A stretch of 64,000 bases of DNA from Chloroflexus aggregans DSM 9485 (GTDB lineage Bacteria; Chloroflexota; Chloroflexia; Chloroflexales; Chloroflexaceae), in assembly GCF_000021945.1 (NCBI RefSeq), contig NC_011831.1, forward strand, positions 2,245,353 to 2,309,352, in the 5' to 3' direction. Of this stretch, positions 1 to 64,000 are shown in pieces (the first letter of the stretch is position 1; every line of letters begins with the position of its first letter). The notes under the pieces are model-generated. The model was not told where the DNA came from. It did no database searches and saw nothing but the letters and a program-made list of their open reading frames with translations. Made by a program: the position numbers and the translations under genes.

Positions 1-1432
1 CCATCGCTGCGCTCGCAGCGCGCGTGTCGGGCATGACAACCAAAAACTCTTCACCGCCGTAGCGCCCAATCACGTCGGTTGTCCGTAAACGTTGACGGAG
101 AAGACGGGCCAGACTTTTCAGGACGCGGTCACCCATTTGGTGGCCATGGCGATCGTTCACTTGTTTAAAATGGTCAATATCGATTAACACGACCGATAAC
201 GGTTGCCCATTCCGCCGTGCGCGCGCTACTTCTCGCGTCAAGAGATCCTGCGACACGCTGTGGTTAAACAAGCCGGTCAAGCCGTCACGTACCATCAGGC
301 TCCGAATGGCGCGGGCGCGCTGAATGCGAGAACTCACTGCGGCTACCAGGTGTTCGAGATTAATCGGTTTGGTGAGGAAGTCATCGCCGCCACGCGCCAA
401 CGCGGCCAACTGCGCCGAACGGTCGGTTTCACCCGACAAGAACACGATCGGGATACTGTGGTATTCCGGTTGTTGACGAATCACAGCGGCTAACTCTTGC
501 CCACTACAGCCCGGCATGTAGACATCGAGTAAGATCAGATCAGGTTGCTGCTCGGCCAGCAACGTCGGCGCTTCCAGTGGGTCGGTCGTTGCGATCACTT
601 GCATACCGGCAGCCCGTAACGCCAGTGCGTATACTTCAGCCATCAGCGGCGAGTCATCGACGATCAGCACCGTGTACGGTTCGCTAATCGTGCGTTGAGT
701 CATCTGATCGATCTGGTCGATCAATACCCCAAGATCAATAGGGCGCGTAAAATATCCGCGCCCTCCGGCACGCACGGCGGCCAGCCGTAGGGTAAAATCG
801 GCACTGCTTGCGGTAAAGATGATCGGTATGCGATCCCCATACCGATCATGCACGACGGCGGCTGCGGCAATCCCGCTCTGCGGTCCCTCGGCTAGATGCA
901 GATCGATAATTACTAATTGTGGCGCCTCACGCGCGATTGCTGCTAATAATGCAGCACTGCTGGTAAAGTATTCAGTCTTATAGCCGAAATAGGTGATCTG
1001 ACGGGCAAGTTCGGTCGTCTCTTCGAGGTTATGACCGGCGAGATAGATTAACGTTGTGGTCGTGACCGGCTGCTCTTGAATTACCGTGGTCAGTACCGAC
1101 GGCGGGTTGCGGAGTGTCTCTAGCAATTGAGCAACGAGACCGGCGATCGATGAGAAGTCAGCAGGCAATTCATCAGTACTGATCAAGGGTTGCAAGGCAA
1201 TATCGAGGGCGCGGGCTGTTTCACTAACCGCCGTCAACCCAAATGTGGCACCGGAACCGGCAAGATTATGCGCTAACCGTTGCAACTCACGCAGATCGTC
1301 CCGGTCATACGTACCGGATTGCAACCGTGTCCAGATGGTCGTGATGCGGTTAGTCTTCTCTTCCAGTTGAGCAAGATATTGCTGCTGAAGTTCGGTAAAT
1401 AAGATGTGTGCCGCGCTGGTATGTGTGTTCAT
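1..1432 (-). CDS. HPt-REC-REC-GGDEF signalling protein (3' end outside window)
   Basis: Partial gene; the first 477 residues are visible, starting with ATG at 1432, and the frame stays open to base 1. An HPt-like helical domain comes first, with the phosphoacceptor candidate His55 in RLAHNLAGSG. It is followed by a receiver-like domain in which the acidic pocket is lost (AGHN where DD is expected, FTRP where the conserved Lys sits), so it is probably a pseudo-receiver. A normal receiver follows (LIVDDSP, LLDVYMPG, FLTKP). Last is a GGDEF domain with an intact active site, RYGGEEF, and an RTTD inhibitory-site motif five residues before it. The expected activity is synthesis of cyclic di-GMP in the cytoplasm under phosphorelay control. 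No kinase is adjacent. The order HPt-REC-REC-GGDEF is seen directly; the signalling route is inference. Confidence 0.88.
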   Translation of the reverse strand, partial: MNTHTSAAHILFTELQQQYLAQLEEKTNRITTIWTRLQSGTYDRDDLRELQRLAHNLAGSGATFGLTAVSETARALDIALQPLISTDELPADFSSIAGLVAQLLETLRNPPSVLTTVIQEQPVTTTTLIYLAGHNLEETTELARQITYFGYKTEYFTSSAALLAAIAREAPQLVIIDLHLAEGPQSGIAAAAVVHDRYGDRIPIIFTASSADFTLRLAAVRAGGRGYFTRPIDLGVLIDQIDQMTQRTISEPYTVLIVDDSPLMAEVYALALRAAGMQVIATTDPLEAPTLLAEQQPDLILLDVYMPGCSGQELAAVIRQQPEYHSIPIVFLSGETDRSAQLAALARGGDDFLTKPINLEHLVAAVSSRIQRARAIRSLMVRDGLTGLFNHSVSQDLLTREVARARRNGQPLSVVLIDIDHFKQVNDRHGHQMGDRVLKSLARLLRQRLRTTDVIGRYGGEEFLVVMPDTRAASAAM

Positions 1433-1761
1433 AGTGATCTCACGCTCTTGCCCCCACACCGGTTTATGTGTGTCTGCGGTATTTACCTTTATCATATCTG
1501 ATCAAACGATACGTTTATTACTCTTTTCGAGGCTTTTTTTCTGCTTCTATGACAGAATGATAACAACTACGTGATTATCGGCTTTGTGTTGTTGGGGAAG
1601 TGGTCACCACCAGCGCTACTCCGATCGACGCAATAATCAACCCGCTGAGCGCCCATAGTCCCAACCGTTCACCGAATAATATCCAGGCTTCAAGCGCAGT
1701 CGCCGGTGGTACTAAGTAACTCACCTTACGCAGCCAGTTGAGCGGGCTTGAGTTCTTGCAA

Positions 1762-2875
1762 CTAGGCATAAGCAGCATAAATGGCATCCAGATAGAGTTT
1801 GGTTTTGAGTGCAACGTGATGGAGTTTGGTATTGCTTTTGAGTCGTTCGAGTTTGATGTACCCGCACAAAGTCGCAAAGCAATGATTTGTGTGGTCACAC
1901 AGAAAGGAGACAACAATGATCGTGCGGAACAACATTAGTTTCGCACAAAGCCGCAAAGCAATGATTTGTGTGGTCACCGTTTGGGTAGGTGAAGTTTCCA
2001 AGGAGGCATGCTGTGTGAGCGACGTGTGATAGGGTTCCACGTTCCATCGTTTTTGATAGATTGCGGCAATCCCGTTCCCATCCAAGGTGGTATCGCCGGT
2101 CACTAGATAGTGGATGCTGATCGAACCGTCTTCGGTTGTGAAGCCGTGTGTGATGAGCAGGAGTGGAAAGGCCACACCTTCCACCTACCCTGTGACAGGT
2201 TGCATCGGTTCCAGTTCCAGTGTTCCACTCGCTGATACCGTCCCTGCTGCCTGGTTTCCACACGCAAGGCCACGTTGCAATTGCCGTTGAGTGGCATAAC
2301 GAACTCCTGTTTGAGGGTGTGTTTGCCACAACATTTATGGGTTCAGCAGAAGCAACCCAGATGTCATTAAGCACATATCTGAACGGAATCTGGTTTTTCA
2401 CGGCTTGTGCCAGTACATCGCGGTCTATGTCGTTGTTGGTTTTGTCCGAGCGACGCTTTTCTTTCCCATCCTTTGGGTCACTGGAGCGCTGCATCTGCCG
2501 CACCAGTTCGAACCCAACGGGCAACGATACACCCTGGCGGTGATAGAACCAAGTGACAACATTGATGCCCGTGCTGGAGCGGTGTTGCGCGTGATCGGCA
2601 TGCCAGCAGTTCATCGCATTCTCATCCGTGGACGGCTTCTCGGCAATGCTGTCGTCCACCATCATAACACCGTCTGCGGATTGCATCTGACGCGCATGTG
2701 GCTTGACCATCCGCCACACGTCGGCGGATGGTTGTTCTTCCTGCGCCAGGAAGCGTTGGACGTGATCATGACCGACTGCTCCGTTCAACAGCGCAGTCAA
2801 GCCAGTCGCCGTAGGTTGCCCGAAGGCGCCGATCAAATCATCACTGTACCGATCAAGGAGGTGGCGGTTTTTCAT
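1762..2875 (-). pseudogene. DDE transposase (IS4/IS701-like), frameshifted
   Basis: The intact N-terminal part runs from ATG 2875 (MKNRHLLDRYSDDLIG) and includes the first catalytic Asp region, MMVDDSIAEKP, followed by HADHAQHRSSTGINVVTWFYHRQG, a pattern typical of this transposase group. After WVASAE (about 2350) the reading frame is lost. Conserved pieces continue in other frames (KQEFVMPL near 2300, VEGVAFPLLLITHG from 2184), implying at least three frameshifts. The C-terminal signature reads YQKRWNVEPYHTSLTQ, matching the Y-2-R-3-E-6-K motif with the final Lys replaced by Thr. An internal 79-bp duplication further disrupts the end. The family name is by motif recognition only. Confidence 0.8.
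1863..1977. repeat. 36-bp direct repeat (79-bp duplication) inside the IS
   Basis: Bases 1863-1898 recur at 1942-1977 with one mismatch, a displacement of 79 bp. Read on the minus strand both copies encode VTTQIIALRLC, so the transposase C-terminus was duplicated out of frame. This probably arose by slippage or unequal exchange after insertion. Confidence 0.85.
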
Positions 2876-3733
2876 ACCCTAAGTGTACTCCAAACTGCGT
2901 AAGGTAAGTAAGTAAAATAGGCTGGAGACACGCGCCGCCGAACGTGCTCTGATCAGGAACATCAGGAGCAAGATTGCCCCAATCGATAACACAAGGGTGA
3001 GCCACAGCAAGGCTCCAATGAGTTCTGCCCGCCACTCAATGGTACGAGTCTCGATCAGCAACGCTAGTGGCCCGGTTACTGCCAACGCTCCCACATACTG
3101 TGCCCATGTTCCACTCAGCAACGGTAAACCCGTGCCAAATCGTTTTTGATACAGCGTGCCAATCGTAGTCGCCAATAAGGCGATGATGGCTGAGCCAAGC
3201 GTTACCGATGTAATCATCGGTGGCCCGGCAACCATAAGTTTATCACCGATCACGGCCGCTATACCAACCAAACCTAACCCCAACTCTAACCATTGCCGCC
3301 AAGAGATATGCTCACCGAGTGTCCACTGGCTAATCAGCACCGTGAGGATTGGCTACAAACTCACGATCAGCGCCGTTAAACCGGCCGGCATCCCGCTATC
3401 GATGGCAAAAAAGACTCTTTCGAGGTAGCCACTGTGCAGGAGGATACCGACTACCGCACTGTGTCCGTAAGCGCTTGGTTGGCTCAGCCACGGCTGACGG
3501 GGGACGATGGTTAACATCCCTAGGAGGAGTAGGACTAACCCAAAGCGGATGCTCAGAAACGTGAACGGCTCAATATACGGTAGCCCGAACCGTGCGCCGA
3601 TAAAGCCAGTACTCCACAACATGACAAACAGCAGCGGAGCGATCGTGGTGAGATGGACAGTAGGCGTCGTTTGATTTTTCATGCAACCTTCTTATCTAAA
3701 ATTACAAAACCCTTACATATCAAGTTCTCATTT

Positions 3734-3781
3734 TATGCTAAACTAGAGGATGTGCTTAATCTCACGACTTGAAACAGGAGG
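3734..3781 (+). promoter_or_regulatory. Probable -10 and strong ribosome binding site of auracyanin gene
   Basis: TATGCT at 3734-3739 is a plausible -10 box. The upstream TTACAT (3713-3718) lies only 15 bp away, so the -35 is weak. AGGAGG at 3776-3781 sits six bases before ATG 3788 and is one of the best Shine-Dalgarno sites in the window, in line with an abundant electron carrier. Confidence 0.5.
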
Positions 3782-3787
3782 TTCCCG

Positions 3788-4513
3788 ATGAGCTGGCGAG
3801 GTTCTGGTAGCAGTTTTCGCCCGCGAAGTAGTGGTGGCAGCCGCAGCAGTGGTAACGGCGGTTCGACCTTTTCCGGCGGTAGCGCCGGTGGGCCGCCCCT
3901 GATTGTGATGATGGGCTTAGCGTTTGGGGTCGGTTTCATCATGCTGCTCGTCATGATCGTATCCAACGTGGGTCAAGGTGGTGCAATTGCTTCGGCGCCA
4001 CGGCCAACGGCGACCCCACGGCCAACGGCGACCCCTCGTCCCACCAGTGCCCCGGCTGCGACTCAACCAACGACGGCTCCGGCTGCTCAGGCGACAAATG
4101 CGCCCGGAGGTACAAATGTGGTGAATGAGACACCGGCCCAAACGGTTGAGCTACGACCTGCCCCAGATGCACTTGCGTTCGCTCAGACATCACTATCGCT
4201 CCCGGCGAATACGGTTGTAAAGCTTGACTTTATCAACCAAAACAACCTTGGTGTCCAACACAACTGGGTGCTGGTCAATGGTGGCGATGATGTGGCCGCG
4301 GCCGTTAACAACGCGGCGCAAAATAACGCTGATGCGCTGTTCGTCCCGCCCCCTGATACGCCTAACGCTCTGGCGTGGACGGCAATGCTCAACGCCGGTC
4401 AGACCGGTAGCGTTACCTTCCGTACACCACCACCCGGTACGTATCTCTACATCTGCACCTTCCCCGGTCACTATCTTGCCGGGATGAAGGGTACCTTGAC
4501 GGTGACGCAGTAG
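3788..4513 (+). CDS. Auracyanin, membrane-anchored blue copper protein
   Basis: Type I copper protein of 241 residues that carries electrons at the outer face of the membrane in Chloroflexus photosynthesis or respiration, probably to or from alternative complex III and the reaction centre cytochrome. Residues 1-36 are Ser/Gly-rich, 37-59 form a single membrane helix, and 70-110 are a Pro/Thr/Ala linker with repeated PRPTAT. From about 110 a cupredoxin domain follows. The copper ligands are visible: His158 (VQHNW), Cys223, His228 and Met233 in CTFPGHYLAGM. The mature domain closely resembles C. aurantiacus auracyanin B as I know it, with several substitutions. It stands alone, between a dead transporter gene and a convergent methyltransferase gene. 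Family and ligands are certain; A versus B assignment and exact partners are inferred. Confidence 0.95.
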   Translation: MSWRGSGSSFRPRSSGGSRSSGNGGSTFSGGSAGGPPLIVMMGLAFGVGFIMLLVMIVSNVGQGGAIASAPRPTATPRPTATPRPTSAPAATQPTTAPAAQATNAPGGTNVVNETPAQTVELRPAPDALAFAQTSLSLPANTVVKLDFINQNNLGVQHNWVLVNGGDDVAAAVNNAAQNNADALFVPPPDTPNALAWTAMLNAGQTGSVTFRTPPPGTYLYICTFPGHYLAGMKGTLTVTQ

Positions 4514-4547
4514 CGTGCGTCGGGTAAAGGTAGGTAATGATAGGGAT

Positions 4548-4568
4548 GGGCAGCCATAATGGCTGCCC
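4548..4568. terminator. Hairpin between convergent genes
   Basis: GGGCAGCC-ATAAT-GGCTGCCC forms a perfect 8-bp stem with a 5-nt loop between the stops of the auracyanin and methyltransferase genes. No clear T-run follows on either side, so it may act in both directions weakly or only protect 3' ends. Confidence 0.5.
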
Positions 4569-4608
4569 GTACCGTTAAGGATACGCCGCTCACACAGCCA
4601 TCGGCTTG

Positions 4609-5811
4609 TTACCCGCTTCGTTCCAAGACAGCAATCGTTTCAACGTGCGGTGTGTGTGGAAACATATCGTAACCACGTAAATCGGTAACCCGGTATGCCG
4701 CTTGCAAAAGGCGAAGATCGCTGACCTGGGTTAATGGATTACACGAGACATAAACGATCCGCTGTGCTCCAATCCTGAGCAGTTCTTTGCACACCTGCGG
4801 CCCTAATCCGGTCCGTGGTGGATCGGCTACGATCAACGGTAAGCTGCCACTCGGTTGTGCTTGTAAGTAGGCAAGGGTGTCAGCGCAGATCGGGTTGAAG
4901 TTGGTGATTCCATTGACCACCGCATTGTGCTGAGCTAAGGTTGCACTCTCCGCTACCGCCTCCACACAATCAACGACGGCTGCCCGTCGGGCCAAATGCA
5001 GCCCAATGGCACCGACCCCACCGTAAAGGTCGGCGACGCGCATTGTCGGGTTAGGGTTAGCCGCAGCTACGGCATCACCGATCAGCCGGTCGGCTAAATA
5101 GACGTTGTTCTGAAAGAATGTATTGGGACCGATAAAACACGTCATTTCCCCGATCCGCATCGCCAACGTTGCAGCACCCCAATGCCGTCGCGGCTCACCG
5201 AATGACACGTCGGTGAGCGTATCATTGATAAGCCAGTGAAAGCCAACCACACCCGCTTGAGCTAATGCTGTCGTTGCTAATTCGGTCATTGTCTCTTCAT
5301 CGCCACCGGCTGCGGTAACCGCCGCCAACAGGAGTTCATCCATTGCGTTGCGCCGAACGACGATGTAGCGTAGAAAACCGGTATGCGTGCGAATGTCATA
5401 ATCGGCTATCCCTAGCTCGCCGGCCCGTTGCCAAACAGCTCGCGCTGCCGCGAAAGCCGTTGGTGGGATCAGGTGACACGTGGTTAGCTCGATAATATAG
5501 TTAAACTTACCCCGCGCACGTAGCCCAAAGCGGCCCTTCGTAGCGACGTAATCCATCCGCGTGCGGTAGGCAAACGGATTTGGTGATGGTATCACGATAA
5601 ACTCGTCAACTGCAATCCCCCCGGTTGCGTACAGTTCACGTAACACGTCTGTCTTGGCAGTTACCTGATCGGTATACGACCGGTCTTGAAATGCGCAACC
5701 CCCACACTCCCGAGCATGCGGACAGCGCGGCACAACCATCTGACCGGTGAGCGTGCGTGCCATCACCGCTTTGCGCAGAGTTTTGGCCGTAAATGTCGTC
5801 ACCAAAGCCAC
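4609..5811 (-). CDS. RNA 5-methyluridine methyltransferase, RlmD/TrmA family
   Basis: SAM-dependent methyltransferase of 400 residues that should methylate C5 of a uridine in rRNA or tRNA. The N-terminus carries the iron-sulfur cysteines CPHARECGGC and a later Cys in TTCHLI, as in RlmD-type enzymes. The C-terminal half has the Rossmann SAM motif DLYGGVGAIGLHLA, the motif IV region VADPPRTG, the catalytic Cys in VYVSCNP and the general-base Glu in HVETIAVLE. A TRAM domain, common at the N-terminus of this family, is missing, giving a compact form. The start lies 4 bp after the stop of the STAS gene upstream, so the two are probably co-transcribed. Target base cannot be assigned from sequence alone. 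Confidence 0.9.
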   Translation of the reverse strand: MALVTTFTAKTLRKAVMARTLTGQMVVPRCPHARECGGCAFQDRSYTDQVTAKTDVLRELYATGGIAVDEFIVIPSPNPFAYRTRMDYVATKGRFGLRARGKFNYIIELTTCHLIPPTAFAAARAVWQRAGELGIADYDIRTHTGFLRYIVVRRNAMDELLLAAVTAAGGDEETMTELATTALAQAGVVGFHWLINDTLTDVSFGEPRRHWGAATLAMRIGEMTCFIGPNTFFQNNVYLADRLIGDAVAAANPNPTMRVADLYGGVGAIGLHLARRAAVVDCVEAVAESATLAQHNAVVNGITNFNPICADTLAYLQAQPSGSLPLIVADPPRTGLGPQVCKELLRIGAQRIVYVSCNPLTQVSDLRLLQAAYRVTDLRGYDMFPHTPHVETIAVLERSG

Positions 5812-5815
5812 AACC

Positions 5816-6811
5816 TCAGTTTAGATCACTGCGTTGCTTCCGTACAACCTTTACCTGCTCGTCCATCCAACGTTGCAACGCTTCTTGGGGCGATGCCGCT
5901 ACATCGAGTTCACTCAGTTCAATACCAATGTGCGTCAGCGTTAACGCGACCTGTGCCGAAACCCCGGTCAAGATGACCCGACACCCGAGTAGTCGCAATG
6001 CGCGCACGGTTTGGGTCAGCGCATTTGCTACCGCTGTATCGATTACCGGCACGCCGGCGACATCGAGAATAACCAGATTGACGCGCCGCTCATGCACAAG
6101 CTCGAGTAAGCGACCGGTGATCTTACCGGCCCGTCGGCTATCAATTCCACCAACCAATGGTGCAAGCAGCACTCCTTCGGCAATGCGTACCGCCGGTGTC
6201 TCTAATTGACTAACCAGCTCGAGCAGCTCTTGCTGGCGCTGATTCTGCTCGGCCAATTCCTTGCGTTGTTGCTCAATCGCCGCTACCCGCTCGGCAATTT
6301 CGGCACGCGCTGCTTCAGCGCTCGTCGCGTTCTGTTCAGCTTCGATACGGGCTGTATCCATTGCATAGCGGGCTGCAGCGAAGACCACCACCTGCACGAT
6401 GTAACTTGCTGCCACTGCCACATTGGCATAGACGCTATCCAGCGAACCGTTCTCGAACAGATCACGACCAAGCAAACCGATAAGCATCGCGGCGCCAATA
6501 CCGGCGACCCATTGGGTGTTGGTGATGGCAACGGCGAAGGCAATGGGTGTAAACAGCACCAACGTCTCTCGCGTGAGCGGTAAGCTAGAAGCGACCACAA
6601 AAGCAACACCGCCGGTCGCAAAAAACCGGGCACTTTCCCAGCCGCGCCAATACAGCCAGGTTGCCACACCAAAAATCGCCGAGACGAGTAGCGATAGGAT
6701 GATTGTACGTGGCGGGTTATCCACGAGTAAATTCAATAATCCACGGATGAACGTATAGGCGGCCATACCACCCATCAGGGCGAATGCCAACTGTCGCTGA
6801 TCGATTTTCAC
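5816..6811 (-). CDS. Membrane STAS-domain protein (RsbR-like)
   Basis: 331 residues. About 150 N-terminal residues form several hydrophobic helices, then a coiled coil (about 150-210, AEIAERVAAIEQQRKELAEQ), then a C-terminal STAS domain. The STAS part starts with RIAEGVLLAPLVGGIDSRRA and has DVAGVPVIDTAVANAL, where the Thr matches the phosphorylatable residue of RsbR-type stressosome proteins. It probably senses a membrane or redox state and passes it through partner switching, but no kinase or phosphatase partner is encoded nearby. The gene precedes the RNA methyltransferase gene by 4 bp. Architecture is seen; function in stress signalling is inferred. Confidence 0.85.
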   Translation of the reverse strand: MKIDQRQLAFALMGGMAAYTFIRGLLNLLVDNPPRTIILSLLVSAIFGVATWLYWRGWESARFFATGGVAFVVASSLPLTRETLVLFTPIAFAVAITNTQWVAGIGAAMLIGLLGRDLFENGSLDSVYANVAVAASYIVQVVVFAAARYAMDTARIEAEQNATSAEAARAEIAERVAAIEQQRKELAEQNQRQQELLELVSQLETPAVRIAEGVLLAPLVGGIDSRRAGKITGRLLELVHERRVNLVILDVAGVPVIDTAVANALTQTVRALRLLGCRVILTGVSAQVALTLTHIGIELSELDVAASPQEALQRWMDEQVKVVRKQRSDLN

Positions 6812-6841
6812 ATAACCTCCTCATCGGCGATTCCGACATAC

Positions 6842-8311
<1,470 letters not shown>

Positions 8312-8370
8312 TTGAACGCACGGTTCGTACATCCGCAGGATGGCAACCATATCACAATGAAAGCGTCTGT

Positions 8371-8376
8371 TATAAT
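8371..8376 (+). promoter_or_regulatory. -10 box upstream of mltG
   Basis: A consensus TATAAT lies about 120 bp before the mltG start. No good -35 is visible 17 bp upstream. GGGAGG at about 8479-8484 is the ribosome binding site. Confidence 0.4.
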
Positions 8377-8492
8377 ACCTCTGGTACAGAACAACGGTAC
8401 AGTCTGCCCTGATCGGTATCTAACAGCAACATCACCTGGACCTTTGTTGATGAAGGTACGGTGCCGCTCTCAGCACAAGGGAGGTTATCACG

Positions 8493-9575
8493 ATGCGGCA
8501 TGTCCGCGCCCTCTTACTCGGTCTTTCTCTCCTGGCACTGGTAGTCTCGTGTGCGGGTTATGTCTTCTTGAGTGAATTGCGGGCGACACCGGCGACTACC
8601 AACACACCGGTTGAGTTTATCGTCGCCCCCGGTGAAACAACCAACGATATTGCGAATCGGTTGGCCGAAGCCGGTCTGATCCGCCAACCGGCCCTCTTTC
8701 GCGCACTGGTCCGCTGGCGCGGTCTCGATCAGCAGATACAGGCCGGGCGCTATGTACTCAGCCCGACGATGACAATGAGCGAGATTCTGATCGTCTTACA
8801 GAGCGGAAAGGTGGTCAACGATATTCAGATCACGATCCCGGAAGGATTGCGTCTCGAAGAGATCGCTGCGATTATCGCCGCTGCCGGCCTCGTGAGCGAA
8901 AACGATTTTTTGACCGTTGCACGTGACGGCGACCGATTCCGTGCAGATTATTTTCTGCTTAATAGCTTGCCGGAAGGGGCGACACTCGAAGGCTATCTCT
9001 TCCCCGATACCTATCGGTTTGCACCCTCGTCTGATGCCGAAACCATCGTGCGTAAGCTACTCGACCGCTTTGTTGAGCAGTATAGTACGATTGAGCGTTC
9101 GGTCCGGGTACCGGGTGTTACCGTCCATCAGATCGTCACAATGGCGTCGATTGTCCAACGTGAGGCAGCTCTCCTCAGCGAGATGCCACGTATTAGCGCG
9201 GTCTTCTGGAATCGTCTCAAACCGCAATATGCCCCCATCTTCGGCGGGGGGTTGCTCGGCGCCGATGCGACGGTACAGTATGCGATTGGCTATGATCCCG
9301 GTGAAGGTACGTGGTGGAAACGTAATCTGACCGTTGACGATCTGGCGATTCAAAGCCCGTACAATACGCGCATCAATCCCGGTTTGCCACCAGGCCCAAT
9401 TGCTGCTCCCGGCCTTGCTGCGCTCACGGCTGCGGCTCAGCCCGATGAATCGTCGCCCTATCTGTTTTTTGTCGCCAGTTGCGAGTTTGATGGTTCACAT
9501 AAGTTTGCAACGACTATCGAAGAGTTTCGTGTCTATGAAGCGGAGTGGTTGGCGTGCCAGCAGAATCGACCCTAA
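8493..9575 (+). CDS. mltG: Endolytic murein transglycosylase MltG
   Basis: 360-residue YceG/MltG-family enzyme that cuts nascent glycan strands and so sets their length. One N-terminal membrane helix (about 7-27) anchors it, with the catalytic part outside. A LysM-like segment follows (EFIVAPGETTNDIANRL), then the YceG core with EGYLFPDTYRF and the catalytic Glu in TMASIVQREAALL. The C-terminal signature NTRINPGLPPGPIAAPG is diagnostic. Length is normal. It begins a rightward cluster with aroE, the prepilin peptidase gene and a nucleotidyltransferase gene; aroE overlaps its 3' end by 22 bp. Ribosome binding site AGGGAGG precedes ATG 8493. Confidence 0.95.
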   Translation: MRHVRALLLGLSLLALVVSCAGYVFLSELRATPATTNTPVEFIVAPGETTNDIANRLAEAGLIRQPALFRALVRWRGLDQQIQAGRYVLSPTMTMSEILIVLQSGKVVNDIQITIPEGLRLEEIAAIIAAAGLVSENDFLTVARDGDRFRADYFLLNSLPEGATLEGYLFPDTYRFAPSSDAETIVRKLLDRFVEQYSTIERSVRVPGVTVHQIVTMASIVQREAALLSEMPRISAVFWNRLKPQYAPIFGGGLLGADATVQYAIGYDPGEGTWWKRNLTVDDLAIQSPYNTRINPGLPPGPIAAPGLAALTAAAQPDESSPYLFFVASCEFDGSHKFATTIEEFRVYEAEWLACQQNRP

Positions 9576-10411
9576 CGGCGGAAATTATCTTGATCGGTGA
9601 TCCGGTCGCACATTCACGTTCGCCCGCAATGCATAACGCGGCGCTCGCTGCTCTTGGCATTGCTGCACGCTATCGTGCTGTGCAAACCTCGGCTGCCGAG
9701 TTACCACAGCGGATTGCCGACCTACGCCGAGCGGAGTTCCTCGGCGCAAATGTGACGTTGCCCCATAAGCAGGCTGTAATGGCGTTGCTTGATGAGATCG
9801 AACCCATCGCTGCCCGGATCGGCGCAGTCAATACGATTATTCGTCAACCCGACGGTCGCTTGGTGGGTACGAATACCGATGCCCCAGGGTTGCTGGCCGA
9901 TTTAGCTGCTGCGGCATGGTCGCCGGCCGGTCAAGCCGTGGTGATTTTAGGAGCGTCAGGGGCCGCACGGGCTGCTGCGTTTGCGCTGGCCGATGCCGGT
10001 GTCGCTGCACTCACGATTGTCAATCGCCATCTTATGCGCGCGGTTGAGGTAGCTGCGGCTGTGGCGGCTAATCAACCGGCGCTGCACGTGCGTGCATTAG
10101 CCTTGACCGATCCGACCGTGGCCGACGCCGTGGCTGACTGTACGTTATTGATTAACGCTACAGCGCTTGGTTGGCACGATGGCGAAACGCCATTGCCCGA
10201 TCCACCGGTCGGCCCGCATTGTCTGGTCTATGATATGGTCTACCGCGAAACGACCCTTTTGCGGACAGCCGCAATGCGTGGCGCGCACGTGCGTGATGGG
10301 CGGGGCATGTTGGTTGAGCAAGGTGCGCTCGCGTTCGAGCGTTGGACCGGGCATCCGGCACCACGAGACGTGATGTGGCAGGCCGCTTTTGGGGTGGAGC
10401 ACAGACAATGA
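9554..10411 (+). CDS. aroE: Shikimate dehydrogenase
   Basis: NADPH-dependent reduction of 3-dehydroshikimate to shikimate in the aromatic amino-acid pathway. Substrate-binding signature GDPVAHSRSPAMHN is near the N-terminus. The catalytic Lys lies in NVTLPHK, and the NADP fold has ILGASGAARAAAFAL. The gene starts inside mltG, so translation is probably coupled. GTG 9554 is preferred because GGAG lies 8 nt upstream; GTG 9545 in the same frame is the alternative and adds three residues. Its TGA overlaps the ATG of the next gene (ATGA). About 285 residues, standard for the family. Confidence 0.94.
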   Translation: MPAESTLTAEIILIGDPVAHSRSPAMHNAALAALGIAARYRAVQTSAAELPQRIADLRRAEFLGANVTLPHKQAVMALLDEIEPIAARIGAVNTIIRQPDGRLVGTNTDAPGLLADLAAAAWSPAGQAVVILGASGAARAAAFALADAGVAALTIVNRHLMRAVEVAAAVAANQPALHVRALALTDPTVADAVADCTLLINATALGWHDGETPLPDPPVGPHCLVYDMVYRETTLLRTAAMRGAHVRDGRGMLVEQGALAFERWTGHPAPRDVMWQAAFGVEHRQ

Positions 10412-11148
10412 TCGATCTCTTTGTCGCCGTTGTCGGTCTGGTGCTAGGTAGTCTGCTCAATATCCTGATCATTCGCTTGCCGCGCGAACAACGGTTGTGG
10501 GGGTGGCCACGCTGTATTCGTACCGGCCAACCGCTGCGCTGGTGGCAACTCTTACCGGTACTTGGGTGGGTATTACAACGTGGCCGGGCCGCCGATGGTC
10601 GTCCGCTGCCGGTGATCTACCCGCTGGTTGAAATCGGGAGCGCTCTCTGGCTCTGGCGGCTTTACGATCTGTACGGGTTCAGCCCGCTCTTCGCCTATTT
10701 AGCCTTCGTCGGTGCAGTGCTTATCGTTACGGGCGTCGTCGATTGGCTCTACCGCTGGATCTACACCTTTGTCATTCTCGGTGGTGCCCTGATTGCTTTC
10801 ATCTGGGGGTCAATCGCGGGTGCAGGCTGGCGCGAACTGCTGCTCGGGAGTTTGATCGGTGGCGTTGGCTTTCTGTTTCTCTACCTGCTGGCGTTAATCC
10901 TCTTCCCAAGCAAATCGGCTCCGTTTGGATTGGGTGATGTTTACCTCGCCATCTTTATCGGTGCTGCCCTTGGGTTGCGTCATCTGGGGCCGGCTTTGAT
11001 CTACGGTGTCTTTATGGCCGGGATCGTCGCAGCCGGTATCTTACTTGCCCGCCGGCTTGGCCGCGCAACCCCAGAATACTTGCCATACGGTGCGTATTTG
11101 TGTTTGGGGGTTCTCCTGTACGTCGCGTTTGGTGGTTACCGGTTGTAA
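10408..11148 (+). CDS. Prepilin peptidase, A24 family, without zinc cysteines
   Basis: 246-residue polytopic membrane aspartyl protease that removes prepilin leader peptides. The two catalytic Asp sites are visible: VVDWLYRWI and the FGLGDVYLAI motif (GxGD). The N-terminal cytosolic loop has the usual RCIRTGQPLRWWQLLPVLGWV layout, but only one Cys remains where classical PilD has two CxxC pairs, so this is the cysteine-free type. An N-methylase role is therefore doubtful. ATG 10408 overlaps the aroE stop by 4 bp, indicating translational coupling; a longer frame from 10342 lies inside aroE and is rejected. No pilin genes are nearby. Confidence 0.88.
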   Translation: MIDLFVAVVGLVLGSLLNILIIRLPREQRLWGWPRCIRTGQPLRWWQLLPVLGWVLQRGRAADGRPLPVIYPLVEIGSALWLWRLYDLYGFSPLFAYLAFVGAVLIVTGVVDWLYRWIYTFVILGGALIAFIWGSIAGAGWRELLLGSLIGGVGFLFLYLLALILFPSKSAPFGLGDVYLAIFIGAALGLRHLGPALIYGVFMAGIVAAGILLARRLGRATPEYLPYGAYLCLGVLLYVAFGGYRL

Positions 11149-11162
11149 GTGAAGGTGCTGCG

Positions 11163-11930
11163 ATGATTGGTCTGATCCCCGCCGGGGGGATGGCTACACG
11201 CCTGGGACCGTTACCATGCAGCAAAGAGTTGTTACCGGTTGGTGGCTGGGCGGAACCTGATGGTTTGCGACCGCGCCCGATCATTACCTATCTGTTGGCG
11301 CAGTGGCAACGCGCCGGTATCACGCGGGCATTCATCGTTGTTAAGCCGGGGAAGTGGGATATTCCCGCCTATTTGGGCGATGGACGTGCGTTTGGGTTGA
11401 ATCTGGCCTATCTGACGGTCCACGAACCATACGGTGCTGCGTATACGCTCGCAGCCGCTATGCCCTTTCTCGAAGACCGGTCGGTTGCCCTCGGCTTGCC
11501 TGACGTTCTGTTATCACCCGACGATGTGTATGCAACGTTGGCTGCTCACCACGCGACCGCCCAACCTGATTTGACCCTTGGCCTCTTCCCCTGTGCGCGA
11601 CCGCAAACCGCCGATATGGTTGATCTTGCCGCCGATGGTCGTCGGGTGAAGGGCATTGTGATCAAGCCATCACAGACGTCGTTGCGGTGGACATGGATGG
11701 CGGCGATCTGGTCGCCACGACTGAGTGACCTTTTGACGACGGTTGTCGCCACCGACCGAGCTGCTCGCCAACACGAAGCAAACCGCGCCGAATTGCATAT
11801 CGGCGCGGTCTTTCAGGCAGCAATCGCAATGGGTCTGCGTGTCGAAGGAGTTACCTTTCCCCACGGCCACGCCCTCGACATCGGGACCCCGGCCGGTTGG
11901 GCGGCAGCCGTTCGGCTTGATCGAGAATAG
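11163..11930 (+). CDS. Sugar-nucleotidyltransferase-like protein
   Basis: 255 residues from ATG 11163. Opens with MIGLIPAGGMATRLGPLP and CSKELLPVGG, the nucleotide-binding signature of glucose-1-phosphate thymidylyl/uridylyltransferases. GLPDVLLSPDDVYATL carries the metal-binding Asp region. The C-terminus is short and ends with HALDIGTPAGWAAAV. Many homologues use dTTP or UTP and hexose-1-phosphate, but neither substrate can be told from sequence. It is the last gene of the mltG cluster, 14 bp after the peptidase gene, and converges on purA with only 8 bp between stops. Confidence 0.85.
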   Translation: MIGLIPAGGMATRLGPLPCSKELLPVGGWAEPDGLRPRPIITYLLAQWQRAGITRAFIVVKPGKWDIPAYLGDGRAFGLNLAYLTVHEPYGAAYTLAAAMPFLEDRSVALGLPDVLLSPDDVYATLAAHHATAQPDLTLGLFPCARPQTADMVDLAADGRRVKGIVIKPSQTSLRWTWMAAIWSPRLSDLLTTVVATDRAARQHEANRAELHIGAVFQAAIAMGLRVEGVTFPHGHALDIGTPAGWAAAVRLDRE

Positions 11931-11938
11931 CCTCTTTC

Positions 11939-13234
11939 CTAAAATACGTCTGCTACCATAATCGTTTGTTCACGGCCCGGCCCGACCGAAATAATGCCCA
12001 GCCGCGCACCGACTAACTGGCAAATTCGGGCAACGTAGGCTTGGGCCGCATCAGGCAGATCGGCGAATCGACGAACGTTGCGGGTCGACTCCGACCAACC
12101 CGGCATCTCCTCATAGATCGGTTCAACCTGGGACAGGATGGCGGTGGTTGTCGGTGGATATTCGAGAATCGTATCGTTCAGCTTATAACCGGTACAAATC
12201 TTAAGCGTTTCGATGCCATCGAGCACATCGAGCTTGGTAATTGCCAACGTATCGATCCCATTGACCTGCGCTGCGTAGCGCGCCATCACCCCGTCAAACC
12301 ATCCAACACGGCGCAATCGCCCGGTCGTCGTGCCTACCTCTGCCCACGGCGTACCGATTTGGCGCAATGCGTCGGCTACCGGCCCATCAACCTCTGTCGG
12401 AAATGGCCCTTCACCTACCCGCGTCGTATAGGCCTTGACGACCCCGATCACCGAGTTGATCCGCGTCGGACCAATTCCACTACCCTGGCAGGCGCCGGCT
12501 GCACCGGGCGGCGAAGAGGTAACAAAGGGATACGTGCCGTGATCAATATCGAGCAACGCACCTTGCGCGCCCTCAAGCAATACCGGCAAATCCTTGTCGA
12601 GTGCCCGATGGATAATCGGATGTACGTCGGTAATGTGATTCGCTAATCGCCGACCGTACTCTAAATACGTCATATAGGTGTCGTGTAACGACAAAGGACG
12701 AGCGTTATAAAGCTTCGTGAGCATGCGGTTCTTCTCTTCAAGCACCGTGCGCAGCCGATTCAGCAGCGTCTCTTCATGGAGCAAATCACCCATACGAATG
12801 CCGGATCGGCTCATTTTATCGGCATAGGCAGGACCGATACCGCGTCCGGTCGTCCCGATGCGTCCTTCACCGCGCGCCTCTTCTTGCAACTGGTCAAGCT
12901 GGATGTGGTAGGGCATAATCACATGTGCCCGGTCGCTCACAAACAGCTTGGTCGTCGAGACACCGCGTGCTTCGAGGTCTTCGATCTCTTTAATCAACAC
13001 TTCCGGGTTAATCACAACCCCGGGACCGATTACGTTAACAATGCCCGGATCAAAAATACCGGAAGGCACCAAATGCAATTTAAATGTGCCGAGATGATTC
13101 ACCACCGTGTGGCCGGCATTATTACCGCCGCCATAACGGATCACTAAGCGGGCACGGGCTGCCAGTAGATCAACGAGATGGCCTTTGCCTTCATCACCCC
13201 ACTGGGCGCCGATCAACGCAACAACAGGCATCAC
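11939..13234 (-). CDS. purA: Adenylosuccinate synthetase
   Basis: 431-residue GTP-dependent ligase making adenylosuccinate from IMP and aspartate in purine synthesis. GDEGKGHLVD near the N-terminus holds the catalytic Asp and the P-loop, with the catalytic His in NNAGHTVV. Other signatures are GTTGRGIGPAY and EGAQGALLDIDHGTYPFVTSS. ATG 13234 gives a second Met (MMPVVALIGAQWGDEGKG), and either could be used. Length and motif set are standard. A 106-bp gap separates it from the aminotransferase gene upstream. Confidence 0.97.
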   Translation of the reverse strand: MMPVVALIGAQWGDEGKGHLVDLLAARARLVIRYGGGNNAGHTVVNHLGTFKLHLVPSGIFDPGIVNVIGPGVVINPEVLIKEIEDLEARGVSTTKLFVSDRAHVIMPYHIQLDQLQEEARGEGRIGTTGRGIGPAYADKMSRSGIRMGDLLHEETLLNRLRTVLEEKNRMLTKLYNARPLSLHDTYMTYLEYGRRLANHITDVHPIIHRALDKDLPVLLEGAQGALLDIDHGTYPFVTSSPPGAAGACQGSGIGPTRINSVIGVVKAYTTRVGEGPFPTEVDGPVADALRQIGTPWAEVGTTTGRLRRVGWFDGVMARYAAQVNGIDTLAITKLDVLDGIETLKICTGYKLNDTILEYPPTTTAILSQVEPIYEEMPGWSESTRNVRRFADLPDAAQAYVARICQLVGARLGIISVGPGREQTIMVADVF

Positions 13235-13340
13235 CGTTCTCCCTATTTCGCGTATAAGGTCCGAACCGTTGTTACCGACGACGACTTACGTTCGGGCAGA
13301 CTACGTCGATCCGCTCTCTCCATGATTGCCATCATGTCAC

Positions 13341-14540
13341 TCACCGTAACGACGCGCGCAATCCGGCCACGGCTTCGTCAACATGGTGTGGCTCGATAAT
13401 CAACGGTGGGAGCAAGCGGATAACATCTTCACCGGCCGTAGCTACTAACAAACCATGACGATGGGCTGTCTCGCGGACTGCCCCCGCCGAACCGGCAATG
13501 CGGATGCCACGCATCAAACCTCGTCCACGCAATTCCAGGACGACATCAGGCCGCTCGGCGGCTAGATCGTGCAACGCTTCATCAAGGTAATTGCTCACCT
13601 GCTGAACGTGAGAGAGGAAGTGCGGATCACTAATCTTGCGGAAGACAACTGCGCCTACTGCGGTAGCCAACGGATTCCCGCCGAAGGTAGTGCCGTGATC
13701 GCCGGGCTGAATGGCATCAGCGACCGGTTGGCTCATCAAAATAGCACCGATCGGCAAACCGCCGGCCAGTGGTTTCGCTATCGTCATAATATCGGGCTGC
13801 ACACCAAGCTGTTCGTGCGCCCAGAGCGTACCGGTACGCCCCATGCCACACTGAATTTCATCGAACACCAGCAGGGCATTGTGGCGTTGGCACAGTGCTC
13901 GTACCCCTTGCACAAACGCCGGTTCGGCTGCGCGCAACCCACCTTCACCCTGCACCGGCTCGATCACGACGGCACAGACATCATCGCCCATAACGGCTTC
14001 GAGTGAGGCCAAATCGTTGTAACGGGCAAAACGGACACCGGGCATTACCGGCATAAACGGTTCACGGTACTTCTCACGCGCTGTGATCGCCACTGCCCCC
14101 ATCGTGCGCCCGTGGAAGCTACCGTCGAATGCCACAATCGTTGTCTTACCTTCGCCGAAATGGGCACGCGCATAGCGGCGGGCGAACTTGATTGCCCCTT
14201 CAATTGCTTCTGCACCACTGTTGCAGAAAAATGCCTTCGCGAAGGCAGGACTGCTCTGAACCAAAAGTGCCGCCAGTTCAATCGCCGGACGGGTATGGTA
14301 GAGATTCGAGACGTGGATCAAGCGCGCAGCTTGCTCATTGATGGCTTGCAATACGTCACGATCACCGTACCCTAGCGCATTGACGGCAATGCCGGCCACA
14401 AAATCGAGGTAACGCCGGCCTTCGCTGTCGTAGAGATATACTCCCTCCCCGCGCTCGATAACGAAATCGGCGCGTATGTAACTCTGCAAGAGATAGTCGT
14501 GATCGGCTTGAATAAGGTCTGCGGCGCTTTCGCCGGTCAT
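13341..14540 (-). CDS. argD: Acetylornithine / LysW-aminoadipate aminotransferase, class III
   Basis: PLP aminotransferase of 399 residues from ATG 14540, which has AGGACGAG upstream; a longer frame from 14582 is less likely. Motifs: FCNSGAEAIEGAIKFAR, FDGSFHGRTMGA, LLVFDEIQCGMGRTG, and the PLP lysine in MTIAKPLAGGLPIGA. These place it in the ArgD/LysJ/GabT group, best matching ArgD or LysJ. Because a LysZ-type kinase occurs later in the window, the enzyme may act on LysW-carried substrates in lysine or arginine synthesis. That is inference; classical ArgD activity on acetylornithine is equally possible. Confidence 0.85.
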   Translation of the reverse strand: MTGESAADLIQADHDYLLQSYIRADFVIERGEGVYLYDSEGRRYLDFVAGIAVNALGYGDRDVLQAINEQAARLIHVSNLYHTRPAIELAALLVQSSPAFAKAFFCNSGAEAIEGAIKFARRYARAHFGEGKTTIVAFDGSFHGRTMGAVAITAREKYREPFMPVMPGVRFARYNDLASLEAVMGDDVCAVVIEPVQGEGGLRAAEPAFVQGVRALCQRHNALLVFDEIQCGMGRTGTLWAHEQLGVQPDIMTIAKPLAGGLPIGAILMSQPVADAIQPGDHGTTFGGNPLATAVGAVVFRKISDPHFLSHVQQVSNYLDEALHDLAAERPDVVLELRGRGLMRGIRIAGSAGAVRETAHRHGLLVATAGEDVIRLLPPLIIEPHHVDEAVAGLRASLR

Positions 14541-14632
14541 AGCTCGTCCTTTCCTTCGCAATCGGCTAACCTTCTCACGCAATTATACCACCGGCACAGT
14601 GTTGCCGTTCCTGCACGAGTGCGGTTGGATTA

Positions 14633-14641
14633 TGGTATAAC
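14633..14641 (+). promoter_or_regulatory. Extended -10 promoter of methyltransferase-rnhB operon
   Basis: TGG-TATAAC lies 36 bp before ATG 14677. There is no recognisable -35, which the TG extension can compensate. Confidence 0.5.
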
Positions 14642-14676
14642 GGTAGATGGTAGGTTAAGTTATCACGTAAGCGTTC

Positions 14677-15306
14677 ATGTCAAGATTCGTAACACGTTAC
14701 CGGCAACTAGTTCGCTGGTTCTTTCACCGGCTTTACCACGAGTTTGCCTGGAGTTACGACTTCATCGCGTGGCTCGTTTCGGCCGGGTATTGGCAACGGT
14801 GGGTGCAGGCCGCCGCGCCGGTGTTGCGCGGTCGGGTGTTGGAACTCGGGTGTGGTCCCGGTTATCTGCAACAGGCGTTAGCCGGACGGGCCGGCGTCGT
14901 CGGGATCGATCTGTCACCGTTTATGCTGCGGCGAGCAGCACGTTTTACCAAACGACTGGTGCGTGCCGATGCTCGGCAGTTGCCGTTTCCCACCGCCGGT
15001 TTCGATACGGTTTGTGCTACGTTTCCCGCAGAATATATCCTCGACCCGGCCACCTTGGCCGAAATCCGGCGCGTCCTTGTACCCGATGGTCAATTGGTCA
15101 TTGTCGATGGGGGACGGTTGGAAGGTGGGTACGGGCGGGTGATCGATCTGATCTATCGTCTGATCTGGTTGGGCCGCACTCCACGCCAGTTACCAGAGGT
15201 GATACACATCGGTGATTGGCCGTTGCAGGTGCAGCGCGTGGCGGTAGGGGCGAGTAGTGTCTTGATACTGACCGGGAGACCCCATGAGTCCGGATCTGAG
15301 TATTGA
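14677..15306 (+). CDS. Class I SAM-dependent methyltransferase
   Basis: 209 residues. SAM-binding motif I is [15 protein letters not shown], followed by [12 protein letters not shown] (acidic ribose ligand) and [16 protein letters not shown]. The motif IV/V area [18 protein letters not shown] is like small-molecule methyltransferases of the UbiE/Methyltransf_11 type. The substrate is unknown. The gene starts a rightward operon; its end overlaps rnhB by 23 bp. The ribosome binding site is weak. It may methylate a lipid or quinone, but nothing in the context supports a specific choice. Confidence 0.85.
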
Positions 15307-15922
15307 GCAGACCCTGCTGGCACGTGGGTATCGCGTGTTGGCGGGTATTGACGAAGCCGGTCGCGGTTGTTGGGCCGGGCCGGTGGTCGCTGCCGCAGTC
15401 GTGTTGGCTCCAATCGTGTACGAACGGCCAGGCTTGCTAGACGCTGTCGATGACTCGAAACAGTTAACGGCCGTTGCCCGCGAGCGTGCGTACACCCTCG
15501 TCCAACGCTACGCACGTGGGATCGGTGTGGGTACGGTGCCGGCCTTTCTCGTCGATGCCTATGGCATTCTGCCCGCTACTCGCCTTGCCATGACGCTGGC
15601 CTTGCTGTCGTTGCCTTGTTCGGTTGATGCGTTGTTGATCGATGCCGAACGTCTGCCCGGTATCCGCGTACCACAAGAATCGCTCGTGCGCGGTGACGCC
15701 CGTTCGCTTTCGATTGCGGCTGCTTCAATTATTGCTAAGGTGACCCGTGACCGCCTCATGCAAACGGCCGACCGCTGCTATCCGCAGTATGGTTTTGCCC
15801 TCCATAAAGGGTACGGGACCCCTGTTCACCGCCGTGCACTCAGGCAATATGGGCCTTCGCCATTCCATCGGCGTACCTTCCAGCCGGTACTTGAGTTACT
15901 CGATTTGACAGACTCGTCATGA
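15284..15922 (+). CDS. rnhB: Ribonuclease HII
   Basis: 212-residue nuclease cleaving RNA in RNA-DNA hybrids, including single ribonucleotides in [23 protein letters not shown] contains the catalytic Asp-Glu pair. Further acidic residues are in DSKQLTAV and [10 protein letters not shown], and [21 protein letters not shown] with [17 protein letters not shown] is the family signature. Overlaps both neighbours (23 bp upstream, 4 bp downstream), so the three genes are almost surely translated from one message. Confidence 0.95.
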
Positions 15923-16458
15923 ATCTACGCGAACATCTCTTCTGGTCAACGCTACTCGCGGTAAGCCTCTACCCACGCCGTCCATTCGCCGCTGCCAGTC
16001 TTATTGCCGGCGGAGTACTCATCGATCTTGATCATCTCGTGCTCTACATCAGTCGTACCGGTGATTGGAGTATGAGCGGTGCGCTCCACTACAACCGTTA
16101 TCGTAATCTGTTCCCCGACCGCCACGATAACCGCCCTCGCTATGGTTCGCTCCGCTCGTGGTTGCACCAACCACTGCTCGTGCTGCCACCTCTCTGGATG
16201 CTTGCTTATCGCCGAGCATGGCTGCAACCTTTGGTGATCGGTATTACACTGCATCTCGTGCTCGATCACTTGCCCCTCCCTTTCATCTGGGCGGCGTACT
16301 GGCGATCCGGTGGGCGCTGCGCACGCTGTGGCACAGCCAATCACGTCGAAGTATACCGACGACCTTGCCCATCCTTCCGCAAGATGCGTTGGATCGTCCT
16401 GTGTCGGCGGTGTGCCGACAAACGATTGTGGTATACTGAAAATAGTGCTCATGTCTAG
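15919..16458 (+). CDS. Membrane-associated metal-dependent hydrolase-like protein with zinc-ribbon tail
   Basis: 179 residues. The N-terminal part has two to three hydrophobic stretches and metal-ligand-like residues ([25 protein letters not shown]), the His/Asp pattern of membrane-bound hydrolases related to YdjM. The last 50 residues hold four cysteines in two pairs, [17 protein letters not shown] and CRRCADKR, resembling a zinc ribbon or degenerate HNH fold. I do not recognise this exact fusion. It overlaps rnhB by 4 bp, which suggests co-expression but not a role in hybrid repair. The function is unknown. Confidence 0.6.
16429..16437 (+). promoter_or_regulatory. Extended -10 promoter
   Basis: TGG-TATACT lies inside the 3' end of the preceding gene, 67 bp before ATG 16504, and may give the small downstream gene its own transcript. 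Confidence 0.45.
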
Positions 16459-16503
16459 ACCTCTTTTGCCATACCCAGCCGTTGCTGTGGAAGGAGTTCG
16501 TAT

Positions 16504-16986
16504 ATGGAACCGGACGACTTCTCACCCGAAGATCCGATTACCGAACTTAGCCGTCTTGCCGGTGAAGCGATCGATAGTCAATCCACTGCGACTTCCGCTG
16601 AGCGCCGGCGGCGCTGTAATCGGGTGCTCGAGCTGGAAGCGCAAGGGTATATTACCGATGAACGTGCATGTTTTTTGGCCGGTTTGGTCATGATCTGCGG
16701 TGAGTCGGTGGCCGATTTTCACCACGCCCATCGCTTCGCCCGGCGTGCTACCGAGCTTGGCGATGAACGTGCGTGGACGCTGCGAGCCATGGCGTGGGAT
16801 CGCCTCCTGATCGAGTTGGGTCGCCCTCAACATTTCGGCACCCAGATTATCCGTATCGGCGGACGCTGGTCGCTAGGCGCGGTTAATCCGCGTGTCACCG
16901 ATTGGGAACGCGCATTGTTCGGAGTGCCACCGTTGTACGTCCAACAACAACGGGTTGAAGAGTTGCAGCGCTCTGAACAAGGATAA
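16504..16986 (+). CDS. Hypothetical protein, DUF6624-like
   Basis: 160 residues, no signal peptide or membrane segment. AAGGAG lies upstream of ATG 16504. The middle resembles helical DUF6624-type proteins: RFARRATELGDERAWTLRAM followed by DRLLIELGRPQHFGTQ, with the characteristic GRPQxFGTQ end. No catalytic residues can be proposed. The region from 16987 to 17193 behind it is AT-rich and holds only the promoter of the next gene. Family link is tentative. Confidence 0.6.
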   Translation: MEPDDFSPEDPITELSRLAGEAIDSQSTATSAERRRRCNRVLELEAQGYITDERACFLAGLVMICGESVADFHHAHRFARRATELGDERAWTLRAMAWDRLLIELGRPQHFGTQIIRIGGRWSLGAVNPRVTDWERALFGVPPLYVQQQRVEELQRSEQG

Positions 16987-17193
16987 ATACTATGAAGGGA
17001 TACACAGTTTTGCTGTATTTTATGTTTTCGATGCGTATATTCTGATAGATAGTAGTACAAAAACCACCTAATTTTTACCACAAAATTACCGCTCCTTCAT
17101 AAAAGTGTAATCTACCGAGATTGTTCGTGGCCCACTGCGTGCAGTACAGTTTCATTGCATTATCAGGCTCGTATCAGATCAAAGGGGGAGGCA

Positions 17194-18444
17194 ATGAAAC
17201 GGCTGTCGCTACGCTTGTGGTTCGCAGTTGGGCTGAGCACAGTTTTAGTGCTTACATTCGCCATTTTTAGCTACGGTACATCAGCCTCACGGGCACGGAT
17301 TGAAATCTTTACCCCACAGGGATTGGCGCCGTGCGCCACTATCGGCGCGCCGGCACCGGCGATTTTTCAGACCCAAACCTTGTTGGCCCGTTTCGATTAC
17401 TACCGTGTGCTCGATCCGCCGTTTGGCCCCGAACCGGTTGAAGTAGATATTACGTTCCCCGATGGACGCATCTTTACCGTCACGGCAGCGCAATTACTCG
17501 ATGGGGTTATTGATATGCCGACGAATGTCCAGTTTGCCCGCTTTACCAACCAAGCCGGCCAGCTCTCGCTCAATCTGACGGTACCGGGGACGTGGCCCTA
17601 CGGTTGTTATCAACTGACCGGACGTGGTCTCAGCAGCGGTGGTGCCAACACTGCTTCAGCATTCTTCGTCGTCATTCCCGGTGGGCAACCGGGGCCGAAC
17701 GGGAATGTGATCTTACGCGCAACCCTCAACGGACAAGATACCAACATTATCCAACAAGGCCAGATCCTCGAAATTGATGGGCGAGGATTTATCGGGGGTG
17801 AGCCGGTATCGTTCTGGTTAACTGCACCTGATGGTACAGTTATCGACTTCCCGCCCGGCCAGCAGGTCGTCCAGGCAAGCTTTAACGGTGCAGTTTCAAC
17901 GTCATTTCAGTTTGAGGGTAAAAATCCGGTTGGACGATATACCGTAACAGCTCTTGGTAATACGAGTGGTTTTCGGGCTTTTGCTCACGTTGAATTACGA
18001 TCGCGGCCGGTAACGCAACGTGGCCCAGCTCGCTTATCAGTGGTCGTGCCCGCCGGAGCTACCGCACCGCAGCGTTCGATCTTCTACGCCAATGGCGATC
18101 TCTTCTTCCCCGGCGAGCGGGTTGATCTGTGGCTGACAATGCCCGATGGCGCGGTGCGCGGCTTTCCCTCAACCTTTGCCGATCCGGTAGCCGGTCAGTT
18201 TATGGTCGAGCTATTTCTCGATGAGCGATTACCGGTTGGTTTTTACCAATTGACGGCTCAAGGCGCAGTGAGCCAGCAGTTGGTGATCGCGACGTTCACC
18301 GTCACCCAAACGACCGACACGATTGCTAACCCGCAGCCGGTGCCACAGATCGGGTTAGATAATAATCCAACAACACCACCTGATCGCAGTTTTATCGATC
18401 CCAACCCGGCAGATAGTAACGAATACGGCAACCCAGACGAATGA
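17194..18444 (+). CDS. Secreted protein with tandem Ig-like domains
   Basis: 416 residues from ATG 17194, preceded by AAAGGGGGAGG. A signal peptide or membrane anchor covers about residues 8-27. The rest is beta-rich and made of about three related modules: each contains a PDG turn in a strand such as WLTAPDGTVIDFPP or WLTMPDGAVRGFPS, followed by F..NPVGRYTVTA or ERLPVGFYQLTA. The modules look like Ig-like or FN3-like surface domains. Two Cys (in APCATIG and YGCYQL) could form a disulfide. The tail is Pro/Asn/Asp-rich and ends NEYGNPDE, without a sorting motif. Function unknown; adhesion or sheath component is a guess. Confidence 0.7.
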   Translation: MKRLSLRLWFAVGLSTVLVLTFAIFSYGTSASRARIEIFTPQGLAPCATIGAPAPAIFQTQTLLARFDYYRVLDPPFGPEPVEVDITFPDGRIFTVTAAQLLDGVIDMPTNVQFARFTNQAGQLSLNLTVPGTWPYGCYQLTGRGLSSGGANTASAFFVVIPGGQPGPNGNVILRATLNGQDTNIIQQGQILEIDGRGFIGGEPVSFWLTAPDGTVIDFPPGQQVVQASFNGAVSTSFQFEGKNPVGRYTVTALGNTSGFRAFAHVELRSRPVTQRGPARLSVVVPAGATAPQRSIFYANGDLFFPGERVDLWLTMPDGAVRGFPSTFADPVAGQFMVELFLDERLPVGFYQLTAQGAVSQQLVIATFTVTQTTDTIANPQPVPQIGLDNNPTTPPDRSFIDPNPADSNEYGNPDE

Positions 18445-18473
18445 GATACGGTGATAGCAATTGACCGAGTATC

Positions 18474-19441
18474 TTCCGCAATAGGACAGAGATGCCGATG
18501 GCGGCAATCGCGCGGGTGAGCGGACTAGGCGGTGCGCGATTGCCGCATGGCCGGGGTGAGGTGGGTGAGTTCGGTACGCCACACGGCGGCAAGGGCATCC
18601 CGATCCGATAACGGCCACTACGCACTCTCCCCACGGCACACCTCCCACAGCCACTCCACCCGGTTCGCGCCGGGCGAGCGCGAGATGACAACTACGGCCA
18701 TCTTGGGCGCCGCCGCAGGTACCCGGTGCGGTGGAACGCCCTGCATCGTGGCGATGGGTAGCTTGGACGTCATCAGGGTGCGGGAACAACCGTGCCGACG
18801 TGCCCGATTGTGGCAACAGCATGTTGATAGACGCATCACGGCTTGCTATGTGCGGGTAATCCGCCGCCATCGGCAGTCGCCGGCCCCCAGCGGCTTTCAT
18901 CCTGAGAGTGGCGTTCGCCGAGAAGCGATCTATCGGGCGGCACAACCGCCCAGAGCGGAGCGATCACCCTAGTCGTGACGGAGTAGGCAGCGTTGCGGTG
19001 GTTGTGCATGCACCGGGCGGGTATCCGTGCGACGGACCTTACACTTGGCGCTCACGAGGGTGCAGACGACTACAGAGCTGATGGTGCAACCGTGCTGATC
19101 GCGCAATCGGGAGTGCAGTCACCATAGGCGCCGAAGTCGTGCGGCTAAGCCAACCGCTCGCGCAGAGGAACCGGCCCCGTCGGGAACGGCGCCTGGTGGT
19201 CGACCGATCGCCCGGAGCCTTGCCAACTCGCTCGTGGCATCGGCGAAGCCAAGCCCTTGGTAGGTCACGGTTCATGTCCACCAAGGCGGCGGACGCCGTG
19301 CGTGAACGGGCCTGGTCACCGGTGAGCACGTACAAAGCATGGGTGTGCTGACGGACAGCTGATGGGGACAAAGCCCGATGATCGGGAACCGCCTCCGGTC
19401 GGCGTATGCGCCTACTCCGGTCCTGGTACGGTATTGCGGAA
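18474..19441 (-). mobile_element. Relic of an IS630-like element
   Basis: This 1-kb stretch has no intact gene. It is bounded by a perfect 10-bp inverted repeat, TTCCGCAATA at 18474-18483 and its complement at 19432-19441. On the minus strand, fragments in different frames resemble IS630-type transposases. Around 18800-18740, PHPDDVQATHRHDAGRS resembles the second catalytic Asp region (D-x-AGWH). Around 18740-18650, KMAVVVISRSPGANRVEWLW matches the LPPYSPELNPVEWLW motif with the last acidic residue kept. Around 19170-19050, GRFLCASGWLSRTTSAP may be the GRFG...WAP region. Frameshifts and many substitutions have destroyed it. The family assignment is inference from weak motifs. Confidence 0.45.
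18501..18546. repeat. 13-bp perfect inverted repeat
   Basis: GCGGCAATCGCGC at 18501-18513 pairs with its exact complement at 18534-18546 across 20 bp. It lies at one end of the IS630-like relic, 57 bp after the stop of the secreted-protein gene, so it could be an end structure of the element or a transcript terminator stem. Confidence 0.7.
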
Positions 19442-19469
19442 TGAATAGGGGCGATTGGTACGATACAGC

Positions 19470-19494
19470 AAGGGCGGGTCGTGTACCCGCCCTT
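19470..19494 (-). terminator. Hairpin after the GAF-protein gene
   Basis: AAGGGCGGGT-CGTGT-ACCCGCCCTT is a perfect 10-bp stem with a 5-nt loop, located 49 bp past the stop of the leftward GAF gene. No strong U-run follows. Confidence 0.55.
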
Positions 19495-19542
19495 CTCGTG
19501 AGTCGCTCCGGCAAAAACCGGCGGAAACTACTGCTTTAGCGA

Positions 19543-20622
19543 CTATTCATCCGAAACTTTGTTCATATCCAGGGCAAGCGATTGCTGCACTTTGTGTAAA
19601 CGATCTAGTTGGGCCTCAAGGGTATCCAATGCGTGAAGATCGCCGGCTCGCGCTGCGGCTAAAGCTGTCTTCATCGTTGTCTCGATCTCACTAAGCAGTT
19701 TTACACTCTGTTTGCGACGCATTTCGAGATCGGCAGCATAAATCGCCAGTGAAATGTGACAAGCAACCAACTCCAGTAGATTGAGGTGTGAACTGTCGAA
19801 GCGACGGCTATGTGTCGTTGTCACCGTCAATGCGCCCAGCAGGTGTGATCCCCATCGTAGCGGGGCTGCCATTGCACAGCGAGTAGGTGAGTCAAACTCG
19901 TGCATCCGCAATGCAAGCCAGCGTTGATCGGCATCAGTCTCGTCAATAATCAGCGGCTGACCTTCACGCAACACCAATCCGGCAAAGCCATGCTCGCGCA
20001 CCTCGTGGGCACGTTCTGGCGTAGAAACGTGACCATTGCTCAGCAGGAGGATTGACGATTCGGGGTTGTCGGGCTGGATGAGGAGAAGTGATGCTCGTTC
20101 GCCGCCCACCATAGCCGGCACTTGCGTCGCGAGTTGTAGGCCGAGGTGGAGCGGATCGGTGGTCGCACTCGTCACCAGACGGCCAAACTGGAGCAACTGG
20201 TCGAGCGTGTCGGCGTGGGCCCGTGCTTGATTGAGGTATTGGTCAAGCTGACTTTGGAGCGAAGACTGCTCAAAAACAATACCGATAATCTGCCCTAATA
20301 CCGTCAGTAATTCCCGATCATCACTATCGAACGGTGGTGTGGATCGAGTTACCTCGATCCGCCCGATGACTCGTCGCCCGATCGTAATCGGGCCGACTAG
20401 CTTTGTCGGAGCGTGCGATTGTAAGCTGCCGGTACCGGCAGGCACCATTATTTCGACGTTATCGGCCTGTAGCCATTCGCTGCACAGATCTCGCAGCATC
20501 GGTAGTGGATCGGCCTGGCGTACCGTGGTAAAAAACGCACTCACCGTCATCAGTGCGTTACGCAGACGGGCAGCACGACGTTGAGTAACAACGAGCTGGA
20601 TGGCGGCATCAGACGCAGTCAC
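19543..20622 (-). CDS. Two-GAF-domain sensor protein
   Basis: 359 residues, cytoplasmic. A first GAF-like region spans about 25-130 (LCSEWLQADNVEIMVPAG to FDSDDRELLTVLGQIIGIVFEQ). A second, clearer GAF domain spans about 150-310 (GGERASLLLI, REHGFAGLVLREGQPLIIDE, APLRWGSHLLGALTV). The C-terminal 50 residues are a probable coiled coil. There is no kinase, cyclase or DNA-binding output, so it probably acts by protein contact. It has its own extended -10 promoter at 20670-20678. Ligand unknown. Confidence 0.8.
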   Translation of the reverse strand: MTASDAAIQLVVTQRRAARLRNALMTVSAFFTTVRQADPLPMLRDLCSEWLQADNVEIMVPAGTGSLQSHAPTKLVGPITIGRRVIGRIEVTRSTPPFDSDDRELLTVLGQIIGIVFEQSSLQSQLDQYLNQARAHADTLDQLLQFGRLVTSATTDPLHLGLQLATQVPAMVGGERASLLLIQPDNPESSILLLSNGHVSTPERAHEVREHGFAGLVLREGQPLIIDETDADQRWLALRMHEFDSPTRCAMAAPLRWGSHLLGALTVTTTHSRRFDSSHLNLLELVACHISLAIYAADLEMRRKQSVKLLSEIETTMKTALAAARAGDLHALDTLEAQLDRLHKVQQSLALDMNKVSDE

Positions 20623-20669
20623 ATCAACTCCTGATCAGAGACGAGTGAATCGATACTTTCTCGAACTCC

Positions 20670-20678
20670 ATCATACCA
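20670..20678 (-). promoter_or_regulatory. Extended -10 promoter of GAF gene
   Basis: On the minus strand TGG-TATGAT lies about 48 bp before the ATG at 20622. No -35 match is visible. Confidence 0.5.
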
Positions 20679-20726
20679 TGACGCCGGTTGTCAGAAGATG
20701 ACAAACTCGGCGTCCTAGATTACAGT

Positions 20727-23207
20727 TCACGCATCGAGCGGTTCAGCCGGACGGCGCTCTTCCATCGTCAAGATACCACCGCGATGGAATACAAGCTGAC
20801 CATTTTCCACATCAACCTCAATCAGGTCGCCGGCAGTGAAATGACCTCGCAACAACTCGCGTGAGATCGGAGTTTCGACGAGACGCTGGATGGTACGACG
20901 CAGCGGTCGAGCACCGAAGACCGGATTATAACCCTCCCTGACGAGATACTCTTTAGCCGCTTGGGTTAGTGTCAGACCAATCTGCTGCTCACGCAACCGG
21001 TTGATCAACTCACCGAGTTGTAGCTCGACAATCTTGGTCAGGTCTTCCATCGACAGCGGATGGAAGAGAATAATCTCGTCGATCCGGTTAAGGAATTCCG
21101 GCCGGAAGGTCTGCCTGAGCGCTTCATCAACCTTCTTGCGCGCTTCGCGCAGATCGATCGTTTTCGCAGCCTTACCCGCAACGTTAAAGCCGATACCACC
21201 ACCTTGCAGGTACTCGGTCCCTGCATTGCTGGTCATGATAATGATCGTATTGCGAAAATCAACCGTGCGCCCCTGACCATCGGTCAAGCGCCCATCATCG
21301 AGCACTTGCAGTAGTGCGTTAAAGACATCGCGGTGCGCCTTCTCGATCTCATCGAAGAGAATCACCTGGTAGGGTCTGCGACGCACACTCTCGGTCAACT
21401 GGCCGCCCTCATCGTAACCGACGTAGCCGGGCGGCGCACCGATCAGCCGACTCACGGTGTGCCGCTCCTGATACTCACTCATATCAACCCGCGTCATCGC
21501 CTCTTCGCTATCGAACATAAATTCGGCGAGAGCACGGGCTAACTCGGTCTTACCGACACCGGTTGGGCCGACGAAAAGGAACGAGCCGATTGGGCGACGC
21601 GGATCGCGTAAGCCTGAACGTGCGCGCCGGATTGCGTCACTCAAGGCGACGATCGCCTCGTGCTGACCGATAACGCGCTCGTGCAGGCGCTCTTCCATAT
21701 GGATCAGCTTCTCGCGCTCGGTTTCCAGCATCCGGCTAACCGGCACCCCAGTCCAACTGGCAACGATCTGCGCTACATCCTCATCATCAACTACTTCGTC
21801 AAGGTTATTCCGGGCCAGCCACTCATTGCGCTCAGCCTCGAATTGAGTTTGGAGCGCCAGATAGCGCGAGCGGAGTACCGCTGCCCGTTCGTAATCGCGG
21901 CGAGCGCCGGCCTCTTCCTCTTCGGCCTGTAGCCGCTTCAGTTCTTCTTCCTTCGCTTTCAATTCCGGTGGCATCGAGAAAATATCGATCCGCAGTTTGG
22001 CACTCGCCTCATCGATCAAATCGATGGCCTTATCCGGCAGGAAGCGATCGTTGATATAACGGCTCGAAAGCTGTACGGCAGCGCGCAACGCCTCATCGCT
22101 AATCGTCAGTTGGTGATGTTCCTCATACCGTTTGCGCAGGCCACGCAACATCTCAATGGTTGTCTCCGGGTCAGGTTCTTCAACGAATACCGGAGAGAAG
22201 CGTCGTTCAAGTGCCGCATCCTTCTCGATATACTTGCGGTATTCATCGATCGTTGTTGCGCCGATCACCTGAATCTCGCCACGCGACAGCGCCGGCTTGA
22301 GCATATTCGAGGCATCGATACTGCCGGTCGCTGCACCGGCCCCAACAACTGTATGCAGTTCATCGATGAAGAGAATAATGCGACCTTTGGCGTTGCGTAC
22401 CTCGTCCATCACCGCCTTCAGCCGCTCTTCAAACTCGCCGCGGAACTTTGAGCCGGCGACCATTCCGGCTAAATCGAGGGCCAATACCTTGCGATCGCGC
22501 AGAGTCGGCGGCACATCGCCACGAGCGATGCGTTGGGCCAATCCCTCGACAATCGCCGTCTTCCCGACGCCAGTTTCGCCCACCAACACCGGGTTATTCT
22601 TGGTCCGCCGCGACAAAATGCGAATGACCCGTGTAATTTCGGCTTCCCGGCCGATGACCGGATCAAGCTTGTCTTGGCGTGCGAGTTCGGTCAGATCGGT
22701 ACTATATTTCGTCAGGATTTCGTAGCGGCTCTCGGCCGACGGGTCATCGCTGCGTTGACTGCCACGAATCTCCATCAACACTTGATACATCCGCTCCTGA
22801 TCAATCTGATAACTCTGTAAAATTCGTGCCGATGGACCGTCGCGCTCGCCCGTCAGTCCGATTAGTAAGTGATCGAGACCGACGTACTGATCACCGAGCC
22901 GATTGGCTTCTTCCTCGGCACGTTTGACAAGTCGCTGGGTACGCGGCGTAATATACACTTGACCGCTTATCCCGTGCGTGCTAAGCATTCGGGGGAGCTT
23001 ATCCAGCTCACGCTCGATACGTCGTTCCACCTCTTGCGGATCAACGTTCAGCCGCGTGAGCGCACGACTTGCCAGACCATCGCGCTGGCGGAGCATCGCT
23101 AAGAAGAGGTGCTCAACGTCGAGTTGCGAATGCTGATGCTCCTGCATAATTTCTTGCGCTAAATGGAAGGCATGTTGCGCCTTTTCGGTAAATCGCTCCA
23201 GTCTCAT
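20727..23207 (-). CDS. clpC: AAA+ chaperone-unfoldase ClpC
   Basis: 826-residue class I Clp ATPase that unfolds substrates for the ClpP protease. The N-terminal double Clp-N repeat covers about 1-150. NBD1 has Walker [10 protein letters not shown] and Walker [13 protein letters not shown]-like middle segment [21 protein letters not shown] distinguishes ClpC from ClpB, which has a long M-domain. NBD2 has [14 protein letters not shown] and the Clp signature. No mcsA, mcsB or ctsR gene is adjacent, so regulation differs from Firmicutes. An inverted repeat at the predicted transcription start suggests a local regulator. Confidence 0.95.
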
Positions 23208-23243
23208 CGCTTTCCCTCTAGGATGACCGCCTCAGGGCGGGTA

Positions 23244-23281
23244 AGCAGATCACAACATTGATCTGCTCTGGTAGTATAGCA
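23244..23281 (-). promoter_or_regulatory. clpC promoter with operator-like inverted repeat
   Basis: On the minus strand TGC-TATACT (23281-23273) is an extended -10. Directly downstream, AGCAGATCA-N6-TGATCTGCT (23267-23244) is a perfect 9-bp inverted repeat covering roughly +1 to +23. It does not match CIRCE or the CtsR box. It could be an operator or a 5' hairpin in the mRNA. Confidence 0.5.
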
Positions 23282-23341
23282 TAGGGTTCGTCCAAAAGGA
23301 GACCCGATCTATCAGATTTGTGTTATAGAAACGGAGATGAT

Positions 23342-25270
23342 ATGGAATGGTTGCGACGATGGCGGCACGATCTGTTGCGTGTGATCGGGTTGGCCATCCT
23401 GGGCATATTGTGTGCCGGTTTATCCGCAGTGGTGTTACCGACAGGACGTATTGATATAGGTACAACCTACGCTTTGCCCTACATTTCAGGCTTTCACGGT
23501 CTTGAACGCAACCAACAGTTTTCTTATGCGTTTACCAAAGAACAAGCGACAGTTGCGTTTCCCGGTATTGGTGCCAATTGGACGGTAGTCGCAATGCGGG
23601 CAAGTGGCTATCGGCCAGATGGCGTACCGCCGGCGGAAGTCACGATAACCGCCGACCGTCCCATTTCGGTGACGATCCAGTTACGCAGTGATGTGGCGCG
23701 GTACTATGTGTTGCTACCACCGGGCGATGATCATTTACGACTCCACTTCACCAGTTCAACGTTCTCAACACCCGCCGATCCGCGGGAATTAGGGTTTGTT
23801 ATTGATTGGGTCATGGCTTACCAGTTGGTATACGGCTGGCCATGGCAACAGTCGGTGCATTTGGCACTGATCGGTGTTTTAGGGTACTGGTTGATGCGCC
23901 GACTGGCGGTCACGCCGGTACCGGCAGTCGTGATCACTACAGTAGCACTTGTCGTGCTGGCCGGCTTGTTAGCCACGTTTCCGCTGGAGTGGGCTATCTT
24001 TACACCGATGCTGTGGTGGTTGTTTGTTGGGTTGCATGTGATGTTGGGACCATTGCGTGCCTTGACCCGTTTTGCGTTTGTGCGTGGCGGTGAAGCCCTG
24101 CCACAATGGTATGAAACCTGGCTGTGGCGGATTGTCGTGTGCGCCGCCCTCATCAAGATCGGTGGTGTGATCTATCCACAGACTATTGTATACGATGAGC
24201 GCTGGCATGTGCCGCGCACGCAGATGGTGCTCGATGGCCGGTTTATGGAATTGGTCGTGCCGAGTCGGGTGACGTTGCTGGGCGATACGGTAGGTTTTGA
24301 GGGCGGTCATTTTCCATACTCGCCGTTGTGGTATCTGATTACCGCGCCGTTTGGGCTGATCGGAATCGATCTCGGTCTGGCCTCGAATGTACTGAATACC
24401 GCGCTCGATGTTTCACGTAGTTTGCTTATTGCATACATTGCATTGCGCCTCTTCGGGCAACCCGGAATCGCGGTAGCAGCCGCAGGTTGCTATCACTTGC
24501 TGCTTATGCCCTACTTCCTGATCTCGTGGGGGAACTGGCCGACGCAGTTGGGCCTGTGGGGCACGTTGGTGTTGATTGCCGTTGTGTTAGCCTACCACGA
24601 TGATCCAGCAGATCGGTGGACGGTGTGGGGCCTGGCAGCAGCCGCAATGCTGGCGATCTTGACATACACGGTAGTAGGGATTATGGCCTTCACCATGATG
24701 GGGATATATGCAATTGCCGAACTGATCCGGCGCGAATCGTTGGCGGTTCAACGTGGCCGCTCGGTCATCTTAGGATTGGTGATTGCCGAAGGAGTAGCGT
24801 TTGTTATCTACCATATGTGGTACGTGCCAACCATTGTGACCGAGACGTTGCCGGCGATTACGTCAGCACTCGACCGACGGATTGCCAAGGCCAACCCGTT
24901 GCCATTGCCTACTCCGGCAATCGATGCCGCATTTATCCTCAATCATCTAACATGGCCGGGTATCTTCTTGATCGTTGGTGGCGCCGTGTTGGCGTGGTTA
25001 TCGGCCAAACGTGCTCATACGCTTCTGTTAGCGTGGTGGGCTATTCTTATCCTCTATTCACTGGTCAACTGGACAATCGCCGACATGATATTGAAGCATG
25101 TCTTTTTTATGTTGCCGCTTGCCGCCATCTGTATGGCACTGGCACTCAACTGGCTCTGGAAGCAGTCTGTGCCTGGACGCATCGTTGCCGGTCTCTCACT
25201 GGCCTATCTGGCGCTAAGTGTGGCGGCACGCTGGTACCATTTTATTATGGAGAAGCGCCATATCGCTTAA
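23342..25270 (+). CDS. Polytopic membrane protein, possible GT-C-type glycosyltransferase
   Basis: 642 residues from ATG 23342 (MEWLRRWRHDLL), with CGGAGAT just upstream. One N-terminal helix, then an outside beta-rich stretch (about 40-150), then ten or more membrane helices. The first large loop after the helical part starts contains TIVYDERWHVPRTQ, an acidic-pair motif in the position expected for GT-C glycosyltransferases (PMT/ArnT-like). No direct family match is recognised. It stands alone between clpC and the ccm cluster. The glycosyltransferase idea rests only on topology and the YDE loop. Confidence 0.6.
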   Translation: MEWLRRWRHDLLRVIGLAILGILCAGLSAVVLPTGRIDIGTTYALPYISGFHGLERNQQFSYAFTKEQATVAFPGIGANWTVVAMRASGYRPDGVPPAEVTITADRPISVTIQLRSDVARYYVLLPPGDDHLRLHFTSSTFSTPADPRELGFVIDWVMAYQLVYGWPWQQSVHLALIGVLGYWLMRRLAVTPVPAVVITTVALVVLAGLLATFPLEWAIFTPMLWWLFVGLHVMLGPLRALTRFAFVRGGEALPQWYETWLWRIVVCAALIKIGGVIYPQTIVYDERWHVPRTQMVLDGRFMELVVPSRVTLLGDTVGFEGGHFPYSPLWYLITAPFGLIGIDLGLASNVLNTALDVSRSLLIAYIALRLFGQPGIAVAAAGCYHLLLMPYFLISWGNWPTQLGLWGTLVLIAVVLAYHDDPADRWTVWGLAAAAMLAILTYTVVGIMAFTMMGIYAIAELIRRESLAVQRGRSVILGLVIAEGVAFVIYHMWYVPTIVTETLPAITSALDRRIAKANPLPLPTPAIDAAFILNHLTWPGIFLIVGGAVLAWLSAKRAHTLLLAWWAILILYSLVNWTIADMILKHVFFMLPLAAICMALALNWLWKQSVPGRIVAGLSLAYLALSVAARWYHFIMEKRHIA

Positions 25271-25466
25271 ACGTGATGAGCGTTTGCTCACGTAGCCCGA
25301 TAGTGCCACTGCTCCCAATGTTATGGTTGCCCGTTGCCCAACCGTTATGATCAGCATAGTACTATGATCTAATCGGGCTGCGGTGCGGAACCGTCATCAT
25401 CAGTGATAGTCATGATACAATGGGAATAGCTTACTATATCGTTGTTACATGCCTATGCAACATCCC

Positions 25467-25495
25467 TTGCTTCTAGGGCAAGAACATTGTATGAT
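25467..25495 (+). promoter_or_regulatory. Promoter of the ccm cluster
   Basis: TTGCTT (25467-25472), a 17-bp spacer, and TATGAT (25490-25495) form a near-consensus housekeeping promoter about 50 bp before ccmC. The rest of 25271-25545 shows only a weak hairpin after the previous gene. Confidence 0.65.
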
Positions 25496-25545
25496 ACGTC
25501 AAACGGCAATAGTTTAATCCACAGAGGACTAGAAGGCTATTTGCC

Positions 25546-26505
25546 ATGGTGCAACGACTGGCACAGACAGCAAAGATTGGGATCGGTGTATGGTTGGCCG
25601 GGGTCACTATTGCGACCTTCTTGATCGTACCGCAGTACGAAGGGCTAGGTGAGGCTGGTCGGATTGTGATCTTTCATGTACCGACGGCGTGGGTCAGCGT
25701 TATTGCCTTTACGGTTTCAGCGATCTTCAGCGGTTTGTATCTCTGGCGGAAACGAGAACGGGATGATCATATTGCCGTTGCTGCGGCTGAAATCGGTTTG
25801 CTGTTTACCATCCTCGCCACCATTACCGGCATGATCTTTTCACAAGTGGCGTGGGGTATTTTCTGGAATTGGGATCCACGTCAGACCTCGATTTTCGTTC
25901 TGCTGCTCATCTATGCTGCTCTGTTCGCGCTCCGTTCAGCCATTGACGATGTGGATCGGCGTCGGCAACTGAGTGCAGTCTATTCACTCTTTGCCTTCGT
26001 GACAATGCCTTTTCTCTTTTTTGTTGCACCGCGGATTGCCGATAGCACGTTGCACCCCAACTGTGCCTTTATTCAAGGGAGCAACTGTGATGGTGTAGAG
26101 CTTGCAGTGGGGAAAGTTGGTTTGATCGGAGATAACAAAGTCCAGTTGCTCGGTCTTGAGCGACAGGGTAATCTCATCGTTGCCGAGGTGAAGGTGAGTA
26201 CGCCGGGTTTGCAGAATGAGGCCATCCTTTACCCTAGCCTTGATCTGGTCGATGGTGGTATGGCAGCTCGCCCCGAATTCCCCGGTTCGCGCTTCCAGCT
26301 CGGTCTTGAGGAGTATGATGAAGCACGCGGTACGGTGCGCCTCAATATGGAGGCGCCGGGTACGCAGTTGCTCGAGAATCGGCGGACACTTTACGTCTTC
26401 CTTGCGGCCAACCTCGGCTTTACCGCGCTCTTTTTCTGGATGTTACAAGTGCGCTCGTTAGTGCTAAACTTACAGTGGGCTGTTGTACAACGTGGGAGGG
26501 CCTGA
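25546..26505 (+). CDS. ccmC: Heme exporter CcmC
   Basis: 319-residue membrane protein that loads heme onto CcmE during system I cytochrome c maturation. Six or more helices are apparent. The tryptophan-rich heme motif reads WGIFWNWDPRQTS, a variant of WGxWWxWDxRLT. Conserved His sites are present (IFHVPTAWVS). The protein is about 70 residues longer than the typical enterobacterial form, because of an outside segment at about 170-280 with two Cys (HPNCAFIQGSNCDG). The next gene follows after 3 bp. Heme handling by family is established; the role of the insert is unknown. Confidence 0.93.
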   Translation: MVQRLAQTAKIGIGVWLAGVTIATFLIVPQYEGLGEAGRIVIFHVPTAWVSVIAFTVSAIFSGLYLWRKRERDDHIAVAAAEIGLLFTILATITGMIFSQVAWGIFWNWDPRQTSIFVLLLIYAALFALRSAIDDVDRRRQLSAVYSLFAFVTMPFLFFVAPRIADSTLHPNCAFIQGSNCDGVELAVGKVGLIGDNKVQLLGLERQGNLIVAEVKVSTPGLQNEAILYPSLDLVDGGMAARPEFPGSRFQLGLEEYDEARGTVRLNMEAPGTQLLENRRTLYVFLAANLGFTALFFWMLQVRSLVLNLQWAVVQRGRA

Positions 26506-26508
26506 GGT

Positions 26509-26718
26509 ATGGATGGTTCAGCAATAATTGCAGCTACCGCCGCCGTGCTGTCGGTGTGGATTGCTATCTTCGTGTATTTGTGGCGGATCGATGCAGCAGC
26601 GCGGGCGTTGCACCGTGAACTGGAGCGTGAACGAGAAAATCTCAATGCAACTACACCGGCGGCAGAAGTAAGCCGTGTGCGCAAGGCTCGCGTGGATGAG
26701 CCGGTTGAACGTCGTTAG
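26509..26718 (+). CDS. CcmD-like small membrane protein
   Basis: 69 residues with one membrane helix (about 5-26) followed by a charged, helical cytosolic tail (ALHRELERERENL). Size, topology and place between ccmC and ccmE all match CcmD, which helps release holo-CcmE from CcmC. Sequence similarity alone would not identify it. Three bases separate it from ccmC. Confidence 0.75.
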   Translation: MDGSAIIAATAAVLSVWIAIFVYLWRIDAAARALHRELERERENLNATTPAAEVSRVRKARVDEPVERR

Positions 26719-26777
26719 CCATTGCAGACTGTCTGCATATCATTAGTTTGAATACTGTATAATTATGAGGAGAGCCT

Positions 26778-27197
26778 ATGGCAGTTGCGAATCCCCCGTT
26801 ACGTCGAGGATTGACCATCAAACCACTGCACGTGGTAGGTCTCGGCATTATTCTGTTGGCGGTGGTGTACGGCTTCTTCGGGTTTCAAGATGGGTTTCGT
26901 GCCTACACTACCAGCGTTGATGAGGCGATGCGCAGTACGCGCAGCGTGCAGTTGGCCGGCTTTCTCGGTAGCACAGGCGAGATCGATGAGCAAGGCCGTT
27001 TCACGTTTATGCTGCAAGATGAAAACGGCAAACTGATCAAAGTCATCTCTGATGACCCACGACCGGCCAATTTCGAGCAGGCGATTAGCATTGTGGCGAT
27101 TGGTCGCTACGATCCGACCGAGCAAGCGTTTATGGCTGATGATCTGCTCGTTAAGTGCCCGTCGAAGTATCAGGAGATGAATCAGGCGAAACCGTAG
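26778..27197 (+). CDS. ccmE: Heme chaperone CcmE, CxxxY variant
   Basis: 139 residues. One N-terminal helix (about 17-34), then an OB-fold outside domain with RSVQLAGFLG, FMLQDENGKLIKVI and AIGRYDPTEQAFMADDLLVKCPSKY. The residue that binds heme covalently is normally His in HxxxY; here it is Cys127 in CPSKY. This cysteine variant is known in archaea and some bacteria and is linked to a modified system I. GAGGAG lies upstream of ATG 26778. Placed between the CcmD-like gene and ccmF. Confidence 0.92.
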   Translation: MAVANPPLRRGLTIKPLHVVGLGIILLAVVYGFFGFQDGFRAYTTSVDEAMRSTRSVQLAGFLGSTGEIDEQGRFTFMLQDENGKLIKVISDDPRPANFEQAISIVAIGRYDPTEQAFMADDLLVKCPSKYQEMNQAKP

Positions 27198-27242
27198 ACA
27201 CGATGATCGGTCGTTAGCCAACGACCGCTGGAAAGAGCTGCT

Positions 27243-29639
27243 ATGTATCTCTTCGGCACGTTTTTGTTAATGGCCAGCCTCGGTATGACCCTGCTGGCGA
27301 CGATCAGCTATATATTGGTGATCCGTGGGCAGCGGGTAGCGCTAAGCTACGCCCGATTCGGCGTCTACGCTGCGCTGGCCGGCGTGCTGATGTCGTGGAC
27401 GCTACTGATCACCGTCTTTCTGGCTCGTCGTTTCGATCTTGATTATGTCTATAACTATAGCTCGCACGATCTAGAGTTTTTCTTCACCATTGCCGCCAGT
27501 TGGGCCGGGCAACCCGGTAGTTTCATGATCTGGCTGTTGTGGGGTTCAATTGCCAGCGCATTGCTGGTGCGTCGCTCGAAGCATTTTGAGCCTTACGTCC
27601 TGGCAATTGTGATGGCGACTCAGGCGGCAATTATCGGTTTTGTGTTGGTCCTTAATCCGTTCCAACCTCTGATCGATCCATCAACCGGTACAGCACTGAC
27701 CCCCACCGATGGACGCGGCCTTAATCCGTTGCTACACAATTTCTGGATGATTATCCACCCTCCGGTGCTCTTTGTGGGCTATGCCCTCACCATGATACCT
27801 TTCGCGTTTGCCTTGGCTGCCTTGTGGCGCCGTGATTACGATACGTGGGTGCAACGCGCTTTACCGTGGACGCTGGCTGCATGGGCGTTTCTTGGCCTCG
27901 CCCTCCTGCTCGGTGGCTACTGGGCTTACGAGACACTGGGTTGGGGTGGTTACTGGGGTTGGGATCCGGTCGAGAATTCGTCACTGGTACCGTGGCTGAT
28001 CCTCACAGCGCTCATCCACGGTATGTTGATCCAGCGTACCCATGGTGGTCTACGTAAGACCAATCTGGTGCTCGGTATAGCGACGTATATTACCGTCTTC
28101 TACGCTACATTTATGACCCGCAGTGGGGTCTACGCCAATTTCTCGGTGCATTCGTTCGTAGCCGAGGGTCTTTTCGAGAGGTTGGTCGGCTTTCAGATTT
28201 TCTTGCTGGCAGTGGCCGTCATTTCACTGCTGATGCGCTGGAACGATATTCCCGCCCGCCCGCTAAGCGATAAATTCTTCTCACGCGATAGCTTCTTTGT
28301 ATTGGCGATCATCACCTTGGTGATAACGGCATTGGTCGTCGGTATCGGTACTTCAATGCCGGTTATCTCGGCTATCCCCGGTGTTGGTCATACTTTGCAA
28401 GAGTGGATGGGCCGCTATTTCGAGCTTGATGACGGCACACTGATGAACCCGCAGGCCCAACCGTTTGCAGATGGTCGTTTCTCGCTGGCGCCAAGCTTTT
28501 ATCAGCGCACGGTGCCACCCTTGGGTGTGGTCGCAATTATCCTCCTGATTGTCGGGCCGTTGCTCGGTTGGCGTGACGCTAATCTCAGTCATCTGCTGCG
28601 CGCATTGCGTTGGCCGGCAGTGTTGGCCGTCGCAGCGGCGATCGTGGCTCTGATGATCAATGTCCGCGATCTGCTTGCGTTGGCATACGTCGCCGGCGGC
28701 GCGTTCGCATTCGGTACCAACTTACTGATGGTTGTGCGGACCTTGCGCGGTGGTTGGTTGCGGATCGGTGGCTATTTCGCTCACATCGGCTTTACCGTGA
28801 TGGCAATCGGTATGGTGGCCTCGTCGGCGTATGCGACGCCTGATACGCGCTTGACCCTCGCTCCCGGTGAGTCGGCCCGTCTGTTTGGGTATGAGTTCAT
28901 CTTCAATGGGTATCAGCTTGATGATCAGCAGCGCGGTGTGCTCGATTTAACAGTGAGCGACGGTACTAACACCTTCTCGGCTAAGCCTTATCTCTATTTC
29001 AACCAGCGCATGGGCGCTACTATGCAGACGCCCTCGATCCATAGCTATCTCTGGCACGATCTGTATATCTCACCGGCTGGCTATGATCCTGAGCGTGATC
29101 CCTCGCGCCCGGTGCTCGGTGTTGACCAAAGTGTTCAGATGGGGCCGTACACGCTCACGTTCCGCGGGTTTAATATCGATCGCGATGCGATGATGCGTGG
29201 TGAGGCGAAGGTTGGGGCTAAAATTGATGTGCTCTATGAAGGACAGACGATCACGGTTGAGCCGCGCGTCGAAGTGGTGACGAACTCCACTACGAACCAA
29301 GGCGAGTTGCAATATATACCGGTCACGCTACCCGGCGGTCACACTTTGTATCTGCGTGAGCTTGATCCGACGAACCGGATGGTTTTGCTCGAAGGCAGTG
29401 GCCCCGGTCTTGATGATTTGCCGGTAGTACCGGCCAAGGCGGTGATTGCGGTGAGCGTGAAGCCGCTGGTGGTGTTGGTATGGACCGGTGTCATTTTGAT
29501 GGTCATCGGTGGCGCCATCGCCTTGGTGCGTCGCTATCTCGAAGGGAGTTTGGCCTTGGCCGGTGTACGGGTCCGGCTACCTAAGGCATGGCCCGAATTG
29601 GTTGCGCAACTCGGTTGGCGAAGGATGAGTCACTCGTGA
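27243..29639 (+). CDS. ccmF: Cytochrome c heme lyase subunit CcmF
   Basis: 798-residue membrane protein that attaches heme to apocytochrome c outside the membrane. The WWD signature is intact: WAYETLGWGGYWGWDPVENSS, followed by VPWLILTALIHG. Many helices are present, with a large outside domain at about 540-740 before the last helix, as expected for CcmF. Conserved His (FWMIIHPPVLFVGYA) can ligate heme. It is 45 bp after ccmE. No CcmA, CcmB or classical CcmH gene is found in the window. Confidence 0.95.
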   Translation: MYLFGTFLLMASLGMTLLATISYILVIRGQRVALSYARFGVYAALAGVLMSWTLLITVFLARRFDLDYVYNYSSHDLEFFFTIAASWAGQPGSFMIWLLWGSIASALLVRRSKHFEPYVLAIVMATQAAIIGFVLVLNPFQPLIDPSTGTALTPTDGRGLNPLLHNFWMIIHPPVLFVGYALTMIPFAFALAALWRRDYDTWVQRALPWTLAAWAFLGLALLLGGYWAYETLGWGGYWGWDPVENSSLVPWLILTALIHGMLIQRTHGGLRKTNLVLGIATYITVFYATFMTRSGVYANFSVHSFVAEGLFERLVGFQIFLLAVAVISLLMRWNDIPARPLSDKFFSRDSFFVLAIITLVITALVVGIGTSMPVISAIPGVGHTLQEWMGRYFELDDGTLMNPQAQPFADGRFSLAPSFYQRTVPPLGVVAIILLIVGPLLGWRDANLSHLLRALRWPAVLAVAAAIVALMINVRDLLALAYVAGGAFAFGTNLLMVVRTLRGGWLRIGGYFAHIGFTVMAIGMVASSAYATPDTRLTLAPGESARLFGYEFIFNGYQLDDQQRGVLDLTVSDGTNTFSAKPYLYFNQRMGATMQTPSIHSYLWHDLYISPAGYDPERDPSRPVLGVDQSVQMGPYTLTFRGFNIDRDAMMRGEAKVGAKIDVLYEGQTITVEPRVEVVTNSTTNQGELQYIPVTLPGGHTLYLRELDPTNRMVLLEGSGPGLDDLPVVPAKAVIAVSVKPLVVLVWTGVILMVIGGAIALVRRYLEGSLALAGVRVRLPKAWPELVAQLGWRRMSHS

Positions 29640-30077
29640 GTTGACAGTGCATCATACGTTACGAGGTTGTTGATAGTTGTTCAACGTTCGTTGTTACGTT
29701 GATCGCGCTGATATAACGTTTGTACGGGTTGGGTTGGTCTTAAAAATCGTGTGTGAGTATAACTTGTTCAGGCGATAACGCACGGTGGGAAGATAGCAAT
29801 GCCGGGTTCCTACCTGCGTTTCGCTACTATGCACATCCCATCCCGTACCCTTCCCAACCAGCCGTATCTACTCAATGTTAGTTGGGTCTCTCCGCTAACC
29901 ACCCGCTGATCGATACCCATTCTCGGTCGTATCGAGCCGGTTTGGGTGTGATGGTTGCTCGATACCCGATCAATGTATCATAGCGCTAGATGGTATCGTG
30001 GTGAAGTACAGAATTCTGGTGCGGTCGTGGTTGGTAGTTACGCAAACTACCGGTCGCGACCGTTGTCGTGAAGAGCA
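29640..30077. other. 438-bp gap inside the cytochrome maturation block
   Basis: No reading frame with coding character is seen. The stretch contains related repeats of CGATACC (near 29910-29965) and several possible -10 boxes (for example TATCAT near 29976). It probably holds the terminator of ccmF and the promoter of the J-like genes. I see no known RNA. Confidence 0.4.
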
Positions 30078-31166
30078 ATGACCGACTATTACGAAATTCT
30101 ACAAGTTCATCCCAAGGCTGATGCAGAAGCGATTCGGGCCGCGTATGAACGACTACGCGAGCGTTACGCTCCCGAACGGCTAGAAGGTGCGGCTGACGAG
30201 TTAGTTGCTTTGGCACGCCAACGTCGTGATGAAATCGAACGGGCTTACGCCATATTGAGTGATCCACAACGACGTGCCGAATATGATCGGGAGCGACAGG
30301 AGTCGGCGCACGCGGAACCGAAGACGAAACATACCCCCAGTTCGTCAGCACCGATTGTTGATGATGATGAGCTTATCGATTTTCGTCCGCTACCACCGGC
30401 GCGTCGGCAAGAACGGCCACCGGGCTTCAACCCACAACCGTATCTCTCACCTACCCACAAGACATCACCCGGTCGGGGACGTGCCGTGCAACGCCAGTTG
30501 CCGGTCTGGGTCTTGCCTTCACTGGTCGTAGCCGCCGCAACGTTCAGTATTGTGCTCGGTACACTGATCAGTACGGCTGTGGTCGCGCCGACGACGCTCA
30601 CGCAGCCAACGGCTACCGTTGTTCCACCAACGCCAACCTTGCGTGAGGTGCTCGATCAGTTTGAAGGACAGGTAATCGCCGCACAACAGGTGGTAGGACA
30701 AGTGCCGGATAACCCCAACGCATGGATAAACTTGGGTAATGCGCTGTTCGACAGTGTTGTGTTTGTCCGTGAACAACTCGCTAACGGTGATGCAGAAACA
30801 CAGCGTATTTATCAGGAGCGCTTGCCGCGTTGGTTAGAAGCGGTAGACGCTTACCGCAAGGCACTAGAACTTCAACCGGGCAATGATGTGGTACGGGCCG
30901 ATATTGCTGCCAGCTTGTGCTACTACGGCCTTGATACTCGTGACCCAAAGCGAGCGCAGGAGGGGCTTGCCGAAGCCGAGAAAGCACTTGCCGCTGCCCC
31001 GCAAGATGCGCGTGTATTACTTTCACACGGTATCTGTCTGATCGCTGTTGATCCGCCACAAGTCGAACGAGCTATTCAACAGTGGCGGTTGGTATTGTCA
31101 ATCCCAGGAGTGAATCCGGGCCTGCAATTACAAGCCCAGATTCTGATCAACGAGTATAGTCAGTAA
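30078..31166 (+). CDS. J-like domain, membrane helix and TPR protein
   Basis: 362 residues. Residues 1-72 align with a DnaJ J-domain (DYYEILQVHPKADAEAIRAAY, then ERAYAILSDPQRRAEYD), but the HPD tripeptide is replaced by A-P-E (residues 31-33), so DnaK stimulation is unlikely. A Pro-rich linker leads to one membrane helix (about 143-169). The outside part (about 180-362) has TPR-type repeats: NPNAWINLGNALFD, WLEAVDAYRKALELQPGN, EGLAEAEKALAAAPQD, as in CcmH/NrfG (CcmI-like) proteins that bind apocytochrome. It directly precedes the J-like/thioredoxin gene. A role in cytochrome c assembly is inferred from context and TPR similarity. Confidence 0.8.
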   Translation: MTDYYEILQVHPKADAEAIRAAYERLRERYAPERLEGAADELVALARQRRDEIERAYAILSDPQRRAEYDRERQESAHAEPKTKHTPSSSAPIVDDDELIDFRPLPPARRQERPPGFNPQPYLSPTHKTSPGRGRAVQRQLPVWVLPSLVVAAATFSIVLGTLISTAVVAPTTLTQPTATVVPPTPTLREVLDQFEGQVIAAQQVVGQVPDNPNAWINLGNALFDSVVFVREQLANGDAETQRIYQERLPRWLEAVDAYRKALELQPGNDVVRADIAASLCYYGLDTRDPKRAQEGLAEAEKALAAAPQDARVLLSHGICLIAVDPPQVERAIQQWRLVLSIPGVNPGLQLQAQILINEYSQ

Positions 31167-31197
31167 AAGCTAACCGTACCGGTAAAGGTATGTTACA

Positions 31198-32040
31198 ATG
31201 TCAAGTATGACAGGGCATACATATTACAGTTTGCTCGGTGTTAGCCCAACTGCCGATCAGGCAGCAATAGCCGCTGCGTATGAACAGCAGCGACAACGGT
31301 ACGACCCAGCGCGTCTGGCAGACCTTGACGGTGAGCTGGCGACCATCGCTCGTCAGCGGCTCGCCGAACTAGAGCATGCCTACCACGTGCTCAGTGACCC
31401 TGAGCGTCGCCGTCAATACGATATTAGCCAGGGAATCACTGCCCCAAGCACACCACCGGTGCGACGCACCCCCAGCCGCAAAGAGGTCATCAGTGCCTTT
31501 ATCTTTTCCTTCTTGGCAGTAGGGTTGGTTGCTATCGTTTGGCTAATGACCAACCGCGATACAGTAAATACTCCACCGATGGGACAGCTCGACCGCCCAG
31601 CCCCTAACTTTACTGCACCAGAGCTACGTGGTGGAACGGTTGAACTGGCACAATATCGGGGTAGAGTAGTATTAATCAATTTTTGGGGTACGTGGTGTGA
31701 ACCGTGTAAACGCGAATTACCGGCGCTCCAGCAGGCATACGAACAGTTTGCCGAGCAGGGGTTGATGGTTATCGGCGTTAATCTTACCGATGATGAACAG
31801 GTGAACGGCAAAACGGTAGAGGACGTAGCCGCTTTTCTTGCTCAATACGGTGTCACTTATCCAATCGCTCTCGACGTTGATGGCAAGATCGCCGAGGCCT
31901 ATCGGATTTTTCCACTACCAACGAGCTATTTCGTCACTACCGATGGTCAACTCCGCTACGTACACATCGGAGAATTGACATTTGCTGACATTGCCGCTCG
32001 CTTTGCTGAGTTGCGCCCGGTCGGTGATAAGCAGCCGTAA
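31198..32040 (+). CDS. J-like domain fused to membrane-anchored thioredoxin (CcmG/ResA-like)
   Basis: 280 residues. Residues 8-75 form a J-like domain (YYSLLGVSPTADQAAIAAAY, AYHVLSDPERRRQYD) with Y-D-P-A-R in place of the HPD loop. A single helix follows (about 97-118). Outside lies a TlpA/ResA-type thioredoxin domain (about 130-275), with active site WCEPC (166-170), NFWGTWCEPCKRELPAL, and the cis-Pro in FPLPTSYF. Such thioredoxins reduce the CxxCH cysteines of apocytochromes. A cytosolic J-like head on a CcmG-type reductase is an unusual design, and the previous gene has the same head. The two proteins may pair through these heads. Confidence 0.85.
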   Translation: MSSMTGHTYYSLLGVSPTADQAAIAAAYEQQRQRYDPARLADLDGELATIARQRLAELEHAYHVLSDPERRRQYDISQGITAPSTPPVRRTPSRKEVISAFIFSFLAVGLVAIVWLMTNRDTVNTPPMGQLDRPAPNFTAPELRGGTVELAQYRGRVVLINFWGTWCEPCKRELPALQQAYEQFAEQGLMVIGVNLTDDEQVNGKTVEDVAAFLAQYGVTYPIALDVDGKIAEAYRIFPLPTSYFVTTDGQLRYVHIGELTFADIAARFAELRPVGDKQP

Positions 32041-32058
32041 GTGTGTTGGGGTGAGGCA

Positions 32059-32742
32059 ATGGAACAGCAGTATACCATCTTGGTTGTTGATGACGACGAT
32101 GGCCTGCAAGAGTTAGTACGGGTACGGCTGGAACAAGAAGGTTATCGCGTGTTACAGACGATCAGTGGTATTGAAGCAATTTCGCTGATCCGTCAACAGC
32201 GACCCGACCTGGTCATCCTCGACATCATGCTGCCCGATCTTGATGGGCTGACGGTTTGTCAACGTGTGCGTGAATTCGCGTCAACCCCGATTTTGATGCT
32301 TACGGCTAAGGCGGCCTCAAGAGATATTATCACCGGTCTCGATCAAGGGGCCGATGATTATCTTACCAAACCGTTCAACTACGATGAACTGCTGGCTCGT
32401 ATTCGTACCCTGCTCCGTCGCGTGCCATCTGTTAATCGCCCGCTCACCGTCGGCAATGGTTTGATCACAATTAACCCACGCCAACGCGAGGTTCGCGTGC
32501 GGGGTACAATCATCGATCTCACCCCCACCGAGTATCAACTGCTGATGGTTCTGGCCGAACAGGCCGGGGCAGTGGTAACGCACGAGCAGTTACTGCGTGC
32601 AGTGTGGGGTAATGAGCCGAACCGCGACAACGATTATCTGAAGGTCTATATCTGGCATCTGCGGCGCAAGATCGAATTTGATCCTCGCCAACCGCAACTG
32701 TTGCTCACCGAATGGGGAGTAGGGTATCGCCTCCTTCCCTAA
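32059..32742 (+). CDS. OmpR/PhoB-type response regulator
   Basis: 227 residues from ATG 32059 with GGGTGAGG upstream; the frame opens at 32041 directly after the previous stop. Receiver domain: LVVDDDDGLQEL, phosphoacceptor in LVILDIMLPDLDG, switch Lys in LTKPFNYDEL. The C-terminal winged helix has LTPTEYQLLMVLAEQ and DNDYLKVYIWHLRRKIE. No histidine kinase is adjacent. It follows the J-like thioredoxin gene by 18 bp and may share its transcript. Target genes unknown. Confidence 0.92.
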   Translation: MEQQYTILVVDDDDGLQELVRVRLEQEGYRVLQTISGIEAISLIRQQRPDLVILDIMLPDLDGLTVCQRVREFASTPILMLTAKAASRDIITGLDQGADDYLTKPFNYDELLARIRTLLRRVPSVNRPLTVGNGLITINPRQREVRVRGTIIDLTPTEYQLLMVLAEQAGAVVTHEQLLRAVWGNEPNRDNDYLKVYIWHLRRKIEFDPRQPQLLLTEWGVGYRLLP

Positions 32743-32771
32743 TTGACAGACGCTGATGAGCGTGCTATACT
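32743..32771 (+). promoter_or_regulatory. Consensus promoter of tRNA-Gly
   Basis: TTGACA (32743-32748), exact 17-bp spacer, TATACT (32766-32771), beginning immediately after the stop of the response regulator gene. Transcription would start about 9 bp before the tRNA. Confidence 0.8.
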
Positions 32772-32787
32772 ATATAACGCTGAAAGC

Positions 32788-32863
32788 GCGGGAGTAACTC
32801 AGTTGGTAGAGTGTGTGCTTCCCAAGCACAATGTCGCGGGTTCGAGTCCCGTCTCCCGCTCCA
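32788..32863 (+). tRNA. tRNA-Gly (anticodon CCC)
   Basis: 76 nt with encoded CCA. The acceptor stem GCGGGAG pairs with CTCCCGC. The D arm contains AGTTGGTA. The anticodon stem TGTGC/GCACA encloses TTCCCAA, giving anticodon CCC, which reads GGG. T arm GCGGG-TTCGAGT-CCCGT. All arms fold; there is no intron. Confidence 0.97.
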
Positions 32864-32870
32864 AGCGTTC

Positions 32871-32896
32871 CCCCGACGAAATCGTCGGGGATTTTT
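32871..32896 (+). terminator. Rho-independent terminator after tRNA-Gly
   Basis: CCCCGACG-AAAT-CGTCGGGG forms an 8-bp GC-rich stem followed by ATTTTTAT, eight bases after the tRNA CCA. Confidence 0.85.
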
Positions 32897-33007
32897 ATGT
32901 CGAAACCTATCACAATGGGCTGCGTATTCGCTCGGGGAAAGAGACCCTGCCGTAAGTAACCGGACGATGACGATACCGTGGCACCGTTGCCAGACCCTAT
33001 GAAATAA

Positions 33008-33029
33008 GCCGGGGATAGGCTTCCCCGGC
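33008..33029 (-). terminator. Terminator of the liv operon
   Basis: GCCGGGG/CCCCGGC stem of 7 bp with an 8-nt loop, 40 bp past the livF stop; on the minus strand TTATTTC follows. Confidence 0.65.
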
Positions 33030-33068
33030 GATACGTTTTATGCGGAGTATGAGCGAGCAGGTGACCGG

Positions 33069-33785
33069 CTAATCTAACCCCAGATAGGCTTTCTGCACCA
33101 TCTCGTTATTACGCAGATTAGTGGCACTATCTTCGAGTACAATCGCACCACTCTGCAACACATAACCGCGGTGTGCGATTGAAAGCGCCTGCAAGGCATT
33201 TTGCTCAACTAATAGCACCGTCGTCCCTTGCTGATTAATTGTTTGAATGATCTCAAAAATCTGCTCGACCAGCACCGGTGCCAAACCCATTGAAGGCTCG
33301 TCGAGTAAGAGCACCTGCGGACGGGTCATCAAAGCGCGTCCGATTGCCAACATCTGCTGCTCCCCACCGGACAACGTGCCACCCTTCTGACTTACACGCT
33401 CGCGCAAGCGGGGAAACAGGGTTAACACACGATCAAGGTCGGCCTGATATTCTGGGCTTCGAGTGTTGTAGAGGAATGCCCCCATTTCAAGATTTTCAAG
33501 TACGGTGAGACGTGGAAAAATGCGGCGCCCCTCAGGCGACTGGGCAATGCCCAACTTAACAATTTCGTGTGGTGGCAAGGTATCGATTCGCTGCCCCTTG
33601 AAGAGAATCTGTCCTTGACGTGGCTTCAGCAACCCAGAGATTGTCCGCAACGTCGTGGTTTTACCGGCGCCATTCGAGCCGATCAGGGTAACGATTTCGC
33701 CCTTCTCGACCGTCATCGAGATGCCCTTTAGTGCGTGAATTTTTCCGTAGTAGGTATGAACATTCTGCAATTCAAGCAGGGCCAT
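33069..33785 (-). CDS. livF: Branched-chain amino-acid/amide ABC transporter ATPase LivF
   Basis: 238-residue cytoplasmic ATPase. Walker A GSNGAGKTTT, ABC signature LSGGEQQMLAIGRAL, Walker B VLLLDEPSMGLAP, switch His replaced by Gln-rich LLVEQNALQAL as usual for LivF. Short form without an extra C-terminal domain. Last gene of the operon and followed by a hairpin. The substrate is set by the binding protein, and family members also import urea or short amides, so the exact cargo is unknown. Confidence 0.93.
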   Translation of the reverse strand: MALLELQNVHTYYGKIHALKGISMTVEKGEIVTLIGSNGAGKTTTLRTISGLLKPRQGQILFKGQRIDTLPPHEIVKLGIAQSPEGRRIFPRLTVLENLEMGAFLYNTRSPEYQADLDRVLTLFPRLRERVSQKGGTLSGGEQQMLAIGRALMTRPQVLLLDEPSMGLAPVLVEQIFEIIQTINQQGTTVLLVEQNALQALSIAHRGYVLQSGAIVLEDSATNLRNNEMVQKAYLGLD

Positions 33786-33869
33786 ACAATCCTCAACTAT
33801 CTACCCTACCGTAAGTTTGTGCTGCCACAGGGCAATCATCTGAACACGAACTGATGCGACACCGTCTGC

Positions 33870-34649
33870 CTAGGCAGCGTGACTTGCGGCACCTTTACCA
33901 AGATACGCTTCGATGACCCGTGGATTGGTGCGAATCGCCTGAACATCGCCTTCAGCGATCTTACTCCCGTAATCGAGCACCGAGATCCGTTCCGAGATGG
34001 ACATCACCAGTCGCATATCGTGTTCGATCAGAATGACCGTGATCCCGCGTTCATCGCGTAAGCGACGGATTAGGTGAGTGGCTTCCATCGTTTCGTGCGG
34101 GTTCATCCCGGCGGTTGGCTCATCGAGTAAGATGATCTTGGGATCACCGGCCATCGCACGAGCAATCTCTAATCGGCGCTGATCACCGTAGGGCAGATTT
34201 TTCGCCAATTCATCGCGTTTATCGGCAATACCGACAAAATTCAGTAACTCTATCGCCTTAGCACGCGCCTTTGCTTCTTCACGCAACATACTACGCGAAC
34301 GGAAGATAATATTCCAGATCGGCGCGTTGAGATGAACATGCATTCCGACGAGCACGTTTTCGAGCACCGTCATATTCCCGAACAACCGAATGTTCTGGAA
34401 GGTGCGGCGCATCCCAAGTGCTGCGATCTGATCGGAGCGCCAGCCGGTAATATCTTGCCCGGCAAAGACAACCCGCCCCTTATCGGGCTTATAAATACCG
34501 GTTAACACGTTAAAGAAGGTAGTCTTACCGGCACCGTTAGGGCCAATCACACTCACGATACTACCCGGTTCAACGGTGAAGGTCACATCATTCACCGCCA
34601 CCAGACCACCGAAAATCTTGGTAATATTCGTAGCTTCGAGCAGCGCCAT
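33870..34649 (-). CDS. livG: Branched-chain amino-acid/amide ABC transporter ATPase LivG
   Basis: 259 residues. Walker A GPNGAGKTTFFNVLTG, GMRRTFQNIRLFGNMTVLENVLVG typical of LivG, signature LPYGDQRRLEIARAM, Walker B IILLDEPTAGMNP, switch His in VILIEHDMRLVM. Two bases separate it from livM upstream; 84 bp follow before livF. It pairs with LivF as a heterodimeric motor. Confidence 0.94.
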   Translation of the reverse strand: MALLEATNITKIFGGLVAVNDVTFTVEPGSIVSVIGPNGAGKTTFFNVLTGIYKPDKGRVVFAGQDITGWRSDQIAALGMRRTFQNIRLFGNMTVLENVLVGMHVHLNAPIWNIIFRSRSMLREEAKARAKAIELLNFVGIADKRDELAKNLPYGDQRRLEIARAMAGDPKIILLDEPTAGMNPHETMEATHLIRRLRDERGITVILIEHDMRLVMSISERISVLDYGSKIAEGDVQAIRTNPRVIEAYLGKGAASHAA

Positions 34650-34651
34650 AG

Positions 34652-36001
34652 CTATCTCCCTGTGTCGGTGCCGGCCGGTTGGTTTACCGCATCAGTCTCT
34701 AGCTCATCATCGGTAGCCACAACGTCGTGCTGTTCTTCTCGTCGTCGTTCGTCAGGCCACAGTCCCTCTTGGCGGAAAATCATCATCAGCACTAACAGCA
34801 AGCCGAACAGCAAGCGCTGATACTGCGTCGGATCAAACTGACGTGGGATAGGAGCACCGGCAGCCTGCGCTTCACGTAACACGGCTGCGATCCGAGGCAA
34901 GATCTGGAGGTCGAGCATCGTCACAATAATTGCGCCAAGCATTGCACCGGGAATCGATCCCATCCCACCCAGGATGACCATTGCCAGAATGTTGATCGAA
35001 CGGAGCAAGTCGAAGGTTGGTGGATTGATAAAAAGCTGTTTCGCAGCAAAAACGACACCCATCACACCGGCAAATGAAGCACCGATAGCAAAGGCAAGGA
35101 GCTTCATCCGTACCCGCGGAATACCCTGCGCGACCGCAGCGATTTCATCTTCGCGGATTGCCTCCCACGCTCGACCAATGCGTGAATGCTTGAGGCGGGC
35201 CACAACGATAACCGAGAGTAAAACAATAATGATTACCAGGTAATAGAAGAAAAGCTGGTAAAGCTGGTTATCGTCGGCCTGGATGCCGAGATTACGGATT
35301 TGATCTACAATAATTAACGGTGGCCGCTCGATGGCACGAATCCCTTGGGAACCGTTCGTCACATTGACCGGACGGTCGAGATTATTCGCGACTACGCGGA
35401 TGACCTCACCGAAACCGAGGGTAACGATTGCCAGATAATCACCGCGCAGGCGCAACACCGGTAAACCGAGCAACACACCGGTAATGAGACCCAGAATGAG
35501 ACCGATGATCAAGAAGGGGTAGAACAATATTGGATCCACCGGACTCCATGCCGGGTTAATCTCGGTAATTTGGGGGGTACTCATAATCCCCCACGTATAG
35601 GCGCCTACGGCGAAGAAGGCTACATAGCCGAGGTCAAGCAGGCCGGCAAAACCGACCACAACATTGAGGCCCAGCGCCAACGCGGTAAAGATACCGGCTT
35701 GAGTCGCCACATCAATGTAGAAGGGGTTAAGAAGACCAAAGTACGGGAGCACAACCCCCAACGCAAACACCCCCAAGACGACTTTAAACCACGTCGCCAC
35801 CCGCGCACGATAAGTCACCAACATCGAAAGCAGAAACAGTACGAAGACGATATCGGTGCTCAGGGAGGTGCGTGGGTTCGTCAGCAAGAGGATCGAGCAG
35901 GCCAGTACATATAGTACCAAAAACCCATATGCAGTCGGCCCACTGCTCAGTGGCGTAGTTACGCGCTGCCAGAGACTTTGCGATGATGTGCTTGTCGTCA
36001 T
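34652..36001 (-). CDS. livM: Branched-chain amino-acid/amide ABC transporter permease LivM
   Basis: 449-residue permease with about ten helices. The conserved permease motif includes GDYLAIVTLGFGEVIRVVANN and the EAA-like loop IGRAWEAIREDEIAAVAQGI. The N-terminus has an extra hydrophobic segment before the family core, and the C-terminus carries an acidic cytosolic tail (ERRREEQHDVVATDDELET) not typical of short homologues. Three bases separate it from livH. Confidence 0.93.
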   Translation of the reverse strand: MTTSTSSQSLWQRVTTPLSSGPTAYGFLVLYVLACSILLLTNPRTSLSTDIVFVLFLLSMLVTYRARVATWFKVVLGVFALGVVLPYFGLLNPFYIDVATQAGIFTALALGLNVVVGFAGLLDLGYVAFFAVGAYTWGIMSTPQITEINPAWSPVDPILFYPFLIIGLILGLITGVLLGLPVLRLRGDYLAIVTLGFGEVIRVVANNLDRPVNVTNGSQGIRAIERPPLIIVDQIRNLGIQADDNQLYQLFFYYLVIIIVLLSVIVVARLKHSRIGRAWEAIREDEIAAVAQGIPRVRMKLLAFAIGASFAGVMGVVFAAKQLFINPPTFDLLRSINILAMVILGGMGSIPGAMLGAIIVTMLDLQILPRIAAVLREAQAAGAPIPRQFDPTQYQRLLFGLLLVLMMIFRQEGLWPDERRREEQHDVVATDDELETDAVNQPAGTDTGR

Positions 36002-36004
36002 AGA

Positions 36005-37171
36005 CTACACCTTCTGCGTTGTTGCCTCACCGAGCAAACCAGAGGGCCGGAAAATAAGGAGGAGGATCAAGATACTAAAGGCAGCAATATCGGCGTAGGC
36101 TGCTCCTGAGAAGTTACCGGCGGTGAAGATGGACAGATACGCTGCCACAAACGCTTCGAGGAAGCCAAGCACAATCCCACCGACCATCGCACCGGTAATA
36201 TTACCGATCCCACCGAGAACTGCAGCAGTAAACGCTTTGAGGCCGGGGATCAAGCCCATATATGGGTTAACGGTACCAATGCGCAGCCCAAACAGAGCAC
36301 CGGCAGCTCCGCCTAGTGCTCCACCGATGAGGAAGGTGAGCGCAATGATCCGGTTGACATCAATTCCCATCAGACTCGCCGTTGGCATATCTTGCGCGGT
36401 AGCCCGAATCGCTTTGCCCAATTTGGTGACGTTAACCACATAGTTTAGCACTATCAACATCAATGTTGCAGTGACAATAAAGATCAAATCACGTGGGCTT
36501 AAAATGACCGGAACGCTTCGCTCGCCGACTTGCATGGTGAACAGTTGGATCGGCGGACCGAAATCAGGGGTTTGATAACGGGCATTAAAACCAAGGGGCG
36601 TGTTGGTCATTACCAAACGGGCGAGGTCTTGCAAAATCAGAGACATTCCGATGGCCGAAATCAACGGTACCAGTCGTGGGGCATTACGCAATGGCCGGTA
36701 GGCTATCCGTTCGACGGTAACCGCTAATGTGCCACAGAATGCCATAGCCACAAGCACGACAAGCAGGACAAATACTAATGGCGGTATACTATTCAAAGTG
36801 CCGGAGCTTACCAAGATAAAACTGACCGTAGCTCCAACCACGCCGCCGATCATGAAGATTTCACCGTGAGCAAAATTAATAAACTCAAGGACGCCATAAA
36901 CCATCGTATAGCCAAGGGCGATAGTGGCGAAGAGAAAGCCACGCACAAGGCCGTCAATGATCACTTGCGGGAGAATAATGGTTACCCGCTGCATAATATC
37001 GGGCTGGCTTGGCGAGAGGATGAGGGCAAAGACAATAACGAGCAGTGCCAAGCTAGCAGCACTTCCAACGATGAAGGCCAATAATTGACCAACCGGACCT
37101 AAAACAACCCCAAGAACTTCACCGAGAGACCGGCGAGCAGTGGTGGGGGAAACCGTTGCATCGACAGCCAT
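36005..37171 (-). CDS. livH: Branched-chain amino-acid/amide ABC transporter permease LivH
   Basis: 388 residues from ATG 37171, preceded by CGGGAGAA; an upstream start at 37231 would place the start within the intercistronic hairpin and is rejected. LivH core: LYGVLEFINFAHGEIFMIG-like segment (here MVYGVLEFINFAHGEIFMIGG), FRATAQD-like loop GKAIRATAQDMPTASLMGID, and TVNPYMGLIPGLKAFTAAVLGG. The first 75 residues with one helix are an N-terminal addition. Forms the channel with LivM. Confidence 0.93.
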   Translation of the reverse strand: MAVDATVSPTTARRSLGEVLGVVLGPVGQLLAFIVGSAASLALLVIVFALILSPSQPDIMQRVTIILPQVIIDGLVRGFLFATIALGYTMVYGVLEFINFAHGEIFMIGGVVGATVSFILVSSGTLNSIPPLVFVLLVVLVAMAFCGTLAVTVERIAYRPLRNAPRLVPLISAIGMSLILQDLARLVMTNTPLGFNARYQTPDFGPPIQLFTMQVGERSVPVILSPRDLIFIVTATLMLIVLNYVVNVTKLGKAIRATAQDMPTASLMGIDVNRIIALTFLIGGALGGAAGALFGLRIGTVNPYMGLIPGLKAFTAAVLGGIGNITGAMVGGIVLGFLEAFVAAYLSIFTAGNFSGAAYADIAAFSILILLLIFRPSGLLGEATTQKV

Positions 37172-37194
37172 GCATTCTCCCGAAAAGCATAATG

Positions 37195-37236
37195 GGCACA
37201 TGCGTAAGGTGAAGAAAGAGTACTTACGCATGTGCC
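37195..37236 (-). promoter_or_regulatory. Intercistronic 14-bp hairpin between binding-protein gene and livH
   Basis: GGCACATGCGTAAG (37195-37208) and its exact complement (37223-37236) enclose a 14-nt loop. It lies between the stop of the binding-protein gene and the livH start and lacks a U-run. It may stabilise the 5' message or partly terminate, making more binding protein than permease. Effect is inferred. Confidence 0.7.
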
Positions 37237-37251
37237 GACAGTTAACCGAAC

Positions 37252-39696
37252 TTATTGCGGCGGTGCAATCTCGAGGCGGCTAATCAGTTTGTTCTGATTC
37301 CAATCAGCCGCATTAACTTGCAACACGAAGTAGGTAGCAACCGTCGGGTCGCCCTTCGCGTTAAACTTGAACGTACCGGTAATGCCGGGGAAGGGCGGCA
37401 AATTACGGATCGCCTCCAGGACTTGGGCGCGAGTTGGCTTTCCACCGGCAGTGATCGCAGCCGACAAGATACCGGCAGCGCAAATGTTGGCTGCGTCGTA
37501 GGCTTGGGCCGAGAAGGGTGGAGCACCTTCACCGTAGGCAGCCTGGTAGTCGGCAGCATACTTCGCAGCCTTGGGGAACTGGCTCACCGGCGCAGCGACC
37601 GAGGTGTAGTACATCTTGTCGACGGCATCGCCGGCCAGCTTCGCCAACTCTTCGGAGTCGAGACCGTCGGGACCCATGAACTGAGCGGTGATGCCGCGGT
37701 CACGGGCTTGGCGGAAGAACGGACCGGCCTGGTCGTAAATCCCACCGAAGAAAATCAGGTCAGGATTGGCGGCCAAAATCGGCGTGAGGATTGCCGAAAA
37801 GTCACTCTTCTCTTCGGTACCCTCGAAGCCGAGCACCTGGATACCGTTCGCCTCTGCCGCTTTGCGGAAGAACTCGGCAACACCCTGCCCGTAGGCGGTG
37901 GTGTCGTGGATGATGTACACCGACTTAATCTTCAGCTCTTCGCGGGCGAACTTCTCGGCCACCGAGCCTTGCACATCGTCGCGACCGACGACGCGGAAGG
38001 CAACCTCATACCCACCCTCGGTGATGTTGGGGTTGGTATTGGCAGGCGAGACCATTGCCAGCCGGGCATTCTTGTAGTCCGGCAGGGCTGCCAGCGCCAC
38101 ACCGGAGTTCAGGTGCCCAACGACGCAGAGGATATCCGCGTCCGACACGATATTCTTCGCGTTCGCCGACCCAACCTCCGGCTTCGCCTGATCGTCGAAC
38201 GGCACGACCTCAAACTTGACTCCCAAGGCGCTCAGTTGGCTGTTAATCTCTTCGATTGCCAGCTCAACCGCATTCTTCATACCGGTACCGAGCGCAGCCT
38301 GCCCACCGGACAGCGGGCCTTGCGTAGCAATCTTGATCGTGCCGAGCTTACCGGCTACCGCGCTCAATTGTGCAGCCAGGGCTGCCAGATCAAACTCGGT
38401 TGTACCACCACCGGTCGTGCCGCCAGCAGTCTCTGCACCGGGCGGTGCAATTTCAAGTCGGCTCACCAGCCGGTTGCTGTTCCAATCAGCCGCGTTGACC
38501 TGCAACACGAAGTAGGTAGCGACCGTCGGGTCTCCCTTCTCATTAAAAGTGTACGTGCCGGTAATGCCCTTGTAGGCAGACAGCTTCTTGATCTCATTGA
38601 GAACCTGCTCACGAGTCGGCTTTCCACCGGCTGCCTTCGCCGCATTCGCAATCGCAGTAAGGCAGATACCGGTCGCATCGTAAGCTTGGGCCGAGAAGGG
38701 TGGTGCGTCTTCACCGTAAGCCGCCTTGTAATCGGCGGCATACTTTGCTGCATCAGGGAACTGGCTCACCGGCGCAGCGACCGAGGTGTAGTACATCTTG
38801 TCGACGGCATCGCCGGCCAGCTTCGCCAACTCTTCGGAGTCGAGACCGTCGGGACCCATGAACTGAGCGGTGATGCCGCGGTCACGGGCTTGGCGGAAGA
38901 ACGGACCGGCCTGGTCGTAAATCCCACCGAAGAAAATCAGGTCAGGATTGGCGGCCAAAATCGGCGTGAGGATTGCCGAAAAGTCACTCTTCTCTTCGGT
39001 ACCCTCGAAGCCGAGCACCTGGATACCGTTCGCCTCTGCCGCTTTGCGGAAGAACTCGGCAACACCCTGCCCGTAGGCGGTGGTGTCGTGGATGATGTAC
39101 ACCGACTTAATCTTCAGCTCTTCGCGGGCGAACTTCTCGGCCACCGAGCCTTGCACATCGTCGCGACCGACGACGCGGAAGGCAACCTCATACCCACCCT
39201 CGGTGATGTTGGGGTTGGTATTGGCAGGCGAGACCATTGCCAGCCGGGCATTCTTGTAGTCCGGCAGGGCTGCCAGCGCCACACCGGAGTTCAGGTGCCC
39301 AACGACGCAGAGGATATCCGCGTCCGACACGATATTCTTCGCGTTCGCCGACCCAACCTCCGGCTTCGCCTGATCGTCGAACGGTGCCAGCTCAACCCGG
39401 AAGCCGAGTTCAGCAAGTGGGCCAGACAGTTGCTTGACTGCCAGCTCGGCGGCATTCTTCATACCGGTACCGAGCGCAGCCTGCCCACCGGACAGCGGGC
39501 CTTGCGTAGCAATCTTAATAACTTGTGCCGGTGCTGCCGTGGTTGGTTGTGGCGCAGCGGTTGGTGCCGGGGCCGTGGTAGCCTGTGTAGCCGGCTGAGG
39601 GGTTGCTGTCGGCTGTGCCTGACCACCACCGCCACAGGCGGCAAGCATGGAGGCCAGCATACCGACCAGCAGGAACAGACTGATCGCACGCTTCAT
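37252..39696 (-). CDS. Tandem double LivJ-type substrate-binding lipoprotein
   Basis: 814 residues from ATG 39696 with AAGGAG upstream; the frame continues upstream to 39819 but the signal peptide fixes the start. Lipobox SMLAAC puts the lipidated Cys at 21, followed by a Pro/Thr/Ala linker. Two full Peripla_BP_6 (type I) domains follow, each starting KIATQGPLSGGQAALGTGMK and ending ISRLEIAPP, joined by a Gly/Thr linker (GGTTGGGTTEF). A single domain is normal; this gene has two fused in frame. The middle parts are identical over 629 bp while the ends differ by about 20%. It should feed LivHMGF. Two lobes may bind two ligands at once or differ in specificity. Confidence 0.93.
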   Translation of the reverse strand: MKRAISLFLLVGMLASMLAACGGGGQAQPTATPQPATQATTAPAPTAAPQPTTAAPAQVIKIATQGPLSGGQAALGTGMKNAAELAVKQLSGPLAELGFRVELAPFDDQAKPEVGSANAKNIVSDADILCVVGHLNSGVALAALPDYKNARLAMVSPANTNPNITEGGYEVAFRVVGRDDVQGSVAEKFAREELKIKSVYIIHDTTAYGQGVAEFFRKAAEANGIQVLGFEGTEEKSDFSAILTPILAANPDLIFFGGIYDQAGPFFRQARDRGITAQFMGPDGLDSEELAKLAGDAVDKMYYTSVAAPVSQFPDAAKYAADYKAAYGEDAPPFSAQAYDATGICLTAIANAAKAAGGKPTREQVLNEIKKLSAYKGITGTYTFNEKGDPTVATYFVLQVNAADWNSNRLVSRLEIAPPGAETAGGTTGGGTTEFDLAALAAQLSAVAGKLGTIKIATQGPLSGGQAALGTGMKNAVELAIEEINSQLSALGVKFEVVPFDDQAKPEVGSANAKNIVSDADILCVVGHLNSGVALAALPDYKNARLAMVSPANTNPNITEGGYEVAFRVVGRDDVQGSVAEKFAREELKIKSVYIIHDTTAYGQGVAEFFRKAAEANGIQVLGFEGTEEKSDFSAILTPILAANPDLIFFGGIYDQAGPFFRQARDRGITAQFMGPDGLDSEELAKLAGDAVDKMYYTSVAAPVSQFPKAAKYAADYQAAYGEGAPPFSAQAYDAANICAAGILSAAITAGGKPTRAQVLEAIRNLPPFPGITGTFKFNAKGDPTVATYFVLQVNAADWNQNKLISRLEIAPPQ
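37574..39384. repeat. 629-bp perfect direct repeat in the binding-protein gene
   Basis: Bases 37574-38202 equal 38756-39384 at every position I compared, with a displacement of 1182 bp. A further 60-bp identical block follows (38276-38335 and 39458-39517). Flanking homologous parts are only about 80% alike, which points to gene conversion rather than simple recent duplication. Confidence 0.9.
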
Positions 39697-39837
39697 AACC
39701 GACTTCTCCTTAGTTTCAAATCGGTAATCTGCCTTCCCCACGTGGTACTGATCACAACGTAAGAAACAAGTCGCACTTAGCCGACTTTGCGCACCATTGC
39801 GTCGTGAACAATTAACCACAGTGGATGACAGTAGGCG

Positions 39838-39866
39838 AATATACGCGATTCGCGTCAGTTTGTCAA
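39838..39866 (-). promoter_or_regulatory. Strong consensus promoter of the liv operon
   Basis: On the minus strand TTGACA (39866-39861), 17-bp spacer, TATATT (39843-39838). This predicts a leader of about 135 nt before ATG 39696. One of the best housekeeping promoters in the window, in line with an abundant binding protein. Confidence 0.8.
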
Positions 39867-39966
39867 GTAGGCTAGCCCCGGCTACAATAACGATGGCAGC
39901 GCGTCTTGTTGGTCAACAGGTCAATAGCGGTAATATGTTCTGTTGGTCTTTGAGGTATGTGGTACT

Positions 39967-40551
39967 ATGCACGATGACACACCATCGGTTCCATTTTGGG
40001 TGATCGGGCTTTTCGGTGCAGCGTTCCTCATCGGGTTGAGCATCTTTTTGCAACAATCCAACACCGTCGCACTGAGCGATCAATTTGCACGACAACCACC
40101 ACCGGTGTTGCCGCTGCCGGCGCTCCCACAGCTTGAGCTGAAGGATTTGGCGCCGGAGGCACAAGCAGCGGCACGTACTCTTTGGCAACAGCTTACAGAT
40201 GGTCGTCGCAGCCAACCCATCGATCCGGTTGCCCGCAACTCGCGCGTGCAGGTGACTATCGATGCCATCGAACCAATTGCCGGTGGCGTGAAAGTTAGGG
40301 GAACGGTGACGAACCTGACCAATGCCGATCTGATGGTGCCGATAAGTGCGTTCGAGTTGCGAGATAGTGCTGGCGAACGTTACCGTGCGCCGGGAACAAC
40401 GATTGCCAACTTGCCACCAGGTGGTTCAACCCCGCTTGAGTTGAGTGTGCCGTTGCCGGCAGGACGCGGATTGTTACTGATCACGGAGTTGCCGCCCGAT
40501 CCACCACTTGAGCAACGATTATTGATCGATGTGCAGGGAACACAACCATGA
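39967..40551 (+). CDS. Membrane-anchored protein of unknown function
   Basis: 194 residues from ATG 39967. One N-terminal helix (about 9-30), a Pro-rich linker (PPPVLPLPALPQ), then an outside beta domain with GVKVRGTVTNLTNADLMVPISAFELRD, typical of small FxLYD or DUF4352-like immunoglobulin-type modules. ATGA overlap with the next gene (yggS family) shows coupling. A role cannot be proposed from sequence. Confidence 0.7.
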   Translation: MHDDTPSVPFWVIGLFGAAFLIGLSIFLQQSNTVALSDQFARQPPPVLPLPALPQLELKDLAPEAQAAARTLWQQLTDGRRSQPIDPVARNSRVQVTIDAIEPIAGGVKVRGTVTNLTNADLMVPISAFELRDSAGERYRAPGTTIANLPPGGSTPLELSVPLPAGRGLLLITELPPDPPLEQRLLIDVQGTQP

Positions 40552-41276
40552 TTGAAACGCTGAGTCGGCGGCTAGCTGCCGTTCGTGAACAGATTGCTGT
40601 CGCTGCTGCTGCTGCCGGTCGTCAGGTTGATGAGATTCAGTTGATCGCGGTCAGTAAGACCCATCCACCTGAGGTTGTGGCAGCCGCAGTGGCAGCCGGT
40701 GTGACCGATCTCGGTGAGAATCGAGTGCAAGAGGCGCAACAAAAGATCGCGGCGTTGCACCATCTCCAACCACGCCCTCGCTGGCACCTGATCGGTCATT
40801 TACAGCGCAATAAGGCAAAGCTCGCCGTCAGTTTGTTCGATCTGATTCATTCGGTCGATAGTCTACGGTTGGCCGAGGCACTCGACCGGCATGCCCGTGA
40901 GCTTGATCGACGGATGCCGATACTGCTTCAGGTTAACGTCAGTGGTGAAGCGAGCAAAGAAGGTTTTTGGTTGCCCGGCGGAATCACCAACGATGCCGCT
41001 TACCGTGAACTATTGCCCGCTATCGAGGCCATTCTCGCATTACCGGCACTTGAAGTGTGCGGTCTGATGACCATCGCACCGATTGTCGATCACCCGGATG
41101 CGGCTCGACCTTACTTCGCCGCCTTGCGTGCGTTGCGCGACGATCTGGCCCGTCGTTACCCACAGGCAAGTTGGCGGGAGTTGTCGATGGGTATGAGTGA
41201 TGATTTGAGTGCTGCGATTGCCGAGGGAGCGACGATGGTGCGGATCGGGCGGGCGATTTTCGGCGAGCGCCATTAG
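40548..41276 (+). CDS. YggS/PROSC-family pyridoxal-phosphate homeostasis protein
   Basis: 242 residues, alanine-racemase-N fold with bound PLP. The PLP lysine is in [13 protein letters not shown]. Also [25 protein letters not shown], and [28 protein letters not shown], the full family signature. It balances free PLP and is not a racemase. Starts inside the stop of the preceding gene (4-bp overlap). Confidence 0.95.
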
Positions 41277-41339
41277 ACGTGAGGTATCGAGGAGCAGCAG
41301 GCGTATCGGTATGAGCACGCTGTATCGAATGGAACGATC

Positions 41340-42404
41340 ATGAAACGGCTTCCTGATGATTTTACAATCCTGGCGCTTGAAACGTCGTGTGATGAGACGG
41401 CAGCCGCGGTCGTGCGTGGTGGGCGCACCGTGATCAGTAATATCGTCGCTTCACAAATGGCGACACATGAGCGGTATGGGGGTGTAGTTCCCGAAATTGC
41501 CTCTCGCCAACATATTCTTAGTCTGGCGCCGGTAGTACGGGCAGCGTTGGCCGCGCTTCCTAACGGCTGGAATGATGTCCACGCCGTGGCGGCTACTCAC
41601 GGTCCCGGTCTGAGCGGTGCGTTGTTGACCGGTCTCAATGCGGCCAAAGCTATGGCGTGGCAGCGTGGCTTGCCGTTTGTCGCGGTGAACCATCTAGAGG
41701 CCCATCTGTACGCCGGTTGGTTAGGCAGTGAGCCGCTGCCGCCATTCCCGCTCGTTGCTTTGTTGGTCAGTGGTGGGCATACCTTACTGGCCTTGATCCA
41801 CGATCATGGTCAATACGAATTGCTCGGTCAAACTCGTGATGATGCAGCCGGTGAAGCGTTCGATAAGGTAGCGCGAATTCTAGGCTTGGGATATCCGGGC
41901 GGGCCGGCGATCCAGGCTGCCGCGGCGCAGGCAACCCCAGGCGGGGTCTTGCCACGGGCATGGCTCCGCGATAGCTACGATTTCTCATTCAGTGGACTCA
42001 AAACTGCCGTCCTGCATCGCGTCCAGGATCGGTTGGCGCAGGCAGCCCGTCTCAGTGGACGAAAGGGTTCAAACGAAACACCGCAACTCGATGCGCCATT
42101 TGTTGCGCAGATGGCGTATGCGTTTCAAGAGTCGGTTGTTGATGTGTTGGTAACGAAGACGGTTGATGCAGCACGTCGCTATAAGGCGCAGGCGATCCTA
42201 TTGGCCGGCGGCGTGGCGGCGAACCGACGGTTGCGTGAAGAATTGAAGCGGCGCGCCGGCGTACCGGTACATCTACCGGCACTTGACCTCTGCACCGATA
42301 ATGCAGCGATGGTGGCAGCGGCTGCATTCTACCGCTTCCACGCCGGAGTACAACACGGTTGGGATGTGGATGTAACGGCGAATTTGCCGTTAGGGGCGTC
42401 GTAG
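41340..42404 (+). CDS. tsaD: tRNA N6-adenosine threonylcarbamoyltransferase TsaD
   Basis: 354-residue enzyme that forms t6A37 in tRNAs reading ANN codons. ETSCDETAAAVV opens the ASKHA fold. The metal-binding His are in VPEIASRQHI and NHLEAHLYAGW. SGGHTLLALI and GLGYPGGPAIQ follow, and the C-terminal ILLAGGVAANRRLREEL with CTDNAAMVAAAA is diagnostic. Partners TsaB, TsaC and TsaE are not in this window. Follows the YggS-type gene by 63 bp. Confidence 0.97.
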   Translation: MKRLPDDFTILALETSCDETAAAVVRGGRTVISNIVASQMATHERYGGVVPEIASRQHILSLAPVVRAALAALPNGWNDVHAVAATHGPGLSGALLTGLNAAKAMAWQRGLPFVAVNHLEAHLYAGWLGSEPLPPFPLVALLVSGGHTLLALIHDHGQYELLGQTRDDAAGEAFDKVARILGLGYPGGPAIQAAAAQATPGGVLPRAWLRDSYDFSFSGLKTAVLHRVQDRLAQAARLSGRKGSNETPQLDAPFVAQMAYAFQESVVDVLVTKTVDAARRYKAQAILLAGGVAANRRLREELKRRAGVPVHLPALDLCTDNAAMVAAAAFYRFHAGVQHGWDVDVTANLPLGAS

Positions 42405-42410
42405 GGGCAT

Positions 42411-42441
42411 AGTAGGGGCATAGCGTCGCTATGCCCCTACT
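42411..42441. terminator. Long hairpin between tsaD and convergent gene
   Basis: AGTAGGGGCATAGCG (42411-42425) pairs with 42427-42441 in a perfect 15-bp stem. It sits seven bases after the tsaD stop and includes the first stop-codon bases of the convergent gene. The half-site GTAGGGGCATA also occurs as a direct repeat just before it (42401-42411). Confidence 0.7.
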
Positions 42442-43075
42442 ACGACAACGGCACCGCCAAGATTTGATTCGCAATCCGCGCAATCGCTTCGCCGTAGTTA
42501 TGACCCGGGCTAGCCCATCCTGCACCACGCGCACCAAGTGGATTATGGGCGCGACCAAGTTGCTTGATCGTCTGCGCACTGCCGCGAAACGTGCTCGGGA
42601 AGGGTCGGTAGCTAAGGGCCTTGGCGATCAATTCGCGTTGCGGAGGGGTTTCACTACCTTCAGCAAGTGCGTAAGCGAGTAAGCGGCCAACATGGGCCGG
42701 AACAGCGTCATCGGCCCATGTTGCAAAACTGACGCCCGCTTCCCACCGCTGACGTTGGGGGTTGTAGGCCCACCCACGCAGATTGACGGGCTGCTGCTGT
42801 TGTGATTGCCCGGTTACCCCGATACCGGCGGGGTTACGTTGCGGGCGTTGACTCCAGAAGCTGGTCAGATTCCCCGTCTCATGAATCATTTGTGCCACCG
42901 CAATGAGGGGATCAACGCCGACCGTGAGACAAATGCGTACATATGCCGGGATAATAACATCGGCGACATCTTTCTCGGTATACTCGCCGTGCGGTCGACT
43001 AAGGATATAGCGGCTCATCTGATCCATAGCAGCCGTTTGCGGGCCAAGGATAGGACTGTCGGCAGTGTACATCAT
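42440..43075 (-). CDS. Glucosaminidase-type peptidoglycan hydrolase domain protein
   Basis: 211 residues from ATG 43075 (MMYTADSPILG), preceded by AAGGGGGGCC; a longer frame from 43156 lies partly in the upstream gene. It resembles the glucosaminidase (mannosyl-glycoprotein endo-beta-N-acetylglucosaminidase-like) fold: VDPLIAVAQMIHETGNLTSFWSQ carries the catalytic Glu, then NPAGIGVTG and VSFATWADDAVPAHVGRLLAYAL. No signal peptide is visible, so secretion is unclear. It ends the leftward gmk-yqeY-HD gene string, 13 bp after the HD gene. Confidence 0.75.
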   Translation of the reverse strand: MMYTADSPILGPQTAAMDQMSRYILSRPHGEYTEKDVADVIIPAYVRICLTVGVDPLIAVAQMIHETGNLTSFWSQRPQRNPAGIGVTGQSQQQQPVNLRGWAYNPQRQRWEAGVSFATWADDAVPAHVGRLLAYALAEGSETPPQRELIAKALSYRPFPSTFRGSAQTIKQLGRAHNPLGARGAGWASPGHNYGEAIARIANQILAVPLS

Positions 43076-43088
43076 CAATGGCCCCCCT

Positions 43089-45266
43089 TTATGTCCGAAT
43101 AAGCTGCGGTGCGTAGTCGACGCGGGGATGGTAGATCGATTGTAAATTATTGACAAAGACCGTCTTAATCTGCCGGAGTTCGCGCATCGTCAGAGGCGCA
43201 TCGTTCAGTTCCCCTTCCCGCACCCGGGCATCAATAATGGATTGAACAAGTTCGTCGAGGGTAACAGCGCCATTCGCCGAACGCTCGCCAACCTCACTAT
43301 TACGGGTCGCGATCAGCTTCCCATGTTGCGCCTTCGAACGCACGGTTGCTTCAACCGAATCGGCCAACATCAAAATTGCCTGTTCGCGCGTTTGTGGACG
43401 GGGCCCAGGATAGCGAAAGTCGCGTTCATCGACATTATCGTAGCGTTGCAGCGCTTGTTGGTAAAAATGGCGTACCAAGCCGGTACCGTGATGAGTGGCA
43501 ATGAAATCGATAATCTGTTCAGGTAAACCGGCGGCGCGGGCCATCTTGATCCCCTCACGCACGTGATCAATGATGATTTGGGCGCTAATGTACGGGTCAA
43601 GCTCATCATGCACATTTTCACGCCCCATCTGATTATCGGTAAAAAATGCCGGGCGAATCGTCTTGCCAATGTCGTGATAATAGGCAGCAACCCGCAGCAA
43701 GAGCGCATCGGCACCGATTGCCTCGGCGGCAGCCTCGGCCAGATTACCGACAGCCACACTATGGTAATAGGTCCCGGTCGCTTCACGGATCAGCTTACGT
43801 AGCAGTGGTCGTGAGGGATGCGCCAGTTCCATCAACTGCAATGCCGTCACTTGTCCGGCCAAGCGCGCTATCACATTGAACAGACCGAACGAAAGAATTG
43901 TCGTCAGACCGCCGTTCGTGAGAGCGCTCATGCTCGTGGTGAGCATCCAGCCGCTAAAACCAGACAGGCTAAAGATAGCTTGTTGACTAAGCCAGAAGGT
44001 CGTCTCAAGCCCGACAATCGTCGCGGTAATCCCAAGACCGGCGATCAAAAATGAGCGGAGCCGGTCGGCAGTGCGAACGAGCAAAATAGCACTTGTACAA
44101 CCGGCAAACAACGTGACGACCAACGTTAGATCGTTGCCCTCCAGGACACCGATGACGATAGCAGCCAGCAGACTAACGGCAAAACCGAGTTGGCCGGAAA
44201 AGACGACGGTGGTCACGACGGCGAGAGTGGCCAATGGAAAAAAGACGGGCCGTGCATCGTAGATGAGGAAGGTGAGACGGGCAAGGAGGAGAGTACCAAC
44301 CACGATACCGATCAACGTCAAGAGTGATCGGGTCTGGACAAGCAGGGATGGTTGAAAAACCCCGAGGTAACCGAAGAGTCCGGCGCTCAGGAAGGTTGCC
44401 AGGAGGCCATAACCGAGCAGTTCTGACCAACCAAGGGGGCGTGGCATCGCACCGGTTGCCTGCAATTTCTCGATATGGGCTGGAGTAACGATCTCGCCGG
44501 CGCGGATGATCATTTCACCGGCGAGCACCTTCACCTCTACCGGAGCAACCTGTGCGGCTGCATTTACCCGCCGTTCTTCGGTAGCAGCGATATCGAGGGT
44601 ACGATTGACGCGCAGAAAAGCGGCCGTTATCGTTTGTGCGAGTTCGCGTTGTACCGGATCAAGGTTCGTGGTTGCCAACCAGAACCCTAGCCAGCGTTCA
44701 CGGAGCTGGTTCAGCGCTCGCTCATCGACGGCATAATCGTAACGCTCGATTGCGCGGTCGTAGAGATTGAGAATGGTTGTGCGCAGAAGCGACCACTCCT
44801 CATCATCAAGCGATAGCAACAGACGAGCATGTTCGGTGGTGAGGGTAACATCGGCGCTCGGCAAATCTTGGAGAGCACGTAAGCGCGTTGCTTCATTAAG
44901 GGTAGGATCATTACGAATCCGCCCGATCATATCGAGCAGGGCAAAGAGGTTACGACGCTGATCAATCGGAATCTGCGGATCGTTAAAATAGACCAGATTA
45001 TCGGGATTATTTTCCGCCTGTTTACGCCGTTCGGCAGTCAGTACTTCGCTCGTATAGATGGCCTCATTCGGAGCGACAATACTCATAGGACTAGGTTGAC
45101 CCACCTGTAACCCGCTCGCGCCGGGGAGACGGAACGTAGACACTGCCCAGATTCCGGCCCAGAGGAAGAGCACCGCCAACGACAACCGTACTTGCACTCG
45201 TGAGAGAGTCAAGCGTGGTGGGTGGATCAACCTACGGAACGGGCGGTAGCGCGAAAGGGCTTTCAT
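43089..45266 (-). CDS. 7TM-HD phosphohydrolase (PgpH/YqfF-like)
   Basis: 725 residues from ATG 45266. An N-terminal helix, an outside 7TMR-HDED domain (about 50-270), seven helices (about 280-480), and a cytosolic HD domain with AYYHDIGKTIRPAFFTDNQ, THHGTG and LMLADSVEATVRSK. Such proteins hydrolyse cyclic di-AMP (PgpH) in Gram-positive bacteria. The HD metal residues are all present. Together with gmk and yqeY upstream it probably forms one transcript. Cyclic di-AMP as substrate is a family-based inference. Confidence 0.9.
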   Translation of the reverse strand: MKALSRYRPFRRLIHPPRLTLSRVQVRLSLAVLFLWAGIWAVSTFRLPGASGLQVGQPSPMSIVAPNEAIYTSEVLTAERRKQAENNPDNLVYFNDPQIPIDQRRNLFALLDMIGRIRNDPTLNEATRLRALQDLPSADVTLTTEHARLLLSLDDEEWSLLRTTILNLYDRAIERYDYAVDERALNQLRERWLGFWLATTNLDPVQRELAQTITAAFLRVNRTLDIAATEERRVNAAAQVAPVEVKVLAGEMIIRAGEIVTPAHIEKLQATGAMPRPLGWSELLGYGLLATFLSAGLFGYLGVFQPSLLVQTRSLLTLIGIVVGTLLLARLTFLIYDARPVFFPLATLAVVTTVVFSGQLGFAVSLLAAIVIGVLEGNDLTLVVTLFAGCTSAILLVRTADRLRSFLIAGLGITATIVGLETTFWLSQQAIFSLSGFSGWMLTTSMSALTNGGLTTILSFGLFNVIARLAGQVTALQLMELAHPSRPLLRKLIREATGTYYHSVAVGNLAEAAAEAIGADALLLRVAAYYHDIGKTIRPAFFTDNQMGRENVHDELDPYISAQIIIDHVREGIKMARAAGLPEQIIDFIATHHGTGLVRHFYQQALQRYDNVDERDFRYPGPRPQTREQAILMLADSVEATVRSKAQHGKLIATRNSEVGERSANGAVTLDELVQSIIDARVREGELNDAPLTMRELRQIKTVFVNNLQSIYHPRVDYAPQLIRT

Positions 45267-45288
45267 GGGCTTCTCTGGTAGGCGAGAG

Positions 45289-45840
45289 TTATGATGCACG
45301 TAACAATTCACGAGCAATCTGACTCAGCGTGCGATTTTCCGCCTTTCCCTTGAAGCGTTCGAGCAAAACCGGCATCACCTTCCCCATTGCAGCAGGACCG
45401 CTCACCCCCAATTCAGCAATGACTGCGGCCACGAGTGGGCGTAACTCCTCAGGACTGAGCATTTTGGGCAGGTATTCACTCAGCACAGCGATTTCAGCCT
45501 CTTCAGCCGCTGCAAGATCGGCACGGCCCGCCTTGTGGTAAATCTCGGCAGCATCACGCCGGCGCTTAATCTCACGGGCAATGACCGCCTCTTGTTCAGC
45601 CTCACTCAAAGCGGCGTGGCTATCGATAGAGATATTGGCCTTCGCCGCCTCGATGGCAGCCGGATCGCCGGCATGTTCGGCTTCGATAGCGGCGACGGCA
45701 GCATCAAACCGCTGCTTGGCCGCTTCGAGTTGGGCCGATTGGAGCGCAGCACGGGCAGCACGAATAGCATTGACACGCACTTTATCGCCGGTGCGCATCG
45801 CTTCTTTCAGATCGTTAAGTAGACGTTCTTGAATACTCAT
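45289..45840 (-). CDS. yqeY: GatB/YqeY-domain protein
   Basis: 183 residues from ATG 45840 with ACAGGAGGC upstream. Starts MSIQERLLNDLKEAMRTGDK and VRVNAIRAARAALQ, the family opening, and ends with the YqeY C-terminal region YLPKMLSPEELRPLVAAVIAELGVSG and MGKVMPVLLERFKGKAENRTL. About 40 residues longer than the usual 148, because of an insert (EAAKQRFDAAVAAIEAEHAG). Related to the tail domain of GatB and thought to bind tRNA. Confidence 0.93.
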   Translation of the reverse strand: MSIQERLLNDLKEAMRTGDKVRVNAIRAARAALQSAQLEAAKQRFDAAVAAIEAEHAGDPAAIEAAKANISIDSHAALSEAEQEAVIAREIKRRRDAAEIYHKAGRADLAAAEEAEIAVLSEYLPKMLSPEELRPLVAAVIAELGVSGPAAMGKVMPVLLERFKGKAENRTLSQIARELLRAS

Positions 45841-45900
45841 TGTGAGCCTCCTGTCGGTGATCATATCCGGTACACCACAGTGTTTAGGTTCGTGTCGTCG

Positions 45901-46530
45901 TTAGAGAATGACCCGACGTGGGTAGACACGAGCCTTTTCAGCACTAATGATGGCCCGGATTTGACCCACCGCTTCATCGAGACGGTCGGCGTGATTGATG
46001 ACCACGTAATCGAAATTGGGTAGCTGTGCCAGCTCATCGGCGACCATCGCCAAGCGTCGCTCTACCTCTTCCGGCGATTCGGTGCGTCGCAGCATTAAGC
46101 GATGCCGCAGTTCGTCGAGGGAGGCAGGGGCCAGAAAGATAAAGACCGCCTCAGGAGCTAACCGCTTGATGGTCGCTGCACCGTCGACGTTAATCCGCAA
46201 AATAACATCGCGTCCGCTGGCCATAGCCTGCCGAATCTCGGATTTGGGAATACCTTTATACTGACCGTATACCTCGGCCCATTCGAGCAGCTCATCGTTG
46301 TCGATCATCTCGCGGAAACGTTCGGCGGTCACAAAATGATAATCGACACCGTCGATCTCGCCGGGCCGTTGGGGGCGACTGTTAGCAGTCACGACAAAAT
46401 GAAACGGAAAACCCAGCTCACGCATCCGCATCAGTACCGAGTCTTTACCGACACCGGATGGTCCCGAGATAACTACGAGGAGTGGCTGCGGTGGTTTGCC
46501 TTGCAACACCGGATTGAGGAATGGTTCCAT
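45901..46530 (-). CDS. gmk: Guanylate kinase
   Basis: 209 residues. Converts GMP to GDP. P-loop SGPSGVGKDSVLMRM, GMP-binding segment VTANSRPQRPGEIDGVDYHF and VTAERF, EVYGQYKGIPKSEI, and ILRINVDGAATIK. The Lys-Asp-Ser after the P-loop glycine is a small variation of the usual KST. It is divergent from the rqcH gene (62 bp) and starts the leftward string of four genes. Confidence 0.95.
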   Translation of the reverse strand: MEPFLNPVLQGKPPQPLLVVISGPSGVGKDSVLMRMRELGFPFHFVVTANSRPQRPGEIDGVDYHFVTAERFREMIDNDELLEWAEVYGQYKGIPKSEIRQAMASGRDVILRINVDGAATIKRLAPEAVFIFLAPASLDELRHRLMLRRTESPEEVERRLAMVADELAQLPNFDYVVINHADRLDEAVGQIRAIISAEKARVYPRRVIL

Positions 46531-46592
46531 CGTTCACGCTCACCTTATGGTATCCTGCCGGTGCTATTGTCGATAATCCGTGTGGTTTGCGT

Positions 46593-48347
46593 ATGTACTT
46601 CGATGCTCTTACCCTTGCCGCCGTTGTTGATGAGTTACGGGCAACAATTTTGTTTGGACGCATCCAGCGCGTTCTACTCCTTGGGCCGTTGACGATCGGC
46701 TTGGAGGTCTATGCTCACGGCCAACGTCGGTATGTGATCGCCTCCGCCGATGCGCAAACGGCGCGCATTCATTTGGTCAGTCAACGACTAACCCGTGGCG
46801 TTGATGGTGAAACGCCGTTTTTACTCCTTATGCGCAAATACATACTCGGTGGGCGAATCGTGAATATTGAGCAACCGCCCTACGAACGAGTCGTTTTGTT
46901 CAGTATAACGAAACCGGCGGAGTCGCGCAAACGCTCACATTCATCTGATCCTGATGAAGTGATCCTTGACGAACTGGATGATGATGAGACGGAGGAGACC
47001 GACGAGTGGTTGCACTGCGATCTCATTGTGGAGCCACAAGATCGGCGGAGCAACATCATACTGGTTGATGATAACAATCTGATCCTCGATGCGATCAAGC
47101 GGGTGACGCCGCGGATGAGTAGTCGGGTGATTATGCCACGTCGGGTCTATACGCTGCCGCCGGCGCCGGACAAGCGTGATCCGTTGCGGGCCAATGCAGC
47201 CGAGATTGAAGCGATTATGGGTGTCGGTGATCCGGTAAAAGCGCTCGTCAATGCTTACCGTGGCATCTCGCCACAGGTGGCGCGTGAGGTGTTAGTACGG
47301 GCCTGTGGCGTCCTGCCGACGAGTGGAACGGGCTTGCCGACATACACCATTGCGGCTCGGCTGCGTGAGATCGTTGCCGTCCCACCCGAACCACATCTGG
47401 TCAACGATGAGACCGGGCCGATTGCCTACGCACCCTACCGGCCACTTCACTTACCCGGTGCGGTGCCGATGGCGAGTATGAGTGAGGCGCTGGAAGTCTT
47501 CTACACCGCGCGCCAACAACCACTGGGGCGAGATCGGCGACGGGCCGATCTCGAGGCGCAGTTGCAGGCCAGTCGCGAGCAGCTTCTTCACCAACGGGAA
47601 CAGATCGTCAATGAATTGGCGCGGGTCAACGAACTCGACCGTCTGCGGTGGGAAGGTGAGATGATCTTCGCTTTTCTTCACCAATTACCACGCGGTGCAA
47701 CAGAATTGGTGGTAGAGGGTGAACGGATCGCCCTCGATCCAAACCGGTCGCCAGTTGAACAGGCACAAGAACGGTTTAAGGCGTATGAAAAAGCGAAGAG
47801 TGCTCGTGCCATCTTGCCGGCACGACTCGCCGAAACAGAGAACCGGCTGGCCGGTCTCGACCAATTGTTGGCGATGTTAGCCATTGCCGACGATGCTACC
47901 CAGATTGACCTGATCGCGGCTGAAGCGGAAGAAGCCGGGTATCTCCGCACATCGGCGGTGCGACGACAACGACCACGTGGCCGACCACTACAGGTACGTT
48001 CAAGCGACGGCTTACCGATCTACATTGGGCGAACAGCTCGCCAGAACGAAGAAGTCACCTTTCGTATCGCTCGTCCCACCGATCTCTGGCTCCACGCCCG
48101 CAACATCCACGGCGCCCACGTCATCATTCGTGCCGACCATCCGCCCGAACGAACGATTGCCGAGGCAGCAGCACTCGCAGCGTATTACAGTCAGGCGCGA
48201 GATGATACGGCGGTAGAAGTTGACATTTGCCAACGACGAGCCGTGCGCAAGATTCCCGGTGGACCAACCGGATTGGTCAGCTACTATCCCGAACGCACAG
48301 TACGGGTAAAGCCGGAGCGGTGTGGTGAAGTGGTACAAAAGTCGTAG
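46593..48347 (+). CDS. rqcH: NFACT protein RqcH
   Basis: 584 residues from ATG 46593 (MYFDALTLAAVVDEL); a longer frame from 46521 overlaps gmk and is rejected. NFACT-N domain first (RIQRVLLLGPLTIGLEVYA, LLMRKYILGGRIV), helix-hairpin region, coiled coil (about 320-400), and a C-terminal NFACT-R domain with FRIARPTDLWLHARNIHGAHVIIR. It binds stalled 50S subunits and recruits tRNA-Ala to add C-terminal Ala tails in ribosome rescue. An internal acidic insert (DEVILDELDDDETEETDEW) at about 130-150 is unusual in length. Confidence 0.93.
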   Translation: MYFDALTLAAVVDELRATILFGRIQRVLLLGPLTIGLEVYAHGQRRYVIASADAQTARIHLVSQRLTRGVDGETPFLLLMRKYILGGRIVNIEQPPYERVVLFSITKPAESRKRSHSSDPDEVILDELDDDETEETDEWLHCDLIVEPQDRRSNIILVDDNNLILDAIKRVTPRMSSRVIMPRRVYTLPPAPDKRDPLRANAAEIEAIMGVGDPVKALVNAYRGISPQVAREVLVRACGVLPTSGTGLPTYTIAARLREIVAVPPEPHLVNDETGPIAYAPYRPLHLPGAVPMASMSEALEVFYTARQQPLGRDRRRADLEAQLQASREQLLHQREQIVNELARVNELDRLRWEGEMIFAFLHQLPRGATELVVEGERIALDPNRSPVEQAQERFKAYEKAKSARAILPARLAETENRLAGLDQLLAMLAIADDATQIDLIAAEAEEAGYLRTSAVRRQRPRGRPLQVRSSDGLPIYIGRTARQNEEVTFRIARPTDLWLHARNIHGAHVIIRADHPPERTIAEAAALAAYYSQARDDTAVEVDICQRRAVRKIPGGPTGLVSYYPERTVRVKPERCGEVVQKS

Positions 48348-48430
48348 ACAACCGGTTGGTATTGTAGTAGTCTGAATACAAACAACCATCGCGCGGAACT
48401 TCCGCAGTTGTAAATAGGAAGGAGCCTATT

Positions 48431-48667
48431 GTGCCATACGTCATTACTGAACCGTGTATCGGTACCAAAGACGCCTCGTGCGTTGCCGTATGTCCGGTCG
48501 ATTGCATTTACGAGGGTGACGATCAATACTACATCAACCCTGATGAGTGCATCGACTGCGGCGCGTGTGAGCCGGAATGCCCGGTCGAGGCCATTTTTGC
48601 CGATGACGCGGTGCCGGAGCAGTGGAAGAGCTACATCGAGAAGAACCGTAAGTTTTTTGGGGCGTAG
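48431..48667 (+). CDS. Seven-iron-type ferredoxin
   Basis: 78 residues from GTG 48431, with GGAAGGAG upstream. Cys9, 17, 21 and 25 ([17 protein letters not shown]) and 40, 43, 46, 50 ([13 protein letters not shown]) follow the pattern of [3Fe-4S][4Fe-4S] ferredoxins. The first site has Cx7C without the middle Cys, supporting a 3Fe cluster there. A soluble low-potential electron carrier. It is followed by a strong hairpin. Confidence 0.94.
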
Positions 48668-48687
48668 ATTGCACGTTGGCGGCGAAT

Positions 48688-48719
48688 ATGTTGTGGGGTG
48701 GGCAGACACCCCACAACAT
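48688..48719 (+). terminator. Hairpin after ferredoxin gene
   Basis: ATGTTGTGGGGTG-GGCAGA-CACCCCACAACAT, a perfect 13-bp stem, 20 bp past the stop. It lacks a long T-run. Confidence 0.65.
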
Positions 48720-48739
48720 CTCTGGTGAGAGGTGGTACT

Positions 48740-49039
48740 ATGGGGCGACCCACATCTCCCTCACCCTATGTCAAACCCTTACCGGTATTGGGCTTACCGA
48801 TACCGTGGTGGAAGGTAAAGCGATCGGCGATGAACACCAACGAACCACCGGCATGGCAGCGTCAAGTACAGGCCATCGTCGAAATACAGCTTGCGCGTTT
48901 TCCAGTTTTGATTCAGTTGCGGGCCACATGGCGGTTATTACGCGAAGAACGACCCGATTGGCCGTGGCTCCTGCCCGTGTTGGCTATCATCTTTGCACGA
49001 ACTTATCGGCAAGAGCGGGCGCGATTACGACGCTTGTAG
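48740..49039 (+). CDS. Small hypothetical protein
   Basis: 99 residues from ATG 48740, with GAGAGGTGG upstream; a longer frame from 48698 starts inside the hairpin. A Pro-rich N-terminus is followed by a helical segment (WQRQVQAIVEIQLARFPVLIQL) and a short hydrophobic stretch WPWLLPVLAIIFA, ending in a basic tail. It may be membrane-associated. Its stop abuts the convergent apaG stop without any gap. No family recognised. Confidence 0.55.
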   Translation: MGRPTSPSPYVKPLPVLGLPIPWWKVKRSAMNTNEPPAWQRQVQAIVEIQLARFPVLIQLRATWRLLREERPDWPWLLPVLAIIFARTYRQERARLRRL

Positions 49040-49459
49040 TCATTCCTCATCGCTAATCCACTCTGGATCGGCGATCAGATCGAAACGCGGGATGAACGCG
49101 GTAAAGTAGGTATTATCCGTTGTACGGAAGTAGTATTCACCTTCCATCCAACCCCGCGATGACTTCAGCACGGAAAAACTCTGGTATTCATGCACGTCAC
49201 CGGGGCCGAGGATCGGCTGTAAGCCAACCACACCATCACCGACAACTTCCAATTCTTCCCCAATCGAGTCATAAATCGTCCAGCGCCGACTCATCAATTG
49301 AGCCGTGCGCCGACTAATGTTTTCGATTCGTACATCGTAGGCGAATACAAAACGCTGCAAGGGCGGAAACGAATGACCGGGCACATAGTGCGGGCGGACG
49401 CTAATACGCATACCTTCGCTGAGGCGATAATAAAATGGTCGTCGGGTAAACATACTCAT
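49040..49459 (-). CDS. apaG: ApaG domain protein
   Basis: 139 residues, single DUF525/ApaG beta-sandwich. Motifs: VFAYDVRIENISRRTAQLMSRRWTIYDS, VVGLQPILGPGDVHEYQSFSVL, and GWMEGEYYF, which cover the family core. ApaG proteins bind pyrophosphate or metal and have been linked to Ap4A hydrolysis and Co/Mg handling, but the reaction is unsettled. It is slightly longer than usual at both ends. Confidence 0.92.
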   Translation of the reverse strand: MSMFTRRPFYYRLSEGMRISVRPHYVPGHSFPPLQRFVFAYDVRIENISRRTAQLMSRRWTIYDSIGEELEVVGDGVVGLQPILGPGDVHEYQSFSVLKSSRGWMEGEYYFRTTDNTYFTAFIPRFDLIADPEWISDEE

Positions 49460-49527
49460 GGACTACACTAGACTAAGGCGACCGGTAGGGACGATCGGGC
49501 CAGACTGCCCCTACCGGACATCATACG

Positions 49528-51909
49528 CTACTTCAGATACGTGCGGAACCAACTAATCTGCTCTTGCGCAGCATAGAGCTGGTTCTCTTGCAAACCCAGC
49601 CCATGCCCCTCAAGGACGAACCGTACCATGCGGGCCGGCACACCACGGTTGACCAGTTGCAGGTGGAAGTTTTCATTCTGCACAATGGGTAAGAAGTCAT
49701 CGGTGCCATGGAACGTGAGTACCGCAGCCTTAACCTTATCGGCGCCATAGCTCGGCGAGTCCTTGACGTATTCATTCAGTGCCTTATAAGGAGGCAACCC
49801 TTCCAGATACGGCGATAAAACCGTTGCACCCTGTGTCCATTCGGTAATTACATCGATAAACCCACATTGTGGATTGGCCGCTGTATAGAGGTCGGGATAG
49901 CGGACAATACTCTGGAGGACGAAATAGCCGCCATACGAGCAGCCGGTAATCCCCACTTTCCCCTTTGCCGTCCAGCCACGAGCAATCGCCTGTTGGACAA
50001 TTTCTGCCTGTTCATCGATGTCGATCTGACCAAAGTTACTGTTATCGACCAGTGAAGTGTACACCGCCGGTGTATACCCGTGACGACCGGCAACCGGTGT
50101 AATCAAGAGAGCAAAGCCAAACGAGGGCAGGAGAGCATATGGATTCTCAACATTGGCCATCCACTGATTAACCATCGGCACGTTCGGTCCACCCTCTTGC
50201 CACACAATTAGCGGCACATTCTTGGGCGGGAACGGTGCATCGGCGGCTTGGATCAAGGTACCAACCCGCACCTGACCATTTCGCAGGGTAAACGTCACCG
50301 GGTCTTGGCGCAGATTAGCCTCGCGACGGAGTTCTTCATTCTGCCATGTGAGCCGGTACAATGCAGTGCCATCCCAGTGGAGGCGGAAGATATCGGGTGG
50401 ATCGGTATATGAGGTGTAGGTAAAGATAATCTGACGGGTACTGCTACTCGTCGCATACACGTTGTAGTAGGAGCCAGCGCGGTCGGCCAGATTGCGCAAC
50501 TCACCTGACACACGGTTGTAATAGTAGGGATGGCGATTGCTCCCTACCACACCGCGAATAATTATTTCATCGGGGCTAACAAAATCGGCGATGCTGAAGG
50601 CAAATGCCACATCACCACCCGACAACATCGGATGCTCGAAGGTTTTTGTCCAGCGAAATTGACCGGTCTCATCGCGGTCGTAGAAGCGGAAGCTGGTCCG
50701 CGAAGCGAAGCGCGGGTAGTAGACCGGATGGGTACGACCTTTGAGATAGGCGGGGTGATGGGCTTTGATCAATAGTGATTGGCCGCCGGGTGCCCAATCG
50801 TGGGCTTCGAGGATTGGCGCGCCAAGGCTCGGATCAGGGCGAATGACTTGGGTTTGACCGCTGGCAAAATCGATCACATACGTATTGTTGTTTTGAATGA
50901 CCGGATTCTGGCGCGGTGGTAGATTACCGGTCAAATCGCGGTAAATCTCTTCAGAGAAGAGGGAGCCGCTGTAGAAACCGCGACCTTCGGCATCAGGGAC
51001 ACCGAAGAACGAGATGGCTAACCGCGCAGAGTCACTCGTCCACGTATCGTTGAGCAAGGTTGAAGCGTATGGAATACTGGTCAGGTAGCGTTCTTCACCG
51101 GTCGTTGCATCGTACAAAAAGAGATTATACGGTTCACGAGTTACTTCAACCGTGCTACCGTCCTCTGGTTGTTGGAAAAGGAAACGGGCGATGAGATCGG
51201 GTCGGCGTTGGCGCAGTCGGTCAACCTGGCGCTGGACGCGGGCCGGCAATTCGGTCCGATTCATCCGGGCTGCCACCGAAGTGGGTAAGGCAATGGTGTG
51301 GCGAACAGTAAACGGTTTCACACCTACCGCAGCCTGCTCAGTGGCACTCGGTGGTTCGCGCACGATCAGCCAACTGGTGAGATTGGGGGCCACCGAGACG
51401 AAGCCAAAGTTTTGATCGGGAATACCAACCACAAACGCACTGATCGAACCGGTAAAGCGGTCAATGAAGAGCTTAGCGAGTGCGTCCTCGTTACCGGTCG
51501 CGAAGGAGTTCACGGCGAGTACGCTAAGGGTGTTTTCGTCTTGCCAGCTATAGCTACCAAAACCGAGGAGAGGAAGCGGCACAAAAATATCGAACGCTAT
51601 TGTGTCAATCGGTACCGTATCACCGGTAGTGATGTCGAGGAACGCGAAACCTTCGCTTGAGCTGATCAATACTGTAGTATCGTCTGGGCTAATCTCGCTG
51701 ATGGCAAGAGGGTACGAGGCGCCATTTTGCAAACGATCTATCTTTGCAATTTCCTCATCACTGAGGAGATTAGGCGGCAAGTCCTTTGCATCACCGAACT
51801 GATCGACATTGATAATGTTGTTGCGCGGCGGGGCTGCCGAGACGGGAGCAACAAGACCAATGATTGCGACCAAGACGCCGATCCACCAGAGTCGGTTGGG
51901 CAGTTGCAT
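49528..51909 (-). CDS. Secreted S9-family prolyl oligopeptidase-like peptidase
   Basis: 793 residues from ATG 51909 (MQLPNRLWWIG), preceded by AAGGGAGAGGAG; a frame from 52020 exists but the signal peptide (about 6-26, ending VSAAPP) fixes the start. N-terminal beta-propeller-like region, then an alpha/beta-hydrolase domain with the nucleophile Ser in GITGCSYGGYF, the acid in FHGTDDFLPIV and the His in VLEGHGLG. All three catalytic residues are present. It cleaves peptides outside the membrane or in the envelope; specificity is unknown. Alone, divergent from the LCP gene. Confidence 0.92.
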   Translation of the reverse strand: MQLPNRLWWIGVLVAIIGLVAPVSAAPPRNNIINVDQFGDAKDLPPNLLSDEEIAKIDRLQNGASYPLAISEISPDDTTVLISSSEGFAFLDITTGDTVPIDTIAFDIFVPLPLLGFGSYSWQDENTLSVLAVNSFATGNEDALAKLFIDRFTGSISAFVVGIPDQNFGFVSVAPNLTSWLIVREPPSATEQAAVGVKPFTVRHTIALPTSVAARMNRTELPARVQRQVDRLRQRRPDLIARFLFQQPEDGSTVEVTREPYNLFLYDATTGEERYLTSIPYASTLLNDTWTSDSARLAISFFGVPDAEGRGFYSGSLFSEEIYRDLTGNLPPRQNPVIQNNNTYVIDFASGQTQVIRPDPSLGAPILEAHDWAPGGQSLLIKAHHPAYLKGRTHPVYYPRFASRTSFRFYDRDETGQFRWTKTFEHPMLSGGDVAFAFSIADFVSPDEIIIRGVVGSNRHPYYYNRVSGELRNLADRAGSYYNVYATSSSTRQIIFTYTSYTDPPDIFRLHWDGTALYRLTWQNEELRREANLRQDPVTFTLRNGQVRVGTLIQAADAPFPPKNVPLIVWQEGGPNVPMVNQWMANVENPYALLPSFGFALLITPVAGRHGYTPAVYTSLVDNSNFGQIDIDEQAEIVQQAIARGWTAKGKVGITGCSYGGYFVLQSIVRYPDLYTAANPQCGFIDVITEWTQGATVLSPYLEGLPPYKALNEYVKDSPSYGADKVKAAVLTFHGTDDFLPIVQNENFHLQLVNRGVPARMVRFVLEGHGLGLQENQLYAAQEQISWFRTYLK

Positions 51910-51959
51910 ACAAAAAAACTCCTCTCCCTTGTCGAATAAGGTTGCTGCGGACGTTTTGT

Positions 51960-52065
51960 ATGATAACAGATAGCAGCACAGAATGCTACCCAGTTCCTGA
52001 ACCTTTTCGATGGTTGTCATCTGAGTTAGCGTGGGTTCACGTGAAAAGGTAAACGCTTACGTTTA
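51960..52065 (-). promoter_or_regulatory. S9 peptidase promoter and two palindromes
   Basis: On the minus strand TGT-TATCAT (51968-51960) is an extended -10. Upstream lie the perfect palindrome TTCACGTGAA (52036-52045) and TAAACG-N4-CGTTTA (52050-52065), both of operator shape. The 51910-52248 gap holds no gene. Confidence 0.4.
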
Positions 52066-52181
52066 TTCTAACTTGCCGATGAATGCAGAAGTGAGTCACA
52101 ATAGAAGCAATTTGAAGATGAGGTTTGACCGGTTATTCTGACCGATGGCAATTTTAGCGAAGATGAGGGTACTGTTTCATC

Positions 52182-52210
52182 TTGATTCTAGGGGTCACCG
52201 GTAATACACT
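52182..52210 (+). promoter_or_regulatory. Promoter of LCP gene
   Basis: TTGATT (52182-52187), 17-bp spacer, TACACT (52205-52210), 38 bp before ATG 52249. Confidence 0.5.
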
Positions 52211-52248
52211 CTCCATAGGTATGTTGCCGATGATCGGTTGGCATTGCT

Positions 52249-53616
52249 ATGAACTGTAGTGAAGCGCGTGCGCTGCTTGCCGCCGGTATTCGTGCCGGTG
52301 TCGACTCCCCCCTGCAAGCCCAATTAGCACATCATCTCGCCGAATGTACGACCTGCCGCGAATACGCTGTTGCCGGTGATTTTGAGTTGCTCGCAACTCT
52401 GCTGGCGACACCGCTACCGGACCGAAAACCGGTCGGGCGCAAGCGTGGACGTGCTGTGCTGTGGGTAGTGGTGGCACTGCTGGTCGGCTGGCTTGGTTTT
52501 CAGACCGGGCGCGTGTTGGTGGCGGCGAGGACAATCATCCAGAATGTGGATGCTATGCAACTACCCTCATCAGTCGCCCAGGCATCGCCCATCCCGACCG
52601 CGGTCGTGCCAATTCAACCGGTCGTTGCGAGAGCTTCACCATTACCGGTACCAAGCCAGGTACCGTCGCTGATACCGACCCCGGTGGCTTCTTCATCACC
52701 GGTGACGGTGATCGGGGTGACAACGCTAGCCTCGGCCACACCGATCCCCTTGCCGGCGATAGATGGCCGCGTGCCTGTACCAACCCTGATACCGACGGTT
52801 GACGTGCGTCTACCGAACATCAATGCCATACACATTCTCTTGTTGGGCAGCGATCGGCGACCGGGTGAGAGTTGGGCAACGCGGTCAGATGCGATTATGC
52901 TAATACGGATCGAACCGACCAACCGGCGGGTGGCCCTGCTCTCACTACCGCGTGATCTGGTAGTGGAGATTCCCGGTTATGGGTATGGACGCATCAACAG
53001 TGCAACCGTCTATGGTGAGATGGATCCGGCGCTTGGTGGAGCAGAGCTAGCTCGTCGCACGGTAACGCAACTATTGGGCATACCGATTGATCACGTGGTC
53101 TGGGCTGATTTTACCGGTTTTATGGCAGCAGTTGACGCCATCGGCGGGATTGAGGTTGAGCTAGAACAACCCATTTACGATCCGACGTATCCGACGATGG
53201 ATTACGGCTTGACCACGGTCTATTTTCCGGCAGGGAAGCAGTGGCTTGACGGTGCGCAAGCGTTAATGCTGAGCCGCACCCGCCACAGTGATAGTGCCTA
53301 CGCCCGCGAAGCGCGGCAGCAGATGATCGTGTTGGCGATTGCCCGCCGGATCCGGGAACAAGACCCGGTGCGACAGATGGAGTTGGCGGCGCAAGTGACG
53401 ACTGCGCTGCGCCCGCACATCCGCACCGATCTGAGTGCTGATGAACTATTGGGGTTGGCGTGGTCGTTACGCGATGTGGATTTGGGTTCAATCGAGCGGT
53501 TCGCACTTGGACCGGACGGTGTGTACGAAGGGCTGAATACCGATGATCCCTACGCCTTGACTCCTCGCCCCGGTGCAATTGCGATGTTGGTGCAGGCCTT
53601 TGTGAACGGGAAGTAG
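52249..53616 (+). CDS. LytR-CpsA-Psr protein with N-terminal zinc-finger domain
   Basis: 455 residues. Residues 1-40 form a ZAS-type zinc finger as in anti-sigma factors (Cys3, His29, Cys33, Cys36; HHLAECTTC). One membrane helix follows (about 67-87), a Pro/Thr/Val linker (about 100-180), then an LCP domain: ILLLGSDRRPGESWATRSDAI, LLSLPRDLVVEIPGYGYGRIN, IDHVVWADFTGFMAAVDAIGG, and LMLSRTRHSDSAYAREARQ. LCP enzymes move polymer chains from lipid carriers to peptidoglycan. A cytosolic ZAS head on an LCP enzyme is uncommon and suggests that it also binds a sigma factor or senses zinc or redox. The transfer role is family-based. Confidence 0.88.
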   Translation: MNCSEARALLAAGIRAGVDSPLQAQLAHHLAECTTCREYAVAGDFELLATLLATPLPDRKPVGRKRGRAVLWVVVALLVGWLGFQTGRVLVAARTIIQNVDAMQLPSSVAQASPIPTAVVPIQPVVARASPLPVPSQVPSLIPTPVASSSPVTVIGVTTLASATPIPLPAIDGRVPVPTLIPTVDVRLPNINAIHILLLGSDRRPGESWATRSDAIMLIRIEPTNRRVALLSLPRDLVVEIPGYGYGRINSATVYGEMDPALGGAELARRTVTQLLGIPIDHVVWADFTGFMAAVDAIGGIEVELEQPIYDPTYPTMDYGLTTVYFPAGKQWLDGAQALMLSRTRHSDSAYAREARQQMIVLAIARRIREQDPVRQMELAAQVTTALRPHIRTDLSADELLGLAWSLRDVDLGSIERFALGPDGVYEGLNTDDPYALTPRPGAIAMLVQAFVNGK

Positions 53617-53649
53617 GCACGGCGTAGGTCTGGCTCTCCGTCAGGTAAC

Positions 53650-53690
53650 CCCTCGGCCTCGCTCACCGACAACGGTGCAGAGGCCGAGGG
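53650..53690. terminator. Nested hairpin between LCP and lysZ genes
   Basis: CCCTCGGCCTC (53650-53660) pairs with GAGGCCGAGGG (53680-53690), with an inner CACCG-ACAA-CGGTG stem. It lies between convergent genes. Confidence 0.65.
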
Positions 53691-53738
53691 TGGAGGTAGT
53701 ACACGAGTGGCAAAATGCGTGTAACGATTGCTTTCCCA

Positions 53739-54542
53739 TTACGCAATATGCGTTCCACCACCGGCCAGTGCGTGGCTAATGCACGCCGGAATGCGAGCAT
53801 CGGCGAGGATAACACGCTGGACACCGCCGGCTAACGCCTCTTGGGCGCCAAGTAGTTTCTTCTTCATTCGACCGGCAGCGTATTCCATATATGCCTCTAC
53901 CTCGGCGCGAGGGATGTGGTTAATCAGCGATGCTTCATCGGGAAAATGACGCAAAAGACCCGGCACATTCGAGAGCAAGAGCAGCGTCTGCGCACCGAAC
54001 GCAGCAGCGATAGCGGCAGCAGCGCGGTCGCCATCAACATTCACCGCTTCACCGGCAGTCGAACATGCAATCGGGGCCACCACCGGCAGGTAGCCCGCGT
54101 CAAGGAACATCCGCAAGAGCGAAGTGTTGACCCGCTCGATGGTACCGGTCCAGTCGTCGCGTAAAATCATCTGGCGACCCTGCTCAATCACTCTGATCGT
54201 CGATTTTCGTTTACCTTCCAATAGCCGGCCATCGAGACCACTCAACCCCAATGCCATCACCCCACGCATCTGTAAGCGTTCCACCAGTTGCTTATTGACT
54301 AAGCCGGCAGTCGCCATCAGAAAGATTTCGAGCGTGCGTCGGTCGGTATAGCGGCTGGTATGGCCGCCCGGCGACGTGACGAAACGGGGTGGATGACCGA
54401 GCGCCTCAGCGAGACGATTGGTCTGATCCGATCCGCCATGGACGAGTATGAGGTGCTCGCCGGCTTGCCAACGAGTAGCGATGTCGTCGCATAGGGCATC
54501 GTAGTCGTTGCCGGCGCTGCCACCCACTTTTACTACCAGCAT
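53739..54542 (-). CDS. lysZ: LysW-aminoadipate/glutamate kinase LysZ-like
   Basis: 267-residue amino-acid kinase. MLVVKVGGSAGNDYDAL, LILVHGGSDQTNRLAEALG, RFVTSPGGHTSRYTDRRTLEIF, the latter typical of LysZ rather than ArgB. ADP site VNVDGDRAAAAIAAAF and AAGRMKKKLLGAQEAL. It phosphorylates the side chain of alpha-aminoadipate or glutamate bound to the carrier LysW. Neither LysW nor LysX and LysY is in this window, so lysine versus arginine synthesis cannot be decided. A classical N-acetylglutamate kinase is the alternative. Confidence 0.85.
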   Translation of the reverse strand: MLVVKVGGSAGNDYDALCDDIATRWQAGEHLILVHGGSDQTNRLAEALGHPPRFVTSPGGHTSRYTDRRTLEIFLMATAGLVNKQLVERLQMRGVMALGLSGLDGRLLEGKRKSTIRVIEQGRQMILRDDWTGTIERVNTSLLRMFLDAGYLPVVAPIACSTAGEAVNVDGDRAAAAIAAAFGAQTLLLLSNVPGLLRHFPDEASLINHIPRAEVEAYMEYAAGRMKKKLLGAQEALAGGVQRVILADARIPACISHALAGGGTHIA

Positions 54543-54643
54543 GGTCTGGCTCCTTGTCCCTGATTAGTTGTCAGACGGTGCTGTGGCTACGTATCAATTA
54601 CCTGCTTTCTCAGCAATCTCTCTAACAACTGTCACAGCAGTAA

Positions 54644-54652
54644 TGGTATGAT
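54644..54652 (+). promoter_or_regulatory. Extended -10 promoter of amidase gene
   Basis: TGG-TATGAT lies 66 bp before ATG 54719; no clear -35 is visible. Confidence 0.5.
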
Positions 54653-54718
54653 ACGGGTATGATACCAGATTTAAACCAAAAGCTATGGTGAAGTCGATTG
54701 TGGAACGATGGATTTGGC

Positions 54719-55861
54719 ATGAAACAGATGACCCCGGTTCTGATTATCGCCCTCTTGACGTTAGTTGCGTGTACGAGTGTCATGCCACAATCAGCAAGCG
54801 ATGTGGTGATGGAATCTTCGGTGACACCCTCAGCCACATTGGTACCGATCACGCCGACCTCGGCGATACCTACGCCAACTGCTACTCCGGCACGTGTCGT
54901 GCAGGTGGTACCGCCGGTTAGCGATCTGGTTGCCGAACCGGTCATTGTAATGCCAACAGCCACCCCAAGCGTGATTCCGACGCCGACACCACGCCCGCCG
55001 GGCACGCCACCGCGGGTAGGTTTACAAATTGGGCATTTGCGCTCGCATGAGTTACCTGATGAGTTGGCTCATTTACGTACTTCTTCCGGGGCCTACTGGA
55101 ATGGCATTACCGAAGCTCAAGTAAACGAAGCAATTGCCGTGCAGGTGCGTGACATCCTGGTTGCCGCCGGCGTAGAAGTTGATCTACTCCCGGCCACAGT
55201 ACCGCCTGCGTATGACGCCGACGCATTCGTGGCAATTCACGCCGATGGATCGGCAGAAGGAGCAAGAGGTTGGAAAATTGCGACGCCGTGGCGCACTTCG
55301 GCGGCAAGTCGCGCATTGCTGGAAGCGGTGGCAGCGACGTATGGTGCGATCACCGGTTTACCGGAAGATCGCAATGGGGTGACGATTAATATGCGTGGCT
55401 ACTATGCCTTCAATTATCGTCGCCACACTCACGCAATTGCACGCACTACACCGGCAATTATCGTGGAAACCGGTTTTTTGACCAATGCTGCCGACCGATC
55501 AGTTATCGTTAACCGGCCTGAGCTGGTCGCACGGGGAATTGCCGAGGGGATTTTGCAATACCTCAAGCAACGTGATCCGAACGATGGTGCGGCACTCTTG
55601 CCACCTGAGTGGCCAATTCTGTATACCAGCACCAACGTGAGAGTCCGTGCAGCGCCGAGTGAAACGGCTCGCATGATCGTCGAGGCGCCGGCTGATAGTC
55701 GGGTGTTTGTCTTCAATCGTGACGGGGATTGGTATGAGGCGATGGTACGGGTTGGGGATAGTCGGTATGTGGGATGGATACGGGCCGATCAAACACGCCC
55801 GGCCGATACCAACGATACTCCATCGTCACCACCTACCGACCCTCCGGCAACGAATCCGTGA
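54719..55861 (+). CDS. N-acetylmuramoyl-L-alanine amidase lipoprotein with SH3 domain
   Basis: 380 residues from ATG 54719; lipobox LTLVAC gives a lipidated Cys near 16-18. A Thr/Pro-rich linker (about 25-95) leads to an Amidase_3 domain: zinc ligands in GLQIGHLRSHE and FVAIHADGSAEG, and the catalytic Glu in AIIVETGFLTN. The C-terminal SH3b domain (about 300-365) has TNVRVRAAPSETARMI and GDWYEAMVRVGDSRYVGWI. It cuts the amide between MurNAc and L-Ala and may act in cell separation. Start at TTG 54698 would add seven residues before the signal peptide and is less likely. Confidence 0.9.
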   Translation: MKQMTPVLIIALLTLVACTSVMPQSASDVVMESSVTPSATLVPITPTSAIPTPTATPARVVQVVPPVSDLVAEPVIVMPTATPSVIPTPTPRPPGTPPRVGLQIGHLRSHELPDELAHLRTSSGAYWNGITEAQVNEAIAVQVRDILVAAGVEVDLLPATVPPAYDADAFVAIHADGSAEGARGWKIATPWRTSAASRALLEAVAATYGAITGLPEDRNGVTINMRGYYAFNYRRHTHAIARTTPAIIVETGFLTNAADRSVIVNRPELVARGIAEGILQYLKQRDPNDGAALLPPEWPILYTSTNVRVRAAPSETARMIVEAPADSRVFVFNRDGDWYEAMVRVGDSRYVGWIRADQTRPADTNDTPSSPPTDPPATNP

Positions 55862-55949
55862 GACAATGCGTGGTATCGCGTGGGAACGACCGGCGCGCTC
55901 TACGCTTGGGCTAGCAGCGGGAACCGGGTAAGGTGGGTGTAACGAACTG

Positions 55950-58598
55950 CTACCGTTGCACGAGCGGAACGTCGATACGGTAGAGAGGACGGGCTACTAC
56001 CGGAGTAAGCGGGTCGCCAAGCAACAGAAACGTGCGTAGGCTTTCAGGTGCTTCACCGCTCATTGCTAAATTGGTAACGCCGGCAGCGACTAATTGACCA
56101 AGGAGAGGCGGCGATGGTGCGCTCCACAGTTCGGCAACAAAACCGAGCAAAAGTTGGCGATGACCGTAGGCGACGCCAAACCCACTGGAACTCCACGTCG
56201 CGATAGCACCACCAAGCGGGTTCAACACGAGTGCTTCATCGATTGTCGTGCCACGGAACGACGGATGTTGAAACGCACCGGTAAGACACGTCATGCTAAG
56301 TACGACCGGAAACGCCGGTGCATTCCGCAGATCGGTAGCATTATCGACGTTAAGCAGAAATGGATCGGATATGCCGATTTGGGTGAAAGCCCACTGAAAT
56401 TGTAGCCCGTGACCGGCATAGACCAGTAAGCCGGCTCCTTGATTAAAAGCAGTAAAGGCCTGCTCACGCGCGAGCACGGCATCGGTAATACGACCCGCCG
56501 AGCCGGTTGGGTCGTAGTAGACGCGGCTAAAACTGGTGTGTAATGGCTGATAAGCGACAGCTTCATCAAGCAACGCGGCAAAATCGCCGCTTGTATCAGG
56601 ATTATCGGCCAGATACACGGCGTGACGTTGCCAAACCCCACGGCTCTGTTCATAGATAAGTAGTTTGTTCACCAGATCGCGCAATTCGGTGACCGATTTG
56701 ACCGGTAGGCGTCCGATCCAGAGATCAGGCTGAAAGAAGCTCTCGCCGGTAGGGTCATCACCGTCGAGCTGGGCAAAACAGGTCTCGCATGCCGTCTCAC
56801 CGAGCCACGGGTCGACCGTAGCTAAGTAGGGTGGAATGAAATTGGGCCAACCACGACCAAGATAATTACGTGGGTCAGATGTCCCATCGCCGATTAAAAT
56901 AACAGCCTCAGGTCGTGTTGACCAGGTTGTGGCAGCATAGCGCAAAAACTGACGAATGGCATACGGTTCTGGTTCACCCCCACTCCAACCGGCGTAAATA
57001 TCTTCAACGGCGATGGCAATCGGCGACCAACCCTGTTCCTGTCGGTGAGCAAGTAACGGATCGAGTTCACTCAGGAACGCGCGCGGTGCGATATAAATGG
57101 CACGGGCAGCGCGTGGTGTCGCCAGATCGATCGGTTGATGACGCGCAATCGTTGGTGCGTGCAGCGTCGTTGTGCCTGTGACCAGATAGCGACGCGGTGT
57201 AGGCGAATCATCGGCGAATGAGCTGCTGCTAAACGTCAAGCGCACCGGTTGCATCGGATCGGTAATATCGTAGACAGCAGTGCCGGTAGAGACACCGGTG
57301 ATTGGGTAAGCGAAGCGACCGGCCTGGCCGTTGAAAATGGCTCCGGTCGATGAAAAATCGGCTTGAGCCGGAGCGATGAAGAAGATGCGGTCGAGATATA
57401 TGCGGTCAATGCCGGTGATAGGATCGAGGGTCAAAGTGAGTTCGCGGGTTGGACTCGGTAAGGACACCGTTGCGCGATGCGAGCCAGCGCCGTTCCATGT
57501 CACCGTCGTCTCCCACCCTGTCGCGGTAGAGATGCGTAATCGGTGATTACCGTTATGTTTCACCAGCGTTGCCAACTCAAAGGTAAGGCTCATTGAGTCG
57601 GTGGGCGCCAACGGTAGGGCAGTTGCGAACGTCACTGTAGTGCTGATCGGCGAACCTGCAGCAGCGTCGATCTGACGGCTAAAAAAGTGATCGCCATCGA
57701 ACCCGGGTAATGTCGACTCATAGATAGTTGGAGAATCTGACGGCCAAACACCACTGATGCTGATAGCAGCCGGTTGATCTCCGGTTTGGATTTGGGCAGC
57801 GCGGGCGGACATAAGAGTAGTTGACTCCGTTTCCACGGTCAGCCAATAGCGATCGGTAGCCGACCAGCGATCACCCGGTGGTGGTGCGTAGAAACGAAGA
57901 GCGGTGATCGTGGAGCCACTGATAACAGGTTCTAGTGGGAAGACCTGCCCATTACGCTGAAGTCGCAATCGGTTGAGGGGAATGCTCTGAACGTCCAACC
58001 CAAGGTCGCGTAACACAGCCGCGTCGAGCTGTTGGATACCCTCCTTAGCCACATCAATCGTCCATGCCTGACGAGCGGCGAGCGGATCAGGAGATGGCAC
58101 ACCGGCAAGTTGTGGCGATGGCCTGGTCGTTGGCGGTGTCAGTGATGCACCGGCAATAAATGCTGTCAATCGCAGTGCTTGACGCGGCCCGGTATCGGCA
58201 AGATAACGGGGAGCAATCTCGTAAAGGGCTATCCGTACTCCGCGCTGGTATCCTTCGCTCACCAGACGTAATGGTGATTGGGGTACTGTAGGCAAGAATT
58301 GGGGCAAGGGTGGGTAGGTCTCACCGGCGAACGTTTGCACCGGTAGGGCGGGTGAAGGTAACGGTTCGCGCAACGGTTGATCGGTCACAGAACGCAGGAT
58401 AGGTGTCGCCGATGTATCGGCTGATAGGTACAACCAGAAACGTTGTGGAGTGGACTGTTCGGAACCAACCCAGACGACTTCAATCCCGTTGGCAGAGGGA
58501 TGGAAGGTAAGCTGTACTGAAGGCTGCGCCGAAGTGATCGGCGCAGCTCCGGTGAGTATGGCGGCAAGGGTGAGCCAGTAGAGCAGAAAACGTCGCAT
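55950..58598 (-). CDS. Secreted C25 (gingipain-type) cysteine peptidase
   Basis: 882 residues. Signal peptide about 1-24 (ending ITSAQ). N-terminal Ig-like and jelly-roll regions (about 30-460). The C25 caspase-like domain starts at about 490 (RAIYIAPRAFLSELDPLLAHRQEQGW), with VILIGDGTSDPRNYLG, catalytic His in LLVYAGHGLQFQW and catalytic Cys in VLSMTCLTGAF. The C-terminus lacks a T9SS tail and instead ends YRIDVPLVQR, matching the end of the giant DUF11 protein encoded upstream. It is the last gene of a three-gene leftward cluster, 12 bp after the Pro/Thr-repeat gene. Substrates unknown; processing of the co-encoded surface proteins is a reasonable guess. Confidence 0.88.
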   Translation of the reverse strand: MRRFLLYWLTLAAILTGAAPITSAQPSVQLTFHPSANGIEVVWVGSEQSTPQRFWLYLSADTSATPILRSVTDQPLREPLPSPALPVQTFAGETYPPLPQFLPTVPQSPLRLVSEGYQRGVRIALYEIAPRYLADTGPRQALRLTAFIAGASLTPPTTRPSPQLAGVPSPDPLAARQAWTIDVAKEGIQQLDAAVLRDLGLDVQSIPLNRLRLQRNGQVFPLEPVISGSTITALRFYAPPPGDRWSATDRYWLTVETESTTLMSARAAQIQTGDQPAAISISGVWPSDSPTIYESTLPGFDGDHFFSRQIDAAAGSPISTTVTFATALPLAPTDSMSLTFELATLVKHNGNHRLRISTATGWETTVTWNGAGSHRATVSLPSPTRELTLTLDPITGIDRIYLDRIFFIAPAQADFSSTGAIFNGQAGRFAYPITGVSTGTAVYDITDPMQPVRLTFSSSSFADDSPTPRRYLVTGTTTLHAPTIARHQPIDLATPRAARAIYIAPRAFLSELDPLLAHRQEQGWSPIAIAVEDIYAGWSGGEPEPYAIRQFLRYAATTWSTRPEAVILIGDGTSDPRNYLGRGWPNFIPPYLATVDPWLGETACETCFAQLDGDDPTGESFFQPDLWIGRLPVKSVTELRDLVNKLLIYEQSRGVWQRHAVYLADNPDTSGDFAALLDEAVAYQPLHTSFSRVYYDPTGSAGRITDAVLAREQAFTAFNQGAGLLVYAGHGLQFQWAFTQIGISDPFLLNVDNATDLRNAPAFPVVLSMTCLTGAFQHPSFRGTTIDEALVLNPLGGAIATWSSSGFGVAYGHRQLLLGFVAELWSAPSPPLLGQLVAAGVTNLAMSGEAPESLRTFLLLGDPLTPVVARPLYRIDVPLVQR

Positions 58599-58610
58599 AA
58601 GTACACACTT

Positions 58611-59933
58611 TTACAAAGACGAGCGACGTCGCAACAGGGTTCCCATTCCAATCGCGAGTAAGGCCAATCCGATCAAGGCGAACAGCGGTCGAACAGGATA
58701 GCCGGCCGTTAACGGCAGGGTTGCCGGCGGTGGCGAGTTTATCGTCGCACTACTCGTGTTGTTATCGGTCGTTATCTCGCTGCTACTCGTGCGCGCAGTA
58801 GCGAGGTTGCGGTTGTCTGGAGGCATGGGAAGAGCCGTCACTGCTGCGCGAATGGTGATGGTCACCGTCTCGCCGGGGGCGAGGGTGGGGATGGTGACTC
58901 GGACTTGATTGCCGACCGTCTGCACCGTCCCGGTCGAGGCACTTGCTTCGATCAGCCGCAGGAACGGCGGTAAGGGGTCATCAACGGTCACATCAACCGC
59001 CGGCGCGCTGCCACGATTGCTGAGGGTCAGGGTATAGACCACCGCATCGCCGACTTGGGCCACACTCGGCGCGACGGATTTGGCTAACACAAGGTCGGGG
59101 AGTGGCGGCACAATCGTCGCACTACTCGTGTTGTTATCGGTCGTTATCTCGCTGCTACTCGTGCGCGCAGTAGCGAGGTTGCGGTTGTCTGGAGGCATGG
59201 GAAGAGCCGTCACTGCTGCGCGAATGGTGATGGTCACCGTCTCGCCGGGGGCGAGGGTGGGGATGGTGACTCGGACTTGATTGCCGACCGTCTGCACCGT
59301 CCCGGTCGAGGCACTTGCTTCGATCAGCCGCAGGAACGGCGGTAAGGGGTCTTCCACCATAACATCAAAAGCCGGCACGCCGCCGCTATTGCTGAGGGTC
59401 AGGGTATAGACCACCGCATCGCCAACTTGGGCCACACTCGGCACAACGGATTTGGTTAGCACGAGGTCGGGGAGTGCGCCAGGAGAATCTGGTGGTGGGA
59501 TGACCGGCGTGTTGGTCGGCGGCACCACCGGCGTGTTGGTCGGCGGCACCACCGGCGTGTTGGTCGGCGGCACCACCGGCGTGTTGGTCGGCGGCACCAC
59601 CGGTGTGTTGGTCGGCGGCACCACCGGTGTGTTGGTCGGCGGCACCACCGGTGTGTTGGTCGGCGGCACCACCGGTGTGTTGGTCGGCGGCACCACCGGT
59701 GTGTTGGTCGGCGGCACCACCGGCGTGTTGGTCGGCGGCACCACCGGCGTGTTGGTCGGCGGCACCACCGGTGTGTTGGTCGGTGTGCGTGTTGGTGGTT
59801 CAGCCGTGCTTGTTTCAGTAATGCTTAACGGCGGTGCTGCATCGACCATGACCGGCGATGTTGACAACAGTGCAGCCACGAAAAGAAAGCCGCCTAGGAT
59901 AATGGGAATAATGCGCCAGATCGTATCTCTCAT
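58611..59933 (-). CDS. Surface protein: Pro/Thr repeat, two DUF11 domains, LPxTG-like tail
   Basis: 440 residues. Signal peptide about 1-32. Residues about 45-145 are a stalk with repeats of VVPPTNTP. Two DUF11 domains follow, beginning LPDLVLTKSVVPSVAQVGDAV and LPDLVLAKSVAPSVAQVGDAV; their DNA is identical over 239 bp (58741-58979 and 59113-59351). The tail PATLPLTAGYPVRP, then a helix (FALIGLALLAIGMG) and RRRSSL, looks like a sortase-type sorting signal with LPLTAG. A sortase gene is not in the window. Starts 15 bp after the giant DUF11 gene and ends 12 bp before the C25 peptidase gene. Confidence 0.88.
   Translation of the reverse strand: MRDTIWRIIPIILGGFLFVAALLSTSPVMVDAAPPLSITETSTAEPPTRTPTNTPVVPPTNTPVVPPTNTPVVPPTNTPVVPPTNTPVVPPTNTPVVPPTNTPVVPPTNTPVVPPTNTPVVPPTNTPVVPPTNTPVVPPTNTPVIPPPDSPGALPDLVLTKSVVPSVAQVGDAVVYTLTLSNSGGVPAFDVMVEDPLPPFLRLIEASASTGTVQTVGNQVRVTIPTLAPGETVTITIRAAVTALPMPPDNRNLATARTSSSEITTDNNTSSATIVPPLPDLVLAKSVAPSVAQVGDAVVYTLTLSNRGSAPAVDVTVDDPLPPFLRLIEASASTGTVQTVGNQVRVTIPTLAPGETVTITIRAAVTALPMPPDNRNLATARTSSSEITTDNNTSSATINSPPPATLPLTAGYPVRPLFALIGLALLAIGMGTLLRRRSSL
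58741..59351. repeat. 239-bp perfect direct repeat in DUF11 domains
   Basis: Bases 58741-58979 recur at 59113-59351, displacement 372 bp, without a difference I could find. Adjacent DUF11 sequence differs (for example the inner parts near 58981-59110 against 59352-59480). Confidence 0.85.
59509..59796. repeat. 24-bp tandem repeat encoding VVPPTNTP
   Basis: The unit GTGTTGGTCGGCGGCACCAC plus CGGC or CGGT occurs eleven times in full with a 24-bp period; GTGTTGGT itself occurs twelve times from 59509 to 59780. The only variation is C/T in one position. It lies wholly in frame in the stalk of the surface protein. Confidence 0.95.
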
Positions 59934-59948
59934 AACAAATGTGACTCC

Positions 59949-62900
59949 CTATCGCCCGATCAGCGGAATGAAGTATCGGTACTGTTGGCTTATAGTACCA
60001 CGCGGCTGTAACGGACCATATTCGTGGAAGGTACCATTTGTCTCAATTTCGACCAGCCAATACGAGTACGCGACACCGTTCACCGCAGTGCGATCACTAA
60101 ACCGATAAGTAGCACCGCTACCCATACTACCCTGCGCCGGAATGGGGATAGGGGTGAGTAACTGTGCTTTCTCACGTCCACCAATTGAACGATAGATGAG
60201 AAAACCACGTGTATTCACTTCTGCGCCGGTAGCCCAGACAATATCCCAGCCTTGATCGGTAGCGACGAGCCGAAACTCGGTCAGCACAATAGCCGTGGGC
60301 GGTGATTCAGGCGGTGGCGTGCTGAGGCGAGTTGGATCGTCAGGTGTCGTGGTGGTTGGGTCATCACTTGGTGTGGTTGGCACATTGGCACCGCTTGCCG
60401 TTGCTTGATTGACGATTGCGGTGACAGTAGCCGGTAATGGTGTATTGACTTGCACACGGAAAGTGACGGTGAGACTGGCGTTCACATCAAGTGATGCGAG
60501 GGTGACTCGTACAGAGGTATCACCAACGTTATTCCCTTGAGCAACAATAGCCGGTGGTGTGGCCGTCACGCTACCGGTGATCAGGGTCGTATTGACATCA
60601 GGCGTATCGGCGACCACGAGTTGTAGGGCTACTTCGGGACCGGTGTTGGTTAGAATCAAGGTGTACTCGATCACATCACCGGCACCTGCCAGGCCATCGT
60701 TATTCCCATCGGCAACGATGGTAGCCCGCTTCGTAAGAAGCACGGCTGTGTTACCAGGGATGCTGGTTGCATCACTCGCCGTCACCGGCGGGCGAGGTTG
60801 CCCGGCGCTGTCGGTGTAGGAGAGCGTGGCCGTATTGGTCAGGGTGGCCGTCCCACCGGCAGTGACCAGCACCGTCACCGTGACGCTGCCGCTCGCGCCA
60901 GACGCCACCGGGTTGCTCAAGGTGAAGGTGACGGTGCCACTGCTTTCACTACAACTACCGAGCGAACCGGCATTGCAGCTTTGGAACGAGACACCGCCGG
61001 GGAGCGTATCGGTCAGCGTTACATTGTGAGCAGCCCCAGCGCCGGTGTTGGTAAAGGTGAGGGTATAGGTCAACGTCTGGCCGGGCGCGGTGACCGTCAC
61101 GCCATCGCTCTTGCTCAACACCATCTGCGGTTGGGGTGGCACCGTGGTCTCATCACTCGCCGTCACCGACGGGCGCGGTTGGTTGGCGCTGTCGGTGTAG
61201 GAGAGCGTGGCCGTATTGGTTAGGGTGGCCGGCCCACCGGCCGTGACCAGCACCGTCACCGTGACGCTGCCGCTCGCCCCGGACGCCACCGGGTTGGTGA
61301 GCGTAAAGGTCACCACGCCGCCGCTCGCGCTGCACGAGCCGGCGAGACTGCCCACCGAGCAGCTCTGATAACTCACCCCGCCGGGAAGCGTATCGGTCAG
61401 CGTCACATTGTGCGCAGCCCCAGCGCCGGTGTTGGTAAAGGTGAGGATATAGGTCAACGTCTGACCGGGTGCGGTGACCGTCACGCCATCGCTCTTGCTC
61501 AACACCATCTGCGGTTGGGGTGGCACCGTGGTCTCATCACTCGCCGTCACCGACGGGCGCGGTTGGTTGGCGCTGTCGGTGTAGGAGAGCGTGGCCGTAT
61601 TGGTTAGGGTGGCCGGCCCACCGGCCGTGACCAGCACCGTCACCGTGACGCTGCCGCTCGCCCCGGACGCCACCGGGTTGGTGAGCGTAAAGGTCACCAC
61701 GCCGCCGCTCGCGCTGCACGAGCCGGCGAGACTGCCCACCGAGCAGCTCTGATAACTCACCCCGACGGGAAGCGTATCGGTCAGCGTCACATTGTGAGCA
61801 GCCCCAGCGCCGGTGTTGGTAAAGGTGAGGGTATAGGTCAACGTCTGGCCGGGCGCGGTAACGGTTGTGCCGTCGCTCTTGCTGAGTGCCAAGAGGGGTT
61901 GGGGCGGGATGGTGTCGGTGTCACTGGCCAAGACGGGTGGGTACGGATTATTGAGCTGATCTTTATACGAGAGCGTCGCTGTATTGGTAATGGTTCCACT
62001 TGCCCCAGAATTAACGTTTACCGTTACCGATACTGTACCACTGGCACCGGCGACAACCGGATTGGTCAAGGTGAAGGTGACGGTACCACTGCTTTCACTA
62101 CAGCTACCGGCGAGTGTTCCCGTAGAGCAGGAAACAAAAGTTGTTCCTGTTGGCAACGTATCGGTAATCACCACATTGAACGCAGCACCGGGAGAAGATG
62201 TGGTATTGCTTGTGTTGGTAAAGGTGAGGGTATAGGTCAGGGTCTGGCCGGGCGCGGTAACTGTCACGCCGTCGCTCTTGCTCAGGGTCATCTGAGGTGT
62301 TGGGGGTTGGGTTAGAAACCCTATTACACCGGTCTGACCTTCTTGAATAAACTGATTGTTGCCGTTGACACAAGTGACAATTCGCCACCAACCCGTTTCT
62401 GGATTCAGAATCGTATCGCCAACGCGAGTTGCAGTGGTACTACCATTCCACACCGCATTGCCGGATACGGTACCGGAGGTTCCACCACTCAGGCCATCAG
62501 GATAGTAGGTTTCACTCGGTGCGTAGTAGCGAACGCGGACATTACCATCCAAGTCGAAGTTGTGAAACGTCACGCTGGTTTGGCCGGGTGCGATATATTC
62601 ATATAAGGTTATGCAAGCCGGATTAGCATTATCATGCTGAAATGTGATTGCTGAAATGCCGATCAACAATTCATCGCCGGTACCCACGGTACCATCGGGG
62701 TTATCGTAGTTTGGAGGGGGGGTGTTGTTTGGATCGCTATCATCGTCCGTTCCAAACCGTAACCGCCAGCTATTATCGGCAGTACCGCCAGTTTGGGTGC
62801 GCAGAATGTAGGCACCACACGCCACCGGAGCCGAAATGGTATACAGGCGTGTCCATTGTGGTGGAACAATCGAGTTAGAATTATACGTCTGTGTCTGTAA

Positions 62901-63305
62901 TGAACTACTGGCTCCCGGAGCCGGCTGGGTTGGCGGATTAAGTGATGTGCCCGGAGCATAGATTTCAAAGGTTGTAGTGCCAATTGTAGAAATTTCATCG
63001 CTCACCCCGCCCCCGCTAGTGCTGTTTAAGTCAGGATGGAACAGGTCAATATGCACGGGATTGCTGGGATTCCATCCACAGGGTACATGCAAGGTGATGT
63101 AGTGATAACCGTTACCGGCACCGGCACTGTTGTTGGTGTACCAATCGCCGATGTTCAAACCTCGAGTGGGGCTAGAGGTTTGCAAATACATCACTGAACC
63201 GCTTGGTGGGAGTTCAACGGCGTTAGCAACCTGGTTGGTAAGCAGAGGTAAAGCTAGGACAACTGCCCAGATGAGTAGTAGTGTGAAGGTGATACGTCGT
63301 CGCAT
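59949..63305 (-). CDS. Giant secreted protein with DUF11 repeats
   Basis: 1118 residues. Signal peptide about 1-28 (ending VANAVE). Residues about 30-330 are a unique beta-rich region. From about 335, four DUF11 domains follow (each MxLSKSDGxTVTAPGQTLTY to TATLSYxD), then a fifth, divergent DUF11-like domain (about 860-1000, TKRATIVADGNNDGLAGAGD). The C-terminal module (about 1015-1118, FRLVATDQGWDIVWATGAEV, GFLIYRS) is a common beta module of secreted proteins. The protein ends YRYFIPLIGR. It is the first gene of the cluster with the LPxTG-like protein and C25 protease. Probably a cell-surface fibre or adhesin. Confidence 0.88.
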   Translation of the reverse strand: MRRRITFTLLLIWAVVLALPLLTNQVANAVELPPSGSVMYLQTSSPTRGLNIGDWYTNNSAGAGNGYHYITLHVPCGWNPSNPVHIDLFHPDLNSTSGGGVSDEISTIGTTTFEIYAPGTSLNPPTQPAPGASSSLQTQTYNSNSIVPPQWTRLYTISAPVACGAYILRTQTGGTADNSWRLRFGTDDDSDPNNTPPPNYDNPDGTVGTGDELLIGISAITFQHDNANPACITLYEYIAPGQTSVTFHNFDLDGNVRVRYYAPSETYYPDGLSGGTSGTVSGNAVWNGSTTATRVGDTILNPETGWWRIVTCVNGNNQFIQEGQTGVIGFLTQPPTPQMTLSKSDGVTVTAPGQTLTYTLTFTNTSNTTSSPGAAFNVVITDTLPTGTTFVSCSTGTLAGSCSESSGTVTFTLTNPVVAGASGTVSVTVNVNSGASGTITNTATLSYKDQLNNPYPPVLASDTDTIPPQPLLALSKSDGTTVTAPGQTLTYTLTFTNTGAGAAHNVTLTDTLPVGVSYQSCSVGSLAGSCSASGGVVTFTLTNPVASGASGSVTVTVLVTAGGPATLTNTATLSYTDSANQPRPSVTASDETTVPPQPQMVLSKSDGVTVTAPGQTLTYILTFTNTGAGAAHNVTLTDTLPGGVSYQSCSVGSLAGSCSASGGVVTFTLTNPVASGASGSVTVTVLVTAGGPATLTNTATLSYTDSANQPRPSVTASDETTVPPQPQMVLSKSDGVTVTAPGQTLTYTLTFTNTGAGAAHNVTLTDTLPGGVSFQSCNAGSLGSCSESSGTVTFTLSNPVASGASGSVTVTVLVTAGGTATLTNTATLSYTDSAGQPRPPVTASDATSIPGNTAVLLTKRATIVADGNNDGLAGAGDVIEYTLILTNTGPEVALQLVVADTPDVNTTLITGSVTATPPAIVAQGNNVGDTSVRVTLASLDVNASLTVTFRVQVNTPLPATVTAIVNQATASGANVPTTPSDDPTTTTPDDPTRLSTPPPESPPTAIVLTEFRLVATDQGWDIVWATGAEVNTRGFLIYRSIGGREKAQLLTPIPIPAQGSMGSGATYRFSDRTAVNGVAYSYWLVEIETNGTFHEYGPLQPRGTISQQYRYFIPLIGR
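61088..61789. repeat. 384-bp-period near-identical DUF11 repeat
   Basis: Bases 61088-61405 and 61472-61789 agree almost completely (a C/A change at 61381/61765 and few others), with a displacement of 384 bp, or 128 codons. It spans two successive DUF11 domains of the giant protein; the outer copies are more diverged. Confidence 0.85.
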
Positions 63306-63452
63306 GATGAACTCTTACCTTTTCCCTCAAAAACGATTATTCACCGCCACATATATAGTTGAAGATCGCTAATTTGAAAAGACGTTTAGGATTACATTTG
63401 CATTAAATTGACTTTAGATATTTGTAATCACATCTATTACGGAGTAACTAGA

Positions 63453-64000
63453 GTGCCAACAATTGCCACTCGCCACGGAGCACTTCACTATCTCATTGCC
63501 GGTCAGGGCGCACCGTTTGTTTTAATCCACGGTAATACGTACACAGCAACAACCCAAGTCCGCTTAGCGCAGCGCTTTGCCGATCAATTTACCGTTTATT
63601 CATTCGACTTACTCGGCCATGGTGGTTCAGCGCGCCCACCCGATCTGTTTACAGCGCGCTACTTTCAAATGCAGGGTGAAGCCGTAGCAGATGCTCTCGC
63701 CGGTCTGTTTCATGAGCCAGTTCCCGTGTTTGGGATGAGCGCTGGGGGGATTAGCGCTCTGAATGCCATTTGTATCAGGCCGGATCGCATAGCGGCTTTG
63801 ATCCTCGATGGGGTATTTGCGCGTGTCACCGCTGTAACTTATCAGGCGCACCGGCAAGCAACCGCCAGTATGTCACCAAGTTGGCACCGTTATATGGCCG
63901 GTCAGCATGGCGCCGATTGGTGGCCGATTCTCAATGCGGGCGTCGAGGCTGTCATCGAGCAGCTCGCCGCGCAAGAAGCCCTCGTGACGCCTTGCCTCGA
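63453..64000 (+). CDS. Alpha/beta-hydrolase (3' end outside window)
   Basis: 182 residues visible from GTG 63453, with GGAG nine bases upstream; the frame stays open to the window end. Alpha/beta-hydrolase features: oxyanion region VLIHGNTYT, strand FDLLGHGGSARP, and nucleophile elbow VFGMSAGGISALNA with Ser. The catalytic Asp and His would lie beyond or near the edge. It is divergent from the DUF11 cluster across an AT-rich gap of about 150 bp. Substrate unknown. Confidence 0.85.
   Translation, partial: MPTIATRHGALHYLIAGQGAPFVLIHGNTYTATTQVRLAQRFADQFTVYSFDLLGHGGSARPPDLFTARYFQMQGEAVADALAGLFHEPVPVFGMSAGGISALNAICIRPDRIAALILDGVFARVTAVTYQAHRQATASMSPSWHRYMAGQHGADWWPILNAGVEAVIEQLAAQEALVTPCL

Follow-up and report, generated by a model that had tools for sequence, protein, structure and literature searches.

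Two adjacent genes of Chloroflexus aggregans DSM 9485, lying directly behind ccmC, ccmE and ccmF, encode membrane proteins whose N-terminal heads keep the fold of a J domain and have lost its HPD loop and basic helix II face. One head is joined to a tetratricopeptide repeat (TPR) module and the other to a thioredoxin. Because the part of the J domain that drives DnaK is lost and yet the modules are kept by selection, our results suggest that J modules have been rebuilt here as a docking scaffold for haem attachment. The genes come from a 64,000-nucleotide stretch (the window) of a genome that is a single contig of 4,684,931 bases.

The locus reads, on the plus strand, ccmC (25546), ccmE (26778), ccmF (27243), the TPR gene JTPR (30078-31166), the thioredoxin gene JTRX (31198-32040) and a response regulator gene (32041). 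An earlier note on this DNA had placed two HPD-less J genes directly behind the ccm genes, and both the open reading frames and the Pfam and NCBIfam matches upstream confirm this. The product of ccmC (25546..26505), a haem-handling membrane protein, matches NCBIfam TIGR01191 at 3.5e-29 (102 bits, below the cut-off of 186) and Pfam PF01578 above its cut-off. The ccmE gene (26778..27197) encodes a Cys-type protein with the KCPSKY haem-binding motif of System I* (PF03100, 9.8e-11), and ccmF/nrfE (27243..29639), the haem lyase gene, matches TIGR00353 at 3.9e-75 (below cut-off) and both PF01578 and PF16327 above cut-off. The response regulator (32041..32742, with an alternative ATG at 32059), of the OmpR type by eye, is the usual downstream neighbour: in 73 of 75 loci it lies no more than 500 bases beyond the thioredoxin gene.

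This arrangement is conserved across the order. Of 73 TPR loci, 67 have ccmF less than 1 kb upstream, and the other six are all within about 0.8 kb of a contig end, so that the ccm linkage whose loss in related genomes the earlier note had named as a possible refutation holds. The thioredoxin gene follows the TPR gene within 2.6 kb in 63 of the 73 loci; the two are truly separated in four genomes (G039, G040, G057 and G059), and six further exceptions lie less than 1.2 kb from a contig end. These thresholds miss cut pieces, namely a ccmF fragment in L063 (one of the six contig-end loci), a thioredoxin fragment in L050 and a regulator fragment in L091. Five loci in four genomes (L122-L126; G031 twice, G059, G062 and G053) contain a second J-thioredoxin gene next to a second ccmF or a fragment of it. 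These copies are more diverged than the main gene; their heads also lack HPD and end before the usual last helix, and that of L125, whose neighbours are a CcdA-type gene, DUF3105 and CtaG, receives no Pfam DnaJ call. Elsewhere in the window, an 855-residue open reading frame on the minus strand (37252-39819) appears by eye to hold two very similar tandem copies of a substrate-binding protein and adjoins ABC transporter genes.

JTPR (30078..31166, plus strand; 362 residues) consists of a J-like head, a conserved and probably cytosolic motif, one membrane helix and a TPR module. The head (residues 1-78; 30078..30311) matches Pfam DnaJ (PF00226) at 5e-13 and 49.4 bits (cut-off 27.8), with APE in the HPD slot (residues 31-33; 30168-30176); in the AlphaFold2 model its helices span residues 4-7, 16-29, 40-61 and 63-78. 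The loose linker that follows (residues 98-121; 30369..30440) carries the motif DFRPLPPARRQERP, which we write as DYRPLPPA..QERP..FN.QP for the family; the window reads DFRPLPPA, and D101, P104 and L105 are invariant in 32 sequences. The DNA pattern of the DYRPLPPA motif has a single site in the whole genome. The protein pattern D[YF]xPL[PST] occurs in 67 of 73 TPR proteins; of the six others, five come from cut or frame-broken genes and one reads DYRPLAP. Beyond the membrane helix (residues 144-167; 30507..30578; model helix 145-167), a Pro/Thr-rich stalk leads to the TPR module (residues 191-362; 30648..31163), which is outside in our reading. The module had been likened to CcmI/NrfG. TPR helices are indeed present in the AlphaFold2 model, in line with weak Pfam TPR-family matches, but the likeness to CcmI is weak: the curated CcmI TPR family PF23914 scores 26.7 bits, below its cut-off of 42, and matches 18 of 32 members at E up to 0.001. 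A fold search was not decisive for CcmI identity, returning TatT/TPAT-like and 14-3-3 matches at Z 14.0-15.8, scores common for helical repeats.

JTRX (31198..32040, plus strand; 280 residues) combines a J-like head, one membrane helix and a ResA-type thioredoxin. Its head (residues 8-80; 31219..31437) matches PF00226 at 1.3e-11 and 44.8 bits (cut-off 27.8), carries DPA in the HPD slot (residues 36-38; 31303-31311) and is modelled by AlphaFold2 with helices at 9-13, 21-34, 45-66 and 68-77. The membrane helix (residues 94-118 in both sequence and model; 31477..31551) is followed by the thioredoxin domain (residues 130-275; 31585..32022; PF00578, 1.1e-32) with the active site WCEPC at 31693-31707. 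This domain had been called CcmG-type. It is a membrane-anchored thioredoxin fold with WCEPC; however, the best solved match listed for its model was ResA (Z 23.0, rmsd 1.3, 137 residues aligned), and CcmG structures came lower (Z 17.4 to 18.1). In both proteins, basic residues precede the membrane helix, which suggests that the heads are cytosolic and the TPR and thioredoxin modules outside. Four head-less thioredoxins (L053, L058, L105 and L109) have SRRE (DRRE in L105) before the membrane helix, resembling a twin-arginine signal; other members read SQRE, TPRE or SRKE.

The Pfam DnaJ matches above cut-off in both heads mean that the J fold is no chance reading, and together with the AlphaFold2 models, which show J helices in both heads at a block pLDDT mostly above 90, they rule out misread J domains. 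The architecture described from the letters alone, J-like heads with the HPD loop lost (A-P-E and D-P-A), one membrane helix and then TPR repeats or a WCEPC thioredoxin, is confirmed. The four other J proteins found in the same genome all read HPD. HPD loss is not private to this strain: of 124 relatives in the order (64 TPR and 60 thioredoxin heads, five of the latter being paralogues linked to the second ccmF), 0 have HPD in the slot. This count leaves out the window's two heads and those without a phmmer match, among them the degenerate heads of G048 and G049, which were judged by eye. Intact HPD loops in homologues had been named as a second possible refutation, and none of these heads has one. 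The head of L067 contains the letters HPD in its last helix, outside the slot. Among TPR heads the slot most often reads DPA or APE, with HAE in one; among thioredoxin heads it most often reads NPE or RAD, with deletions at this place in a few. Of 35 J matches elsewhere that cover the head only, 31 keep HPD. This set (L231-L265) was selected for its resemblance to the query, being 35 of 80 loci kept from 250; several of its titles say only 'Chloroflexi bacterium', and membership of another order may not hold for each.

The DnaK-facing basic surface of helix II is also lost in both head types. Mean net charge of this helix is +1.46 in 39 HPD J domains, −0.53 in the 64 TPR heads and −0.28 in the 60 thioredoxin heads. 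An Arg or Lys stands seven places ahead of HPD in 98% of HPD domains; about 60% of TPR heads and about 70% of thioredoxin heads have Glu, Ala or Gln there. For the most part, the heads keep the hydrophobic core and, in the last helix, the DP..RR..YD signature. The rebuilt loop of the TPR heads has conserved residues of its own (R-6, Leu+4, Gly+6, Leu+9 and Arg+14) and is gap-free in the 32 TPR sequences of alignment A1. Some thioredoxin heads have diverged strongly: 6 of 30 members of alignment A2, including L062 (genus g34) and the paralogue L125, receive no Pfam DnaJ call, and those of g25 and g28 have deletions in the loop region. Another HPD-less J-like head, with GAD or GDD in the slot, occurs in L247, L253 and L265 (Dehalococcoidia or Chloroflexota MAGs), and in L253 and L265 it precedes a Cys-rich zinc-type region and membrane helices, with fabZ- and rny-like neighbours by eye. 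In one Chloroflexota MAG, a single protein (L261:2-1366) runs from a J domain with intact HPD through a membrane helix to a redoxin domain.

A tree of 93 J domains (86 columns) separated 54 representative heads from 39 HPD domains with branch support of 100/98. When the HPD columns were cut and four other HPD-less J domains (L247, L253, L265 and L258) were added, the heads still grouped (97/97; 98% of bootstrap trees) and the four additions fell with the HPD domains, which rules out HPD loss alone as the driver of the grouping. Since the heads form one group with the HPD columns in or out, it is probable that two effectors each received a copy of a single HPD-less head. In the first tree, the thioredoxin heads are largely but not wholly separate from the TPR heads (the four labels need 4 changes, minimum 3), which fits a duplication within the operon; the few columns make the inner forks uncertain.

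The heads are under selection and show no decay, at least in the one genus sampled, because their dN/dS is about 0.05, as against about 0.5 for the linkers. For 8 JTPR and 7 JTRX sequences (G008's JTRX was left out), the respective medians were 0.048 and 0.047 in the heads, 0.030 and 0.025 in the outer modules, and 0.54 and 0.48 in the linkers; these values are rough, as 2 to 17 pairs per segment have saturated dS. The DYRPLPPA segment, only 24 codons long, has the lowest value of all segments (0.019).

Both designs appear confined to the order. Among the matches listed from 158 genomes across the class, all those that extend over the TPR module came from the order, as did every match covering the JTRX head among those listed for 400 genomes of the phylum; these were best matches, and weaker J-thioredoxin or J-TPR genes outside the order may be missed. 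Named relatives include Chloroflexus islandicus, Oscillochloris, Candidatus Chloroploca, Candidatus Viridilinea and Roseiflexus. Close JTPR relatives in records labelled Cyanobacteria bacterium M5B4 (L212) and Candidatus Gracilibacteria (L226) are possibly misbinned Chloroflexales contigs. At ccm loci of other orders of the class, a J head was found on none of the thioredoxins at the 10 loci with a thioredoxin match.

Within the order, 52 of 82 genomes have both heads (a class that includes cut or frame-broken genes in G017, G019, G020 and G034 and a shortened loop in G059), ten have the TPR head only, six have neither, one has the TPR head with a degenerate thioredoxin head, and two have a thioredoxin head and no detected TPR gene; in the remaining 11, at least one of the two ends was unassembled or not found, and the state of 24 genomes was assigned by hand. 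The ten with the TPR head only span five genera (g10, g17, g24, g27 and g32). The six with neither are all of g20, in which the ccmC, ccmE, ccmF, TPR, thioredoxin and regulator genes are nevertheless present. The two genomes with the thioredoxin head only are fragmented MAGs (G028 and G062), where searches with alignment A1 and via ccmF found no TPR gene; G060, G061 and G018 are uninformative, their contigs ending just after or inside ccmF. The TPR head thus occurs alone in several lineages and the reverse only in two fragmented assemblies, which argues against obligatory pairing and speaks for the TPR head as the primary one.

In its sequence features, the locus fits a System I* cytochrome c maturation locus of Chloroflexales. 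CcmE is of the Cys type, with CPSKY, in the window and in 63 of 63 loci of the order with ccmE, and all 15 CcmE proteins read from other orders of the class are also of the Cys type. CcmH was found in 0 of 82 genomes of the order by a search that detected it in 4 of 14 controls, and this absence fits System I* as described. CcmB (67.5 bits at G000:C1:3100390) and a CcdA-type gene lie elsewhere in the same genome. The earlier note had held that CcmG and CcmH functions are otherwise missing; for CcmH this stands, but the genome encodes at least two further redoxins of the JTRX type (C1:1683126 and C1:427214, among the matches listed), so CcmG-type activity is not unique to JTRX. The accessible sections of a 2011 review (PMC3601427) describe System I* as having a CcmE of the Cys type and, as a rule, no CcmH, although about a third of such systems contain one; they give CPSKY as its commonest motif and name some Chloroflexi, Desulfovibrio and archaea among its owners. 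The present locus shares with that description CPSKY CcmE, the absence of CcmH, the presence of CcmC and CcmF, and a CcmB, here encoded elsewhere in the genome. It differs in the TPR protein and ResA-type reductase of the operon, mostly with J-like heads, of which those sections make no mention.

We infer, with moderate confidence, that the heads are a DnaK-independent cytosolic docking module for the System I* haem-ligation complex. ResA-type proteins are reductases of apocytochrome c, and TPR proteins of the CcmI type hold this substrate for CcmF. An ordinary J domain would most likely be the single ancestor of the head; it would have lost the DnaK-activating loop and basic helix, gained a conserved loop of its own (YxPxRLxGxxxEL) and then been duplicated within the operon, onto the TPR protein and the ResA-type reductase. 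Outside the membrane, the TPR protein would probably act as apocytochrome holder and the ResA-type protein as thiol reductase. The heads would tether the TPR protein, and in many species also the reductase, to the CcmF haem-ligation machinery on its inner side, such that reduced apocytochrome could be handed to CcmF. The heads might dock on CcmF, on CcmC, on a cytosolic protein or on each other; the products of three J genes in tandem in G073 were considered as candidate partners and set aside, all of them having HPD. The earlier prediction that such heads should not activate DnaK agrees with our results, for with HPD in 0 of 124 heads and the basic helix II lost a DnaK-independent role is likeliest. 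Against docking, both heads are gone in g20 and the thioredoxin head in the ten genomes with the TPR head only, so the heads are dispensable in some lineages; the 6 of 30 A2 members that escape Pfam are strongly diverged; and the CcmI-like role of the TPR module rests on a sub-threshold match. Known System I* sets also manage without such helpers. In E. coli, a Desulfovibrio set makes cytochromes with neither CcmH nor CcmG, and CcmI does no more than improve the yield (PMC3601427); in Methanosarcina CcmG and CcdA are inessential, their loss having changed little (PMC9084895); by the same token, the JTPR and JTRX helpers may be inessential here too.

What the heads would bind can be read in several ways. 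They may bind each other, as in a Pam16-Pam18-like pair with HPD lost on both sides, and thereby join the apocytochrome holder to the thiol reductase, a reading that overlaps with docking. The two heads group together in the tree and are both kept in the 52 genomes, including three in which the genes are unlinked (G039, G040 and G059), and J-like regions are able to interact: CJD1 with ARC6 in yeast two-hybrid assays (PMC3196505) and Pam16 with Pam18 as a heterodimer (PMC3806816). We nevertheless consider it rather doubtful. The TPR head lacks its counterpart in the ten genomes of five genera, the two fragmented MAGs show a thioredoxin head with the TPR gene undetected, and the 5.7 to 11 kb stretches around the second J-thioredoxins contain no TPR gene, with one elsewhere in three of the four genomes. 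Pairing as the defining design, which the earlier note had put forward, is therefore unsupported as stated, given the five genera with the TPR head only and the unlinked genes of G039, G040, G057 and G059; pairing may occur and is not obligatory. It is possible, if tentative, that docking in the cytosol falls mainly to the DYRPLPPA motif instead, with the head doing no more than tuning or shielding it, which again overlaps with the preferred reading. The low dN/dS of the motif, its presence in 67 of 73 TPR proteins and the survival of its core in the six head-less g20 proteins point that way. However, the segment is short, and its QERP..FN.QP half is lost along with the head in g20, so that motif and head may work together.

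Two further explanations are less likely. The heads could be remnants, serving only as a cytosolic stop or membrane-insertion leader, as their repeated absence and strong divergence (g34 and g20-g22) and the loop-region deletions of the g25 and g28 thioredoxin heads might indicate. The head dN/dS near 0.05, the gap-free rebuilt loop with its own conserved residues and the retention of both heads in 52 of 82 genomes make this unlikely. Pam16 lacks HPD and is the partner of the J protein Pam18. By analogy with that pair (PMC3806816), the heads could dock on an HPD-bearing J protein or on DnaK and tune it, linking cytochrome maturation to chaperones, and the four HPD J proteins of the genome are available for this. 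We regard it as quite improbable, because HPD and the basic helix II face are both gone and the operon stretches of L037-L121 contain no J-bearing frame besides the heads and their broken or cut pieces.

In design, these proteins differ from the known relatives of each of their parts. Like ResA and CcmG, JTRX is a membrane-anchored thioredoxin fold with WCEPC; unlike them, in most genomes of the order it has an N-terminal J-like head of about 75 residues. JTPR shares with CcmI and NrfG a membrane-anchored TPR module beside ccmF, but has one membrane helix and a J-like head, whereas CcmI has two helices and a short cytoplasmic region (PMC3884852). With the J co-chaperones of DnaK the heads have the fold in common, HPD and the basic helix II being gone. 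Pam16 and CJD1/ARC6/ZipN resemble the heads in a J-like domain, membrane association and a protein-binding role; they differ in pathway and domain order and have no outer thioredoxin or TPR module. A bacterial HPD-less J domain as a DnaK-independent binding module has a known precedent, by analogy, in chloroplast CJD1: an E. coli strain mutant in dnaJ and cbpA was not rescued by its HPD-less J-like domain, and in yeast two-hybrid assays this domain bound a region of ARC6 that includes ARC6's own J-like domain (PMC3196505). The J-like domain assignment of ZipN has been called unclear (PMC6391411). The claim that no such system had been described stands in part: searches of the open-licence PMC literature showed, by title or opening of the abstract, no ccm operon in which HPD-less J heads are borne by a TPR protein and a thiol reductase on the outside, but System I*, Pam16 and CJD1 are known.

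A broader proposal, which we offer tentatively, is that a J domain relieved of Hsp70 activation became a reusable cytosolic coupling tag, placed on two unrelated outer proteins and carried by a second thioredoxin next to a second ccmF, and assembles the outer haem-ligation complex from the inside through the heads and the DYRPLPPA motif. The two candidate helpers, which stand beside ccmF across most of the order, bear on how CcmF functions without CcmH in System I*. They also form a bacterial set with built-in controls, carrying the head on both proteins, on one or on neither, for what the J fold does once it is apart from DnaK. If docking is true, J-like domains would be assembly tags for bacterial membrane complexes, as they are in organelles.
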